DNA of 49,290 nt, from NCBI GenBank assembly GCA_028532855.1, contig JAQQAL010000012.1:1-49290 (forward strand). Reading direction: 5' to 3'. The notes beneath the pieces were generated by a model. It worked only from the letters and a program-made list of their open reading frames with translations, searched no databases and had not been told where the DNA came from. Position 1 is the stretch's first letter; every line of letters starts with the position of its first letter. The position numbers and the translations under genes were made by a program. This document shows, one piece after another, positions 1-49,290 of this stretch. Source of the DNA: Candidatus Thalassospirochaeta sargassi (lineage in GTDB: Bacteria; Spirochaetota; Spirochaetia; UBA9216).

Positions 1-89
1 ACCGGACGGCAGAAAAAACGACAGACAAATGTTCCCCGCACCTGCGGGGATGAACCGTTATAAACTCATTTCTTAACCCATTATCCCCG
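1..89 (+). repeat. CRISPR segment identical to 1281-1369
   Basis: The partial spacer 1-28, repeat 29-57 and spacer 58-89 are identical to 1281-1308, 1309-1337 and 1338-1369. The offset is exactly 1280 bp, equal to 21 repeat-spacer units including the single 31-bp spacer. After this segment the next spacers differ (119-150 versus 1399-1430). This is what the right-hand end of a 1280-bp tandem duplication would look like, with most of the first copy outside the window. Confidence 0.95.
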
Positions 90-1280
90 ATGTTCCCCGC
101 ACCTGCGGGGATGAACCGCATATTTTGTCGGCGATACTTCAGGCAGTAAGATGTTCCCCGCACATGCGGGGATGAACCGGTGTCGTGTTATTTATCAGAA
201 AATTGTGCTGAATGTTCCCCGCACCTGCGGGGATGAACCGTATCTGTTTCAGTTGCTAATCTCGATGATGCTATGTTCCCCGCACCTGCGGGGATGAACC
301 GGAACAATCGATGTAACCGACGACTGCGAAAATATGTTCCCCGCACCTGCGGGGATGAACCGATGGGAGTGCCGCAGAGAAGAGAAAGGGTGTTATGTTC
401 CCCGCACCTGCGGGGATGAACCGCGGCTTGAGCGTGAAATGAAGCTTATTAAAGAATGTTCCCCGCACCTGCGGGGATGAACCGGAAATTGCAAAGATGC
501 TTAAAAAGACATTGAAATGTTCCCCGCACCTGCGGGGATGAACCGTAGATAGCGGATAGATGACACGGCTAAAACCTATGTTCCCCGCACCTGCGGGGAT
601 GAACCGCGAACCTGAAACAGCAGATCGTTTGAACCACCATGTTCCCCGCACCTGCGGGGATGAACCGCGAAGATGTGCCTGCAATCACATGGCCTGATGA
701 TGTTCCCCGCACCTGCGGGGATGAACCGTAACATTGGTAGCTGTTCCATCATAATTCCCCATGTTCCCCGCACCTGCGGGGATGAACCGGATCAAGTTTC
801 TCTTGTCTGGAATATCCATAATGTTCCCCGCACCTGCGGGGATGAACCGCCTTACTGGAGCGTGGACTGGAACAGTGAGATATGTTCCCCGCACCTGCGG
901 GGATGAACCGTCGTCTATCTGCTTGATGACGAGACCGACGATATGTTCCCCGCACCTGCGGGGATGAACCGTCCGCCTGATGCCCAGATGCTTACTTATG
1001 AAAATGTTCCCCGCACCTGCGGGGATGAACCGTTCGAGTTTACCGACATGAAAGCCCCGTCAAGATGTTCCCCGCACCTGCGGGGATGAACCGCGGGCGG
1101 AGATTATACAGGAACAGGAGGCGGAATGTTCCCCGCACCTGCGGGGATGAACCGCAATACATTCCTGTATTCACCGTATTTGTGTTATGTTCCCCGCACC
1201 TGCGGGGATGAACCGCAAATAAAAGATGTGCCAACAGGTTTAGGCGAATGTTCCCCGCACCTGCGGGGATGAACCGATTG

Positions 1281-1369
1281 ACCGGACGGCAGAAAAAACG
1301 ACAGACAAATGTTCCCCGCACCTGCGGGGATGAACCGTTATAAACTCATTTCTTAACCCATTATCCCCG
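1281..1369 (+). repeat. Second copy of the duplicated CRISPR spacer pair
   Basis: Identical to 1-89 (see that entry). The full copy of the first spacer here is 1277-1308; only its last 28 bases are inside the window in the other copy. Confidence 0.95.
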
Positions 1370-2130
1370 ATGTTCCCCGCACCTGCGGGGATGAACCGAA
1401 TTTCAGCTCATCCTGAAATATTATTATGACATGTTCCCCGCACCTGCGGGGATGAACCGCCCCGTTTAAATCTTCGGCGGTTTTCAATGCGATGTTCCCC
1501 GCACCTGCGGGGATGAACCGTATACGAAGACGATTGGAACAGGTTGCAATTTATGTTCCCCGCACCTGCGGGGATGAACCGCACACAAGCGAAAGCCTGA
1601 AGCTGTCAATCGAATGTTCCCCGCACCTGCGGGGATGAACCTTGTGAAAGCGTAATCAATCGGAGACTGCAAGCATGTTCCCCGCACCTGCGGGGATGAA
1701 CCGCTGCTGACTCAATCAGATCGCTATTAACAACCATGTTCCCCGCACCTGCGGGGATGACCCCCCCCCAGAGCCTGGAAGTTACAAACTCATTTCATGT
1801 TCCCCGCACCTGCGGGGATGAACCGGCGGACGGCCGAAGAAGAAAAAAGAGGCCAACATGTTCCCCGCACCTGCGGGGATGAACCGATGTTATTACGCTT
1901 CCGGGGCCTACTGCACGAATGTTCCCCGCACCTGCGGGGATGAACCGGCCGCCATCGGGATCGACAATCTTCATGAAAGATGTTCCCCGCACCTGCGGGG
2001 ATGAACCGTATGACGCGGCCGATGCAGCAAGTGCGCCGAGATGTTCCCCGCACCTGCGGGGATGAACCGCTCGGTCTATTACTGTGCGCCGTGTTTTATG
2101 AATGTTCCCCGCACCTGCGGGGATGAACCT

Positions 2131-2410
2131 TTGTACCATATACAGCTGCATCCTTAATTCTGTCGATATAAACAAATTGAAACAATCCTATTTCAAATTA
2201 TCAATTGTAGCCATTATGATTTATTTGGACAGTTATGATAGACCCTGCGATAATTATTGATTTTGTATTGACGAGCATATGACACTTATAAATAATGTAA
2301 AGTCTGGAGACCTTGAAAAAATGCAGTATAGTGCGAGCGGAAAATTCAGTATAATATCAGAATGTTTTAAAACCTTTAGCGCCGGGAAGAAGCAATAGGC
2401 GGTAACTATT
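2131..2410. other. AT-rich spacer between CRISPR trailer and ABC operon
   Basis: About 280 bases without a credible gene. A weak sigma70-like pair, TTGACG followed 17 bases later by AATAAT, lies near 2269-2300 on + and could drive the ABC genes at 2411. No clear terminator for the CRISPR transcript was found by eye. Confidence 0.4.
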
Positions 2411-3178
2411 ATGAATAAAAATAGACTGGAAATAATTAACTGCAGCGGTGGATATGAAACGGAGGTCGTATTTAAGAATCTGAATTTAGTGTTCAGCCCT
2501 GGTGAAACAGTTACAGTTTTAGGTCCCTCAGGCTGTGGTAAATCAACCCTTCTGATGATAGCTTCAGGGTTGTTGCCACCTATTGATGGAGAGGTGTTTC
2601 TTGATGAACAGCCGCTTAAAAAGGCCGATCAAAGGGTTGGCTTGATCCTTCAAAACTGTGGATTATTCCCCTGGATGACGGTTGCTGAGAATATCTCGCT
2701 TGGCCTTAAAATACAGGGCGGATATAAAGATGCAGCGTTAACTAAAATCTCATCAGAGGCTGTTTTAGCTATGATAAATGATTTAGGACTTGATGGGCAT
2801 GAGCATAAATACCCTGGAGAATTGAGCGGAGGTCAGCAGCAGCGGGTTGCGATTGGCAGAACCCTTGTGATGAAACCGGAGGTCCTGCTGATGGATGAGC
2901 CATTTTCAGCTCTTGATGCAATCACCCGGGAGCGGCTTCAGGAATTGCTGCTTGAATTGCTGGGAGGACGCGGCATTATAAGCATACTTGTTACTCACAG
3001 CGTTGAAGAAGCAGCCTTTCTTGGAGAGAGGGTAATTCTGATGGGGCAGGATATAAGCAGCCCCATTGTTCAGGAGTTCATAAATCCTTGGGCTGGCAGG
3101 GCTGATTATCGAGATACGCCTGAATATTTCAACCTCTGCAGAGAAGTTCGGAATAAGTTGAAGGCTTCCGATGCCTGA
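2411..3178 (+). CDS. NitT/TauT-type ABC transporter ATPase
   Basis: Cytoplasmic ATPase (255 aa) of an ABC importer of the nitrate/sulfonate/thiamine-precursor type (SsuB/TauB/ThiZ-like). Walker A GPSGCGKST is near residues 38-46, the Q-loop sequence LQNCGLFPW near 77-85, the signature LSGGQQQR near 138, and Walker B VLLMDEP near 159 is followed by the usual FSALD. The length is normal for the family. The stop overlaps the start of the downstream permease by 8 bp, so the two are translationally coupled. The remaining components (second permease, binding protein) lie convergently at 3733-5405. The substrate cannot be read from the ATPase. Confidence 0.9.
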   Translation: MNKNRLEIINCSGGYETEVVFKNLNLVFSPGETVTVLGPSGCGKSTLLMIASGLLPPIDGEVFLDEQPLKKADQRVGLILQNCGLFPWMTVAENISLGLKIQGGYKDAALTKISSEAVLAMINDLGLDGHEHKYPGELSGGQQQRVAIGRTLVMKPEVLLMDEPFSALDAITRERLQELLLELLGGRGIISILVTHSVEEAAFLGERVILMGQDISSPIVQEFINPWAGRADYRDTPEYFNLCREVRNKLKASDA

Positions 3179-3812
3179 ATACCTTCTTCATATCATCTCT
3201 ACACTTATAAGACTGACAGTTTCTATGGTCATAGCATTTGCAGCAGCATTTCCCCTTGCGTTGCTGTTCGGGAGGATGCGGAATGCAGCTCGTCTTTTTG
3301 ATCCGTTAATTGAAATGCTGTATTCGGTACCAAAGATAGCATTATTCCCGCTTATTGTTCTTCTTATTGGACTGAATGATAGATCCAGGGTAATTACGGC
3401 GACTATAGTTGTATTCTTTCAGGTTTTAATAACAGTTAGAGATGCGGCCGCTGTAATACCTGAAGAATATATAATCTCAATTGATAGTCTTGGTGCGGGA
3501 AGAATTGATAGAATCAGGTATGTTTATATACCCTTTCTGCTGCCGTCGGTATTCACCTCTCTCAGGGTTGGAACAGCGGCAGCATTTGCAGTCCTGTTTT
3601 TTACTGAGGCCTCCGTGACGTCAGGATATGGTATGGGGAGGCTTGTAATTGAGAAATGGTCAGAGCTTGATTATAAGGCTATGGGATTATCAGCTATTAT
3701 AACCTCGCTTATGGGGGTGGTTATCTTTATCCTTATCGACAGGCTGGAAAGCAGACTTTTGAAGGGTGTTTCCATCGGCACATCTGAGCTTCACTCCAAT
3801 TTAAAAGTCTGA
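3171..3812 (+). CDS. NitT/TauT-type ABC permease, subunit 1
   Basis: Integral membrane permease (213 aa, BPD_transp_1 type) with about five to six hydrophobic segments. The cytoplasmic EAA-like loop near residues 102-121 (SIDSLGAGRIDR, ending YIP) couples to the ATPase. It is shorter than typical SsuC/TauC proteins because almost no N-terminal extension precedes the first helix. The start overlaps the ATPase stop. Its last 80 bases overlap the 3' end of a second, related permease on the opposite strand, which is unusual. The two permeases resemble each other around the EAA loop (DSLGAGR versus KTLGGRR), suggesting a heterodimeric membrane domain. Confidence 0.85.
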   Translation: MPEYLLHIISTLIRLTVSMVIAFAAAFPLALLFGRMRNAARLFDPLIEMLYSVPKIALFPLIVLLIGLNDRSRVITATIVVFFQVLITVRDAAAVIPEEYIISIDSLGAGRIDRIRYVYIPFLLPSVFTSLRVGTAAAFAVLFFTEASVTSGYGMGRLVIEKWSELDYKAMGLSAIITSLMGVVIFILIDRLESRLLKGVSIGTSELHSNLKV

Positions 3813-4476
3813 AAAAGGCAAGCATCATCAAAGATAAGGCAAGAATCCCTGAGTAGAGATCGGTGAAATTGATCCTTGTCTTCGCGTCCATTATATAAAA
3901 ACCCATTCCCCATTCTGTCCCAAAGTATTCAGCGAAAAACAGGACTGCTGCAGCAATTCCCATACTTATTCTGAGGGTAGAAAAAAGTCCGGGGAGTGCT
4001 GCAGGAATTGTTACGTAGCGTAATATATTCAGTCTCCTGCCTCCTAGAGTTTTTAATGAGATGTAATATTGATCGGGGATATTTGAAACTGCATCTCGTA
4101 CATTCAAAATGATCTGAAAAACAAGAGAGAGAAATATCAAAAGAATTTTGGAAAATTCTCCTATACCGGTGGCAAGAACAATTAATGGAATGAAGAGGGT
4201 TTTTGGGATCGGATGAAAAATGTAGGTGGGTATGTTGATTAGATTTACGCCTCGAAGATTCATTCCTGCAATAATCCCTAAAGGAAGGCCTGTTGCTGCT
4301 GCCAGAGATAATCCAGCTATCATACGCAGCATGCTGCTGAAGAGATGTTGGGGTAATCCTTCGGCTGTAAAAAGATTTAAGGCTACCGCAGTGAAGGTTG
4401 GCAATACGGGAGAATCAATCAGCACTGCGGCAAGCTGCCAGATTCCGAAGAATCCGGCTACTATCAGGGCAGGCAA
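3733..4476 (-). CDS. NitT/TauT-type ABC permease, subunit 2
   Basis: Integral membrane permease (247 aa, BPD_transp_1 type) with an N-terminal helix, further hydrophobic segments and an EAA-like loop near residues 140-158 (SLKTLGGRR, ending TIP). The start overlaps the 3' end of the binding-protein gene by 13 bp, so the two are co-translated. Its 3' end overlaps the convergent permease at 3171-3812 by 80 bp; the overlap encodes only the polar C-terminal tails of both proteins. No ATPase accompanies this half, so it presumably uses the ATPase at 2411-3178. Confidence 0.85.
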   Translation of the reverse strand: MPALIVAGFFGIWQLAAVLIDSPVLPTFTAVALNLFTAEGLPQHLFSSMLRMIAGLSLAAATGLPLGIIAGMNLRGVNLINIPTYIFHPIPKTLFIPLIVLATGIGEFSKILLIFLSLVFQIILNVRDAVSNIPDQYYISLKTLGGRRLNILRYVTIPAALPGLFSTLRISMGIAAAVLFFAEYFGTEWGMGFYIMDAKTRINFTDLYSGILALSLMMLAFFRLLNWSEAQMCRWKHPSKVCFPACR

Positions 4477-5405
4477 GACGAATCAACCAGCTCGCTGTAG
4501 GAAATCTTATAGTTAATTAGTTTTCTCTCCAGCATCCATGCAGTCACTTCATCAGCCTCATGTTCCTGAGGTGCTTGAGCCACAGTGTAATCAGGAAGTT
4601 CCATTACGGTTTTTGCCGCTGGCGGAAAGCCCATTACCTCAATAATTGCATCAATATATTCTTCTTTATCAGTATTATTGATGTATTCTACAGCTCTATT
4701 GTAGGCTTTATAAAATGAGCTGACCAATGTTTTGTTAGCATTAAGGAAGTCTTCATCAAATAATAAAATACCGGGATTTATTCCCAGTTTATCGGTTGAA
4801 ATTAAAACATTGCAGCCTGATAATACAGAAATAGTAGCAAGTGGTTCGGCAAGGGTTGCTCCATCAATTTTTCCTGATGACAACATCTCCAGTCTTACAG
4901 GAATTTGAGGAATAATTTCCTTCTTAATGTCCGAATCTGAGAGGCCCGCAGTCCGTAACATCTTGTCTGTAGCATATTCAATAATGGTGTTTTTGGAAAT
5001 CCCCAAGCTTAAACCTTTGAGTTCCGGAATTGAGGCAGCAGGGGAGTTCGGTGCAGACAGGAGTTTGTATGAACCGTTTGTCATTGATACTGCTTTAACA
5101 TTAAACCCAGCGTTTATAAAGAGCGAAGCGGCTAAAAGATCCGAAACTACAGCCACGGTTTCACCAGATTGGAAGGCTGTGTCTCTGTCTAAGGGGTTTT
5201 TGAACTGCTGGAGGTTTACATCAACCCCTTCTTCAGTGAAATATCCGTTTATATCGGCAATTGCAAATGGAATTGAGTCGACATCCGGTAATAATCCTAC
5301 TGAGATTGTTTTCGATGAAAAACTCTCTTGTGATCCTCCGCAGAAAGCAGATGTAGCTATCAGTATGACTGCAGAGATTATTGTAAATATCTTTGTTCTT
5401 TTCAT
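4464..5405 (-). CDS. NitT/TauT/NMT1-THI5-like ABC substrate-binding lipoprotein
   Basis: Exported binding protein (313 aa). A basic start and hydrophobic stretch lead to SAFC-GGS, making Cys22 a likely lipidated residue with a relaxed, spirochaete-like lipobox. The mature protein shows the NMT1/THI5 or SsuA pattern: ISVGLLPDVDSIPFAIADINGYF near residues 34-56 and a mid-protein segment SSGKIDGATLAEPLA. A good ribosome-binding site (AGAGAGGA) precedes the start. It sits 89 bp after ubiX on the same strand, so it may belong to the ubiD-ubiA-ubiX transcript. This superfamily binds sulfonates, thiamine precursors, riboflavin and other ligands; the sequence alone does not choose among them. A menaquinone precursor is an inference from context. 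Confidence 0.8.
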   Translation of the reverse strand: MKRTKIFTIISAVILIATSAFCGGSQESFSSKTISVGLLPDVDSIPFAIADINGYFTEEGVDVNLQQFKNPLDRDTAFQSGETVAVVSDLLAASLFINAGFNVKAVSMTNGSYKLLSAPNSPAASIPELKGLSLGISKNTIIEYATDKMLRTAGLSDSDIKKEIIPQIPVRLEMLSSGKIDGATLAEPLATISVLSGCNVLISTDKLGINPGILLFDEDFLNANKTLVSSFYKAYNRAVEYINNTDKEEYIDAIIEVMGFPPAAKTVMELPDYTVAQAPQEHEADEVTAWMLERKLINYKISYSELVDSSCLP

Positions 5406-5494
5406 GTTTTCCTCTCTTTAAAAAAGTAACTCATATTAGTAGTTTTTTATCTGTTTTTCTATATGGTCTTCAGTAGAATTTACTTCTAATTATT

Positions 5495-6097
5495 TCAAAA
5501 ACTACTGTGATCGCAGGGTTCCTGACCATTCCATCTTTTGATCATGGAATTCTCCACGTTGAGCTGATCAAGGATTCTTGCAACTGTGAAATCTACGATA
5601 TCATTCACAGTCTCCGGATGGTTGTAAAAAGCGGGCATTGCAGGAAGAATTACAGCACCGGCATCGGTAAGTTCAAGCATATTCTTTAGATGGATTCTGC
5701 TGAAAGGGGTTTCTCGAGGGACAATTATAATCTTTCTTCTTTCCTTAAAACATACATCTGCAGAACGTCCAAGCAGACTTCGAAGGCTGCCGTTTGCAAT
5801 GCTGCCCAATGTCGCCATGCTGCACGGAACAATTACCATTGCATCCGCTATGAATGAGCCGCTGGCGGGTGGGGCAAATATATCAGTATTGCTATGAAGG
5901 GTGGGTTTGTTAATTGGGGTGTTCAGCTTACCTATGAACTCTTCGGGGCTAATACCTGTTTCATATCGGAACACCTCAGTCCCTGTTTCTGAGAAGATTA
6001 GGTGGAGTTCTTTTCCATGGCTACACAGCTCTTCTATAAGTCTAACAGCGTAAACAGATCCACTTGCCCCTGTTATTCCAATTATAATTTTATTCAT
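5495..6097 (-). CDS. ubiX: UbiX-family flavin prenyltransferase
   Basis: Flavin prenyltransferase (200 aa), which joins dimethylallyl phosphate to FMN to give prenylated FMN, the cofactor of UbiD decarboxylases. Diagnostic segments are GITGASGSVYA near residues 7-17, VPCSMATLGSIANG near 90-103, and LLGRSADVCFKERR followed by PRETPFSRIHLKNM near 108-140. Length is normal. It is the third gene of ubiD-ubiA-ubiX, 16 bp after the prenyltransferase gene, so the enzyme and its cofactor supplier are co-expressed. In organisms with the futalosine pathway this trio (MqnL/MqnM/MqnP-type) finishes menaquinone synthesis; phenolic-acid decarboxylation is an alternative. Confidence 0.95.
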   Translation of the reverse strand: MNKIIIGITGASGSVYAVRLIEELCSHGKELHLIFSETGTEVFRYETGISPEEFIGKLNTPINKPTLHSNTDIFAPPASGSFIADAMVIVPCSMATLGSIANGSLRSLLGRSADVCFKERRKIIIVPRETPFSRIHLKNMLELTDAGAVILPAMPAFYNHPETVNDIVDFTVARILDQLNVENSMIKRWNGQEPCDHSSF

Positions 6098-6113
6098 AAT
6101 TATTCTTTAACCC

Positions 6114-6980
6114 TCATAGTATAAAGTCTAAGGCTGTAAACCCAATAAGTGTGATTCCGATTATCTGATTCATGTTGTAAGCGGCAAAATTTATAAGTCC
6201 GCTGTTTTTTTTGACCTTCTGCGGGATTATCAGTATATGTTCAAATACGAACAGGATAGCAATTATAATTATTCCTGCATGGAAAAAAGATCCTAGTTCG
6301 TTAAGATTCGCGGTTAAAATAAGGAATAAAACAGCTCCTATATGCATTATCCCGGCAGCAAAACGTGCGAATACAGCACCGAAATGTGCGGGTATAGAAT
6401 ACAACCCCTCGGATCTGTCAAATTCAATATCCTGGATTGCATAAATTACATCGAATCCTGCTACCCAGGCGGCGTTTGCCGCGGCAATTACAAAGGTTGA
6501 AAATTCAATTTTTCCTGTGACCGCTATCCATGCCCCGAATGATGCAGCAGCGCATGCCGCTCCTAAAACAATGTGGCAGAGCCAGGTAAAGCGCTTTGTG
6601 TAAGAGTAGAAAACAAAGAAAATGACAGCTACCGGCAGAAGCATTACACAAAGAGGATTCAGCATGAAGGCTGATACAATCAACAGTACTGTTCCAATTG
6701 CCGCTATCAACAAGGCATCACGCCGCCTCAGCCTTCCTGATGGAATATGGCGACCAGCTGTCCTTGGATTACGAGCGTCGATATCGCGGTCAATCACCCT
6801 GTTAAGAGCATTTGCGGCATTTCTTCCGCCGGTAAACGCCAGGATTATCCATATTGTCTTGTGCCAACCGGGAAACCCTCCTGCGGCAATGAGCATAGCG
6901 GAAAGCGCGAAGGGAAGTGAAAAAAGAGTATGCGAGAACATTACAAGCTCTCCATAGAGCTTTAGTTTCTTAAAGGCCAT
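6114..6980 (-). CDS. UbiA-family aromatic prenyltransferase (MqnP-like)
   Basis: Integral membrane prenyltransferase (288 aa, about eight hydrophobic segments) that attaches a polyprenyl chain to an aromatic acid. The first Asp-rich motif, N60-RVI-D64-R-D66-I-D68, is followed by ARNPRTAGR; the second is D177-VIY-AIQ-D184-IEF-D188. Both bind the Mg-diphosphate of the prenyl donor. The gene starts 11 bp inside the end of ubiD and is followed by ubiX. The grouping favours 1,4-dihydroxy-6-naphthoate as acceptor, as in futalosine-type menaquinone synthesis. A 4-hydroxybenzoate acceptor (ubiquinone) is less likely in a presumed anaerobe. No other quinone genes are in the window. Confidence 0.88.
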   Translation of the reverse strand: MAFKKLKLYGELVMFSHTLFSLPFALSAMLIAAGGFPGWHKTIWIILAFTGGRNAANALNRVIDRDIDARNPRTAGRHIPSGRLRRRDALLIAAIGTVLLIVSAFMLNPLCVMLLPVAVIFFVFYSYTKRFTWLCHIVLGAACAAASFGAWIAVTGKIEFSTFVIAAANAAWVAGFDVIYAIQDIEFDRSEGLYSIPAHFGAVFARFAAGIMHIGAVLFLILTANLNELGSFFHAGIIIIAILFVFEHILIIPQKVKKNSGLINFAAYNMNQIIGITLIGFTALDFIL

Positions 6981-8409
6981 ATTCAGACCAACGCTCGGTT
7001 ACTTTATTTTTTATTTCATCGCTCATCTCAATGTCATTAGGCCATTCACGATTATGGCCTTCTTCTGGCCACTTTTTTGTGGCATCTATTCCAAGGCGGG
7101 AGCCGTAGTGAGGCAGTGGAGAGGCATGATCAAGAGCATCCAGCGGCCCCTCGGATATTAGTAGATCCCGTTTTGCATCAATGTTGTTAAAAACTTTCCA
7201 CATAACAGTCGATAAGTCCTGAACATTCACATTTTTGTCGACGACAATAATCATCTTGGTATACATCATCTGCCCGGTTCCCCATAGGGCATTCATTACT
7301 TTCTTTGCATGTCCCGGAAACTTTTTCTCGATTGATACGATGACGCAATTGTGAAAAACTCCCTCAAGCGGTAGGTTTATATCGATTATCTCGGGATTTA
7401 TCATTTTTAACAACGGCAGAAAGGTGCGTTCAGTAAGTTTAGCAAGATAGCAATCCTCCATGGGAGGTTTGCCGACTATTGTTGCCGGATAAACCGGTTT
7501 TTTCTTCCGGGTAATTTTATCAATGTGGAATACCGGGTAATAATCCTGAAGCGAATAGTAGCCTGTGTGATCCCCGAATGGGCCTTCCAGGACAAGAGGT
7601 TCTGTTGGATCAACCCATCCTTCAAGGATGAACTCGGCATTTGCCGGTACCTTAATCGGGTTAGTGACGCACTTTACAAGGTCAACTGATGAGCGGCGGA
7701 GAAAACCGGCAAACATTGTCTCGTCAATAATTGATGGAAGAGGAGCGGTTGCCGCGTAAATCAGGGAAGGATCACAGCCTACCGCAACAGAGACAGGCAT
7801 TTTTTCGCCTCTTTTACGATATTTCTCATAAATTGCCCGGCCGTCTTTATGGAGATGCCAGTGCATGCCGGTAGTGTTTTTTGACAGAACCTGCATCCGG
7901 TACATTCCAATATTCTGCTGTCCGGTGTCGGGGTCACGGGTGAATACCAGCGGAAGGGTGAAAAAGCGTCCCCCATCTTCGGGCCAGCATTGGAGTACAG
8001 GCAGACTGTCTAAATCAGGTTCTTCAACTACCTGCTGGCAGGCACCGCTGCTGACTGTCTTAGGAAAGACCTCAAGCATCCGGGTTAGTTTCGGAATTGA
8101 TTTTATTTTGTCCATCAGACCCATGTAACTGTTTACGTCAAGCAAGTCGGTGATCTGGTCAGCAAAATCATCTATACTATCTACTTCAAAGGCCATGTTC
8201 AGCCTTTCATAGCTTGCAAAACCATTTATAAATACTGGATATTCAGAGCCTTTGACATTTTCAAAAAAGAGGGCCGGTCCTCCGCTTTTGACCATTCTAT
8301 CCGCAATTTCAGTTATCTCCAGATTGCTGTCGACCTGGGTACTTACGCGTTTTAGCAGCCCCTCTTTCTCGAGTTTTTTTATAAAAGCTTGAAGATCTTT
8401 ATACGCCAT
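6970..8409 (-). CDS. ubiD: UbiD-family decarboxylase (menaquinone-type)
   Basis: Prenylated-FMN-dependent decarboxylase (479 aa). The cofactor-binding region is near residues 166-188 (NIGMYRMQV and GMHWHLHKDG). The conserved EGPFGDHTGYY at 275-285 carries family active-site residues, and the C-terminal part continues TIVGKPPMEDCYLAK. Length matches UbiD/MqnL-type enzymes. It is first in an operon with the UbiA-family prenyltransferase and UbiX, and a promoter-like pair lies upstream (8487-8515). Likely role: removing the carboxyl group from the prenylated naphthoate in menaquinone synthesis. Other UbiD substrates (aromatic or acrylic acids) remain possible. Confidence 0.93.
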   Translation of the reverse strand: MAYKDLQAFIKKLEKEGLLKRVSTQVDSNLEITEIADRMVKSGGPALFFENVKGSEYPVFINGFASYERLNMAFEVDSIDDFADQITDLLDVNSYMGLMDKIKSIPKLTRMLEVFPKTVSSGACQQVVEEPDLDSLPVLQCWPEDGGRFFTLPLVFTRDPDTGQQNIGMYRMQVLSKNTTGMHWHLHKDGRAIYEKYRKRGEKMPVSVAVGCDPSLIYAATAPLPSIIDETMFAGFLRRSSVDLVKCVTNPIKVPANAEFILEGWVDPTEPLVLEGPFGDHTGYYSLQDYYPVFHIDKITRKKKPVYPATIVGKPPMEDCYLAKLTERTFLPLLKMINPEIIDINLPLEGVFHNCVIVSIEKKFPGHAKKVMNALWGTGQMMYTKMIIVVDKNVNVQDLSTVMWKVFNNIDAKRDLLISEGPLDALDHASPLPHYGSRLGIDATKKWPEEGHNREWPNDIEMSDEIKNKVTERWSEYGL

Positions 8410-8486
8410 ATTAATATTCCTTTATTACGCTTTAAGTATCATCACTAATTTCAATTTAGAATTTTAATTTTTTAATGTTTATTTCC

Positions 8487-8515
8487 ATATAGTAGTTTAT
8501 GTATGGATTGGTCAA
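8487..8515 (-). promoter_or_regulatory. Probable sigma70 promoter of ubiD operon
   Basis: On the minus strand TTGACC (8510-8515) is followed after 17 bases by CTATAT (8487-8492), about 80 bases before the ubiD start. Spacing is ideal and the surroundings are AT-rich. Confidence 0.5.
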
Positions 8516-8654
8516 CCCCTGAGCATACAGATATCAGGTTAAGCACATTCTTTTTACGATTCTGCAGGGCTTATCTTTCCCCTTATTGAATAATGCTATA
8601 TATAACGCTGATTTAAGACGTTGTATATTTATACTCCTGAGTTCGTCCCGTCCT

Positions 8655-9182
8655 TTATCTCTGATCCAGATCGCCGCGGCGTATTTCGCGGTATTCTCCT
8701 GTCTCGATATTCAGATCATAGATGCTGAAGTTTGTTTTGATATCAAAACCCTCATAGCGTGTCGCGAGATTTAATGAGGCTGAGCCCTCCTTTCCACTTT
8801 TAATTCTGTGGAACACCCCGCGGGGCCATACAAGAATGGCAGGTTCGCTGTAGACTGTTTCTCCGTTCATTTTTATTTCATCACGGGTGGCTTCAAAGCT
8901 CAGCATCTGTTTAGTCGGACGATGGTAGATGTCTACTGTTCTCTTGCCGCTTAATACAAGCAGGTTGTCGTCCTGATGCCGGTGCATGTACCACGGGCGG
9001 GCTATGTCCCCAATGGATCCTGGTGAGAGTGCGTCGGTTTCATGTATTACCCTGTCAACTCCGTCTATCCTGGGTATTGTGTCTTTTGTCATTATGTGAA
9101 ACTCAACGCCCGGGGTGCGTCTGAATTCCTTCATGGGGATTATTCTGTAAAAACCGTCTGTCTGCATTTCTATTTGTTTCAT
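8655..9182 (-). CDS. Cupin-like protein of unknown function
   Basis: A 175-aa soluble protein without signal peptide. The centre, WYMHRHQDDNLLVLSGKR near residues 63-80, resembles a cupin metal-binding strand pair (RmlC-like), and the later segment WPRGVFHRIKSG fits the second cupin motif. Cupins range from isomerases and dioxygenases to sugar-nucleotide enzymes; nothing here identifies the reaction. It stands alone: the upstream ubi operon has its own promoter, and 9183-9468 separates it from the chemoreceptor on the other strand. Confidence 0.65.
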   Translation of the reverse strand: MKQIEMQTDGFYRIIPMKEFRRTPGVEFHIMTKDTIPRIDGVDRVIHETDALSPGSIGDIARPWYMHRHQDDNLLVLSGKRTVDIYHRPTKQMLSFEATRDEIKMNGETVYSEPAILVWPRGVFHRIKSGKEGSASLNLATRYEGFDIKTNFSIYDLNIETGEYREIRRGDLDQR

Positions 9183-9227
9183 AAGGCTATTCTACATACG
9201 GCGACGGCCAGGTGCAACAGTAAAATA

Positions 9228-9257
9228 CCCCGCCGAGTGTTGTTAGTCTCGACGGGG
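9228..9257 (+). promoter_or_regulatory. GC-rich hairpin abutting a strong ribosome-binding site
   Basis: Arms CCCCGCCGAG (9228-9237) and CTCGACGGGG (9248-9257) pair at nine of ten positions around a 10-base loop. AGGAGG (9258-9263) follows immediately, then the ATG at 9269. There is no U-tract, so it is not a simple terminator on +. It could modulate access to the ribosome-binding site or be part of a leader. Confidence 0.5.
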
Positions 9258-9268
9258 AGGAGGTGTTT

Positions 9269-9331
9269 ATGAAAAAAGTTCTTAGCATCTCAGCACTTGT
9301 CCCTGCCGTTATGCTGAATATAATCTACTAA
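9269..9331 (+). CDS. 20-residue ORF resembling a bare signal peptide
   Basis: The ORF starts MKKVLSISALVPAVML and stops after 20 codons. It is preceded by an unusually strong ribosome-binding site (GGGGAGGAGG, 9254-9263) at ideal spacing. The N-terminal lysines and hydrophobic run are those of an exported protein, but nothing follows. It may be the stub of a decayed exported-protein gene, a leader peptide or a small membrane peptide. No function can be assigned. The next gene, the chemoreceptor, starts 137 bases downstream. Confidence 0.4.
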   Translation: MKKVLSISALVPAVMLNIIY

Positions 9332-9353
9332 TAATCATAAGGAATATGGTTAC

Positions 9354-9380
9354 CACAGTGTAAACGAAACGTAAACTGTG
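9354..9380 (+). promoter_or_regulatory. Inverted repeat upstream of chemoreceptor gene
   Basis: CACAGT (9354-9359) and ACTGTG (9375-9380) form an inverted repeat enclosing two GTAAAC copies (9359-9364 and 9371-9376). It lies about 90 bases before the chemoreceptor start and may be an operator. No strong flagellar-type promoter was seen. Confidence 0.35.
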
Positions 9381-9468
9381 TAAAACGTGCTCTATTATTT
9401 ACCAATCCTGATGATTTTGATAATATTAAGAGACCAGCCTGAATGTAGTTTAATTTGGAGATATTATA

Positions 9469-11763
9469 ATGCGAATCAACATCAGAGGAAAACTCCTGAT
9501 ATCAATATTAATTGTTTTAGCCGTTGTCTTTGGGGGCGTCATCTTATATTTGAATCAAATAGTAAGCGCAGAACTTAATGATGCCATCATTCTTTCTATT
9601 AAATATAAACTCGAAAACATTAATAATCAGCTCATGGTAAGTGAAAGTATTATCGAGCATGAAAGAGATTTGGAGTATAATTCAGTAAAGCGTAAACTTG
9701 AAGCGCTTGTACAGACAGCAGCCGGAGAGATTAGACGTTTTCAGGAATATGAAAGGCAGGGTCTTTTAAACGAATTACAGGCTAAGCAGCAGGCAAAAGA
9801 CGCAGTGAGGGCTATGTCATTCGGAACCGACGGTTATTTCTTTATTTACGACAGTGAATATACCAGTCTTGTAATGAAAAATAGCGAGCTTGAAAATCAG
9901 AATAATGAAATGAAGAAGGATGTAAACGGAAAGCAGTATACTAAAGAACTTGTTGATACTGCCTTGTCAGACGGGACTGCCTATGTTGAATATTGGTTTC
10001 CCAAGCCCGGGGAAACTGTAGCTGTTCCAAAACTCAGCTGCACTATTTTAATAGAAGGCTGGGACTGGGTAGTAGGAACTGGTGAGTATATTGACTCTAT
10101 TGAGCATCGATTGGCACCCAACAGAGCGGCCGCACGTGAACGAATCAGGTTTTTCATGTATGAAAATGATGAAATGATGCTTACAGGAGACCCGGTGCTT
10201 GATAAGATTCTTCGTGATGAAGAATATATAAGAATCTTTAAAGAATCTTATCCTTTTGTAATAAACCTTGATGGAACTTTTGACTATTATGTTGATGATA
10301 GTCTGACTGGAATAAAGCCCGATTTTAAGGATACTGTAACCGGTGAGGAACTTATTCCCATGTTTCTGGAGGAAAAGGAGGGGATTGTCCAATATAATTT
10401 TACCAGAGGCGGGGATGAATCCTCTCATCTGAAAACAGCTCTCCTGAAATATAATGAGGAGTTAGACAAGGTAATCTGTTTTTCATTTTATTCGAACGAC
10501 ATGGACACAAAGGTGGAAAGTATAGTTTTTAGAATTTCTCTGGTTTTAACAGCCGCTTTTTTAATAATACTGTTTCTAATCTTTCTTAACATCACCAATG
10601 TGACGAAGAACCTGAGAATCTTAAACACATCGCTTAAAGATATCAGTGAAGGCGATGGAGACCTGACTAATACTATTAATATTGATTCGCGTGATGAACT
10701 TAATGACATGGGGAAAAGTTTTAATACCTTCATTGAAAGACTTAGAACCCTTATGACGGATGTTAAGGCTTCGGTTGAATCAACTGGTAGAATAAAGCTG
10801 AACATTTCTGCAGCTTCAGAGGAAACCTCCTCTTCCATTGAACAAATAAGTGCAAATCTAAACTCGGTCAAGGAACAATTTGACTATCTGGATACTAATA
10901 TCTCAAATACTGTGGCGGCAATTGAGCAGATAGCATCAAATGTTGCATCGATTGATGATCAGATTGAGAGCCAGAACGGAATGGTTGAGCAATCATCAAG
11001 CGCAATAACCGAGATGAACTCTTCTCTTGAAAATCTTGGTCAAATTGCATCTGTAAAACGCGAAGCTACTGAATCTCTTCGTAGAACTGCAGGCGAGGGG
11101 AGGAGCAGGATTACAGAAACCATCGAGGTTTTCAAAGAGGTCTTTAATCGAATTAATAATATCCAGGAAATGACAGAAACGATTAATAATATTGCATCTC
11201 AGACAAATCTTCTTTCTATGAACGCTGCAATAGAAGCGGCTCATGCCGGAGACTCGGGTAAAGGTTTTGCCGTAGTTGCTGAAGAAATCAGAAAGCTTGC
11301 AGATTCAGCAAATCAGTCTGCGGCTGCAATTGATATCCAGATTAAAGAAATAACCGATGCTGTTCATAGAACAGATAAGAGTGTAAATGAGAGCATGGAA
11401 TCTTTTGATACAGTCGGGCGTGAGGTGGACGGTACCCTCCAGGCCTTCATGGAGATTGAAGCATCAATAATGGAACTGACTGCAAGCGGAAATCTTGTGA
11501 TGCAATCGGCTGTTGAACTTTCAGACGCTACAAATAATATTCGGGGAGGTTCAACAGAGATTAGAGCGGGCGCTGATTCCATGCTGAAGCTTTCTGAAGC
11601 AGTCAAACAAATTTCCGAAAGCGCTTCTTCGGGGATGGCTGAGTCTCAGATGGGGGCTCAGGAAATTGTTAATGCTATGCAGGAAGTCGTTGGTTTTGCG
11701 ACTGAACTAAATGATATTGTAGCTGATTTATCAATGAAAACAGCCCAATTTAAAACAGACTAG
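9469..11763 (+). CDS. Methyl-accepting chemotaxis protein with Cache-type sensor
   Basis: Transmembrane chemoreceptor (764 aa). TM1 is near residues 8-28; a large extracytoplasmic sensor follows with a Cache-like core ([11 protein letters not shown] near 123-133 and [12 protein letters not shown] near 199-210); TM2 is near 349-372, then a HAMP segment. The cytoplasmic signalling hairpin tip is [25 protein letters not shown] near 569-593, followed by [16 protein letters not shown]. There is no C-terminal pentapeptide for CheR docking. It senses an unknown small molecule and signals to CheA/CheW. A ribosome-binding site (TTTGGAG) precedes the start. The LysE-family gene starts 18 bp after its stop and may share the transcript. 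Confidence 0.95.
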
Positions 11764-11781
11764 CAATCAAGGTTTTATTAT

Positions 11782-12408
11782 ATGGAGAATCACTGGCTGA
11801 TATTTCTGACCTCATTTACTATCGCATTCTCAGGGGCTATGATGCCCGGGCCGCTTCTCAGTGCCACTATCAGCGAGAGCGTCAGGCGCGGTGCATCGGC
11901 CGGGCCGCTGTTCATGCTGGGGCACGGAATACTTGAAATAGGTTTGATTGCAGCGCTGTTTCTGGGCCTTGCACCCTTTTTGACTAATCCTGCAGTTTTC
12001 AAGGTTATTGCAGTGGCCGGCGGCGGTTTTATGATCTTTATGGCGGCCGGGATGTTTCGCAGCCTGAAAGGACTCTCCATCGATACCACAGCCGGGACAC
12101 CTGTAAACGGCAATATTGTATTGCTGGGAGCCGGAATGAGTATGGCAAATCCGTACTGGATAATCTGGTGGGCGACCATCGGTCTTGGATACATCCTGTC
12201 TGCCGGGGAACTCGGCTTTTCGGGTATTGCCATCTTCTTCTTCGGCCACATTCTTGCGGATACCATCTGGTACACCTTTGTTTCGTTCGGTGTTGCTAAA
12301 AGCAGAAAAATAATGTCGGACAGGGTTTACCGTGTTCTGATTGGAATATGTGCCTGCTTTCTTGCTGGTTATGCTGTCTATCTGCTTTTAAACACCTTTT
12401 TAATCTGA
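11782..12408 (+). CDS. LysE/RhtB-family exporter
   Basis: Integral membrane protein (208 aa) with about six hydrophobic segments and the family N-terminal signature GAMMPGPLL near residues 18-26. The family exports amino acids such as lysine, threonine or homoserine lactones. The substrate is not evident. The gene is 18 bp downstream of the chemoreceptor, so co-transcription is likely, but a functional link is not known. It converges with the aldehyde dehydrogenase gene at 12429. Confidence 0.85.
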   Translation: MENHWLIFLTSFTIAFSGAMMPGPLLSATISESVRRGASAGPLFMLGHGILEIGLIAALFLGLAPFLTNPAVFKVIAVAGGGFMIFMAAGMFRSLKGLSIDTTAGTPVNGNIVLLGAGMSMANPYWIIWWATIGLGYILSAGELGFSGIAIFFFGHILADTIWYTFVSFGVAKSRKIMSDRVYRVLIGICACFLAGYAVYLLLNTFLI

Positions 12409-12409
12409 T

Positions 12410-12438
12410 TGGGAAATATTATTTTTCACTATTCCCAG
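12410..12438. terminator. Possible bidirectional terminator
   Basis: TGGGAAATA and TATTCCCA form an imperfect stem with ATTATTTTTC in the loop, between two convergent genes. It overlaps the 3' end of the minus-strand gene. Weak U-tracts make this tentative. Confidence 0.35.
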
Positions 12439-13901
12439 TTGAGGTAGAAGGTCTTCTTCTGCATATAATTCTCGAAACCGTATTTGCCGTCTTCGCCACC
12501 TGTCCCGCTTAACTTGTATCCGTTATGAAATCCCTGATGCTGCTCGCCTGTTTCGTGGTTGATGTATATTTCGCCGAACTCGAGTTCATTTTTCAGTCTC
12601 ATAATTCTTCTAAGATCATAGGTGTAAACATAGGCTGAAAGGGCGTAATCACAATCATTCGCCATTTTTATTACCTCGTCGAAGTCTCTGAATTTCAATA
12701 CAGGCAGCACCGGTCCGAATGATTCCCCATGAACCACAGTCATGTCCTGGCGTACATTAGTCAGTACTGTAGGTTTGAACCAGAACCCCTTCGAAAACTC
12801 TTCACCCTCAGGTGGGGAGCCTCCGGCGGCTATCTCAGCCCCCTCTTTAATTGACAGGTCAACAAGCCGCTGAATATTTTCAAGTTCCTTCCGGCTGATC
12901 TTGGGTCCCATATCGATGTCGGGATCGACGGGGCTGCCCACTTTTATAGATCCAACGTGTTTCATAAATTTCTTCATGAACTCATCGTAGATGTCTTCAT
13001 GGATGTACATCCTTTCGTTGCAGACACATATCTGTCCGCAGTTCTGAAAGCGGGCGACTGATGCATCTCTTGCAGCCCTGTCAATATCAGCATCCGGGAA
13101 GACTATGAAGGGAGCTTTACCGCCTAGCTCAAGCCTAACTGCTGTAAAATTTTCCGCGGCGGCGGCTGCAATCTGTTTTCCTGCGAAAGTGCTGCCGGTC
13201 ATTGTTACGAGTTTTGTCAGCCTGCTGCGCACAAGCGCATCTCCAAGCTCAGAACCTGAGCCGGTTACGATAGAGAGAATACCGGCTGGAATGCCGGCCT
13301 TCTGTGCATATTCTCCAAGCATAAGAGTGGATAGCGGGGTTTCCAATGGCGGTTTTACAACCATTGCATTGCCTGCAACAAGAGCGGGCCCAATCTTTCG
13401 CCCGGCAAGTGCCAGCGGGAAGTTCCATGCCGTTATCCCGACGGTAACACCATAGGGAATTTTCTCAATGAGAATTTCCTCGTCATGCCTGTCCGATGGA
13501 AATATATCTCCCTCAATTCTTCGTGCCCCTTCTGCCGCAAATCTGATGAAAGAGGCTGTGCCTTCAACTTCGTCTTCTGCAGTTCTAAGGAGTTTGCCCT
13601 GTTCTGCAGTTATCATTGCGGCAAGCCTTTTCTTATCGGCAATAATCAGGTCAGCAAACCTGTACATTATCTCAGCGCGTTCCCGCGGCGGGACAGTCTG
13701 CCATGCCGGCTGAGCAGCAGCTGCTGCGGCAAGTGCTTTCTCAGCGGTGTTTTTATCCGCCTTCTGCACCCATCCTGTAATTGTTTCATCAGCAGGATTT
13801 ATAACCTCAACTATCGGGCGTCCCGGGTCATAGTCCCAGCTTCCGTTGATAAACATGCTGTATACTGATTTGTTATCTGTTTTATGTATAAGCTTTTTCA
13901 T
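12429..13901 (-). CDS. aldA: AldA-like NAD-dependent aldehyde dehydrogenase
   Basis: Soluble aldehyde dehydrogenase (490 aa) oxidising an aldehyde to the free acid. The glutamate of LELGGKAP (Glu258) and catalytic Cys292 in NCGQIC are present, with AWNFP near 158-162. The C-terminal run INHETGEQHQGFHNGYKLSG closely follows E. coli AldA (lactaldehyde/glycolaldehyde dehydrogenase), so a small hydroxyaldehyde is the likely substrate. It lies 66 bp downstream of the DeoR regulator on the same strand. A perfect CCCTGA-t-TCAGGG inverted repeat (13914-13926) just before its start may be regulatory. It is not a methylmalonate-semialdehyde dehydrogenase of the IolA type by its motifs. Confidence 0.88.
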   Translation of the reverse strand: MKKLIHKTDNKSVYSMFINGSWDYDPGRPIVEVINPADETITGWVQKADKNTAEKALAAAAAAQPAWQTVPPRERAEIMYRFADLIIADKKRLAAMITAEQGKLLRTAEDEVEGTASFIRFAAEGARRIEGDIFPSDRHDEEILIEKIPYGVTVGITAWNFPLALAGRKIGPALVAGNAMVVKPPLETPLSTLMLGEYAQKAGIPAGILSIVTGSGSELGDALVRSRLTKLVTMTGSTFAGKQIAAAAAENFTAVRLELGGKAPFIVFPDADIDRAARDASVARFQNCGQICVCNERMYIHEDIYDEFMKKFMKHVGSIKVGSPVDPDIDMGPKISRKELENIQRLVDLSIKEGAEIAAGGSPPEGEEFSKGFWFKPTVLTNVRQDMTVVHGESFGPVLPVLKFRDFDEVIKMANDCDYALSAYVYTYDLRRIMRLKNELEFGEIYINHETGEQHQGFHNGYKLSGTGGEDGKYGFENYMQKKTFYLNWE

Positions 13902-13967
13902 GTATTAAATATACCCTGATTCAGGGAGCCGGTATACTGTGATCTTTTATGAAATAATTGTGATTTT

Positions 13968-14729
13968 TTAACTGGATATTTCTATTACGTCTATTCCCTG
14001 TTTTTTGAAGGACTGAAGGTAATCTGCGGGGATATTGTCACTGATAACACTGTCCAGCTGGTTTAACTCGGCGACTGAATAAATAGAGATCTTACCGAAT
14101 TTTGATGAGTCAGCCAGCAGATACCATCTATGAGACATTGAGGGAATATGCTTAAAAATATAGCTGCTTATGACGGAATCAACCGTCAGTCCCGCTTTCA
14201 GATCCAGGCCTGAGGTACTGGTAAATGCTTTGTTAACAAAGATGTTCTTGAGAAGATTTTCAGGTGACTCCCAGCTTGAAAACTGAGTTATACCGTCTGT
14301 AGTTGTTACCTCGCCGCCCAGGGTATATACCCTTGCGGCATTTTTTATAATGTCAGTCATTGCTGTTATATTGTTGGTCACGACAGTTAGATTTTCCAAT
14401 CCTGTTAGCATGCGGGCCAGCACGCTGCAGGAGCGCCCTGAGCCTATGAATATTGAATCACCGTCTGCAATTTGTCTGCGGGCGGTTGATGCAAGCGACT
14501 GCAGCAGCGGATTAGCATAAAAACCCTCGGCCTGCTCCAGTGACGAGGCTGGTGCAGAGAGTGACGCACCTCCGTAAAACCTGTCTGCAACTCCATCAGC
14601 TTCAAGTTTACTCAGATACTTCCGGACGGAGACTTCACTCACGTTGAACCTGGCACTTAGGTCATTAACGTAGACTCTGCCCTTTGTTCTAAGTAGTTCT
14701 TTGATTTCTTCGATGCGCTTTTCTGCCAT
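13968..14729 (-). CDS. DeoR-family transcriptional regulator
   Basis: Repressor-type regulator (253 aa from the start chosen). An N-terminal DeoR helix-turn-helix (residues about 3-57, including RFNVSEVSVRKYLSKLE) is followed by a DeoR C-terminal sensor domain with GSGRSCSVLA and TNNITAM. The reading frame is open to 14840, but the conserved family start MAEKRIEEIKELL begins at 14729. The 37 codons upstream are not DeoR-like and cover the divergent operator region, so I place the start at 14729. It probably controls both its own transcript (with the AldA-like gene) and the divergent operon from 14868 through the CGAAAC sites at 14755-14851. The effector is probably a sugar phosphate, as in other DeoR proteins. 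Confidence 0.9.
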   Translation of the reverse strand: MAEKRIEEIKELLRTKGRVYVNDLSARFNVSEVSVRKYLSKLEADGVADRFYGGASLSAPASSLEQAEGFYANPLLQSLASTARRQIADGDSIFIGSGRSCSVLARMLTGLENLTVVTNNITAMTDIIKNAARVYTLGGEVTTTDGITQFSSWESPENLLKNIFVNKAFTSTSGLDLKAGLTVDSVISSYIFKHIPSMSHRWYLLADSSKFGKISIYSVAELNQLDSVISDNIPADYLQSFKKQGIDVIEISS

Positions 14730-14754
14730 AACGGTAATAGTTAAACATGAAAAC

Positions 14755-14851
14755 CGAAAAACTGTCAATCGAAACCTAACCGAAACTTTACAGTTTCGAT
14801 AGAAAGGTTTATTATAACCAAACATACGTTTGCGTAGCAAGGAAACGAAAC
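14755..14851. promoter_or_regulatory. Divergent regulatory region with repeated CGAAAC sites and promoter
   Basis: CGAAAC occurs at 14770-14775, 14781-14786 and 14846-14851, with a variant CGAAAAAC at 14755. GTTTCG at 14793-14798 makes a perfect inverted repeat with 14781-14786 around TTTACA. Two copies are 11 bp apart, one helical turn. The inner TTTACA (14787-14792) followed 17 bases later by TATTAT (14810-14815) is a good promoter for the acylating dehydrogenase operon, so repressor binding would block it directly. CGAAA-type half-sites are known for several DeoR-family sugar regulators. Confidence 0.7.
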
Positions 14852-14867
14852 TAAACTGGAGGATAAG

Positions 14868-16280
14868 ATGAGCCAGAATGAGATAGCACCGGCTGAATAT
14901 GTTGCCGGATTGATTGAAAGGGCAAAGAAGGCCCAGAAGATAGCGGAGGGATTCAGTCAGGAAAAGGTAGACGAGCTTGCAGCCGCTGTGACATGGGAGA
15001 TTGCGTGTAACGATGAGATTGTACAGGAGCTTGCGGAATTCTCGTATGAGGAATGCGGCCTTGGCGATGTTGCCTCAAAGTTCGCCAAGGTTTCGGGAAA
15101 ATGCCGTGGTGTTTACTACGATGTCAAGCGACAGAAGAGTGTCGGGGTTGTCGAAGAAATTCCGGAGAAGGGGCTTGCAAGAATCGCAAAACCTGTCGGA
15201 GTTATCGGTTCGCTGGTTCCAAGTACTCAGGCTGAGATGCACCCGCTTTCTCAGGCAATATTTGTTGTAAAAGCCAGGGATTCTGTTATCTTCAGCCCTC
15301 ATCCGCGCGGAAAATATACAACCCTGAAGGCTACAAACCTCCTTCGTGCTGTTATGAAAAAATATGATGCACCTGAAGATCTTTTTCTGACGATAGAAGA
15401 CCCTTCAGTTGAAAAGACAAATGAGCTCATGAAGCAGTGTGATCTTGTTATTGCCACCGGCGGACAGCCTATGGTTAAGGCTGCCTACAGTTCGGGAACC
15501 CCTGCATACGGCGTAGGCGCCGGTAACTCGATGATTGTTGTAGACAGGGATGCTGATTTTGCAGATGCGGCTGTTAAGATCAAAGCAAGCAAGACCTTTG
15601 ACCTTGCAGCAGGATGTTCATGCGACAATAGTGTAATTATCCATGAAGAAGCATATGACGCTATGATGGCTGAGTTTAAGAACGTCGGTGCCCACCTGCT
15701 TAACTCTGAGGAGAAGGCAAAGCTGCTAAAGGCAATATGGCCCGAATGGCCTGAAAACCACATTATAAACCGTGACATTGTAGCCTCTCCAGTTGAGAAT
15801 ATTGCTGCCATTGCAGGTATTAAGATTCCGGAAGGTACCTGCCTCCTTCTTGTTGAAGAAGACAGGACCGGTAAAGCAACACCTTTTGCAGGTGAGAAGA
15901 TGAGCCTTGTTACTACCATCTACAAGTTCAAGGATATCGACGATGCAATACGCATAGCTAACGAAAACCAGGCTTATTCAGGCCATGGCCATTCATGCGG
16001 CATCTATTCAAATACTCCATCCAATGTTGAAAAACTGGCTCTCGGTACATACACAACACGCGTTGTTGTTAATCAGGCCCAGGCTGCTACAAACGGTGGA
16101 AGCTGGACGAGCGGTATGCCCTTTACCCATTCACTCGGATGCGGCACATGGGGCGGTAATATATGCTCCGAGAATATCGAACTGAAGCATTATCTGAATA
16201 ACACCTGGGTAATCAGGGAAATCAAGAGTTTTAAACCGACTGACGAGGAACTCTTTGCAGGTTTTACCCCGCGGAGCTGA
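14868..16280 (+). CDS. CoA-acylating aldehyde dehydrogenase
   Basis: Aldehyde dehydrogenase of the CoA-acylating group (470 aa): aldehyde + NAD(P)+ + CoA gives acyl-CoA. Catalytic Cys is probably Cys250 in KTFDLAAGCSCDNSV; PSTQAEMHPLSQ near 118-129 is typical of acetaldehyde/succinate-semialdehyde/sulfoacetaldehyde acylating enzymes. It shows similarity in style to SauS-like sulfoacetaldehyde dehydrogenases, but I cannot fix the substrate. It is the first gene of the DeoR-controlled operon, preceded by a good ribosome-binding site (CTGGAGGA). The next gene, a CoA-transferase, starts 6 bp after its stop, which suggests the acyl-CoA formed is used for CoA exchange. Confidence 0.87.
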   Translation: MSQNEIAPAEYVAGLIERAKKAQKIAEGFSQEKVDELAAAVTWEIACNDEIVQELAEFSYEECGLGDVASKFAKVSGKCRGVYYDVKRQKSVGVVEEIPEKGLARIAKPVGVIGSLVPSTQAEMHPLSQAIFVVKARDSVIFSPHPRGKYTTLKATNLLRAVMKKYDAPEDLFLTIEDPSVEKTNELMKQCDLVIATGGQPMVKAAYSSGTPAYGVGAGNSMIVVDRDADFADAAVKIKASKTFDLAAGCSCDNSVIIHEEAYDAMMAEFKNVGAHLLNSEEKAKLLKAIWPEWPENHIINRDIVASPVENIAAIAGIKIPEGTCLLLVEEDRTGKATPFAGEKMSLVTTIYKFKDIDDAIRIANENQAYSGHGHSCGIYSNTPSNVEKLALGTYTTRVVVNQAQAATNGGSWTSGMPFTHSLGCGTWGGNICSENIELKHYLNNTWVIREIKSFKPTDEELFAGFTPRS

Positions 16281-16286
16281 TCTGTA

Positions 16287-17756
16287 ATGAGCGAAAAGAT
16301 GATTAAGGGATCGGCGGAACAGGCAGCCGGATTAATTAAAAACGGCATGACAGTAGCAATGGGCGGTTGGGCCATGGCCGGTTACCCGAAGGCTGTGCCT
16401 GAAGAGCTGGTGCGACGTGTCCAGAACGGCGAAGAGCTGTCGATAAATCTTATCACGGGAGCAAATGTCCCCTGGCTTGATGATAAGCTGGGCGCCGAGG
16501 GAATTGTTGCAAGGCGCGCGCCGATGATTGCAAGCCGGGCCCTCGCCGCACAGACCAACAATGGCACAATGCGCTATGTCGAACAGCAGATGAATAAAAT
16601 GCCTAAGCTTCTTCGCCGCGGCAGCTTCGGCAGGATAGATGTAGCCGTTGTCGAGGCCCTTGGTTTTGATGACGACGGAAATCTGATACCGACCAGTTCA
16701 GTCGGTATGGCGCACTACCTGCTTGATGCAGCCGAGCATATCATCGTTGAAATAAACAGGGCTCAGCCTGAGCGGCTCCGCCGGCTTCATGATATTCATA
16801 TTCCGGCCGCACCGCCGGAAACTGAGCCCATCCCGCTTACAAGGGTGAATCAGCGGATAGGTGAGAGCAGTATAGCCGTAGATAGGAGTAAAATCCGATT
16901 TATTGTAGAAACTGATATTCCTGAACGGATGGGGGCCCAGCCCAGGGGGACAGAGGTGACCGGCCGGATAGCGTCTCATCTGTTCAACTTCCTGGAGCTT
17001 GAAGTAAAGAAGGGCGGAGGCTTCCTGCCTCCGGTTCAGCTGGGGTTTGGAAGTATTGCGGATTCTATTGCCAGTGCGTTCGCACATTCTTCATTTGCTG
17101 ATCTTCAGTTTTTCTGTGGAGGCGTAACCGAACCGGTTCTGGAATTGTTCGCATCCGGCAGGGCTGCAGCAATAACAGCGGGCGGTATCGGGATGAGTGA
17201 AAGAGTTGAGGAAATCATCCAGTCGGTGCCTGATTTACGGGATCGTCTTGTTCTGCGAAACGGTGACATCACAAACAGTTCCGAGGTGATAAGCCGGCTG
17301 GGCCTGATAGCTCTGAATACCGGTATTGAAATGGATATCTACGGTAATGTTAATTCGAGCCATATATCAGGAAGCAGGGTCGTTAACGGGATAGGCGGCG
17401 GCGCCGGCTTTGCTCAGAACGCAGGGCTTTCAGTAATGATGATTCCCTCAGTAGCCAAGGGCGGCGCAATTTCAGGAATAGTTCCGATGGTTTCGCATCT
17501 TGATATAAACGAACATGATATTGATGTTGTTATAACCGAGAACGGCCTGGCTGATTTAAGAGGGCTCGATGATGGCGAGCGGGCCGATGCAATTATAGCC
17601 AATTGTGCAGCGGACAGCTATAAAGCACAGCTGTCAGGATATTTGAAGTCGGCTCGGGAACGGGTTGGCGGACATCATCCGCAGCTGATTGAAGAGGCAT
17701 CAGCCTGGCATCGCAGACTGAAAGAGGAAGGAAGCATGTTGGAGAAACAATCATGA
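16287..17756 (+). CDS. Acetyl-CoA hydrolase / CoA-transferase family protein
   Basis: Soluble enzyme (489 aa) of the Cat1/Ach1-type acetyl-CoA hydrolase/transferase family, which swaps CoA between carboxylic acids through a glutamyl-CoA intermediate. The N-terminal domain has an early GMTVAMGGWAMAGYPKAVP near residues 19-37; the C-terminal domain has GIGGGAGFAQNAG and the conserved TENGLADLRG near 417-426. It starts 6 bp after the acylating dehydrogenase and its stop overlaps the lyase start (ATGA), so the three are tightly coupled. It could recover the acyl-CoA energy by transferring CoA to acetate, or load CoA on an acid for the lyase. Confidence 0.88.
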   Translation: MSEKMIKGSAEQAAGLIKNGMTVAMGGWAMAGYPKAVPEELVRRVQNGEELSINLITGANVPWLDDKLGAEGIVARRAPMIASRALAAQTNNGTMRYVEQQMNKMPKLLRRGSFGRIDVAVVEALGFDDDGNLIPTSSVGMAHYLLDAAEHIIVEINRAQPERLRRLHDIHIPAAPPETEPIPLTRVNQRIGESSIAVDRSKIRFIVETDIPERMGAQPRGTEVTGRIASHLFNFLELEVKKGGGFLPPVQLGFGSIADSIASAFAHSSFADLQFFCGGVTEPVLELFASGRAAAITAGGIGMSERVEEIIQSVPDLRDRLVLRNGDITNSSEVISRLGLIALNTGIEMDIYGNVNSSHISGSRVVNGIGGGAGFAQNAGLSVMMIPSVAKGGAISGIVPMVSHLDINEHDIDVVITENGLADLRGLDDGERADAIIANCAADSYKAQLSGYLKSARERVGGHHPQLIEEASAWHRRLKEEGSMLEKQS

Positions 17757-18652
17757 GGAAAATAGAGATTTACGAGGTTGGGCCCCGGGACGGTTTTCAG
17801 AACATTCCGGAGTACATAGCCCTTGAAACCAAGAAAAAGATAATTGAGGGCCTATTGGCGTCCGGTGTTGCTCATATGCAGATTACATCTTTTGTGAGCC
17901 CAAAAGCCATCCCTCAGATGAAGGATGCAACAGAATTAACCGGGTATCTGGTTGATAAATACCCCGATGCAGATTTAATGGCGCTTGTTCCAAACCTGCG
18001 CGGAGCACAGGGGGCGTGGGATGCGGGGCTGAAAACTGTATCATATGTTGTAAGCCTCGGAGAGAGCCATAATAAGGCTAATATTCGACGAACCCACGAG
18101 GAATCGCTGAGTGAACTTTTGAAGATTAGGGAAGCGCTTCCTGATCTGGATATCTGTCTGGATCTGGCAACCACCTTCGGCTGTCCCTTTGAGGGGAAGA
18201 AGTATGCTTCTGATGCCGTACCTTTTCTGAAACCCTATGTAGAGGCCGGGGTATCGGTTATCAATCTCTGTGACACCATAGGAGTTGCCAATCCGGCTCA
18301 GGTTCGTGAAACAATTGATGCCGTAAAGGCTGAGTACCCTGATATGGAACTTGAGGTTCACATCCATGATACCAGGAATATGGGAATGGTTAACACTCTT
18401 GCTGCTATCGAGCGCGGTGTTAACAAGGTTCAGTCCACCCTTGGCGGTCTGGGCGGCTGTCCCTTTGCGCCCGGAGCATCGGGAAACCTTGCGACAGAGG
18501 ACCTGGCATTCATGCTGACTGAAATGGGGTATGACACAGGAATAAATATCGAGAAAATGGTTGAACTTGCAAAATATCAGTTGGGAGAAATTCCTTCCGG
18601 CAAGTTCAGCGGGCATCTGTTAAGAATACAGAACAAGAATACGGAGGAGTAA
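17753..18652 (+). CDS. HMG-CoA lyase-like enzyme
   Basis: TIM-barrel lyase (299 aa) of the DRE-metallolyase superfamily, hydroxymethylglutaryl-CoA lyase branch. The N-terminal EVGPRDGFQN (7-16) supplies the Arg-Asp pair, HIHDTRNMG near 203-211 the metal-binding His pair, and GGLGGCPFAPGASGN around Cys236 the catalytic loop. HMG-CoA lyases split 3-hydroxy-3-methylglutaryl-CoA to acetyl-CoA and acetoacetate; homologues split related 3-hydroxyacyl-CoAs. No leucine-degradation genes are adjacent, so the usual substrate is doubtful. The context suggests it cleaves a 3-hydroxyacyl-CoA made by its neighbours. Its start overlaps the CoA-transferase stop. Confidence 0.88.
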   Translation: MRKIEIYEVGPRDGFQNIPEYIALETKKKIIEGLLASGVAHMQITSFVSPKAIPQMKDATELTGYLVDKYPDADLMALVPNLRGAQGAWDAGLKTVSYVVSLGESHNKANIRRTHEESLSELLKIREALPDLDICLDLATTFGCPFEGKKYASDAVPFLKPYVEAGVSVINLCDTIGVANPAQVRETIDAVKAEYPDMELEVHIHDTRNMGMVNTLAAIERGVNKVQSTLGGLGGCPFAPGASGNLATEDLAFMLTEMGYDTGINIEKMVELAKYQLGEIPSGKFSGHLLRIQNKNTEE

Positions 18653-18654
18653 TG

Positions 18655-19491
18655 ATGGGAACCAATACAGTAGAGTATATCCAGGAAAAATGCGCAGTAA
18701 TGCGCCGTGATGTTATAGAAATGGGTTATGTTGCCGGGGGGCGCGGCGCGCACTTCGGACCTGCTCTTTCAAGCATCGAGATTGTAGCGAGTTTATTTTT
18801 TAAGGTTATGAACCATGATCCCAAAGACCCGCGATGGCCGGAACGTGACAGATTCGTTCAGAGCAAGGGGCATGCCTGTCTCTCATACTATTCAGCCCTG
18901 ATTGAATCAGGTTATATAGACAAGAAATATATGAGCACCTTTAAACAGGATGAAAGCTTCCTGTCCGGACATCCGAGCCGGAATATTGAACACGGTATAG
19001 AGATTTCCTCCGGAAGTCTCGGCAACGGATTCGGCGTAGCCTGCGGAATGGCCAAGGCTGCAAAGATAAAGAACGAAAACCACAAGGTTTATTGTCTTGT
19101 CGGCGACGGGGAGTGTAATGAGGGAATAATCTGGGAAGCTGCCATGAACGCGGCCAAGAACAATCTTGGAAACCTTGTCGCTATACTAGACCGGAACGGT
19201 GTTCAGCTGGCAGGTAAAACCAGCGACATCATGGATGTTGATCTTGCTGCCATGTGGAAAGCCGCAGGCTGGGACGTTGCGGTTGTCGAGGACGGCAATG
19301 ATCTTAATCAGATGATTGAAGCGCTTGAAGCGATGAAGAATTCAACGGTTGAGAAACCGCATATGGTTATCGCTAATACCACCAAAGGAAAGGGGATTTC
19401 CTATATGGAAGGCAGTCTTAACTGGCATGCACGTGCAATGGATGAAGAGCAGTACAAACAGGCTGTTTCAGACCTCGAAGCTGCTGAATAG
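18655..19491 (+). CDS. Transketolase, N-terminal (ThDP pyrophosphate-binding) subunit
   Basis: Subunit (278 aa) of a two-piece transketolase. It carries the diphosphate-binding motif GDGECNEG near residues 150-157, extending to LDRNGVQ, plus early FGPALSSIEI and SKGHACLSYYS. Its partner for the rest of the active site is at 19617-20582. A second ATG at 18652 overlaps the lyase stop; 18655 gives better spacing to GGAGG (18643-18647). Split transketolases of this kind occur in sugar-acid, apiose and sulfosugar pathways as well as in central metabolism. Placement among acyl-CoA enzymes suggests a dedicated catabolic role, producing or consuming a short aldehyde. Confidence 0.92.
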   Translation: MGTNTVEYIQEKCAVMRRDVIEMGYVAGGRGAHFGPALSSIEIVASLFFKVMNHDPKDPRWPERDRFVQSKGHACLSYYSALIESGYIDKKYMSTFKQDESFLSGHPSRNIEHGIEISSGSLGNGFGVACGMAKAAKIKNENHKVYCLVGDGECNEGIIWEAAMNAAKNNLGNLVAILDRNGVQLAGKTSDIMDVDLAAMWKAAGWDVAVVEDGNDLNQMIEALEAMKNSTVEKPHMVIANTTKGKGISYMEGSLNWHARAMDEEQYKQAVSDLEAAE

Positions 19492-19500
19492 GAAGGCGCG

Positions 19501-19592
19501 ATTTAATTGAACTTCCATGTTCAATTAAATTCTGAAGTTTGAGAAGCTCAGCTTCTCAAACTTCATGCTATAACTCCCGCCATCCATGGCGG
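19501..19592 (+). repeat. Three consecutive hairpins between the transketolase subunit genes
   Basis: Three separate inverted repeats occur in 92 bases. The first is ATTTAATTGAAC (19501-19512) with GTTCAATTAAAT (19519-19530), perfect. The second is TGAAGTTTGAGAAGCT (19533-19548) with AGCTTCTCAAACTTCA (19550-19565), perfect over 16 pairs around a single base. The third is CCGCCA (19577-19582) with TGGCGG (19587-19592). None has a following U-tract, and transcription must pass through to the second subunit gene. They resemble a composite repetitive extragenic element or an mRNA-stability or attenuation structure. Confidence 0.9.
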
Positions 19593-19616
19593 TATAAAAA
19601 TTGAAGGAGTAAATTT

Positions 19617-20582
19617 ATGAGTAATATACCTTTAGATAAATTACAGGATTGGTCCAAACAGGGGCATAGAACCGTTATGGGTGATTCCCTGGTAATGCTG
19701 GCTGCTGAAAAGCCTGAGATGGTTACAGTAACAGCCGATTTGACGCCGACAGCCCGGCTGGTAGATTTTCAGGAGAAGTATCCCGACAGATTTTTTGATG
19801 TGGGAATTGCAGAGCAGAACCTTATTGATTTTTCTGCCGGTCTGGCAGTAGAGGGGCTCATTCCCTACGCTGTAGATATGGCGGCAATTGTGCCGATGCG
19901 TCCGGCTGAGCAGATGAGAATGGCTCTGGGGTACATGAACCTTAACGCAAAAGTTATCAGTATTGAAGCCGGTGTTCGTTTCGGACCGCTTGGCAACACT
20001 CACTACGGTATGGATGACATTGCCGTTACCAGAGCAATCCCTAATTTTACTGTTATGTCTCCCTCTGATCCCCTGTCTATCTATAAAACTATCTTCGCTA
20101 TTGCGGAACATGACGGTCCGGTTTACGTAAGACTTACCGGAGGTCCCGGGTTCCCGATTATGTACCCGGAAGATTTTGATTTCCAGATCGGCAAGGCTGT
20201 TGAATACAAGGAAGGCAGCCAGGTAGCATTAATCTCTACCGGTTCAATGCTTGGTCCAGCAGCTGAAGCAGCCGGGACTCTTGAAGCAAAGGGTATATCA
20301 ACAAGGGTTGTTGATATGCATACTATCAAACCGCTGGATACAGATATGCTTGATAAGGTTTTCGCCGAGAACAGACTAATAGTAACTGTTGAAGAGCATA
20401 ACTGCATAGGTGGCCTGGGTAGCGCTGTTGCTGAATATAAAGCAGGAGTTGAGGGTGCTCCAAGGCAGGTAATGGCCAGCCTTGGTGATGAGTTCAAGAA
20501 GATTGGAGATTATAAGTTCAAGCTTAAACAAAGCGGGTTAACCGCAGAGGATATTGCGGCTCTTGCTGAAGCTAATCTTTAG
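19617..20582 (+). CDS. Transketolase, C-terminal (pyrimidine-binding) subunit
   Basis: Second subunit (321 aa) of the two-piece transketolase: a pyrimidine-binding domain with DVGIAEQNLIDFSAGLA near residues 61-77 (its Glu activates ThDP), followed by the transketolase C-terminal domain with VEEHNCIGGLGSAVAEY. It starts after a good ribosome-binding site (GAAGGAG). It is separated from its partner gene by 125 bases that contain three hairpins, whereas other genes of this operon abut or overlap. That gap may tune the ratio of the subunits. Confidence 0.92.
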   Translation: MSNIPLDKLQDWSKQGHRTVMGDSLVMLAAEKPEMVTVTADLTPTARLVDFQEKYPDRFFDVGIAEQNLIDFSAGLAVEGLIPYAVDMAAIVPMRPAEQMRMALGYMNLNAKVISIEAGVRFGPLGNTHYGMDDIAVTRAIPNFTVMSPSDPLSIYKTIFAIAEHDGPVYVRLTGGPGFPIMYPEDFDFQIGKAVEYKEGSQVALISTGSMLGPAAEAAGTLEAKGISTRVVDMHTIKPLDTDMLDKVFAENRLIVTVEEHNCIGGLGSAVAEYKAGVEGAPRQVMASLGDEFKKIGDYKFKLKQSGLTAEDIAALAEANL

Positions 20583-20605
20583 GTATATTTTTTAGTTAAT
20601 AATTT

Positions 20606-20640
20606 ACGGCCACCCGTAACAATGCGGGCGGCCGTTAGAT
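20606..20640 (+). terminator. Hairpin after transketolase gene
   Basis: ACGGCCACCCG (20606-20616) pairs with CGGGCGGCCGT (20625-20635) at ten of eleven positions around an 8-base loop. A modest T-rich stretch (TAGATATTCTTTT) follows. It could be a partial terminator that lowers expression of the transporter gene. Confidence 0.5.
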
Positions 20641-20665
20641 ATTCTTTTGAATAAGGCGGCGCCAT

Positions 20666-21874
20666 TTGGTAAAGGACTCTCTCAGCGATGCTGGATACAG
20701 GAAAATGATGCTTGTAATCTGCTATGCAGTTTACTGTATGTTCGGCCTCTTTCTGGGAATGCGGACAAGTATCTTTCATTTTGTGCAGAGGGACTATCTT
20801 GATTCCTATTCACACATTGCGACCCTGATTCTTGTATCGGGAGTTCTGATGCAGCTTGCGCTTTATGCAGCAGGTTCTTTGAGTGAGCGTTTCGGATTTC
20901 ATCGAATCCTGGGCCTTGGTCTGTTCGTTTCTGCCATTTCCCTTGCCTTGATGTACCTTGTTAATTCCGCCTTATCTTTTGATCTGACATACTTTTTTTT
21001 TATGGTTGGTTTCGGTATTGCGATGCTCGCGCTGAACCTCTTTGTCAGTCACCTGGTTCCGCAGCGGAAGGGGAACGCGCTGCTGCTGCTTCATCTTTTT
21101 TTCTCAATCGGAGCGCTCGCAGGCCCCTACTGGATCAGCCTTATGACCAATGCCGGCAGTACATGGCAGGCTGTGACGGCTTTATCAACAATACCAATGT
21201 TCGGAATCCTTGTCGTGATGGTTGTCGGCGGGCGAATGAACCCGGGGTTTGTCTCAGGTGAGCTTGCTGTGCCTGAGGCTACAGTCCATGTCGGTTCCGC
21301 CGGAGCAAGGTTCAGAGTGCTGCTTGCTGACCCCTTTGTCTGGCTGTTCGCGGTGATCTTTATCTGCTCACAGATATGGGAATACGGAATAGGCACCTGG
21401 TTTGTCATTTTTGCGAGTAAAACCCGGGGGCTTGATGCAGGGGAAGCCGCACTGTATCTGACCTTATTTTACGCGAGCTATCCGGTAATCAGGATTGTAT
21501 TTTCAAGGATAATCCACCGGTTGAATCTGCTTGCGGTACTTACGGGGGCATTCATAAGCTGCATAGTTTTCGGCTGCCTCGGGATTATTTCCGGGAAGCT
21601 GATTTTTTACAGTCTTACAGGAGCCGGAATAGCTCTGATGTATCCTGGGATAATGGCTGCAATGCAGCATGTGTTCGGTACAGGCTCAACCAAAAAAATA
21701 GGTTTCATTACTATGGCCGGCGGCATGCTTCAGTATGTCGCCATCTGGAGTGTTGGACTGCTGAGTAACAGCCGGGGAATAGGCTTCGGATTTAATTCGA
21801 TGCTTTTCTATCTGGTGTTCGGTGCAATAGCGGCGGCTGCGATTATGGAGAAAACAACGAAAAAAAGAAAATGA
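20666..21874 (+). CDS. MFS transporter
   Basis: Twelve-helix major facilitator protein (402 aa) with the usual loop between the halves. The exact sugar or acid subfamily is not recognisable. I use the TTG start at 20666, which has AAGGCGG upstream; the in-frame ATG at 20705 is an alternative and would remove 13 residues. Last gene of the DeoR-controlled operon, so it is the best candidate importer for the pathway substrate (or exporter of its end product). It converges on the LacI gene at 21965. Confidence 0.85.
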   Translation: MVKDSLSDAGYRKMMLVICYAVYCMFGLFLGMRTSIFHFVQRDYLDSYSHIATLILVSGVLMQLALYAAGSLSERFGFHRILGLGLFVSAISLALMYLVNSALSFDLTYFFFMVGFGIAMLALNLFVSHLVPQRKGNALLLLHLFFSIGALAGPYWISLMTNAGSTWQAVTALSTIPMFGILVVMVVGGRMNPGFVSGELAVPEATVHVGSAGARFRVLLADPFVWLFAVIFICSQIWEYGIGTWFVIFASKTRGLDAGEAALYLTLFYASYPVIRIVFSRIIHRLNLLAVLTGAFISCIVFGCLGIISGKLIFYSLTGAGIALMYPGIMAAMQHVFGTGSTKKIGFITMAGGMLQYVAIWSVGLLSNSRGIGFGFNSMLFYLVFGAIAAAAIMEKTTKKRK

Positions 21875-21919
21875 AGAGGTTCATCCTGACAAGACGTTTT
21901 GACGTACTTTAGATGTAGA

Positions 21920-21943
21920 TGGCAGTGTGGCATTGTGGCAGTG
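21920..21943. repeat. Three tandem 8-bp repeats
   Basis: TGGCAGTG, TGGCATTG and TGGCAGTG lie head to tail in the gap between the convergent MFS and LacI genes. They differ at one base. Function unknown. Confidence 0.7.
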
Positions 21944-21964
21944 ATTCAGCATTCTCGAAGCAGT

Positions 21965-22975
21965 TTATGATTGTTTACTGGTTGTTCCTCTTACTATCAA
22001 CTCGGGTTCCAGCAGTATCCTCTGAGGATAATGCTGATTTTTATCTGAATGATTCTTTATTTCGTCAAGAAGCAGATTTACCATAATTCTGCCCAGGCTG
22101 TGTTTCGGTTGTTTCACGGTTGTGAGCTGAATCTGGGGGAGCCCTGCCATCCTGATGTTGTCGAAGCCTATGACGCCGATATCTTTACCGGGTTTAATGC
22201 CTTTCTCTTCGAGGTACTGGAGGATTCCAAGTGCAATTACATCATTATTCGCAAAGATTGAATCAGTGTCAGGATGTTCTTCAAGCAGCTGCTTTGCCAG
22301 ATTGTATCCGCTTTCTATGTCGTATTCTCCGACGCAGAATTTCGTATCATCAAAATGAAGCTCCTGTTCCCTGAACGCGTTTATAAATCCCTGTCGTCTG
22401 AACTGGCTTGCGGATGAATTTTCGGGGCCGCTGAATATAGCAGCCTTCCTGTACCCGCAATCAATCAGATGTTTACCTGCCAGATATCCGCCCTTGATAT
22501 TGTCGGTGCTTACTGAGCTGAATTTATTATTAGCTGTCCAGCTTTCAAGTCCTATAACGGGCACTACCGCTGATTCAAGCAGGGATGCGTTTTCATTGCA
22601 TACCGACTTTACAATCATGCCGTCTACCTGTTTCTGCTGAACGGCATTTATATAGTCTTTCTCTTTATCACAGTCCCAGTTAGAGATACATAGAAACACA
22701 TCATAATCACTCAGGTTTGCCGTTTCTATGATGCCGGTTGTTATCTCACCGAAGAGCGGGTTGATAATATCGGGAATAATAACACCTATGGTTTTTGTAG
22801 TTCTGCTTACAAGTCCCCGTGCTATTACATTCGGTCGGTAACCCATTTCCTTGGCGGTTTTTACAACGAGTCTCCGGGTTTCGTCGCTCACTCCGGGCTT
22901 ATTGTTCAGTGCCCTGGATACCGAAGAGAAATTGATGTTCAATTTTTGTGCTATGTCTTTAATTGTAACTTTCAT
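21965..22975 (-). CDS. LacI-family repressor, first of two paralogues
   Basis: Repressor (336 aa): LacI helix-turn-helix in residues 1-60 (VTIKDIAQKLNINFSSVSRALNN) followed by a periplasmic-binding-protein-like sensor. Very similar to the LacI protein at 28502-29527; the recognition region NFSSVSRALNNKPGVS is identical in both, so they probably share operators. It is divergent from the TIM-barrel gene at 23113, with an AAACGTTT operator at 23087-23096 between them. Context points to inositol or a derivative as the inducer. Confidence 0.93.
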   Translation of the reverse strand: MKVTIKDIAQKLNINFSSVSRALNNKPGVSDETRRLVVKTAKEMGYRPNVIARGLVSRTTKTIGVIIPDIINPLFGEITTGIIETANLSDYDVFLCISNWDCDKEKDYINAVQQKQVDGMIVKSVCNENASLLESAVVPVIGLESWTANNKFSSVSTDNIKGGYLAGKHLIDCGYRKAAIFSGPENSSASQFRRQGFINAFREQELHFDDTKFCVGEYDIESGYNLAKQLLEEHPDTDSIFANNDVIALGILQYLEEKGIKPGKDIGVIGFDNIRMAGLPQIQLTTVKQPKHSLGRIMVNLLLDEIKNHSDKNQHYPQRILLEPELIVRGTTSKQS

Positions 22976-23047
22976 TAGGAAAAAATAATAATATCAATGC
23001 CGGACTATGTAAAGAAAAAAGCCCTGGATTTTACTGAAGATTGAGTC

Positions 23048-23096
23048 TTTTGTTTACAAAACAGCAAAAACAGATATATATTGAAGCAAACGTTTG
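23048..23096 (+). promoter_or_regulatory. Promoter and LacI-type operator before the IolE-like gene
   Basis: TTTACA (23053-23058) followed 17 bases later by ATATAT (23076-23081) is a good promoter. The palindrome CAAACGTTTG (23087-23096) lies at the expected transcription start. A second inverted repeat, TTTTGTTTACAAAA (23048-23061), overlaps the -35 box. Confidence 0.75.
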
Positions 23097-23112
23097 ATGA
23101 CAGGAGAGGTTT

Positions 23113-24039
23113 ATGAGTTTGAGATTAGCAATCGCTCCCGGTGCCTGGGGTATAGAAGATCCTTTAAACCCGGATAATCCGGAGTGGGGCAGGGTTCTGG
23201 ATGATATAGGAAAATCGGGATTCGGTGGTATGGAGCTGGGGCCGTACGGATATATGCCGACAGAGGCAGCTGTGCTCCGGTGTGAACTTGATGCGCGTTC
23301 TCTGCAGGTTGTTGCAGGCACCATCTATGATGATCTGGTAAGTATTGAAAATCGGGATGCGCTGCTGAGAAAGACCCATGATATCTGCAGGTTGATAGCC
23401 GCAGTTAATAATAGAAATGAAAAAAGATTTTTGGTTCTGATTGATGCTGTTAAAGATCTTAGAAATAACACAGCAGGGCATTCAGATCTTGCAGTACGAC
23501 TTGAATTGGATAAATGGAAGAATATGATGGTAAATATCAGTGATATTTCGAAGATTGCTATGAATGAATATGGAGTAAATCCTGTCGTTCATCCGCATGC
23601 AGGCGGTTTTATTGAGTTCAGGGATGAAACAGAGCGATTTCTAAACGATATTTCACCAGAAGTAACCGGATTATGCCTGGATACAGGTCATATTTATTAT
23701 GCAGGCGAGGATCCGGCGGAGAGTTTGCTGGATTTTTCCGGAAGGCTTGAATATGTTCATTTTAAGGATATAAATCCGTCTGTGTATAAAAAAGCTCTTG
23801 AACAGCGATTGGGTTTCTTCGACGCATGCAATCAAGGTGTAATGTGTTCAATCGGACGAGGCTGCGTCGATTATGAAGCAATATTTAAAGTTCTGGAAAA
23901 ACTTAATTACAGTGAATGGATTACAATTGAGCAGGAGAGAGACCCTAAGAATTATGAAGGTGCTTTGGATGACGTTAAGCTCAGTTATGATTTTTTAGAT
24001 AATACCGCGAAGAAGTCAAGTATTAATAGCATAAACTAA
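23113..24039 (+). CDS. Xylose-isomerase-like TIM-barrel protein (IolE/IolI-like)
   Basis: Soluble TIM-barrel protein (308 aa) of the sugar isomerase/epimerase group, with metal-binding segments HPHAGGFIEF near residues 160-169 and CLDTGHIYYAG near 191-201, and a C-terminal WITIEQERDP. It resembles inosose dehydratase (IolE) and inosose isomerase (IolI). It stands in its own LacI-controlled unit, before the importer operon, and is one of three such proteins in the locus. The substrate is probably a keto-inositol or other keto-sugar, not determined. A good ribosome-binding site (AGGAGAGG) precedes the start. Confidence 0.78.
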   Translation: MSLRLAIAPGAWGIEDPLNPDNPEWGRVLDDIGKSGFGGMELGPYGYMPTEAAVLRCELDARSLQVVAGTIYDDLVSIENRDALLRKTHDICRLIAAVNNRNEKRFLVLIDAVKDLRNNTAGHSDLAVRLELDKWKNMMVNISDISKIAMNEYGVNPVVHPHAGGFIEFRDETERFLNDISPEVTGLCLDTGHIYYAGEDPAESLLDFSGRLEYVHFKDINPSVYKKALEQRLGFFDACNQGVMCSIGRGCVDYEAIFKVLEKLNYSEWITIEQERDPKNYEGALDDVKLSYDFLDNTAKKSSINSIN

Positions 24040-24080
24040 TAGGGATCTCGAAAAAATCAGGAAAATTTTGAAGAAAAAAT

Positions 24081-24126
24081 TTGACAAATTACAGAAACCA
24101 GTTAATAATATGAGCAAACGTTTGCT
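24081..24126 (+). promoter_or_regulatory. Promoter with LacI operator for the importer operon
   Basis: TTGACA (24081-24086) followed 17 bases later by AATAAT (24104-24109) is a near-consensus promoter. The perfect 14-bp palindrome AGCAAACGTTTGCT (24113-24126) covers the transcription start, a classic repressor position. Confidence 0.85.
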
Positions 24127-24183
24127 ATTGAGGCGTTGTTAGTATCTGCCAGTAGGGCAGGAAAAATAAATCGGAGGCAAAAA

Positions 24184-25128
24184 ATGATTAAAAGAATGGC
24201 TATGGTATTGGTTGTTTTGAGCATGCTCATCATACCAATGGCGGTATTTGCTAATGGTCAGCAGGATGACGGAGTTATCACAATTGGTGCGGCTATGAGT
24301 AGCTTTGCAGACAAGGGGCAGACTTATCTTCAGGATGGAGTAAGAGCTTTTGATGCTGAATATGATGATGTTGAAGTTCTTATGACTGATGCAAAAGATG
24401 ATCCGGCAGTTCAGTTGAATCAGGTTGAAACACTTCTCACAAAGGGTGTAGATGCGATTTTAATTGTTCCAGTTGATATCTCAGCTCTCAAACCTGTATT
24501 CGCAAAATGTAAGGAAGACGGAGTTAAGCTTGTTATTGCAAACAGAATGCCGGCTGAAGAATTTCATGATGACTTTGATGTATACACCGGTTCTGAGTCA
24601 ATTCAGGCTGGACTCCTCCAGGCGGAATGGGTAGCAGAGGCTATGCAGCCGGAAGGTGGAAAAGTCGGCATCCTCATGGGGCCTCTCGGCCATGAAGCTG
24701 CCATGATGAGAACTGAAGGTAACAAGCAGATTTTCGACAAATACGACAATATTGAAATTGTTATGGATGCAGAAGGCAAATGGGACCGCGCAAAGGGTAT
24801 GCAGATTGCAGAAAACTGGATTCAGAGTGGTGCTGGTCTTAATGCTATTGTTTGTAACAATGACGAAATGGCTATCGGAACTCTTCTTGCTGCAGAAGGT
24901 GCAAATCTTGCAGATGAAGATATTATTATAGCAGGTATTGATGCTACTCCTGATGCTCTTGAGTTCCTTGGTGAAGGTCTTGATGTAACCGTATTTCAGA
25001 ACATGAACGCACAGGGTTACAACGGTGCTGCTGCATGTTACAAACTCGTTAAGGGTGAGATGGTCGAAAAATGGGACTGGATTCCTTTTGAACTCGTTAC
25101 AACCGAAAACATGGACGAATATAAATAA
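24184..25128 (+). CDS. Sugar ABC transporter substrate-binding protein (RbsB-like)
   Basis: Exported periplasmic sugar-binding protein (314 aa, Peripla_BP_4 type). The signal peptide ends VFA-NGQQ near residue 24. Family features are VITIGAAMSSFADKGQTY near 31-48 and IVCNNDEMAIGTLLA near 219-233. The start at 24184 follows CGGAGG; an earlier in-frame ATG at 24136 adds a non-signal extension and is rejected. First gene of an RbsBAC-type importer under a LacI operator. Because the locus is inositol catabolism, inositol is the likely ligand (inference). Confidence 0.92.
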   Translation: MIKRMAMVLVVLSMLIIPMAVFANGQQDDGVITIGAAMSSFADKGQTYLQDGVRAFDAEYDDVEVLMTDAKDDPAVQLNQVETLLTKGVDAILIVPVDISALKPVFAKCKEDGVKLVIANRMPAEEFHDDFDVYTGSESIQAGLLQAEWVAEAMQPEGGKVGILMGPLGHEAAMMRTEGNKQIFDKYDNIEIVMDAEGKWDRAKGMQIAENWIQSGAGLNAIVCNNDEMAIGTLLAAEGANLADEDIIIAGIDATPDALEFLGEGLDVTVFQNMNAQGYNGAAACYKLVKGEMVEKWDWIPFELVTTENMDEYK

Positions 25129-25148
25129 GACGAATAAGATGTAATTAG

Positions 25149-25180
25149 AAGGGGAGCAGAAAGCTCCCCTTCATTTTAGG
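25149..25180 (+). terminator. Intercistronic hairpin after binding-protein gene
   Basis: AAGGGGAGC (25149-25157) and GCTCCCCTT (25163-25171) form a perfect 9-bp stem with a 5-base loop, followed by CATTTTAGG. It probably acts as a partial terminator or 3' stabiliser giving excess binding protein over the ATPase and permease. Confidence 0.75.
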
Positions 25181-25215
25181 GAAAAGATATTGTTTAATAA
25201 CGGGAGTAGTTCGTT

Positions 25216-26718
25216 ATGAGTAATGAAAATGTCCTGGAGATGCGCAATGTTCATAAGTCATTTCCGGGAGTTAAAGCACTGAAAGGTGTAGATCTGACTA
25301 TCAAGAAAGGGTCTGTACATGCTTTGATGGGAGAGAACGGAGCAGGTAAATCTACTCTGATGAAGATCCTGTATGGTATTTTTCATCCTGAAGAGGGTGA
25401 GGTTATATTTAAGGGCCAGCCGTATTCTGTTAAGAGTCCCATTGATGCAATTAACAGGGGTATCAGCATGATACCTCAGGAGATCAGTCCCTGTCCTAAC
25501 TTGACTGTAGCAAGTAATGTTTTTTTAGGAAAAGAAATAACTGCAAATGGAGTTAAACTACTGAATCAAAAACAGATGGTTAAAGAAACCCAGGCCCTGT
25601 TTGATGATTTAGGTATAGACATCGATCCTTCGGTAATGATGTCTGAAATTAGTATTGCTAATGCACAGCTTGTGGCTATTGCAACAGCTGTTTCATATAA
25701 TGCAGACCTCGTCATAATGGATGAACCTACCTCCGCCTTGACAGAGAAAGAGATTGATAAGCTCTATGATATCATTCGGGATTTGAGAGATAAGAAGAAA
25801 ATTGCGGTTGTATACATATCTCACAAGCTTGATGAGATTTTTACAATCTGCGATGAAGTGTCTGTTCTTCGTGACGGAGAGTATATCGGTAGTGATTCAA
25901 TAGAGAACTTTGATAAAGATCGTCTTATTTCAATGATGGTTGGACGAACGATGGACGAATTCTTTCATAAGGAGGAAGCCGTAATCGGAGATGTTCTACT
26001 TGAAGTAAAAGATATGAGTCTAAGCAGGAAGTTTAAGAATGTCAGTTTTCAGCTTAAGCAGGGTGAAGTCCTTGGTGTAGCCGGACTGATGGGTGCGGGA
26101 CGAACCGAGGTTATGGAAGCCCTTTTCGGATATAGACCCGCGGACTCAGGTGAAATATTTATAAAGGGTGAAAAAGTTGAAATAAAAGAGCCTATCGATG
26201 CTATCAAGCATGGCATAGCCTTTGTTACCGAAGACAGAAAGCTTACAGGCATTTTTCCCGAGCTTTCTATCAAAGACAACATGATAATGCCGGATATTGA
26301 AAACTATCTTAAAGGCGGACTTCTGGATAGTAAGAAGATAAAAGAAAATTGTCAGACTCAACGTGAAGCTATAGCAATCAAAACACCTACACTTGAACAG
26401 CTTATCAAGAACCTCTCGGGCGGTAACCAGCAGAAGGTGCTGATATCAAGATGGCTGCTTACCACACCGGAGATTCTCATTCTTGACGAACCTACACGCG
26501 GAATTGATGTCGGGGCGAAGTCTGAGATACACAGATTGATTGGTGAGCTTGCAAAGATGGGGAAGAGCATCATTATGATATCATCGGAAATGCCCGAGAT
26601 TCTTTCTATGAGCGATAGAATTATGGTCATGCATGAAGGTAAGTGTTCCGGTGAAATCAGCCGGAAAGATGCTACACAGGAAAAAATACTGGCGCTTGCT
26701 ACCGGCGAGCAGCTTTAA
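25216..26718 (+). CDS. Sugar ABC transporter ATPase, two ABC domains (RbsA/MglA-like)
   Basis: Double-domain ATPase (500 aa) of carbohydrate importers. The first domain has Walker A GENGAGKST near residues 37-45 and Walker B DLVIMDEPTSALT. The second has the degenerate Walker A GLMGAGRTEVM near 291-301, an intact signature LSGGNQQKV near 399, and Walker B ILILDEPTRGID. The signature of domain one (ISIANAQLV) departs from the usual LSVAQQQ. The asymmetry of the two nucleotide sites is normal for the family. It follows the binding-protein gene and precedes the permease by 21 bp. Confidence 0.95.
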   Translation: MSNENVLEMRNVHKSFPGVKALKGVDLTIKKGSVHALMGENGAGKSTLMKILYGIFHPEEGEVIFKGQPYSVKSPIDAINRGISMIPQEISPCPNLTVASNVFLGKEITANGVKLLNQKQMVKETQALFDDLGIDIDPSVMMSEISIANAQLVAIATAVSYNADLVIMDEPTSALTEKEIDKLYDIIRDLRDKKKIAVVYISHKLDEIFTICDEVSVLRDGEYIGSDSIENFDKDRLISMMVGRTMDEFFHKEEAVIGDVLLEVKDMSLSRKFKNVSFQLKQGEVLGVAGLMGAGRTEVMEALFGYRPADSGEIFIKGEKVEIKEPIDAIKHGIAFVTEDRKLTGIFPELSIKDNMIMPDIENYLKGGLLDSKKIKENCQTQREAIAIKTPTLEQLIKNLSGGNQQKVLISRWLLTTPEILILDEPTRGIDVGAKSEIHRLIGELAKMGKSIIMISSEMPEILSMSDRIMVMHEGKCSGEISRKDATQEKILALATGEQL

Positions 26719-26739
26719 CTCTAGGGAGGTTATAAAACA

Positions 26740-27729
26740 ATGGCTCAGCAAAAAATTATAAGCAGGCCCTCACTTGGTGCCTTCATGAATAAATACGGTA
26801 TAGTAGTAATTTTTATCGGTTTATGCGTTATATTATCGATAGTTTCACCGGCATTCCTTTCAATAAGGAATATAACAAACGTAATCAGGCAGGTCTCGAT
26901 CATTGGAATCGTCTCAATGGGTGTTACATTCTGTATCATAACCACTGGTATTGACCTTTCTTCCGGTTCAATGATTGCACTGATTTCGGTAGTAGTTGCT
27001 TCGATGTCGCAGAATGCAGTCAGTGACAGTCAGCCTATTTCAATTGTTATGCCTATCTTGTTTGCAATTCTGATTTCGCTTGCATTGGGTGCAATTCTTG
27101 GAACCATAAACGGTTCACTGACCGCGTTCGGAAAGATTCCGCCTTTTATCGCAACCCTTGGTATGATGACTGCGGCAAAGGGTGCGGCAGCGTTGTACAC
27201 ACAAGGTCGACCGGTTGGTAATTTGAAAGATGCATTTACCTTCATCGGTACCGGAAGTTTTATAGGTATTCCTATTCCTATCTGGATCTATATTGTGATG
27301 GCTGTTCTTTCACATATCCTTTTGAGTAAAACGAAATTCGGACGACATGTTTTTGCCATAGGCGGAAATGAACAGGCCGCGCGAATATGCGGAATAAATG
27401 TTGAAAAGACCCTTGTGAAGGTTTATGCCTACGCAGGATTTCTTACTGCAGTTTCAGCTATTATGTTGACAGCCCGTACCTCTGCCGGTAACCCTACATA
27501 TGGTCTGGCCTATGAGCTTGATGCTATTGCGTCAACTGTTATAGGCGGTACCTCACTTTCGGGTGGTATTGGATCGATTCCGTTCTGTGTTATCGGTGCA
27601 TTGATTATCGGTGTTTTGAATAACGGTATGGACCTTCTCGGGGTTAATGCTTACTGGCAGCAAATTGTGAAAGGTTTCATCATCGTTATCGCAGTTCTCA
27701 TTGATGCCCGGAAGCAGAAAAGAAAATAA
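26740..27729 (+). CDS. Sugar ABC transporter permease (RbsC-like)
   Basis: Integral membrane permease (329 aa, BPD_transp_2 type) with about eight to ten helices. Family segments are GVTFCIITTGIDLSSGS near residues 61-77 and FAIGGNEQAARICGINV near 206-222. It presumably forms a homodimer with the ATPase at 25216. A ribosome-binding site (TAGGGAGG) precedes the start. Confidence 0.94.
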   Translation: MAQQKIISRPSLGAFMNKYGIVVIFIGLCVILSIVSPAFLSIRNITNVIRQVSIIGIVSMGVTFCIITTGIDLSSGSMIALISVVVASMSQNAVSDSQPISIVMPILFAILISLALGAILGTINGSLTAFGKIPPFIATLGMMTAAKGAAALYTQGRPVGNLKDAFTFIGTGSFIGIPIPIWIYIVMAVLSHILLSKTKFGRHVFAIGGNEQAARICGINVEKTLVKVYAYAGFLTAVSAIMLTARTSAGNPTYGLAYELDAIASTVIGGTSLSGGIGSIPFCVIGALIIGVLNNGMDLLGVNAYWQQIVKGFIIVIAVLIDARKQKRK

Positions 27730-27778
27730 TCAGTTTTTAATTAAGATTCTCCCGGTGATGCCGTGAGAGGAGTAGATT

Positions 27779-28462
27779 ATGGCAGTTATAACAATTTCAA
27801 GAAAACTAGGCAGTATGGGTACCTATGTAGGTAAAAAACTGGCAGAAAAGCTCGGATATGATTATGTTGATAAGATAGGTCTTTCAAAGATAATGAAAGA
27901 ATATGGATTCAGCAAATTTGATAATATCTACGATACAGTCCCCGGTTTCTGGGAAAAATATGATCAATATCGTGATATGACGATAAATTTTCTCGCAGAA
28001 GTAATTCTCGCCGTTGCTCATCATGACAATGTGGTTATTGCGGGGCGGGGAAGTTTTGGTCTGCTGGACATGTTTTCCGATGTAATAAATATCAGAATTA
28101 AAGCCCCTGAAGCCTGCAGAATACACAGGCTGATGGAAGACCGGAATATTTCAGAACCAGAAGCAAAGAAAGTGATCAAGGCAAATGACAGGGTCAGACG
28201 ATCGTTTGTAGAGTCTGATTTCCGATTCGATTATAATAATTCAACTGAATTCGATTTGATCCTTGATACCAGTATCATACCCCCTGATATGTGTGTAGAC
28301 TGGCTGGCGCAGGCTTATGAAGTCACAAATGGAAAGAGAGATGATGATAGGCCTAGCGTTACATCAATTGGTGTAGAAAAAGTCCTTGTAAAGCATGTTG
28401 ATGAGATGCTTGAGCGCTTTAGGGAAAATCAGGATCCTATTGTAAAGCAAACAGAGACTTGA
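27779..28462 (+). CDS. Cytidylate-kinase-like protein
   Basis: Soluble protein (227 aa) of the cytidylate-kinase-like (AAK) family. The N-terminal ITISRKLGSMGTYVGKKLAE is a family-type P-loop in which the canonical GKS/T is replaced by GTYVGKK. VVIAGRGSFGLL near residues 85-96 and RIKAPEACRIHRL near 106-118 match nucleotide-kinase-like lid regions. The substrate is unknown. It is the last gene of the importer operon, 49 bp after the permease with its own ribosome-binding site (AGAGGAG) and followed by a terminator, so a role linked to the imported sugar is plausible. It may phosphorylate a small metabolite or have a regulatory function. Confidence 0.75.
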   Translation: MAVITISRKLGSMGTYVGKKLAEKLGYDYVDKIGLSKIMKEYGFSKFDNIYDTVPGFWEKYDQYRDMTINFLAEVILAVAHHDNVVIAGRGSFGLLDMFSDVINIRIKAPEACRIHRLMEDRNISEPEAKKVIKANDRVRRSFVESDFRFDYNNSTEFDLILDTSIIPPDMCVDWLAQAYEVTNGKRDDDRPSVTSIGVEKVLVKHVDEMLERFRENQDPIVKQTET

Positions 28463-28489
28463 TTCTCGTAATCTGAAAATGAGAAACCC

Positions 28490-28528
28490 AACCCCGTAGA
28501 GTCAGGACTTTGCGGGGTTTTTCTTTTT
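28490..28528. terminator. Strong, probably bidirectional terminator
   Basis: AACCCCGTA (28490-28498) pairs with TGCGGGGTT (28511-28519), one wobble pair, followed on + by TTTTCTTTTT. It ends the importer operon and overlaps the stop codon of the convergent LacI gene. Confidence 0.88.
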
Positions 28529-29527
28529 ACGGGTAGTTTTTCGGATGATGAGGGAGGGTTCAAGCAGGATTCTCTGTGGATAATAAGACAGACCTTTATT
28601 AATGCAGTCTACCTCTTCAAGGAGCAGGTTTGTCATGATTCTGCCGATACTGTATTTTGGCTGTTTTACTGTTGTTAGATCTATATTGGGAAGTCTGGAA
28701 ACTGTGATATCGTCAAAACCTATCACACCGATATCCTTCCCTTCTTTTATCTTGTGTTCATTGAGATATTTGAGCACTCCTAGCGCAATAACGTCATTAC
28801 CGGCCATTACTGCATCCGTCTCGGGATGAGTTTCTATAATATGTGAAAAACTCTCATATCCGGAGTCGATATTGTAATCACCGTAGAAAATCATCGATTT
28901 GCAGGATTTGTCTTCGATATTGTTATAAGATTGAAAAAAACCTTCGCTCCTCTGTAATGCTGCTATTGAGTTTTCAGGTCCCGGCAGAAGTACAGGGTGT
29001 TTATATCCGCACTCCTTAAGATGCTCTCCGGCTAACCGGCCTGCCATTATATTATCACTTTCTACCGAGGAGAAGGCCTGGGTGCCGTGCCAGCTTTCAA
29101 AGCCGACAATTGGAACTTCAGCAGAACTAAAAAGTTTGGAAAAACTATTATTGACTGTCTTTGCTATTATACCGGCTACCTGTTTTTCAAGAAGGGTGTG
29201 TAGATACTCTTCCTCTTTTTTCTCATCCCAGTTGGTTATGCAGATAAATGTATCGTACCCATGGTCTTTAGCGGTCTGAATTACCCCGGTTGTAATCTCT
29301 CCAAAAACTGGATTGATAATATCAGGCATTATAACCCCGATTGTGTTAGTGTTTTTGCTGACCAGTCCTTTTGCCAGTGTGTTGGGCTGATATCCCATAT
29401 CTTTTGCAGTTTTTTCAACGAGTTTCCTGGTTTTTTCGCTCACGCCCGGTTTATTGTTCAACGCACGTGATACAGACGAAAAGTTCAGATCAAGTCGGGT
29501 AGCTATGTCCTTTATTGTAACGCTCAT
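28502..29527 (-). CDS. LacI-family repressor, second of two paralogues
   Basis: Repressor (341 aa from the start chosen): LacI helix-turn-helix (VTIKDIATRLDLNFSSVSRALNN) plus sugar-binding-type sensor. The frame is open to 29569, but the conserved family start MSVTIKDI is at 29527, with GGAT upstream. Hand alignment with the LacI at 21965 gives about 44 identities in the first 60 residues, with the recognition helix unchanged. It is divergent from iolB, with two AAACGTTT sites between them. A probable local duplication; the two may respond to different inositol metabolites. Confidence 0.93.
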   Translation of the reverse strand: MSVTIKDIATRLDLNFSSVSRALNNKPGVSEKTRKLVEKTAKDMGYQPNTLAKGLVSKNTNTIGVIMPDIINPVFGEITTGVIQTAKDHGYDTFICITNWDEKKEEEYLHTLLEKQVAGIIAKTVNNSFSKLFSSAEVPIVGFESWHGTQAFSSVESDNIMAGRLAGEHLKECGYKHPVLLPGPENSIAALQRSEGFFQSYNNIEDKSCKSMIFYGDYNIDSGYESFSHIIETHPETDAVMAGNDVIALGVLKYLNEHKIKEGKDIGVIGFDDITVSRLPNIDLTTVKQPKYSIGRIMTNLLLEEVDCINKGLSYYPQRILLEPSLIIRKTTRKKKNPAKS

Positions 29528-29845
29528 ACTTTTATCCAACTTAATATATAATTCGTGGAATTGAAACAAAGAAAAGGTTGAAACCTTTAAAAGAAAGCAA
29601 ACGTTTGACTCCCTTGGACTAATTTAAACATTAATGCGGCTATAAGTCAAATTTAAAATTTCTGATTCTCTGGTGCAAAAATCACCCGTCCTCTTGGAAA
29701 AAACGGCATAATTTATATTAAAATACCGGGAAAAAGTATCGAAAAAAATGGTTATTTTATACGAAAGAATTTGACAAATAATTAAAAGGGTTATAGGATT
29801 CAATAAACAGAGAAAACGTTTGCTCTCTGCCTGAAAGGAGTTTAT
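29528..29845. promoter_or_regulatory. Divergent lacI/iolB control region with two operators and a promoter
   Basis: CAAACGTTTG (29598-29607) sits nearer the LacI gene. AAACGTTT (29814-29821), within the near-palindrome AGAAAACGTTTGCT, follows the iol promoter TTGACA (29771-29776), 17 bases, TAGGAT (29794-29799). A third inverted repeat, AAAGGTT-GA-AACCTTT (29573-29588), lies close to the LacI promoter region. The remainder (about 29625-29760) is AT-rich with no gene. Confidence 0.8.
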
Positions 29846-30652
29846 ATGGATTTGGAAGCAAAAAATAAGATTAGAAATAAAGATGGATTTAAACCCGGAT
29901 ATACAGAGATTGTATCTAAAGAATCAAATCCTGAAATGCTGATGACCTTCGGTGTACTTAATATGAAAGCCGGGGACAGCTATTCAAATGATGAGAATCT
30001 TGAGAGGATTTATGTTCTGCTTCAGGGGGAAGCTGAACTTAATTACGATGGTAACGAAGTAATCGTACAGCGTGATAACCTTTATGACCATGATCCCCGG
30101 ACACTGCACCTCCCTCCCGGTATCAAGGTTGATATTAAGGCACTTACAGACAATACGGAATTTACCGTCCATAGAACAGAAAATGACAAGACCTTTCCAT
30201 CAAAGCTTTACGGTTCTGAGGAACTTGTAAACGAGGTGAGGGGGAAGGGGACAATGAATGAAACAGGAACCCGCCTTGTTAGAACAATAATAGATTACTC
30301 AATCGATCCTAAAGCCAACTTCATGATAGGCGAAGATGTTCAATATCCCGGAAAATGGGCAGGCTTTCCCTCTCACTCACACGATCAGCCGGAAATCTAT
30401 TTTTACAGATTTCTACCTGAAAACGGGTTCGGGCTGCTGAAGTTAGGTGATCAGGGGGTTTGTCTTGAACAGAACGATACCTGTGTTATTCCAGTCAACC
30501 TTGTTCATCCGCAGGTAGCTGCCCCGGGATATGCAATGTATTTTCTCTGGGTGATACGTCACCTTGATGGTAATCCCTATCTGGGGCCTGATTTCGAAGA
30601 ACAGCATCTCTGGGCTGAAAAGCCTGATGCAAAAATCTGGCCGGACAAATAG
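29846..30652 (+). CDS. iolB: 5-deoxy-glucuronate isomerase
   Basis: Soluble bicupin enzyme (268 aa) converting 5-deoxy-D-glucuronate to 5-dehydro-2-deoxy-D-gluconate in myo-inositol catabolism. The metal-binding cupin segment SHSHDQPEIYFYRF near residues 175-188 and GDSYSNDENLERIYVLLQGEA near 43-63 are diagnostic, and length is normal. First gene of the iolBCJDGE operon, preceded by AAGGAG and the LacI-controlled promoter. The following kinase starts 9 bp after its stop. Confidence 0.95.
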   Translation: MDLEAKNKIRNKDGFKPGYTEIVSKESNPEMLMTFGVLNMKAGDSYSNDENLERIYVLLQGEAELNYDGNEVIVQRDNLYDHDPRTLHLPPGIKVDIKALTDNTEFTVHRTENDKTFPSKLYGSEELVNEVRGKGTMNETGTRLVRTIIDYSIDPKANFMIGEDVQYPGKWAGFPSHSHDQPEIYFYRFLPENGFGLLKLGDQGVCLEQNDTCVIPVNLVHPQVAAPGYAMYFLWVIRHLDGNPYLGPDFEEQHLWAEKPDAKIWPDK

Positions 30653-30661
30653 GAGAAGCTG

Positions 30662-31654
30662 ATGCTGGAATTCGGTGAAAATAAGTCAATAGATGTCGTA
30701 TGTCTCGGACGGGCCGGTATTGATTTAAATGCAGCCCAGATGAATGTTCCTATGGAAGAGAACATGACCTTTAGAAAAACTGTCGGAGGCTCCCCTGCAA
30801 ACATTGCAGTTGCCTGTTCGAAGTACAATTTGAAGGTAGGTTTCATAGGGCGAGTATCCGATGACCAGCATGGACGTTATATCAGATCGTATTTTGAATC
30901 CAAGGGAATTAATACCGAAAGCCTGATTACAGACCAGGACGGCGGTATGATAGGTCTTGCATTTACCGAGATTAAATCGCCGAAGGACAGCAGTTATATT
31001 CTGCACCGTGATAATGTGGCTGATCTGAACTTAAGCGTAGATGATATTGATGAGGAGTATATCCGAAATACAAAGCTCCTTGTTGTTTCAGGGACAGCGC
31101 TCTCGAAGAGTCCTTCCAGAGAGGCTGTCTTTGCGGCCCTCGAATATGCTGAGAAGCATGATACACGGGTAATGCTTGATATTGATTACAGGAATTATAC
31201 CTGGAAGTCTGCAGTCGAAAGTGGAATATATCTGTCTTTATGCGCTGAAAAATGCGACATAATAGTAGGAACCCGGGAAGAGTTTGACATGCTTGAGATG
31301 TTTTCAAATCCCGGAAACAGAGAAGACGCTCTTACAGCTGGAAAATGGTTCGGTTATAAGGCACGGGTTGTTATTGTTAAACACGGAAAAGATGGTTCTT
31401 TTGCCTATTCCAGCGACGGTTCGGTTACAGAAGGCGCTGTTTTTCCTGTCACACCGCTTAAAACAATGGGTGCCGGAGATTCATATGCCGGTGGTCTGAT
31501 TTTCGGCATGCTTGACGGAAGAACAATCAGCGAGGCGATGGAAATTGGTGCGGGTGCTGCTGCAATTGTTGTGCAAAGCCCCGACTGTTCCGAATCAATG
31601 CCCTCTCTGCAGGAAGTCCGCGACTTCATCGACGGTTACAGGTCCGGACTGTAA
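30662..31654 (+). CDS. iolC: 5-dehydro-2-deoxygluconokinase
   Basis: PfkB-family sugar kinase (330 aa) phosphorylating 5-dehydro-2-deoxy-D-gluconate. It has the PfkB N-terminal glycine motif GGSPANIAVA near residues 42-51 and the C-terminal catalytic motif GAGDSYAGGLIFG near 267-279 with the base Asp. Ribosome-binding site AGGAG precedes the start. The aldolase ATG begins two bases after its stop, so the two are coupled. Confidence 0.95.
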   Translation: MLEFGENKSIDVVCLGRAGIDLNAAQMNVPMEENMTFRKTVGGSPANIAVACSKYNLKVGFIGRVSDDQHGRYIRSYFESKGINTESLITDQDGGMIGLAFTEIKSPKDSSYILHRDNVADLNLSVDDIDEEYIRNTKLLVVSGTALSKSPSREAVFAALEYAEKHDTRVMLDIDYRNYTWKSAVESGIYLSLCAEKCDIIVGTREEFDMLEMFSNPGNREDALTAGKWFGYKARVVIVKHGKDGSFAYSSDGSVTEGAVFPVTPLKTMGAGDSYAGGLIFGMLDGRTISEAMEIGAGAAAIVVQSPDCSESMPSLQEVRDFIDGYRSGL

Positions 31655-31655
31655 T

Positions 31656-32498
31656 ATGCTTGCAAATATGACGGAGTACTTGAAGGCAGCATCTATGAGC
31701 AGCCGGATTGTACCTGGGTTCAATGTTTTCGGGTATGAGGATGCCGCAGCAGTCATCAGGGCGGCGGAACGTTTTAACGCGCCGGTAATTCTTATGTCCA
31801 ACAGCGATTCAGTCGAGCATATCGACCCGCGTCACAGCGCGGATTTGTTTCGATCACTGGCCGAATCGACCGAAATTCCTGTCATTATCCATTTAGACCA
31901 TGCGAAAACGCTAGAACTCATTTTGCATGCAGTTGATTCCGGTTACACATCGGTTATGTACGACGGCTCAGCCCTTCCGCTGGAAGAGAATATTGAGAAC
32001 ACCTGCCGTGTCCTGGATATTGCATCGAAGAAGGGGGTTTCAGTTGAGGCTGAACTCGGATCCGTCCCTTATACGGACAGAAATGCGGATGTTAAGTCCA
32101 TTCTGACTGATCCGTCTGAGGCGGGGGAGTTTATTGAAAAAGCGCCGGTTAACGCGCTTGCTGTTGCTGTAGGTTCACTGCACAGGATGCAGGAGAAAGC
32201 AGCAAAGCTGGATTTTGAGCGGCTTGCCGCTATTGAAAGCTATACCGATGTTCCACTGGTAATACACGGTGCATCAGGTATTGTCGAAGAGGATTTCATC
32301 AGACTCCTTCCGACAAGGGTAGGAAAGGTTAATATTGGGACCGTCCTGCGAATGGCTTTCGGAAAGTCACTGAAAGAGGAAATAGCAGAAAAACCTGAAG
32401 AATATGATCGGGTTAAGCTGTTCAAAAAACCAATGCAGGCGGTAGAGGCTGCCGCTGTAGAAAACTACCGGCTTCTAGGCTGGGAAGAGATTTGTTAA
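31656..32498 (+). CDS. iolJ: Class II aldolase (2-deoxy-5-keto-gluconate-6-phosphate aldolase)
   Basis: Class II fructose-bisphosphate-aldolase-type enzyme (280 aa). HLDHAKT (near residues 83-89) carries Zn-binding and catalytic residues; EAELGSVPYT and IHGASGI are further metal and substrate loops. In this operon it should split DKG-6-phosphate into dihydroxyacetone phosphate and malonate semialdehyde. I place the start at ATG 31656 because the longer open frame overlaps the 3' half of iolC and its added residues are unlike aldolases; a second ATG at 31668 is possible. The malonate semialdehyde product would normally go to IolA, which is not in this window. Confidence 0.9.
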   Translation: MLANMTEYLKAASMSSRIVPGFNVFGYEDAAAVIRAAERFNAPVILMSNSDSVEHIDPRHSADLFRSLAESTEIPVIIHLDHAKTLELILHAVDSGYTSVMYDGSALPLEENIENTCRVLDIASKKGVSVEAELGSVPYTDRNADVKSILTDPSEAGEFIEKAPVNALAVAVGSLHRMQEKAAKLDFERLAAIESYTDVPLVIHGASGIVEEDFIRLLPTRVGKVNIGTVLRMAFGKSLKEEIAEKPEEYDRVKLFKKPMQAVEAAAVENYRLLGWEEIC

Positions 32499-32507
32499 GG
32501 AGTAATT

Positions 32508-34370
32508 ATGGAAACAGTTAGACTTACTATGTCACAGGCGCTGGTAAAATTTTTAGATAACCAGTATCTGAACTTTGACGGTGAAGAAATAAAATTTGTA
32601 GAGGGTGTAATCGGAATTTTCGGTCACGGTATAGTAGTAGGACTCGGTGAAGCTCTTGAGGACAAGAGTCATTCACTGAAGTTTATTCAGGGAAAGAGCG
32701 AGCAGGGAATGGCTCACATTGCGATGGGTTTTGCAAAGCAGAAGAAAAGACGCCAGATTATGGCAGTTACTTCTTCAATCGGACCCGGCGCCCTGAATAT
32801 GGTTACAGCAGCGGGAACTGCAACTGCAAACAGAATACCGGTTTTATTCCTCCCCGCCGATTCATACGGCAACCGTCAGCCTGATCCTGTTCTTCAGCAG
32901 ATTGAGAACAGCTTTGACCACAATATTACAGCAAACGATGCGTTCAAACCCGTAAGTAAATACTGGGACAGAATAGCAAGGCCCGAGCAGCTGATGAGCG
33001 CAATGATAAACGCAATGCGTGTTCTTACAAGCCCTGCTGATACCGGAGCAGTAACAATCTGTCTGCCGCAGGACGTTCAGGGTGAAGCATATGACTATCC
33101 CGTGGAATTCTTCGAAAAACGTGTGCATTTCAACCAGCGTCGCTGCCTTGATGAAGCTGCACTCAGCCGTCTTGCCGCCAGAATCTCGCAAGCAAAGAAA
33201 CCATTCATCATCTGCGGAGGAGGAGTTAAATATTCCGAGGCAGGCGATGCCCTGAATACATTCTGTACTGAGTTCAGCATTCCCTTCGGCGAAACCCAGG
33301 CCGGTAAAAGCACCCTGCCTGCCGACAACGAGTTCAACCTTGGCGGAGCAGGTGTAACCGGAACCCTGTCTGCGAACAGGATTGCGAAGGACGCCGACCT
33401 TATTATCGGTATCGGAACAAGGCTGAATGACTTCTGTACATCATCAAAATCAGCTTACAGATATGATGTTGAAATGGTTACCATAAATGTTAATGATATG
33501 GACGCCTACAAGATGAACGCAGCTCCCTTTTTTGCCGACGCAAAGCTTGCATTGCAGCAGCTTACAGTAGAACTCAAAAAACAGGGATATAAATCAGCAT
33601 ACAAAACTGAATATGCCGACGCAAAGGCCGAATGGGCAAAGGAGCTAGACAGATTATTCAGCATCGAGAAGGCTGACGGGCTTGCACAGTCAACAGTACT
33701 CGGCGTCCTGAGCCGTGACCTCGTTGAGAAGGATTCAATCGTAGTTTCCGCCTCCGGTTCGCTCCCTAGTGATTGCCAGCGAGTATGGAACACTAATTCT
33801 CATAACGCATACCATGCTGAATACGCTTTCTCCTGTATGGGGTATGAGGTTGCAGGCGCCATAGGGGCCAAGCTTGCCGAACCAGAACGCGAGGTTTACG
33901 TAATGGTAGGCGACGGCGGATTTTTGATGCTCCATACAGAGCTTGTTACTGCCCTGCAGGAGGGGATTAAGATCAATATTGTTCTTCTTGACAACAGCGG
34001 TTTCCAGTGTATTCATAATCTTCAGAGAAGCCAGGGAATTCCCAGTTTCGCAAACGAGTTCCGCTATAGAGAAAGCGATACCGATAGGCTTACCGGCGAT
34101 ACACTGCCAATAAACTTTGCAAAGCTTGCTGAAGCATATGGAGCGAAGGGATTTGAAGCGAAAAGTGTTGAAGAGCTCAAGTCGCTCTTCCCGGAACTGA
34201 AAAAGTCCAAGACTCTAAACCTCATTGATGTAAAGGTTCTGCCCGGCACAATGACTGAAGGTTATGAAGCCTGGTGGCGTGTGGGGACTGCCCAGGTGTC
34301 TTCACATCCCGAGGTTGAAAAAGCAGCCGAGAAAATAGCTGAAAAATCTTCACAGATAAAGCAGTTTTAA
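32508..34370 (+). CDS. iolD: 3D-(3,5/4)-trihydroxycyclohexane-1,2-dione hydrolase
   Basis: ThDP-dependent ring-opening hydrolase of inositol catabolism (620 aa), giving 5-deoxy-glucuronate. The N-terminal ThDP domain includes FGHGIVVGLGEAL and KSEQGMAHIAMGFA; the central domain DADLIIGIGTRLNDF; the C-terminal ThDP motif is GDGGFLMLHTEL, ending LLDNSGFQ. Length is normal for IolD. It starts after TAAGGAG, 9 bp behind iolJ. Confidence 0.96.
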   Translation: METVRLTMSQALVKFLDNQYLNFDGEEIKFVEGVIGIFGHGIVVGLGEALEDKSHSLKFIQGKSEQGMAHIAMGFAKQKKRRQIMAVTSSIGPGALNMVTAAGTATANRIPVLFLPADSYGNRQPDPVLQQIENSFDHNITANDAFKPVSKYWDRIARPEQLMSAMINAMRVLTSPADTGAVTICLPQDVQGEAYDYPVEFFEKRVHFNQRRCLDEAALSRLAARISQAKKPFIICGGGVKYSEAGDALNTFCTEFSIPFGETQAGKSTLPADNEFNLGGAGVTGTLSANRIAKDADLIIGIGTRLNDFCTSSKSAYRYDVEMVTINVNDMDAYKMNAAPFFADAKLALQQLTVELKKQGYKSAYKTEYADAKAEWAKELDRLFSIEKADGLAQSTVLGVLSRDLVEKDSIVVSASGSLPSDCQRVWNTNSHNAYHAEYAFSCMGYEVAGAIGAKLAEPEREVYVMVGDGGFLMLHTELVTALQEGIKINIVLLDNSGFQCIHNLQRSQGIPSFANEFRYRESDTDRLTGDTLPINFAKLAEAYGAKGFEAKSVEELKSLFPELKKSKTLNLIDVKVLPGTMTEGYEAWWRVGTAQVSSHPEVEKAAEKIAEKSSQIKQF

Positions 34371-34380
34371 GGAGAGTTAG

Positions 34381-35421
34381 ATGGCTGAAAATATTGCAGT
34401 AGGAATAATCGGTGCCGGACGAATAGGTCAGGTGCATGCAAAAAGCATTGCGTATGAGATTCCCGGAGTTGAAATAAAAACTGTTGCTGATCCCTTCCTG
34501 ACTGAAGAGATTGCCGACCTTATGACAAGCCTCGGCGCTAAGAGGGTGACCAGGGATTACAAGGAAATTATAAACGATCCGGAGATTGAAGCAGTTTTTA
34601 TCTGTTCATCAACCGATACGCATTCACCCCTGTCTCAGGAAGCCTGCCTTGCAGGCAAGCATGTATTCTGCGAGAAACCGGTGGATCTTGATATTGAAAA
34701 AATCAAGGAAACCCTGGCGGTTGTCAAGAAGTCCGGGGTGAAATACCAGGTCGGATTCAATAGACGGTTTGATCATAACTTTGCCTCCGTCAAAGCAGCT
34801 ATTGATGCCGGGAAAATCGGGGACGTTCATGTACTCAAGATTACTTCAAGAGACCCTGCTCCCCCGCCTGTTGAATATGTTAAGGTTTCCGGCGGAATAT
34901 TCTACGATATGATCGTTCACGATTTCGATATGGCACGTTTTCTTACAGGCAGCGAGGTGGTTGAGGTTTATGCCGCAGCCTCGGTGAGGGTTGATGAAAA
35001 TATCGGTAAAGCTGGTGATTATGATACCGCGGTTGTTACACTTAAGTTTGAAAACGGAGCAATTGCAGTTATCGACGGCAGCCGGAAGGCAGTTTACGGC
35101 TACGACCAGCGTGTTGAGGCTTTCGGAAGCAAGGGCTCGGTTGCCATTGGTAACGACACCCTTTCCACTGCAGTAATCAGCAATGAAGATGGTGTTACAT
35201 CAGAAAAACCGAAATATTTCTTTCTTGAAAGATACATGGGGGCCTTTACTGAAGAAAAAGTTCAGTTTTTTGATGCAATAAAGAATGGGAGTGATATTCC
35301 AGTAGGCGGTTTTGACGGGCTTATTTCTGTCGTTATTGCCGAAGCAGCAAAGAGATCAGCAGCTGAAAACAGGCCTGTGAAAATCTCTGAAATAACCGAC
35401 ATAGACGGAGGATGGAAATGA
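34381..35421 (+). CDS. iolG: Inositol 2-dehydrogenase
   Basis: NAD-dependent Gfo/Idh/MocA oxidoreductase (346 aa) oxidising myo-inositol to 2-keto-myo-inositol (inosose). The Rossmann motif GIIGAGRIG is near residues 8-16, the family CEKPVD near 98-103, and GGIFYDMIVHDFDMARFL near 167-184 with the catalytic Asp/His pair. It starts 10 bp after iolD behind GGAGAG; its stop overlaps the iolE start as ATGA. Confidence 0.93.
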   Translation: MAENIAVGIIGAGRIGQVHAKSIAYEIPGVEIKTVADPFLTEEIADLMTSLGAKRVTRDYKEIINDPEIEAVFICSSTDTHSPLSQEACLAGKHVFCEKPVDLDIEKIKETLAVVKKSGVKYQVGFNRRFDHNFASVKAAIDAGKIGDVHVLKITSRDPAPPPVEYVKVSGGIFYDMIVHDFDMARFLTGSEVVEVYAAASVRVDENIGKAGDYDTAVVTLKFENGAIAVIDGSRKAVYGYDQRVEAFGSKGSVAIGNDTLSTAVISNEDGVTSEKPKYFFLERYMGAFTEEKVQFFDAIKNGSDIPVGGFDGLISVVIAEAAKRSAAENRPVKISEITDIDGGWK

Positions 35422-36317
35422 TAGACAAATCAAAGATTAAACTGGCCTGTGCGCCGATAAACTGGACCAATGACGATGCACCAGAGCTCGGTGGAGAACT
35501 TACCTACCAGCAGTGCCTCAGTGAGATGGCACTTGCAGGCTACCAGGGAAGCGAGATTGGAAACAAGTATCCGAAAGATCCCGTGGTAATGAACAAGGCT
35601 CTGAAGCTTCGGAACATGACAATCTGTAATTCATGGTTCAGCTGCTTTTTTACAACAAGACCACAGGCTTTCACGATTGAAAAATTTATTGAAACCCGTG
35701 ACTTCCTGTATGCCACAGGCGCCAGGGTCATCGGGATCTGTGAAGTTGGAATGAGTGTACAGGGAGATACCGGTTGTCCACTGACTGAGAACACTCCGAC
35801 TCTTACCGATGAACAGTTCAAGCTGATTGCGGACGGCTGTAACAAGCTCGGCGAGCTAGCGGCTGAGAAGGGGATGCAGGTTGCATACCACCATCACATG
35901 GGTACAGGTATTCAGACTATTGAACAGTACAGCAAGCTGATGGATATGACTGATCCCAAGCTGGTTAAGTGTCTGCTTGATACCGGTCACTGGACATATG
36001 CAGGCGAAAACGCAGTTGAAGCATACAAAAAATTCATCGACAGAACAGCTCACATCCATCTCAAGGACCTCAGAAAGGCTGTTTGGGATAATGTAGGACC
36101 CAAGCGCTACAGCTATGTAGGTTCGGTTATCGAAGGTGTTTTTACAGTCCCCGGCGACGGAGATATGGTCGACTGGGACGGAGTTTTCGATGTAATCAAA
36201 AACAGCAATTATGAAGGCTGGATTGTTGTAGAAGCCGAACAGGATCCTGCTCTTTATGACCCCCTGGAATATGCACAGAAGGCAAGGGCATTCATAAAAG
36301 AAAAGCTTGGCGTATAA
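35418..36317 (+). CDS. iolE: Inosose dehydratase
   Basis: TIM-barrel dehydratase (299 aa) converting 2-keto-myo-inositol to the trihydroxycyclohexane-dione. Typical segments are LACAPINWTNDDAPELGG near the N-terminus, YHHHMGTGIQ, LLDTGHWTYAG and HIHLKDLR with metal-binding residues, and the C-terminal WIVVEAEQDP. ATG 35418 is chosen over 35412 because GGAGG (35407-35411) directly abuts the earlier ATG but is correctly spaced for the later one. Confidence 0.94.
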   Translation: MIDKSKIKLACAPINWTNDDAPELGGELTYQQCLSEMALAGYQGSEIGNKYPKDPVVMNKALKLRNMTICNSWFSCFFTTRPQAFTIEKFIETRDFLYATGARVIGICEVGMSVQGDTGCPLTENTPTLTDEQFKLIADGCNKLGELAAEKGMQVAYHHHMGTGIQTIEQYSKLMDMTDPKLVKCLLDTGHWTYAGENAVEAYKKFIDRTAHIHLKDLRKAVWDNVGPKRYSYVGSVIEGVFTVPGDGDMVDWDGVFDVIKNSNYEGWIVVEAEQDPALYDPLEYAQKARAFIKEKLGV

Positions 36318-36332
36318 GCTGCGGAGGAAGAC

Positions 36333-37157
36333 ATGGAATTTGGATTACACGGACTTTTAGTTCGATATTCAAATGTTGCTACGGATATCATGATTGCCGC
36401 CGAAACCGGTTATGATGCCGTAGAGCTTCATACCGATAAGCTTGACAGATATCTGGCGTCGGGTTTTACAGGCAAAGATATAAAAAAGCTTCTTGATAAG
36501 CATGATATGAAGGTTAGCTGTATAGATATCATCGGAGATGTTGAAACTCAGAAACCTGATTTATGGGCTGGGGTATTGAAAAAAGCTGAGCTGCTTGTAG
36601 ATACCGCCGCCGAAATAGGCTGCGGCACTATTCAACTCAATGCATTTATGGAGCTTGCCGACAGGTCGGTAAAAGAAAATATTGATCTTACTGCTTCCAA
36701 TATCAGAAAAATCTGTGAGATTGGAAAGAAGAGGGGCATAAGATTCCAGTATGAGGGTGCTGCATGGACACCTATTCATTCAATAGAACAATGCAAGGCC
36801 CTGGTTGAAGAGGTTGCAATGGATAATTTCGGCTTTGTTGTCGATTTCTGGCACTTCTGGGCAAGCCGCGGTGGAAGTCCTGAAGATATTTCAAAGCTAG
36901 ATAAGAACATGATCTACGGTGTTCATGTTGCCGACGGTTACCGTCCTGATGAAGGCGCGCCCTGGGTGGATGAAACCGAACTGCGGGGAGCCCTTCCCGG
37001 AGACGGAGAAATTCCTATCGGGGAATGGATTGATGCTGTCAGGTCCACGGGATATGACGGTTTTTATTCAGGAGAAATTCTCCACCATGGATTGTGGGAG
37101 GCTAATCTGATGGAAATTGCGGCCGACACCCTGGGACGGATGAAAAAATACTTTTAA
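36333..37157 (+). CDS. Xylose-isomerase-like TIM-barrel protein (IolI-like)
   Basis: Soluble TIM-barrel protein (274 aa) of the sugar phosphate isomerase/epimerase group. Metal-binding candidates are FQYEGAAW near residues 133-140, FVVDFWHFWASRGG near 169-182, GVHVADGYRP near 197-206 and the C-terminal FYSGEILHH. The family includes inosose isomerase IolI. It lies 15 bp after iolE and 9 bp before a second dehydrogenase gene. Together they may bring another inositol isomer into the pathway (inference). Confidence 0.8.
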   Translation: MEFGLHGLLVRYSNVATDIMIAAETGYDAVELHTDKLDRYLASGFTGKDIKKLLDKHDMKVSCIDIIGDVETQKPDLWAGVLKKAELLVDTAAEIGCGTIQLNAFMELADRSVKENIDLTASNIRKICEIGKKRGIRFQYEGAAWTPIHSIEQCKALVEEVAMDNFGFVVDFWHFWASRGGSPEDISKLDKNMIYGVHVADGYRPDEGAPWVDETELRGALPGDGEIPIGEWIDAVRSTGYDGFYSGEILHHGLWEANLMEIAADTLGRMKKYF

Positions 37158-37166
37158 GGAATAACC

Positions 37167-38345
37167 ATGTTTAATGAAGAAGCAAGATTAGAACGTCCTT
37201 ATCGCTGGGCGATGATAGGCGGAGGCCGCGGCAGCCAGATTGGATATATCCATAGATCAGCTGCTCTTCGCGACGGCGGTTTTGAGCTGGTTGCCGGAGC
37301 TTTCGATATTAATCCCGAAAGATGTATTGATTTTGGTAAGAACATCGGGCTTGATGCTGAAAGATGCTATGCGGATTATAAGGTTATGCTTGAAAAAGAA
37401 GCAAAACGCGAGGATGGAATAGAGGTTGTATCGATCGCAACCCCCAACAAATTCCATTATGAAATGTGTAAGGCATCGCTTGAAGCCGGTCTGCATATTG
37501 TTTGTGAAAAGCCGCTATGTTTCACTTCCGCGGAAGCCGAAGAACTTGGGAAGATTGCTGAAGAAAAAAACAGGATGATCTGCGTAACCTATGGTTATAC
37601 TGGTTACCAAATGGTTCATCAGGCAAGAAAGATGATTGAAAATGGAGATCTTGGTGAAATCAGAATAATCAATATGCAGTTTGCCCACGGTTGGCATTCT
37701 GAAGAGCTTGAGCTGAATGATCCTGGTTTAAAGTGGCGAGTTTCTCCGGATGTTGCCGGTCCCACCTATGTTCTTGGTGATATAGGAACTCATGCACTGT
37801 ATCTGGGTGAACTGATGGTTCCCGGTTTTGAGATAGAAAAGCTGATGTGTTCACGTCAGAGCTTTATAAAAAGCAGAGCGCCTCTGGAAGATAACGCCTT
37901 TGTTCTGATGAATCTTAAAGGCGGTGCTGTAGCCAATCTCTGGGCGTCGGCTGTAAATGCCGGAGCAATACATGAACAGAGAATCCGTGTCGTAGGCTCA
38001 AAGGCAAGTATAGAATGGTGGGATGAGCATCCCAATCAGCTTATTTATGAGATTCAGGGTCAGCCTAAGCAGCTACTGGATAGGGGCCATAATTATCTTT
38101 ATAATAATGATCCAGGTGTAACCTCTGATAGGATCGGCTGTGGTCATGCTGAAGGGTTATTCGAGTCATGGTCCAACCTTTATAAGAGGTTCGGTTTTGC
38201 CATGGATGCAGTAGATAAGGGCGATAAGGCTGCGCTTGACGCGCTTGAATTCCCCGGTATTGAAGCCGGGCTCAACGGTGTACGTTTTCTTGAACATTGT
38301 GTAGACTCAGCTGATAACGGTTCCGTATGGGTTGATTATAAATAA
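37167..38345 (+). CDS. Gfo/Idh/MocA-family oxidoreductase, probable second inositol dehydrogenase
   Basis: NAD(P)-dependent oxidoreductase (392 aa). GGGRGSQIG near residues 18-26 is the nucleotide-binding loop, CEKPLCF near 114-120 the family lysine motif, and GDIGTHALYLGEL near 209-221 the catalytic Asp/His region. Longer than IolG and clearly not a duplicate of it; it resembles the larger oxidoreductases seen in inositol and scyllo-inositol clusters. Last gene before a terminator at 38369. Confidence 0.85.
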   Translation: MFNEEARLERPYRWAMIGGGRGSQIGYIHRSAALRDGGFELVAGAFDINPERCIDFGKNIGLDAERCYADYKVMLEKEAKREDGIEVVSIATPNKFHYEMCKASLEAGLHIVCEKPLCFTSAEAEELGKIAEEKNRMICVTYGYTGYQMVHQARKMIENGDLGEIRIINMQFAHGWHSEELELNDPGLKWRVSPDVAGPTYVLGDIGTHALYLGELMVPGFEIEKLMCSRQSFIKSRAPLEDNAFVLMNLKGGAVANLWASAVNAGAIHEQRIRVVGSKASIEWWDEHPNQLIYEIQGQPKQLLDRGHNYLYNNDPGVTSDRIGCGHAEGLFESWSNLYKRFGFAMDAVDKGDKAALDALEFPGIEAGLNGVRFLEHCVDSADNGSVWVDYK

Positions 38346-38368
38346 TATTTACCCTGGTAAAAATATCT

Positions 38369-38405
38369 ACAGCTTCGGGGCGTGTGCTTCGAAGCTGTTT
38401 TAAAT
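38369..38405 (+). terminator. Terminator of the iol operon
   Basis: ACAGCTTCG (38369-38377) pairs perfectly with CGAAGCTGT (38390-38398) around a 12-base loop, followed by TTTAAATT. Confidence 0.8.
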
Positions 38406-38421
38406 TAAAGAGGTGGTTAGG

Positions 38422-39363
38422 ATGACGGCATCATTATCAGGCTTTCTCAAGATAGCTGTATTTATTCTTCTTGGACTGACTTTCAGGAAAAGCGGTATCC
38501 TGAATGAGAAGGATGTTTCGGGATTAAAAAAAATTATTCTGAATGTAGCAATTCCCTCCGTGTTATTCATTTCCTTTGCTAATCTTGAATTCAGTCTTAA
38601 ATTTATTCCGGTGATCCTTGTGATTTTCGGATTGAATCTTTCCCTGTTCTGGCTTGGTGTTCTCATTTACAAACTGACGGGTTCTAAGCATCGTGTTCTT
38701 CCTCTGCTTCTAAGCACATTCAATTTTGCATTGATTGGAATCCCGTTATATGATTCTATTTACGGGATAGAGTATCTGCATAATTATACGATGCTCGGTG
38801 TCGGGAATGAAATTTTTGTGTGGTTTGTATTCTACTTTATGTTCAGGTGGTTCCTGACGAAGGGAAAGGCTGAAAAGGGGATAAATACCGGTTTTTTTAA
38901 ATCTCCTATTGTCTGGGGAATATTCTTTGGCTGCCTTGCCAGTATTTTTAACCTGAACATTTCATCAAGCTCTAACTTTTTTATTAAGGGCATTTATGAA
39001 ACCCTGACAGCAGCCTCTGGGCTTACCACTCCTTTGATCCTGATTTTTATCGGGTTCCATGTCTCCGCGCGCATCTCCCATATTGTAAATTCGGCAAAAC
39101 TGGTTGTATTACGGCTTGTTCTTGCCTGCTCAATAGGTTATCTATTGAAAATCACTGTACTGAACAGGGTTATTGAATCTACAGTATATTCTGATTCGGC
39201 GTTCTTTCTGTTCAGTACACTGCCGGCCATCTTTTCGGTCCCCATTCTGGCGGCTGATTATATTACTGAGGATGAGACAGCAGTACTTAACAACACTATT
39301 GTCCTTCATTCCATTGTGACAATTGTTCTGTTCGCACTATATACTATTTTTCTAAGTCCCTGA
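38422..39363 (+). CDS. AEC-family (auxin efflux carrier-like) transporter
   Basis: Integral membrane protein (313 aa) with about ten hydrophobic segments and an inverted-repeat arrangement typical of the AEC family. Examples are FNFALIGIPLYDSIYG near residues 97-112 and LPAIFSVPILAADYI near 271-285. Bacterial members move malate, malonate or other organic acids; a product or intermediate of the adjacent inositol pathway would fit but is not shown. ATG 38422 is preceded by AGAGGTGG; a GTG at 38413 lies within that ribosome-binding site. It converges with and overlaps the next gene by 20 bp. Confidence 0.85.
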   Translation: MTASLSGFLKIAVFILLGLTFRKSGILNEKDVSGLKKIILNVAIPSVLFISFANLEFSLKFIPVILVIFGLNLSLFWLGVLIYKLTGSKHRVLPLLLSTFNFALIGIPLYDSIYGIEYLHNYTMLGVGNEIFVWFVFYFMFRWFLTKGKAEKGINTGFFKSPIVWGIFFGCLASIFNLNISSSSNFFIKGIYETLTAASGLTTPLILIFIGFHVSARISHIVNSAKLVVLRLVLACSIGYLLKITVLNRVIESTVYSDSAFFLFSTLPAIFSVPILAADYITEDETAVLNNTIVLHSIVTIVLFALYTIFLSP

Positions 39364-40462
39364 TTTCACCCTTAGGCAGTCTCATGTTCTTACCGCTCAT
39401 GATCTGAGCAATCATTTCATCGGATACAGTGTGATTGAAAAATGTCTCATAAAAAGACCGGGCTTCATCCTCAATGCTTAGATCAGAGAAGCGATCCGGA
39501 TAGAGAAGTTTTGATGTCCACAGCATAGCCAAGGGAGTTTCCATGCCTCCGGGGTGGCCCCACCGTGATATACCTATGGGTATCTGGTACACCCGGCCGT
39601 CCTGCACGGCCTTGAGTCCTGCCCATTTTTCGTTAGACCGAATGTATTCATCCACGCCTTCCTGGTTTGCAATAATAACATCTGCATTCCATAGGTATAT
39701 CTGCTCAAGTGAGGCGTAATACTTATTGTCGTGAAATCTAAGAGGAGAGCCTACTGATACGTTGTATGCTCCGGAGAGTTCAGTCCATTCAGCCGGCAGG
39801 GTGTTAGGGGCGTCTGTTCGGCTTGCTTCATTTACCGAGTGATAAATTCTCACCCTCTCGGATGCCGGAATATCGACAACCCTCGATTCTATAAAGTTGA
39901 TCTGTCTCTGGAAATAATTGTTGAAGGCCACAGCCTTTTCCTCACGTCCTATAACCTTACCGATAAGCTCAATTGCATACATCTGCTCTTCAATAGTATT
40001 GAAATCTATTATTACATAGGGCAGGTTGAAGCGCTCGAGTTTTTCAATCTCGGCTGGCATCATAGCTGTTTCACCCTTCAGAAGGATGATGTCAGGATCA
40101 ACATTCAGCAGCTCCTCGATATTGATCACTCCATCGTCCGATGGAATTGCCGCATCCTGAATATAAGGATTTATTTCGTTCAACAGCCTGTCTCTTTTTG
40201 AACCGTAGACGACTGAAACGATGTCCTCGCCGCGATCAAGCATTGTTACGACATGAGCGCTGAATGCGTATATACAGGAAATCCTTTCGACAGTAGCCGG
40301 TATCTCTACCTCTCGATCGAAGCAGTCTATTATAGTAAACGGATTGCCCCCGGGCTGAATTTCCGAGATTGATACCTCTTCATGTGTTCCTGCGGCGGTG
40401 AGAGGTATTGCTATTGTGAGAATTAGTGCTGTTGTGAGCAGTGCTCGTTTTAAAGTGTTCAA
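39344..40462 (-). CDS. Iron-complex/cobalamin-type ABC substrate-binding protein
   Basis: Exported TroA-like binding protein (372 aa, PF01497 type). Signal peptide ends near LTAAGTHEE (residues 20-28). The core has FDREVEIPATVERISCIYAF near 47-66 and VDPDIILLKGE near 121-131; the C-terminal part includes GISRWGHPGGMETPLAMLW, characteristic of the Fe-siderophore/haem/B12 binding group. The ligand is not determined; siderophore, haem, cobalamin or another metal complex are options. Last gene of a tight four-gene import operon; starts 2 bp after the ATPase stop. Confidence 0.88.
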   Translation of the reverse strand: MNTLKRALLTTALILTIAIPLTAAGTHEEVSISEIQPGGNPFTIIDCFDREVEIPATVERISCIYAFSAHVVTMLDRGEDIVSVVYGSKRDRLLNEINPYIQDAAIPSDDGVINIEELLNVDPDIILLKGETAMMPAEIEKLERFNLPYVIIDFNTIEEQMYAIELIGKVIGREEKAVAFNNYFQRQINFIESRVVDIPASERVRIYHSVNEASRTDAPNTLPAEWTELSGAYNVSVGSPLRFHDNKYYASLEQIYLWNADVIIANQEGVDEYIRSNEKWAGLKAVQDGRVYQIPIGISRWGHPGGMETPLAMLWTSKLLYPDRFSDLSIEDEARSFYETFFNHTVSDEMIAQIMSGKNMRLPKGEIRDLEK

Positions 40463-40464
40463 AT

Positions 40465-41283
40465 TTATGACTCCTTTATCGCATTTATCGGGATTAGGCT
40501 TTTAAGCTCGCCTGATTCTGAGCTGTGGCTTATCATCGCAGTGTTTACATTGAAGGCGCGCGCCATGTTTTCCGGGTTTAGCACAGATGAGGGGCATCCT
40601 GTTTCGGTGAGTTTTCCGTTTTCAAGCAGACCGGCTCTCACAGGGATCCCTCTATTCTCAAGGAAGAAGGCAAGGTAGGGGGAATGGGTTGTCAGCACTA
40701 CGGATCGGCTGCCTTTTGAGATAATATTTATGATCATCTCAAGCAGATGCATCTCATTTCTGAAATCAAGATGGCTTGAAGGCTCATCCATCACAAGTAT
40801 GGGGGCTTCCTGTGCAAGGGCTCTGGCAATAAGCACCAGCTGGCTCTCACCGCCTGAAAGCCGGGTGTAGTCTCTGTCGCTGAGATGCGCCAGCCCCATG
40901 TTTTCAAGTACATCTGATGCAATTTTTCTGTCATTCGCATCCGGTGAATCGAAGAAGCCTGTGTAGGACGTTCGACCCATCAAAACTACATCGAAAACGG
41001 TAAATGGAAAATTCTTCTGATGGCTCTGGGGGATGTACGCAAGAAGCTGTGCGGTTTCTGTCGGATGAAGGTCGGCAAGATTTTTTCCATTTACTGTTAT
41101 AGAACCGCTTTCGGGTTTATTCAATCCAAGAAAACAGTCTAAGAGGGTGGTCTTCCCGCTGCCGTTCGGACCCAGCAGACAGAACACCTCTCCATGATTA
41201 ATTGTGAGGCTTACATTTTTCAGTACCGGAAGCCCCTCGTATCCGAATACAATGTCGCGGGCTTGAATTAGCGCACTGCTCAT
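40465..41283 (-). CDS. Iron-complex/cobalamin-type ABC ATPase (FecE/BtuD-like)
   Basis: Cytoplasmic ATPase (272 aa). Walker A GPNGSGKTT near residues 36-44, signature LSGGESQLV near 139-147, Walker B ILVMDEPSSHLD near 159-170, and switch His in TTHSPYL. The start at 41283 overlaps the permease stop as ATGA; an in-frame ATG at 41292 would add three residues and has AAGGGGAAGGG directly before it. Partners are the permease at 41280 and the binding protein at 39344. Confidence 0.93.
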   Translation of the reverse strand: MSSALIQARDIVFGYEGLPVLKNVSLTINHGEVFCLLGPNGSGKTTLLDCFLGLNKPESGSITVNGKNLADLHPTETAQLLAYIPQSHQKNFPFTVFDVVLMGRTSYTGFFDSPDANDRKIASDVLENMGLAHLSDRDYTRLSGGESQLVLIARALAQEAPILVMDEPSSHLDFRNEMHLLEMIINIISKGSRSVVLTTHSPYLAFFLENRGIPVRAGLLENGKLTETGCPSSVLNPENMARAFNVNTAMISHSSESGELKSLIPINAIKES

Positions 41284-42296
41284 GATTCCCATCCCTTCCC
41301 CTTTGTGATTTTTAGCAGATAGATGAAAAAAGGTGCTCCTATGAAGGCTGTGAGAATACCAAGCGGCAATTCGCTGCCGGATATCAGTCTGGATATATCA
41401 TCTACAATTAGCAGAAAACAGCCTCCCAGCGAGAAACTGAAGGGAACCAGGTGCCGATTGTCACTGCCGGTGATCATTCTGCCCATATGTGGGATGATGA
41501 GTCCAACCCATCCTATGACACCGCTTACGCAGACGGCGCCGGCGGTAGCCAGGGTTGCACATGCCACAACGAATATTCTTGTAAGTCTCAGATCCACACC
41601 CATTGTCCGCGCTTCCTTCTCTCCCATGGCAAGAACGTTGATTCTATACCTAACGGCAAAAAGGCCAATACTTCCTGCCGCCATTGGAATACCAGCAAGC
41701 AGTATATCCTTATATCTGGCCGATGCGAGGCTTCCCATCAGCCAGAAAACTATGGCCGGCAGCTGATCGTAGGGGTCGGCTATATATTTTAAAAATGAAA
41801 CTCCTGCAGAAAACAATGAGCCCACAATTACGCCGCCGAGGACGAGGGTAATATTAGTTGCTGTCTTGTATATTCTCCCGACAAAATAACTGAAAAGTAC
41901 GGCAAGGCTTCCGAATAAAAAGGAGATGGGGTAAACCAGTGGAGTGCTGCCGAAGATGATTATAGCCAAGGCGGCGCCGAAGCCAGAACCGTTGCTTACC
42001 CCCAGCATCCCCGAACTTACGAGCGGGTTGCGGAACAGGCCCTGAAAGGCCGTACCGGATACAGCAAGACTTCCTCCTACCATTACCGCCAGAATAGCCC
42101 GCGGCAGTCTTATGTAATTGATTATAGCCATTGTCCGCGCATCGATTGCTGTACCGAAGAAAGGATTCAGAAGTGACGCAATCACATCGCCAACCGGAAT
42201 CGGATATCTTCCGAGACATAACGATATAAGTATGAGTATGACTGGTGCGGTCGGTATTAGAATATAGAAGGCCGACCGCCGGCGGACCGGCTTCAT
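41280..42296 (-). CDS. Iron-complex/cobalamin-type ABC permease (FecCD family)
   Basis: Integral membrane permease (338 aa) with about ten helices. FecCD signatures include LPRAILAVMVGGSLAVSGTAFQGLFRNPL near residues 63-91 (quoted in parts: RLPRAILA, VSGTAFQGLFRNPL) and GVIGWVGLIIPHMGR near 259-273, which contacts the ATPase. Starts 3 bp after the small Ig-like gene. Confidence 0.94.
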   Translation of the reverse strand: MKPVRRRSAFYILIPTAPVILILISLCLGRYPIPVGDVIASLLNPFFGTAIDARTMAIINYIRLPRAILAVMVGGSLAVSGTAFQGLFRNPLVSSGMLGVSNGSGFGAALAIIIFGSTPLVYPISFLFGSLAVLFSYFVGRIYKTATNITLVLGGVIVGSLFSAGVSFLKYIADPYDQLPAIVFWLMGSLASARYKDILLAGIPMAAGSIGLFAVRYRINVLAMGEKEARTMGVDLRLTRIFVVACATLATAGAVCVSGVIGWVGLIIPHMGRMITGSDNRHLVPFSFSLGGCFLLIVDDISRLISGSELPLGILTAFIGAPFFIYLLKITKGKGWES

Positions 42297-42299
42297 TGA

Positions 42300-42716
42300 C
42301 TATTCGGCAGTTGTGAAGGTGACGAAGTTGTCCTTGCCCAGATTGTTGCCGTTCTTGGCGAGCAATTCCCCGGAGATAATCAGTGTATATTCAGTTCCGG
42401 GTGCCAAAGGTTTAACCGGGGTCAGGGTTATATTTCTTTTGTTTTCGGGTTCCATCTGATCATCGGGAAGGTAGACGTCTATCTCAACCTCATTACCTTC
42501 AGCGTTTAACAGGCTGAAACATCCAAGGTTATTATCAGATACCGTCATATTAACTACATTGCTGCTGAAACCGAGTTCTATTGCGGTATCTACTGCAACT
42601 GCAGTGGCACCGTCTTCGGGGACTGATGATTTTAGTGAAACAGGTTTATTGCCGGCAAAAACTGAACCCGATGCTATGATAGAAAAAACTATTATTATTA
42701 GAATTGTTTTTTTCAT
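42300..42716 (-). CDS. Small secreted Ig-like (Big_5-type) protein in the importer operon
   Basis: A 138-aa protein with a cleavable signal peptide (ends SVFA-GNKP near residue 22). The mature part is a single bacterial Ig-like domain of the SbsA/Big_5 sort: SSVPEDGATAVAVDTAIELGFS near 30-51, LTPVKPLAPGTEYTLIISG near 97-115 and a final FVTFTTAE. Such domains normally appear in surface or adhesive proteins, often as repeats. A free single domain 3 bp upstream of a metal-complex permease is unusual. It could be a periplasmic or surface accessory that holds the ligand or the binding protein; this is inference. Confidence 0.75.
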   Translation of the reverse strand: MKKTILIIIVFSIIASGSVFAGNKPVSLKSSVPEDGATAVAVDTAIELGFSSNVVNMTVSDNNLGCFSLLNAEGNEVEIDVYLPDDQMEPENKRNITLTPVKPLAPGTEYTLIISGELLAKNGNNLGKDNFVTFTTAE

Positions 42717-42777
42717 TATACCTTAACTCCTTAGAAGATTGACTACTCAGCGAGTTTATCATGAAATAATTATCAGT

Positions 42778-44337
42778 TCAATTGATGTATAATTCCTCTC
42801 CGTCAAAGAAAATAGTATAGGTTTTTTCCCGTCCATTTGGGTGACGCTTTAAAAAGGCCTCCGGTGAACAGCCTGAAAGTTCGTCAAGGATTTCAGGCCT
42901 CCGGCATAATTTTACGGGAAACTCCCTACCGGGGTTTGCGAAGGCTTGTTCCGCGGTTCTGCTCCATAGAATAAAGCTTTCAATAACAGGAAATAGTTTC
43001 TGTCTCCCGTTACTGTAAAACTCGGCTCTGATGAAATCAAGGACATTCAGGTTACGGTGGCGGTTAAACGCTTCAAATAATTCAGACGGAGTCAGTTCCA
43101 TAGCCTCGGTTACGGCATTAAACCATGGGAAGGCCTGCTCTTTGTTATAGAACTGGTCCACCGCTTCAGTAAGTTTCGCGGCGAGTGCAATATCCTCAGC
43201 GCTGAAACTGGTATTTGATATAATCTGATATTCCGGGAAGCCGATTTCTTTCAGGTTCAGCTCTTCCTTTCTTTCAGAGATTTCAGTTCCCGGAAGTACC
43301 GAAAGCGGGAATATATCGATATTATTGGGTACGGCTTTGACGGCAAAATCAAGCGATTCCCTGAAGCTGTTATAATTATCTGCCGGTAATCCGTATATTA
43401 AATCAATGCCGAAGCTCAGACCGTATTCGGACATCATGCGGCAGTTATTCTGGAATTTCTTCCTTGATAGCCTTCTGTTTACAATCTTACCCGCATCGGG
43501 GTTGATAGTCTGCAGACCTATCTGCAATGATATATTCAACTCGGACATCATGCTGCAGAGTTTCTCCGTCATAAGTTCAGCCCTTATCTCAAATGTATAA
43601 TGTGCTTCAGGATAAATCTCTGCAATTCTCGCCAATACTTTTTCAGCATGCCCGTGATTATAATTGAAGGTGGGATCAAGTACCCAGATTTTTTTAATTT
43701 CATTTTCTCTGAAAATATGAAGCTCAGCTCTCATTTTGTTCTCTGGTATAGTACGAACTGTTTTGCTGCCTCTTGATTCGTAGCAGAAGGCACAGCTGTA
43801 GGGGCATCCGCGTGAGACCTCCCATAATATTCCGCTGTGTTTTTTAATAACATCTGCGGCAGCAGGGTAGGGTGAAGGTGAACTCTCAAAATCTGCAGCA
43901 GGGGCGTCGATGAGTTGAGTTGTTTGATTGCCGCTGCAGCTTTCGGCAGTCAGGGCATCTACAATTGCTCGTTCTCCTTCTCCCCGGATTACTGCATCAA
44001 AGCATTCCGCGTTTAGAAATTGACTGTGATCAGCACTAGCCTGGGGACCGCCTGTGATAAGACGAATGGATGGATTCATAGCTCTGATGGCTGAAGCAAT
44101 GTTTATTATAGCCGAAGCATTCCAGGTGTATGCAGGAAAGCAGCAGGCGTCTGTACCGGATTCAGCAAGTTCCCTTGCTGCTGCATAGGCTGAAACAGGC
44201 AGATAATATTCTATCAGTCTGACGTCGGAATCGGAAGTCCGGGGATCAGCTTTTGTCGCAGCCTTTAGAATGGCTGCCGCAAGAGGGAATGCGGGAGGTG
44301 TTTCTTCTACGTGAATGGAAATGATGCTTATTGTCAT
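42778..44337 (-). CDS. B12-binding-domain radical SAM protein
   Basis: Radical SAM protein (519 aa). An N-terminal Rossmann-like, B12-binding-type domain (residues about 1-130, with ITGGPQASADH near 94-104) precedes the radical SAM core. The cluster motif is CPYSCAFC with Cys178, Cys182 and Cys185. ITGGPQ and FDAVIRGEGE are typical of this class (BchE/MiaB-like, DUF4080 group), although the canonical DxHxxG cobalamin motif is not obvious. The reaction is unknown. It ends 61 bp upstream of the Ig-like/ABC operon on the same strand, and may be co-transcribed with it. Confidence 0.85.
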   Translation of the reverse strand: MTISIISIHVEETPPAFPLAAAILKAATKADPRTSDSDVRLIEYYLPVSAYAAARELAESGTDACCFPAYTWNASAIINIASAIRAMNPSIRLITGGPQASADHSQFLNAECFDAVIRGEGERAIVDALTAESCSGNQTTQLIDAPAADFESSPSPYPAAADVIKKHSGILWEVSRGCPYSCAFCYESRGSKTVRTIPENKMRAELHIFRENEIKKIWVLDPTFNYNHGHAEKVLARIAEIYPEAHYTFEIRAELMTEKLCSMMSELNISLQIGLQTINPDAGKIVNRRLSRKKFQNNCRMMSEYGLSFGIDLIYGLPADNYNSFRESLDFAVKAVPNNIDIFPLSVLPGTEISERKEELNLKEIGFPEYQIISNTSFSAEDIALAAKLTEAVDQFYNKEQAFPWFNAVTEAMELTPSELFEAFNRHRNLNVLDFIRAEFYSNGRQKLFPVIESFILWSRTAEQAFANPGREFPVKLCRRPEILDELSGCSPEAFLKRHPNGREKTYTIFFDGEELYIN

Positions 44338-44405
44338 ATATTCTTCGCCTATAAAGATAACTGTATATTAAATGCAGCTGATATTCAATCGAGCATTCTA
44401 TGTTT

Positions 44406-44426
44406 GCACAAAAGTGCGTTTTGTGC
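44406..44426. promoter_or_regulatory. Inverted repeat between divergent genes
   Basis: GCACAAAA (44406-44413) and TTTTGTGC (44419-44426) form a perfect 8-bp inverted repeat with a 5-base centre. It lies between the divergent radical SAM gene and the unknown gene at 44493, a typical operator position. The cognate regulator is unknown. Confidence 0.5.
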
Positions 44427-44492
44427 CGAAAAACACTGGAAAGACTTCACATTTAATCGTAAATTAACCCTGAATTAACGGTAAAGACACAA

Positions 44493-45047
44493 ATGGGGAT
44501 AATAGCGAATTTGTCAAGAAAAAGTTTTAAAAAAATGCAAAAAACACTTGATTTTATAGAATCAAACTATTATTTTATCGATATAAGGCTTGGAGCCGAG
44601 GAGTATGGAATGACTCAGAGAAATAATAATGAAGTCCTAAAGGCAATGTTCCTGAAAGAAGGAATTGAATTCCCGAATGATGATGGATGGAACTCACTTG
44701 CTGAGCATGTTGAAGTTCATAATCAGTATCTTACTATGAAGCTTGGTTTCAATGTGACATGGAAAGATGCAGTATTTTCATGGTATGAGAATATTTACAC
44801 CCCTCTTTACAGAGCGATAATGAAGAGAAGTGTACTTAGAGCACTTCCTTCAATGACAACTGGTGAAATTTATCTTGCTGTATCAGACCACTGGTTTTAT
44901 CTCAAGGAAAGAGATGAAGACATCTCAGCCGAGATTGCAGCATATGATTTTGTTTACAGGAACAGAGAGCGAAAGAATCTTATTAAAAAGATGTTCAACT
45001 TTCATGGTTCAGACAATATGCCTAAAGGCAGGCTTTCAGCTGCCTGA
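44493..45047 (+). CDS. Protein of unknown function
   Basis: A 184-aa soluble protein without signal peptide or membrane segment, rich in aromatic and charged residues. I do not recognise the family. Two stretches have a similar pattern: EHVEVHNQYLTMKLGF with DAVFSWYENIY near residues 69-99, and DHWFYLKERDEDIS with AAYDFVYRN near 131-155. This suggests an internal repeat of an His-x-x-Tyr-Leu helix unit, vaguely like DUF4032-type proteins (low confidence). No clear ribosome-binding site precedes the ATG. A strong terminator follows, supporting that it is a real transcribed gene. Confidence 0.65.
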   Translation: MGIIANLSRKSFKKMQKTLDFIESNYYFIDIRLGAEEYGMTQRNNNEVLKAMFLKEGIEFPNDDGWNSLAEHVEVHNQYLTMKLGFNVTWKDAVFSWYENIYTPLYRAIMKRSVLRALPSMTTGEIYLAVSDHWFYLKERDEDISAEIAAYDFVYRNRERKNLIKKMFNFHGSDNMPKGRLSAA

Positions 45048-45069
45048 GGCAATATAATCAATAGCATGA

Positions 45070-45117
45070 AGCTGTTCGTCAGTACCGCCTAGCGGTTTCT
45101 GTGAACAGCTTTTTTTA
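45070..45117 (+). terminator. Strong rho-independent terminator
   Basis: AGCTGTTC (45070-45077) pairs with GAACAGCT (45103-45110), enclosing a second short stem ACCGC/GCGGT, followed by seven T residues. Confidence 0.88.
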
Positions 45118-45154
45118 TATATCATCTAAAAGATTACGAGATGTAAACTGAGAC

Positions 45155-45166
45155 TCACACGTGTGA
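45155..45166. repeat. 12-bp perfect palindrome
   Basis: TCACACGTGTGA lies in the gap between two convergent genes. It may be a protein-binding site; nothing else is visible. Confidence 0.5.
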
Positions 45167-45197
45167 TATCCGCTCCGGCATGGCGGCAGATTGCCCT

Positions 45198-47546
45198 CTA
45201 TATACTTTTTTGTTTTAAAATTCTCCAGCATCGGTGGATGTTTTTCTTTCGCTCGAAATCTGGATCGATGGTCTCTCCGCTTATCTCGGTGATATCCAGC
45301 TCATTTTCAATGTCCGCACTCAATTTGAATTTTCTGAAGTTGTTACAGAATATCAGTACCCCGTCCTCATTCAGTTTTGAGACCGTCAATCGAATCAGTT
45401 CCTCATGATCATTCTGAAGATCAAAGATTTCTACCCTATCTTTTGAATTGGAAAAGGTGGGTGGATCAAGATAGATTAAATCCCAGCTTCCCACAGCATT
45501 TTTCAACCATCTCATGCAGTCGGCCTTTACATAGGCGTGGCTGTCATTCCTGAAATTGTTGATTTTCATGTTTGCCTCTGCCCATTCCAGATAGGTCTTT
45601 GAGGTGTCGACGGATGTAGTCGATATTGCCCCGCCGGAGGCTGCATAGACGCTTGCCGTGCCTGTATAGCAGAACAAGTTCAGAAAGCTTTTTCCGTTTG
45701 CTTCTTCGCGCAGCAGTCTGCGTATCGGTCGGCTGTCCAGGAATATGCCTGTATCAAGATATGTGGTGGTATCTATAAAAAATTTGAGTTCATGCTCCTT
45801 GATCAATCTTCGGTTGGCTATGGGGTCAAGTTTCTTGACGCTGCTTTTTTTGTTGTACTGGCTGTTTCCGCGCTGTTTTGCTCTTGTTTTAAGTTTTACA
45901 GATGTTTCCGGAAGTTCCAGATAAGATTGTACCGCCTTTACAGCTTCATCAAGGCGTCTTGACGCTGCAACCCTGTCGATGGTTTTGGGCGGCATGTACT
46001 CCTGAATTACAACCTCGGGCGGATAAATATCAACAGCCGCGGAATACTCGGGCATATCGGCATCATAAAGCCTGTAGCAGCTGAGGCCGCTCTTTTTAAG
46101 CCAGTTCTTCAGGCGTTTTGAATTTTTCTTCAAACGGTTGTACATCATCTGTGAACCGGGCGATAGCTCCTCGTATGCCGGCCAGCTTGACTTTTTCCCG
46201 GTATCTCCATCCATTATCCCGGTTTTACAGGCTGTCCTGGTGCCGCGGTCTTCGCCGGTTGTTTTTCCTGCTGCAGGCTTGTCGTTGAACATCCGGAAGT
46301 GGGCGAGGGTGCAGCGCAGGCCGCCGTTGTAAACCGTATTAAGCTTATCAGCCCTTAGCCCAAGGGCATCAGAGAGTTCGCGATGACCCGTAAGCAGGCT
46401 TATCTTCCATCCGCGGTAGTCCCGCCTGAGCACTTCACCCATCCGGCGGTAGAATCCTATCATGTCATCGTCCCGGTTAAGGCGCTCACCGTATGGAGGG
46501 TTTACAGCCAGCATGCGGCTTCCGGAGCCTGAAACAACGGTATTTCCGTTATTCCCAGTCGATTTTTCAAGGGCTGCGGGAATCCCGTCTTCAAGAAAAT
46601 CGCCTGAGGCTACGTCAATTATTCCGACCCTAAGCAGTTCGGAAACCGGACTTGCACCTATGTTTGTGCGGGCGGTACGCACTGCCGTAGCGTTTATATC
46701 CCGGCCGAAAAACAATGTCCTGCCACAGGACGCCTGCTTTACAGCCTCAAGCCCCGCGCGCATACGTTCATGCGCTTCAGCCCTCAGTTTCTGCCAGAGT
46801 GCTTCATCATGCTTCAGCCATTTTTCAAAGCCAAAGCGTCTTCGGTTCAGCGCGGGTGCAATGTCCGCGGCCATCATGGCGGCTTCGGTTACTAATGTGC
46901 CGGAGCCGCACATCGGGTCAAGAAAGCACGGCGTGTCTGTTGTTCCAGAGGGCTGTCTGAGACCGGCCGCAAGTTCGGGCCATCCGCCGCGCATCAGCAC
47001 CGCAGCAGCAGTGTTTTCGCGCACGCCTGCGCGGACCGTCTCTAGGCGGTAGCCCCGTTTGTGCAGGCCTTCGCCTGAAAGGTCTATTGCTATTGCCGCG
47101 CGACTGAGTGTTATATGAATATGCAGCCTTATGTCGGGATTGTTTATATCTACGTTCGGTCTTGAACCGGTCAGCTTGCGCGCCCGGTCCACGATTCCGT
47201 CTTTAACAGACAGTGCGGCGTAATCCGGGGTACATATCTTTGTTTTGGTTAATGTCGCGTCTACGGCGAAGGTTGATGTCTGGGGGAAGTGATTTTCCCA
47301 TTCAAAACCTTCGGACGCCTTTCGGATATCCTCAGGAGCCTCGGCGTCGAAGGATAGAATTGGAAAAAGTATCCTGTTTGCTATGCGTGACCAGAGGCAT
47401 GCGCGATAGGCTGTCTCGAAGCCGCCGTTGAAACCTACTCCTCCATGTGATATCTGAAAATCCGTTGCTCCAAAGCTTTCAAGCTCCGATTTAAGCAGTT
47501 CTTCAAGATAAAATGGACAGGTGGCGAAAAAGGTGAAGCTTTCCAT
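45198..47546 (-). CDS. rlmL: Bifunctional 23S rRNA methyltransferase RlmKL
   Basis: A 782-aa fusion of two SAM methyltransferases that modify 23S rRNA (m2G2445 and m7G2069 in E. coli numbering). A THUMP-like RNA-binding N-terminal region (residues about 50-160) is followed by the RlmL domain with DPMCGSGTLVTEAA near 216 and AVNPPYGERL (NPPY motif). The C-terminal RlmK domain has LNLFCYTGTASVYAA near 627 and YLDPPTFSNSKD near 695. Length is a little above that of E. coli RlmKL. It starts 10 bp after udk, forming a two-gene unit. Confidence 0.92.
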   Translation of the reverse strand: MESFTFFATCPFYLEELLKSELESFGATDFQISHGGVGFNGGFETAYRACLWSRIANRILFPILSFDAEAPEDIRKASEGFEWENHFPQTSTFAVDATLTKTKICTPDYAALSVKDGIVDRARKLTGSRPNVDINNPDIRLHIHITLSRAAIAIDLSGEGLHKRGYRLETVRAGVRENTAAAVLMRGGWPELAAGLRQPSGTTDTPCFLDPMCGSGTLVTEAAMMAADIAPALNRRRFGFEKWLKHDEALWQKLRAEAHERMRAGLEAVKQASCGRTLFFGRDINATAVRTARTNIGASPVSELLRVGIIDVASGDFLEDGIPAALEKSTGNNGNTVVSGSGSRMLAVNPPYGERLNRDDDMIGFYRRMGEVLRRDYRGWKISLLTGHRELSDALGLRADKLNTVYNGGLRCTLAHFRMFNDKPAAGKTTGEDRGTRTACKTGIMDGDTGKKSSWPAYEELSPGSQMMYNRLKKNSKRLKNWLKKSGLSCYRLYDADMPEYSAAVDIYPPEVVIQEYMPPKTIDRVAASRRLDEAVKAVQSYLELPETSVKLKTRAKQRGNSQYNKKSSVKKLDPIANRRLIKEHELKFFIDTTTYLDTGIFLDSRPIRRLLREEANGKSFLNLFCYTGTASVYAASGGAISTTSVDTSKTYLEWAEANMKINNFRNDSHAYVKADCMRWLKNAVGSWDLIYLDPPTFSNSKDRVEIFDLQNDHEELIRLTVSKLNEDGVLIFCNNFRKFKLSADIENELDITEISGETIDPDFERKKNIHRCWRILKQKSI

Positions 47547-47556
47547 ACTATGGTGC

Positions 47557-48168
47557 CTATTTGAGGGTGGTGCGGATGAAGGATGTCAGCACCTGAAGCG
47601 CCATCTGATTGTATCCACCCTCGGGTATTATCAGATCGGCAAATGTTTTTGTGGGTTCTATAAACTCAATATGTCCCGGGCGCACTACTTCCATATACTG
47701 TTTAACGACCGAATCGACTGTTCGCCCGCGCTCTTCGATGTCGCGCTTCATCCTGCGGATGAATCTAACATCCGCAGGTGTATCTACAAAGAGTTTCAAA
47801 TCTACAAGATCACGAACCCTCTTGTCAGAGTAGATCATTATACCTTCATATATTATGACCTTCTGCGGTTTTATGTGTATGGTTTGGTCGGAGCGGCAGT
47901 GATGGACGAAGTCATACTGCGGCATGTCTACAGCCACGCCCTTCTTTAGTGCCGACAACTGTTCATACAGGAGATCTGTATCAAAGGCGTCGGGGTGGTC
48001 GAAGTTGAAGCCGGTAATGTTCTGGTTATTTACGTATGCTGCTGATTTATAATACATGTCCTGGGGTACGAAGACGAAGTCCGGGACTATCTCCTCAATC
48101 TGGCGGACTATTGTCGTTTTACCGGAACCTGAGCCGCCGCAGATCCCGATGATGTATGTCTTATCCAT
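47557..48168 (-). CDS. udk: Uridine kinase
   Basis: Nucleoside kinase (203 aa) phosphorylating uridine and cytidine. P-loop GICGGSGSGKTT is near residues 7-18; NFDHPDAFD near 55-63 and the later RRMKRDIEERGRT near 137-149 are family motifs. Normal length. First gene of udk-rlmKL on the minus strand. Confidence 0.93.
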   Translation of the reverse strand: MDKTYIIGICGGSGSGKTTIVRQIEEIVPDFVFVPQDMYYKSAAYVNNQNITGFNFDHPDAFDTDLLYEQLSALKKGVAVDMPQYDFVHHCRSDQTIHIKPQKVIIYEGIMIYSDKRVRDLVDLKLFVDTPADVRFIRRMKRDIEERGRTVDSVVKQYMEVVRPGHIEFIEPTKTFADLIIPEGGYNQMALQVLTSFIRTTLK

Positions 48169-48274
48169 GCGGCTGATTATATGATCTTTGACGGCAGTTG
48201 TCGAGCTTCAGCCATACCACTATTTAACAGTAATATCGATAGCGTTATTAAATATTGTCGTGTAGAATAACAGC

Positions 48275-48979
48275 ATGATACTCAGGATTCCCTGGCTGTT
48301 GCTATCCGCCGCAAATTTTATTATCCAGCTGCTCTATTTCTACCGCGATTCGAGCACTGGTTTATTTCGGGCTAAGAAGATAACAACTCCTCTGCTGTTG
48401 TTTTCCGGTTTGCTGATAGTGATTGTGAACCATAGCGGGGTTCCGCTTGTTCCTGGGGTAATTCTGCTTGCGATGGGGCTGGGGGAGCTTGGCATTGAGG
48501 GCTCAAGCGTTGTCGAAAAGCATGGGGGTGAAGAAGCCGGGGCAGGGGGCTCAATAATTGTGCTGCTAGCAGCTATCCTGTTTCTGCTTGTAAATATCTT
48601 CCTGGGTATCGTGCTGATTCATCGTAACGGTGCTGCGGGACTTCCGGCTGCTTCGGCAATTGCTATAGGTATTACCGGATTGAAGCTTGTTATAAGCATC
48701 AGGGTTTTTAAGCCGGAAGCAGTGGTGCGTACCCAGATGCTGCTCTACGGCGCAGGGCTTGCTGTTCTGTGTTCAGGCGGTATTGCCGATCTGATGAATG
48801 GGCTATCAAGATTGGGTCTTGCCGCCCTCGTTCTGGTTGTATCCGATACGCTGGTACTCATCCGCATGGGCGCCGGTTTTGATAAAAGCACCAAGTCCGG
48901 CTTTCGAACCCTGTTAATATTTCTGATTGTAATTCTGGTGCTGTACTATTTTTATATATGGCTGCTGATTTCTATCTAA
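48275..48979 (+). CDS. Integral membrane protein of unknown function
   Basis: A 234-aa protein made almost entirely of hydrophobic segments (about seven), with few charged loops (for example EKHGGEEAGAGGS near residues 87-99). It resembles YhhN/lysoplasmalogenase-like membrane proteins in overall plan, but I cannot confirm this. No clear ribosome-binding site precedes the ATG. Divergent from udk. Confidence 0.6.
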   Translation: MILRIPWLLLSAANFIIQLLYFYRDSSTGLFRAKKITTPLLLFSGLLIVIVNHSGVPLVPGVILLAMGLGELGIEGSSVVEKHGGEEAGAGGSIIVLLAAILFLLVNIFLGIVLIHRNGAAGLPAASAIAIGITGLKLVISIRVFKPEAVVRTQMLLYGAGLAVLCSGGIADLMNGLSRLGLAALVLVVSDTLVLIRMGAGFDKSTKSGFRTLLIFLIVILVLYYFYIWLLISI

Positions 48980-49290
48980 ACCTAATGTATTGTATAGAAC
49001 AGTGATTTATATTTTCTTTTAACATAAAAAAAAGCGATGAATTTGGAACCTTTCTTTTTTTAGAAAAAAAACACCAGGTAATCATCAATAGAACCATCCT
49101 GTACCACAGGCGATCTATATAAGGTTCTCTGGTATTGTTTTTCGTAATGCTGGGATCTGAAAAGTGATTGTTCCCCCCTGTTGCAAAGATGAAATCAGGC
49201 AGCAAGGGTCTTAAATACATCTTTGTATTTTTTATACATAGTGTCAATTCGTATAGGTTTCAAAATCATTATACCTGAATCATATTCTAC
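48980..49290. other. AT-rich region with possible gene remnant
   Basis: No convincing gene. A 91-codon minus-strand frame (48972-49247) has no recognisable domain and its C-terminal third looks like noise. A second minus-strand frame in the same place starts MYKKYKDVFKTLAA, stops, then stays open for some 45 codons, which might indicate a decayed gene. The segment also has runs such as TTTCTTTTTTT/AAAAAAAA around 49050-49070 that could end transcripts. Confidence 0.3.

Follow-up and report, generated by a model that had tools for sequence, protein, structure and literature searches.

The window, the whole 49,290-nucleotide stretch of DNA analysed here from Candidatus Thalassospirochaeta sargassi (Spirochaetota), encodes on its minus strand, from position 44337 to 39344, a radical SAM/B12 protein, a Big_5 Ig-like protein, a FecCD permease, an ATPase, and a binding protein, in this order. 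The B12-binding radical SAM protein (42778–44337, 519 aa; Radical_SAM 71.6 bits, B12-binding 41.2 bits) is separated by a 61-bp gap (42717–42777) from the gene of the exported Ig-like protein (42300–42716, 138 aa), which is the first gene of the cassette. The gene of the FecCD/BtuC-type permease (41280–42296, 338 aa; FecCD 286 bits) lies 3 bp further on and overlaps by 13 bp that of the ABC ATPase (40465–41292, 275 aa; ABC_tran 112.8 bits), and after another 2 bp follows the gene of a MolA-like class III periplasmic binding protein (39344–40462, 372 aa, TTG start; Peripla_BP_2 50.9 bits). A Mem_trans permease gene on the plus strand (38413–39363) forms the other flank of the cassette. Gene calls and domain scores bear out the coordinates, strand, domains, and spacing that an earlier note had given for the genes at 39344–44337. 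The operon combines a FecCD-type permease with an ATPase and a class III binding protein, as does that of MolBCA. The order of Ig, FecCD, ATPase, and binding protein genes recurs in a congener and in a second phylum (Bacillota), and the grouping is therefore more than chance. The window contains no Rfam matches and no tRNA genes.

The Ig-like protein matches Big_5 (PF13205) with 54.8 bits, against a Pfam gathering cut-off of 23.6, over profile positions 2–105 of 105. By eye, its N-terminus (MKKTILIIIVFSIIASGSVFA/GN) resembles a signal peptide, and the protein has neither a lipobox nor a C-terminal anchor. The window genome holds eight Big_5 matches, the remaining seven of which are in reading frames of 492–1911 aa. 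A single-sequence AlphaFold2 model of the protein consists mostly of strands at low confidence (pLDDT 50), and a PDB sequence search returned no significant match. A CopC-like copper role was rejected, as the CopC scores are 20.0 against a cut-off of 23.3 in Pfam and 17.4 against 95 in NCBIfam. Within Big_5, the window protein belongs to an importer-linked subfamily that can be recognised by residues invariant in its 19 aligned members (F50, N53, N63, F67, D86, Y110, K121, G123, and F134). After the Ig domain, most of these members have, as judged by eye, a linker, a C-terminal hydrophobic segment, and a basic tail; the hydrophobic segment is absent from the proteins of the window, the congener G004, and loci L148 and L151. 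Because most family members have this segment and tail, the Ig-like protein is probably located at the outer surface of the inner membrane, close to the permease.

Two phyla were sampled, the second with 299 genomes, and the E-values come from small profiles. The second phylum was reached by a contig scan with the peptides NTIEEQM and FHDNKY[YF], which were poor choices and yielded two loci only, one on the G004 contig itself and one in Desulfallas (Bacillota according to NCBI). Ig-profile matches at E ≤ 1e-4 occur in 23 of the 299 genomes, and the neighbourhoods read comprise 20 regions around the strong matches, the weaker ones being left out. An importer follows the Ig gene at 14 loci in 13 of the 299 genomes. 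FecCD, ATPase, and binding protein genes are in order at 11 of these, including L151, despite its split FecCD and a binding protein gene cut by the contig end; L145 retains a FecCD fragment and a binding protein only, and L149 and L155 a binding protein only. The remaining fetched regions contain ECF operons (L163, L164), a TiaS/Mmp11-like neighbour (L160), an HTH fusion (L162), an Ig gene with no clear partner (L154), and an Ig frame not recovered by gene calling (L161). In the reverse direction, a binding-protein profile (E < 1e-150, same 299 genomes) finds 14 loci, and Ig is alongside in 13 of them. At the exception, in genome G575, a 185-aa lipoprotein with an Oxidored_molyb domain (molybdopterin-binding fold) takes the place of Ig in an orthologous operon preceded by the Moco/Tuco riboswitch (RF01055), and Ig is thus replaceable. 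The Ig gene and the importer form a real, recurrent cassette. The earlier note had proposed a small Ig-fold accessory for this importer and had named its recurrence beside importers in relatives as the check; that recurrence is what was found. Among titles and the starts of abstracts, with most subscription papers outside this scope, we found no published description of an Ig-like protein tied to molybdenum/tungsten (Mo/W), to such riboswitches, or to FecB/FecCD.

RF01055 lies upstream of the operon at nine of the 13 judgeable second-phylum loci (L145, L146, L147, L148, L151, L156, L157, L158, and L159); 13 rather than 14 loci can be judged because L152 begins at a contig end. It directly precedes Ig in seven of the nine, whereas a gene for an SLH-Ig protein intervenes in L146, and a TupA-like transport set and an SLH protein gene in L147. 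No RF01055 reaches the gathering score at L149, L150, L153, or L155. In G004, the element (71.2 bits) is located between the radical SAM and Ig genes, in a gap longer than that of the window; it extends over the start of the Ig gene and overlaps the ribosome site of that gene. At the window operon it is absent both at the gathering score and at E ≤ 5 over 42200–44500. When the 61-bp gap is aligned to that of G004, the preceding sequence and the following ribosome site (AAGGAG) are kept and the aptamer is missing; judged from this alignment, the window species has lost the riboswitch. No sigma-70-like or other promoter-like site was found within the gap, and the operon may be read from the radical SAM promoter or left unregulated. 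The lack of the element here and at four of the 13 judgeable loci weighs against a Mo/W reading of the cassette.

RF01055 also occurs at FecBCD sets whose binding proteins are weakly related, in the window genome, G001, and G003, and at the second-tier loci L209 and L210; it was not found at the weakly related FecBCD loci L080, L081, and L113, a difference that counts in favour of the Mo/W reading. Moco/Tuco RNAs that lack the P3 stem are associated with the tungsten cofactor, according to the available text of PMC2408646. By eye, P3 is present in the G004 and G003 copies and absent from the Bacillota copies compared and from the six copies of the window genome; this class of importer may therefore handle both metals. 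The strongest of these six precedes an adenylosuccinate-lyase-like gene. The other five precede an AOR gene accompanied by a ferredoxin, a set resembling TupABC, a second FecBCD set together with a ModA-like protein, a TiaS/Mmp11-like gene, and an operon that pairs an ABC importer set with an Oxidored_molyb protein (L206). With four AOR-family genes and two MoeA genes as well, the genome fits a Mo/W role of the cassette.

Within the 392 genomes of the window's phylum, the Ig profile has no strong member other than the window; 31 genomes match at E ≤ 0.001, the window's own included, and none of the other 30 scores better than E 1e-7, with almost all of these matches in long frames. Only two of 98 relatives carry the Ig gene, the window genome and the congener G004, whose Ig orthologue is 64% identical and whose binding protein is 78–80% identical to those of the window. 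Compared with the second phylum, the window Ig-like protein has 33–47% identity and the permease 55–62% identity to the intact Ig-linked permeases. In trees of the binding protein (98/97) and permease (97/97), the Ig-linked loci group into clades together with the one Ig-less locus, and the window and G004 fall inside the second-phylum clade in both, with an inner order that is mostly unresolved. Plasmid searches gave one weak Ig match and distant binding proteins. The placement among second-phylum loci, together with the absence elsewhere in the sampled Spirochaetota-side genomes, makes it likely that the cassette was gained horizontally, the direction being inferred.

The radical SAM gene has a different distribution. 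Its homologues (E ≤ 1e-40) occur in 29 of the 98 relatives, the window genome counted, and in all four congeners at 50–61% identity. Among 11 radical SAM neighbourhoods other than the window's, the cassette is beside one (G004), nine lack it, and one (G002) is cut by a contig end. The G004 cassette is divided between contigs C413 and C313, whose flanks match, in an assembly that is 81% complete. In G001 the Mem_trans gene is 27 bp from the radical SAM gene with nothing between them, and since these flanks are joined where the cassette is absent, the four cassette genes were gained, or lost, as one block. Because the radical SAM gene is kept in congeners that have no cassette, it is an older neighbour and not a cassette part.

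This bears on the earlier note's view of a corrinoid importer feeding the neighbouring B12-type radical SAM enzyme. The enzyme does have a B12-binding domain, and among named models the permease most resembles BtuC (215 bits), but the NCBIfam cut-offs are missed by far (BtuC 215/461 and 192/334, BtuD 110/281, BtuF 15.5/234), congeners keep the radical SAM gene with no importer, and the riboswitches upstream of orthologous operons are of the Moco/Tuco type. Scans of the window and of related loci found no cobalamin riboswitch, which the note had proposed to look for, at the gathering score. We regard corrinoid import as highly improbable, and a partnership with the enzyme is rejected as well.

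The binding protein has, by computation on a predicted model (pLDDT 62), a MolA-like fold: a Foldseek search ranks MolA (PDB: 3psa) first of 1503 matches (E 1.1e-19, 22% identity). In a phmmer sequence search 4ovk comes first with 106 bits and MolA second of 14 with 97 bits. The clade to which the binding protein belongs is marked by an HSxNEAxRTD-like motif and an SRWGH motif, neither of which is present in the aligned MolA, so the pocket may differ from that of MolA. The identity of ~22%, the weak model, and the clade motifs missing from MolA weigh against the Mo/W reading. The substrate is very probably molybdate or tungstate, because RF01055 lies upstream of orthologous operons and MolA is the best fold match. 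We therefore consider it likely that the cassette at 42716–39344 encodes a MolBCA-like (type II, FecBCD-type) importer of molybdate and/or tungstate with an exported Ig-like accessory protein, the substrate in the window species being predicted from its relatives.

Two other ligands have to be weighed against bare oxyanions. The importer could carry a bulky Mo/W species, such as a chelate/siderophore complex or a pterin cofactor, which the Ig-like protein would hold. Large ligands are usual for FecBCD-type importers, and under RF01055 an Oxidored_molyb domain occurs both in the lipoprotein that occupies the Ig position in G575 and together with an ABC importer at L206 in the window genome. Moco, however, is labile outside proteins. 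MolBCA, the closest solved relative, transports bare molybdate, according to the available text of PMC4031551, and a bulky ligand is in our estimate improbable. An iron-siderophore or haem importer, with Ig as a haem- or copper-type (CopC-like) accessory, would account for the generic FecBCD/HmuV similarity and the weak CopC match of 20.0 bits; that score is under both the Pfam and NCBIfam cut-offs and the riboswitch linkage is to Mo/W, which makes such a substrate very unlikely.

The Ig domain extends beyond the MolBCA-like importer. It is present in two ECF operons with RF01055, in G716 (L164, two copies) and G634 (L162/L163). In G634, three tandem RF01055 copies in L162 are followed by the gene of a giant SLH protein and then by the ECF genes in L163, and an HTH-Ig-Ig protein adjoins the three riboswitches. 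The S component of the Ig-linked ECF operons was detected in only two of the 299 genomes, with Ig in both. At 10 of the 14 Ig-importer loci the binding protein gene is followed by a TiaS/Mmp11-like gene, a kind also present in L160, L164, and L208. The titles and abstract starts that we searched contained no publication on an ECF molybdenum importer or on a FecBCD set with a Moco riboswitch. The distribution suggests that the Ig family is a new Mo/W-linked domain, and because the domain is common to two importer types and one regulator, all of them Mo/W-linked, it suggests that the domain binds the metal species. A broader proposal, which we put forward tentatively and hold to be somewhat short of an even chance, is that the subfamily is a new extracytoplasmic Mo/W-handling domain of MolBCA-like and ECF-type importers, which are unrelated classes, that it has been recruited as the probable sensor of an HTH regulator in the cytosol, next to three Moco/Tuco riboswitches, and that with the TiaS/Mmp11-like protein it constitutes an undescribed Mo/W uptake module of anaerobes.

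In the proposed mechanism, the binding protein, permease, and ATPase would bring the oxyanion into the cytoplasm, where it would supply Moco/Tuco enzymes, among them the aldehyde ferredoxin oxidoreductases of the window genome. The Ig-like protein would act outside the inner membrane, as a periplasmic protein in the window species and in most relatives as one anchored at its C-terminus. Its most likely task is to capture the oxyanion or to deliver it to the binding protein or the permease. In the relatives, the riboswitch before the operon presumably shuts it off when the cofactor is plentiful.

A 2018 survey of molybdenum use distinguishes, in its available text, three prokaryotic Mo/W uptake systems, ModABC, WtpABC, and TupABC, and reports some molybdenum users that have none of the three (PMC6147048). 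An Ig-partnered MolBCA-like importer under a Moco/Tuco riboswitch is a candidate uptake route for such organisms, and the rarer ECF version with the same Ig partner is a further one. A recurring accessory protein would also add a part to the much-studied class of FecBCD-type transporters.

The cassette shares its permease, ATPase, and binding-protein superfamilies with BtuCDF, FecBCD, and HmuTUV, whereas its proteins miss all the curated cut-offs and its regulation differs. Like members of the Moco/Tuco regulon (Regulski 2008, PMC2408646), the orthologous operons and the other Mo/W genes of the window genome carry RF01055; in contrast, the window operon itself has no such element, and the available text of that paper names ModABC, TupA/B, and WtpA, and not a FecBCD set with Ig. 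MolBCA of Haemophilus influenzae (HI1470-72) differs from the cassette in that MolA is only ~22% identical to the window binding protein and has other motifs, and in the exported Ig-like partner that the cassette adds and that the available text of PMC4031551 does not mention for MolBCA. The two systems are alike in being type II importers with a FecCD-type permease and, through MolA as the best match, in the fold of the binding protein, and the molybdate/tungstate ligand of MolBCA agrees with the riboswitch linkage of the window's relatives.

An ECF-type importer with an Ig protein and Moco/Tuco riboswitches (RF01055) is encoded at two positions among the loci from the second phylum, Bacillota (L164:7524-13137 and L162:11667 to L163:9376). 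The importer is composed of two ATPases, a CbiQ-type T component, an S component, and the Ig protein. The S component contains the motif HLPGHSSI[FY]WM and is present in two of the 299 genomes from this phylum. Molybdate or tungstate is the candidate substrate of the importer at both positions. A protein that combines an HTH_3 domain and two Ig domains from the importer-linked Big_5 subfamily is also encoded at locus L162 (L162:10258-11388), where its gene is adjoined by three tandem Moco/Tuco riboswitches. No signal peptide was seen in this protein, which is possibly a Mo/W-sensing regulator.

In the window, a 184-residue protein (44493-45047), for which the Pfam search gave no match above the cut-off, is conserved in congeners G001, G002, and G004, where it adjoins the B12-binding radical SAM gene. 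A CRISPR array with repeats like GTTCCCCGCACCTGCGGGGATGAACCG occupies positions 27-1398. Its first spacers recur near 1277-1370, which may reflect a repeat or an assembly overlap.

Elsewhere in this genome, a strong Moco/Tuco riboswitch, at 72.8 bits, is located immediately upstream of an adenylosuccinate-lyase-like gene (L203:4981-6705, contig C22), which would be an unexpected target. A TiaS/methanogenesis-marker-11-like protein with a link to Mo/W uptake operons is encoded at L207:9467-10375 (contig C6) and also at 10 Ig-importer loci. The ABC set at L206:5847-10856 (contig C40) includes an Oxidored_molyb-domain protein and is preceded by a Moco/Tuco riboswitch. At locus L208, which is from the second phylum, an Oxidored_molyb lipoprotein (9906-10463) precedes FecCD and occupies the position of the Ig gene.
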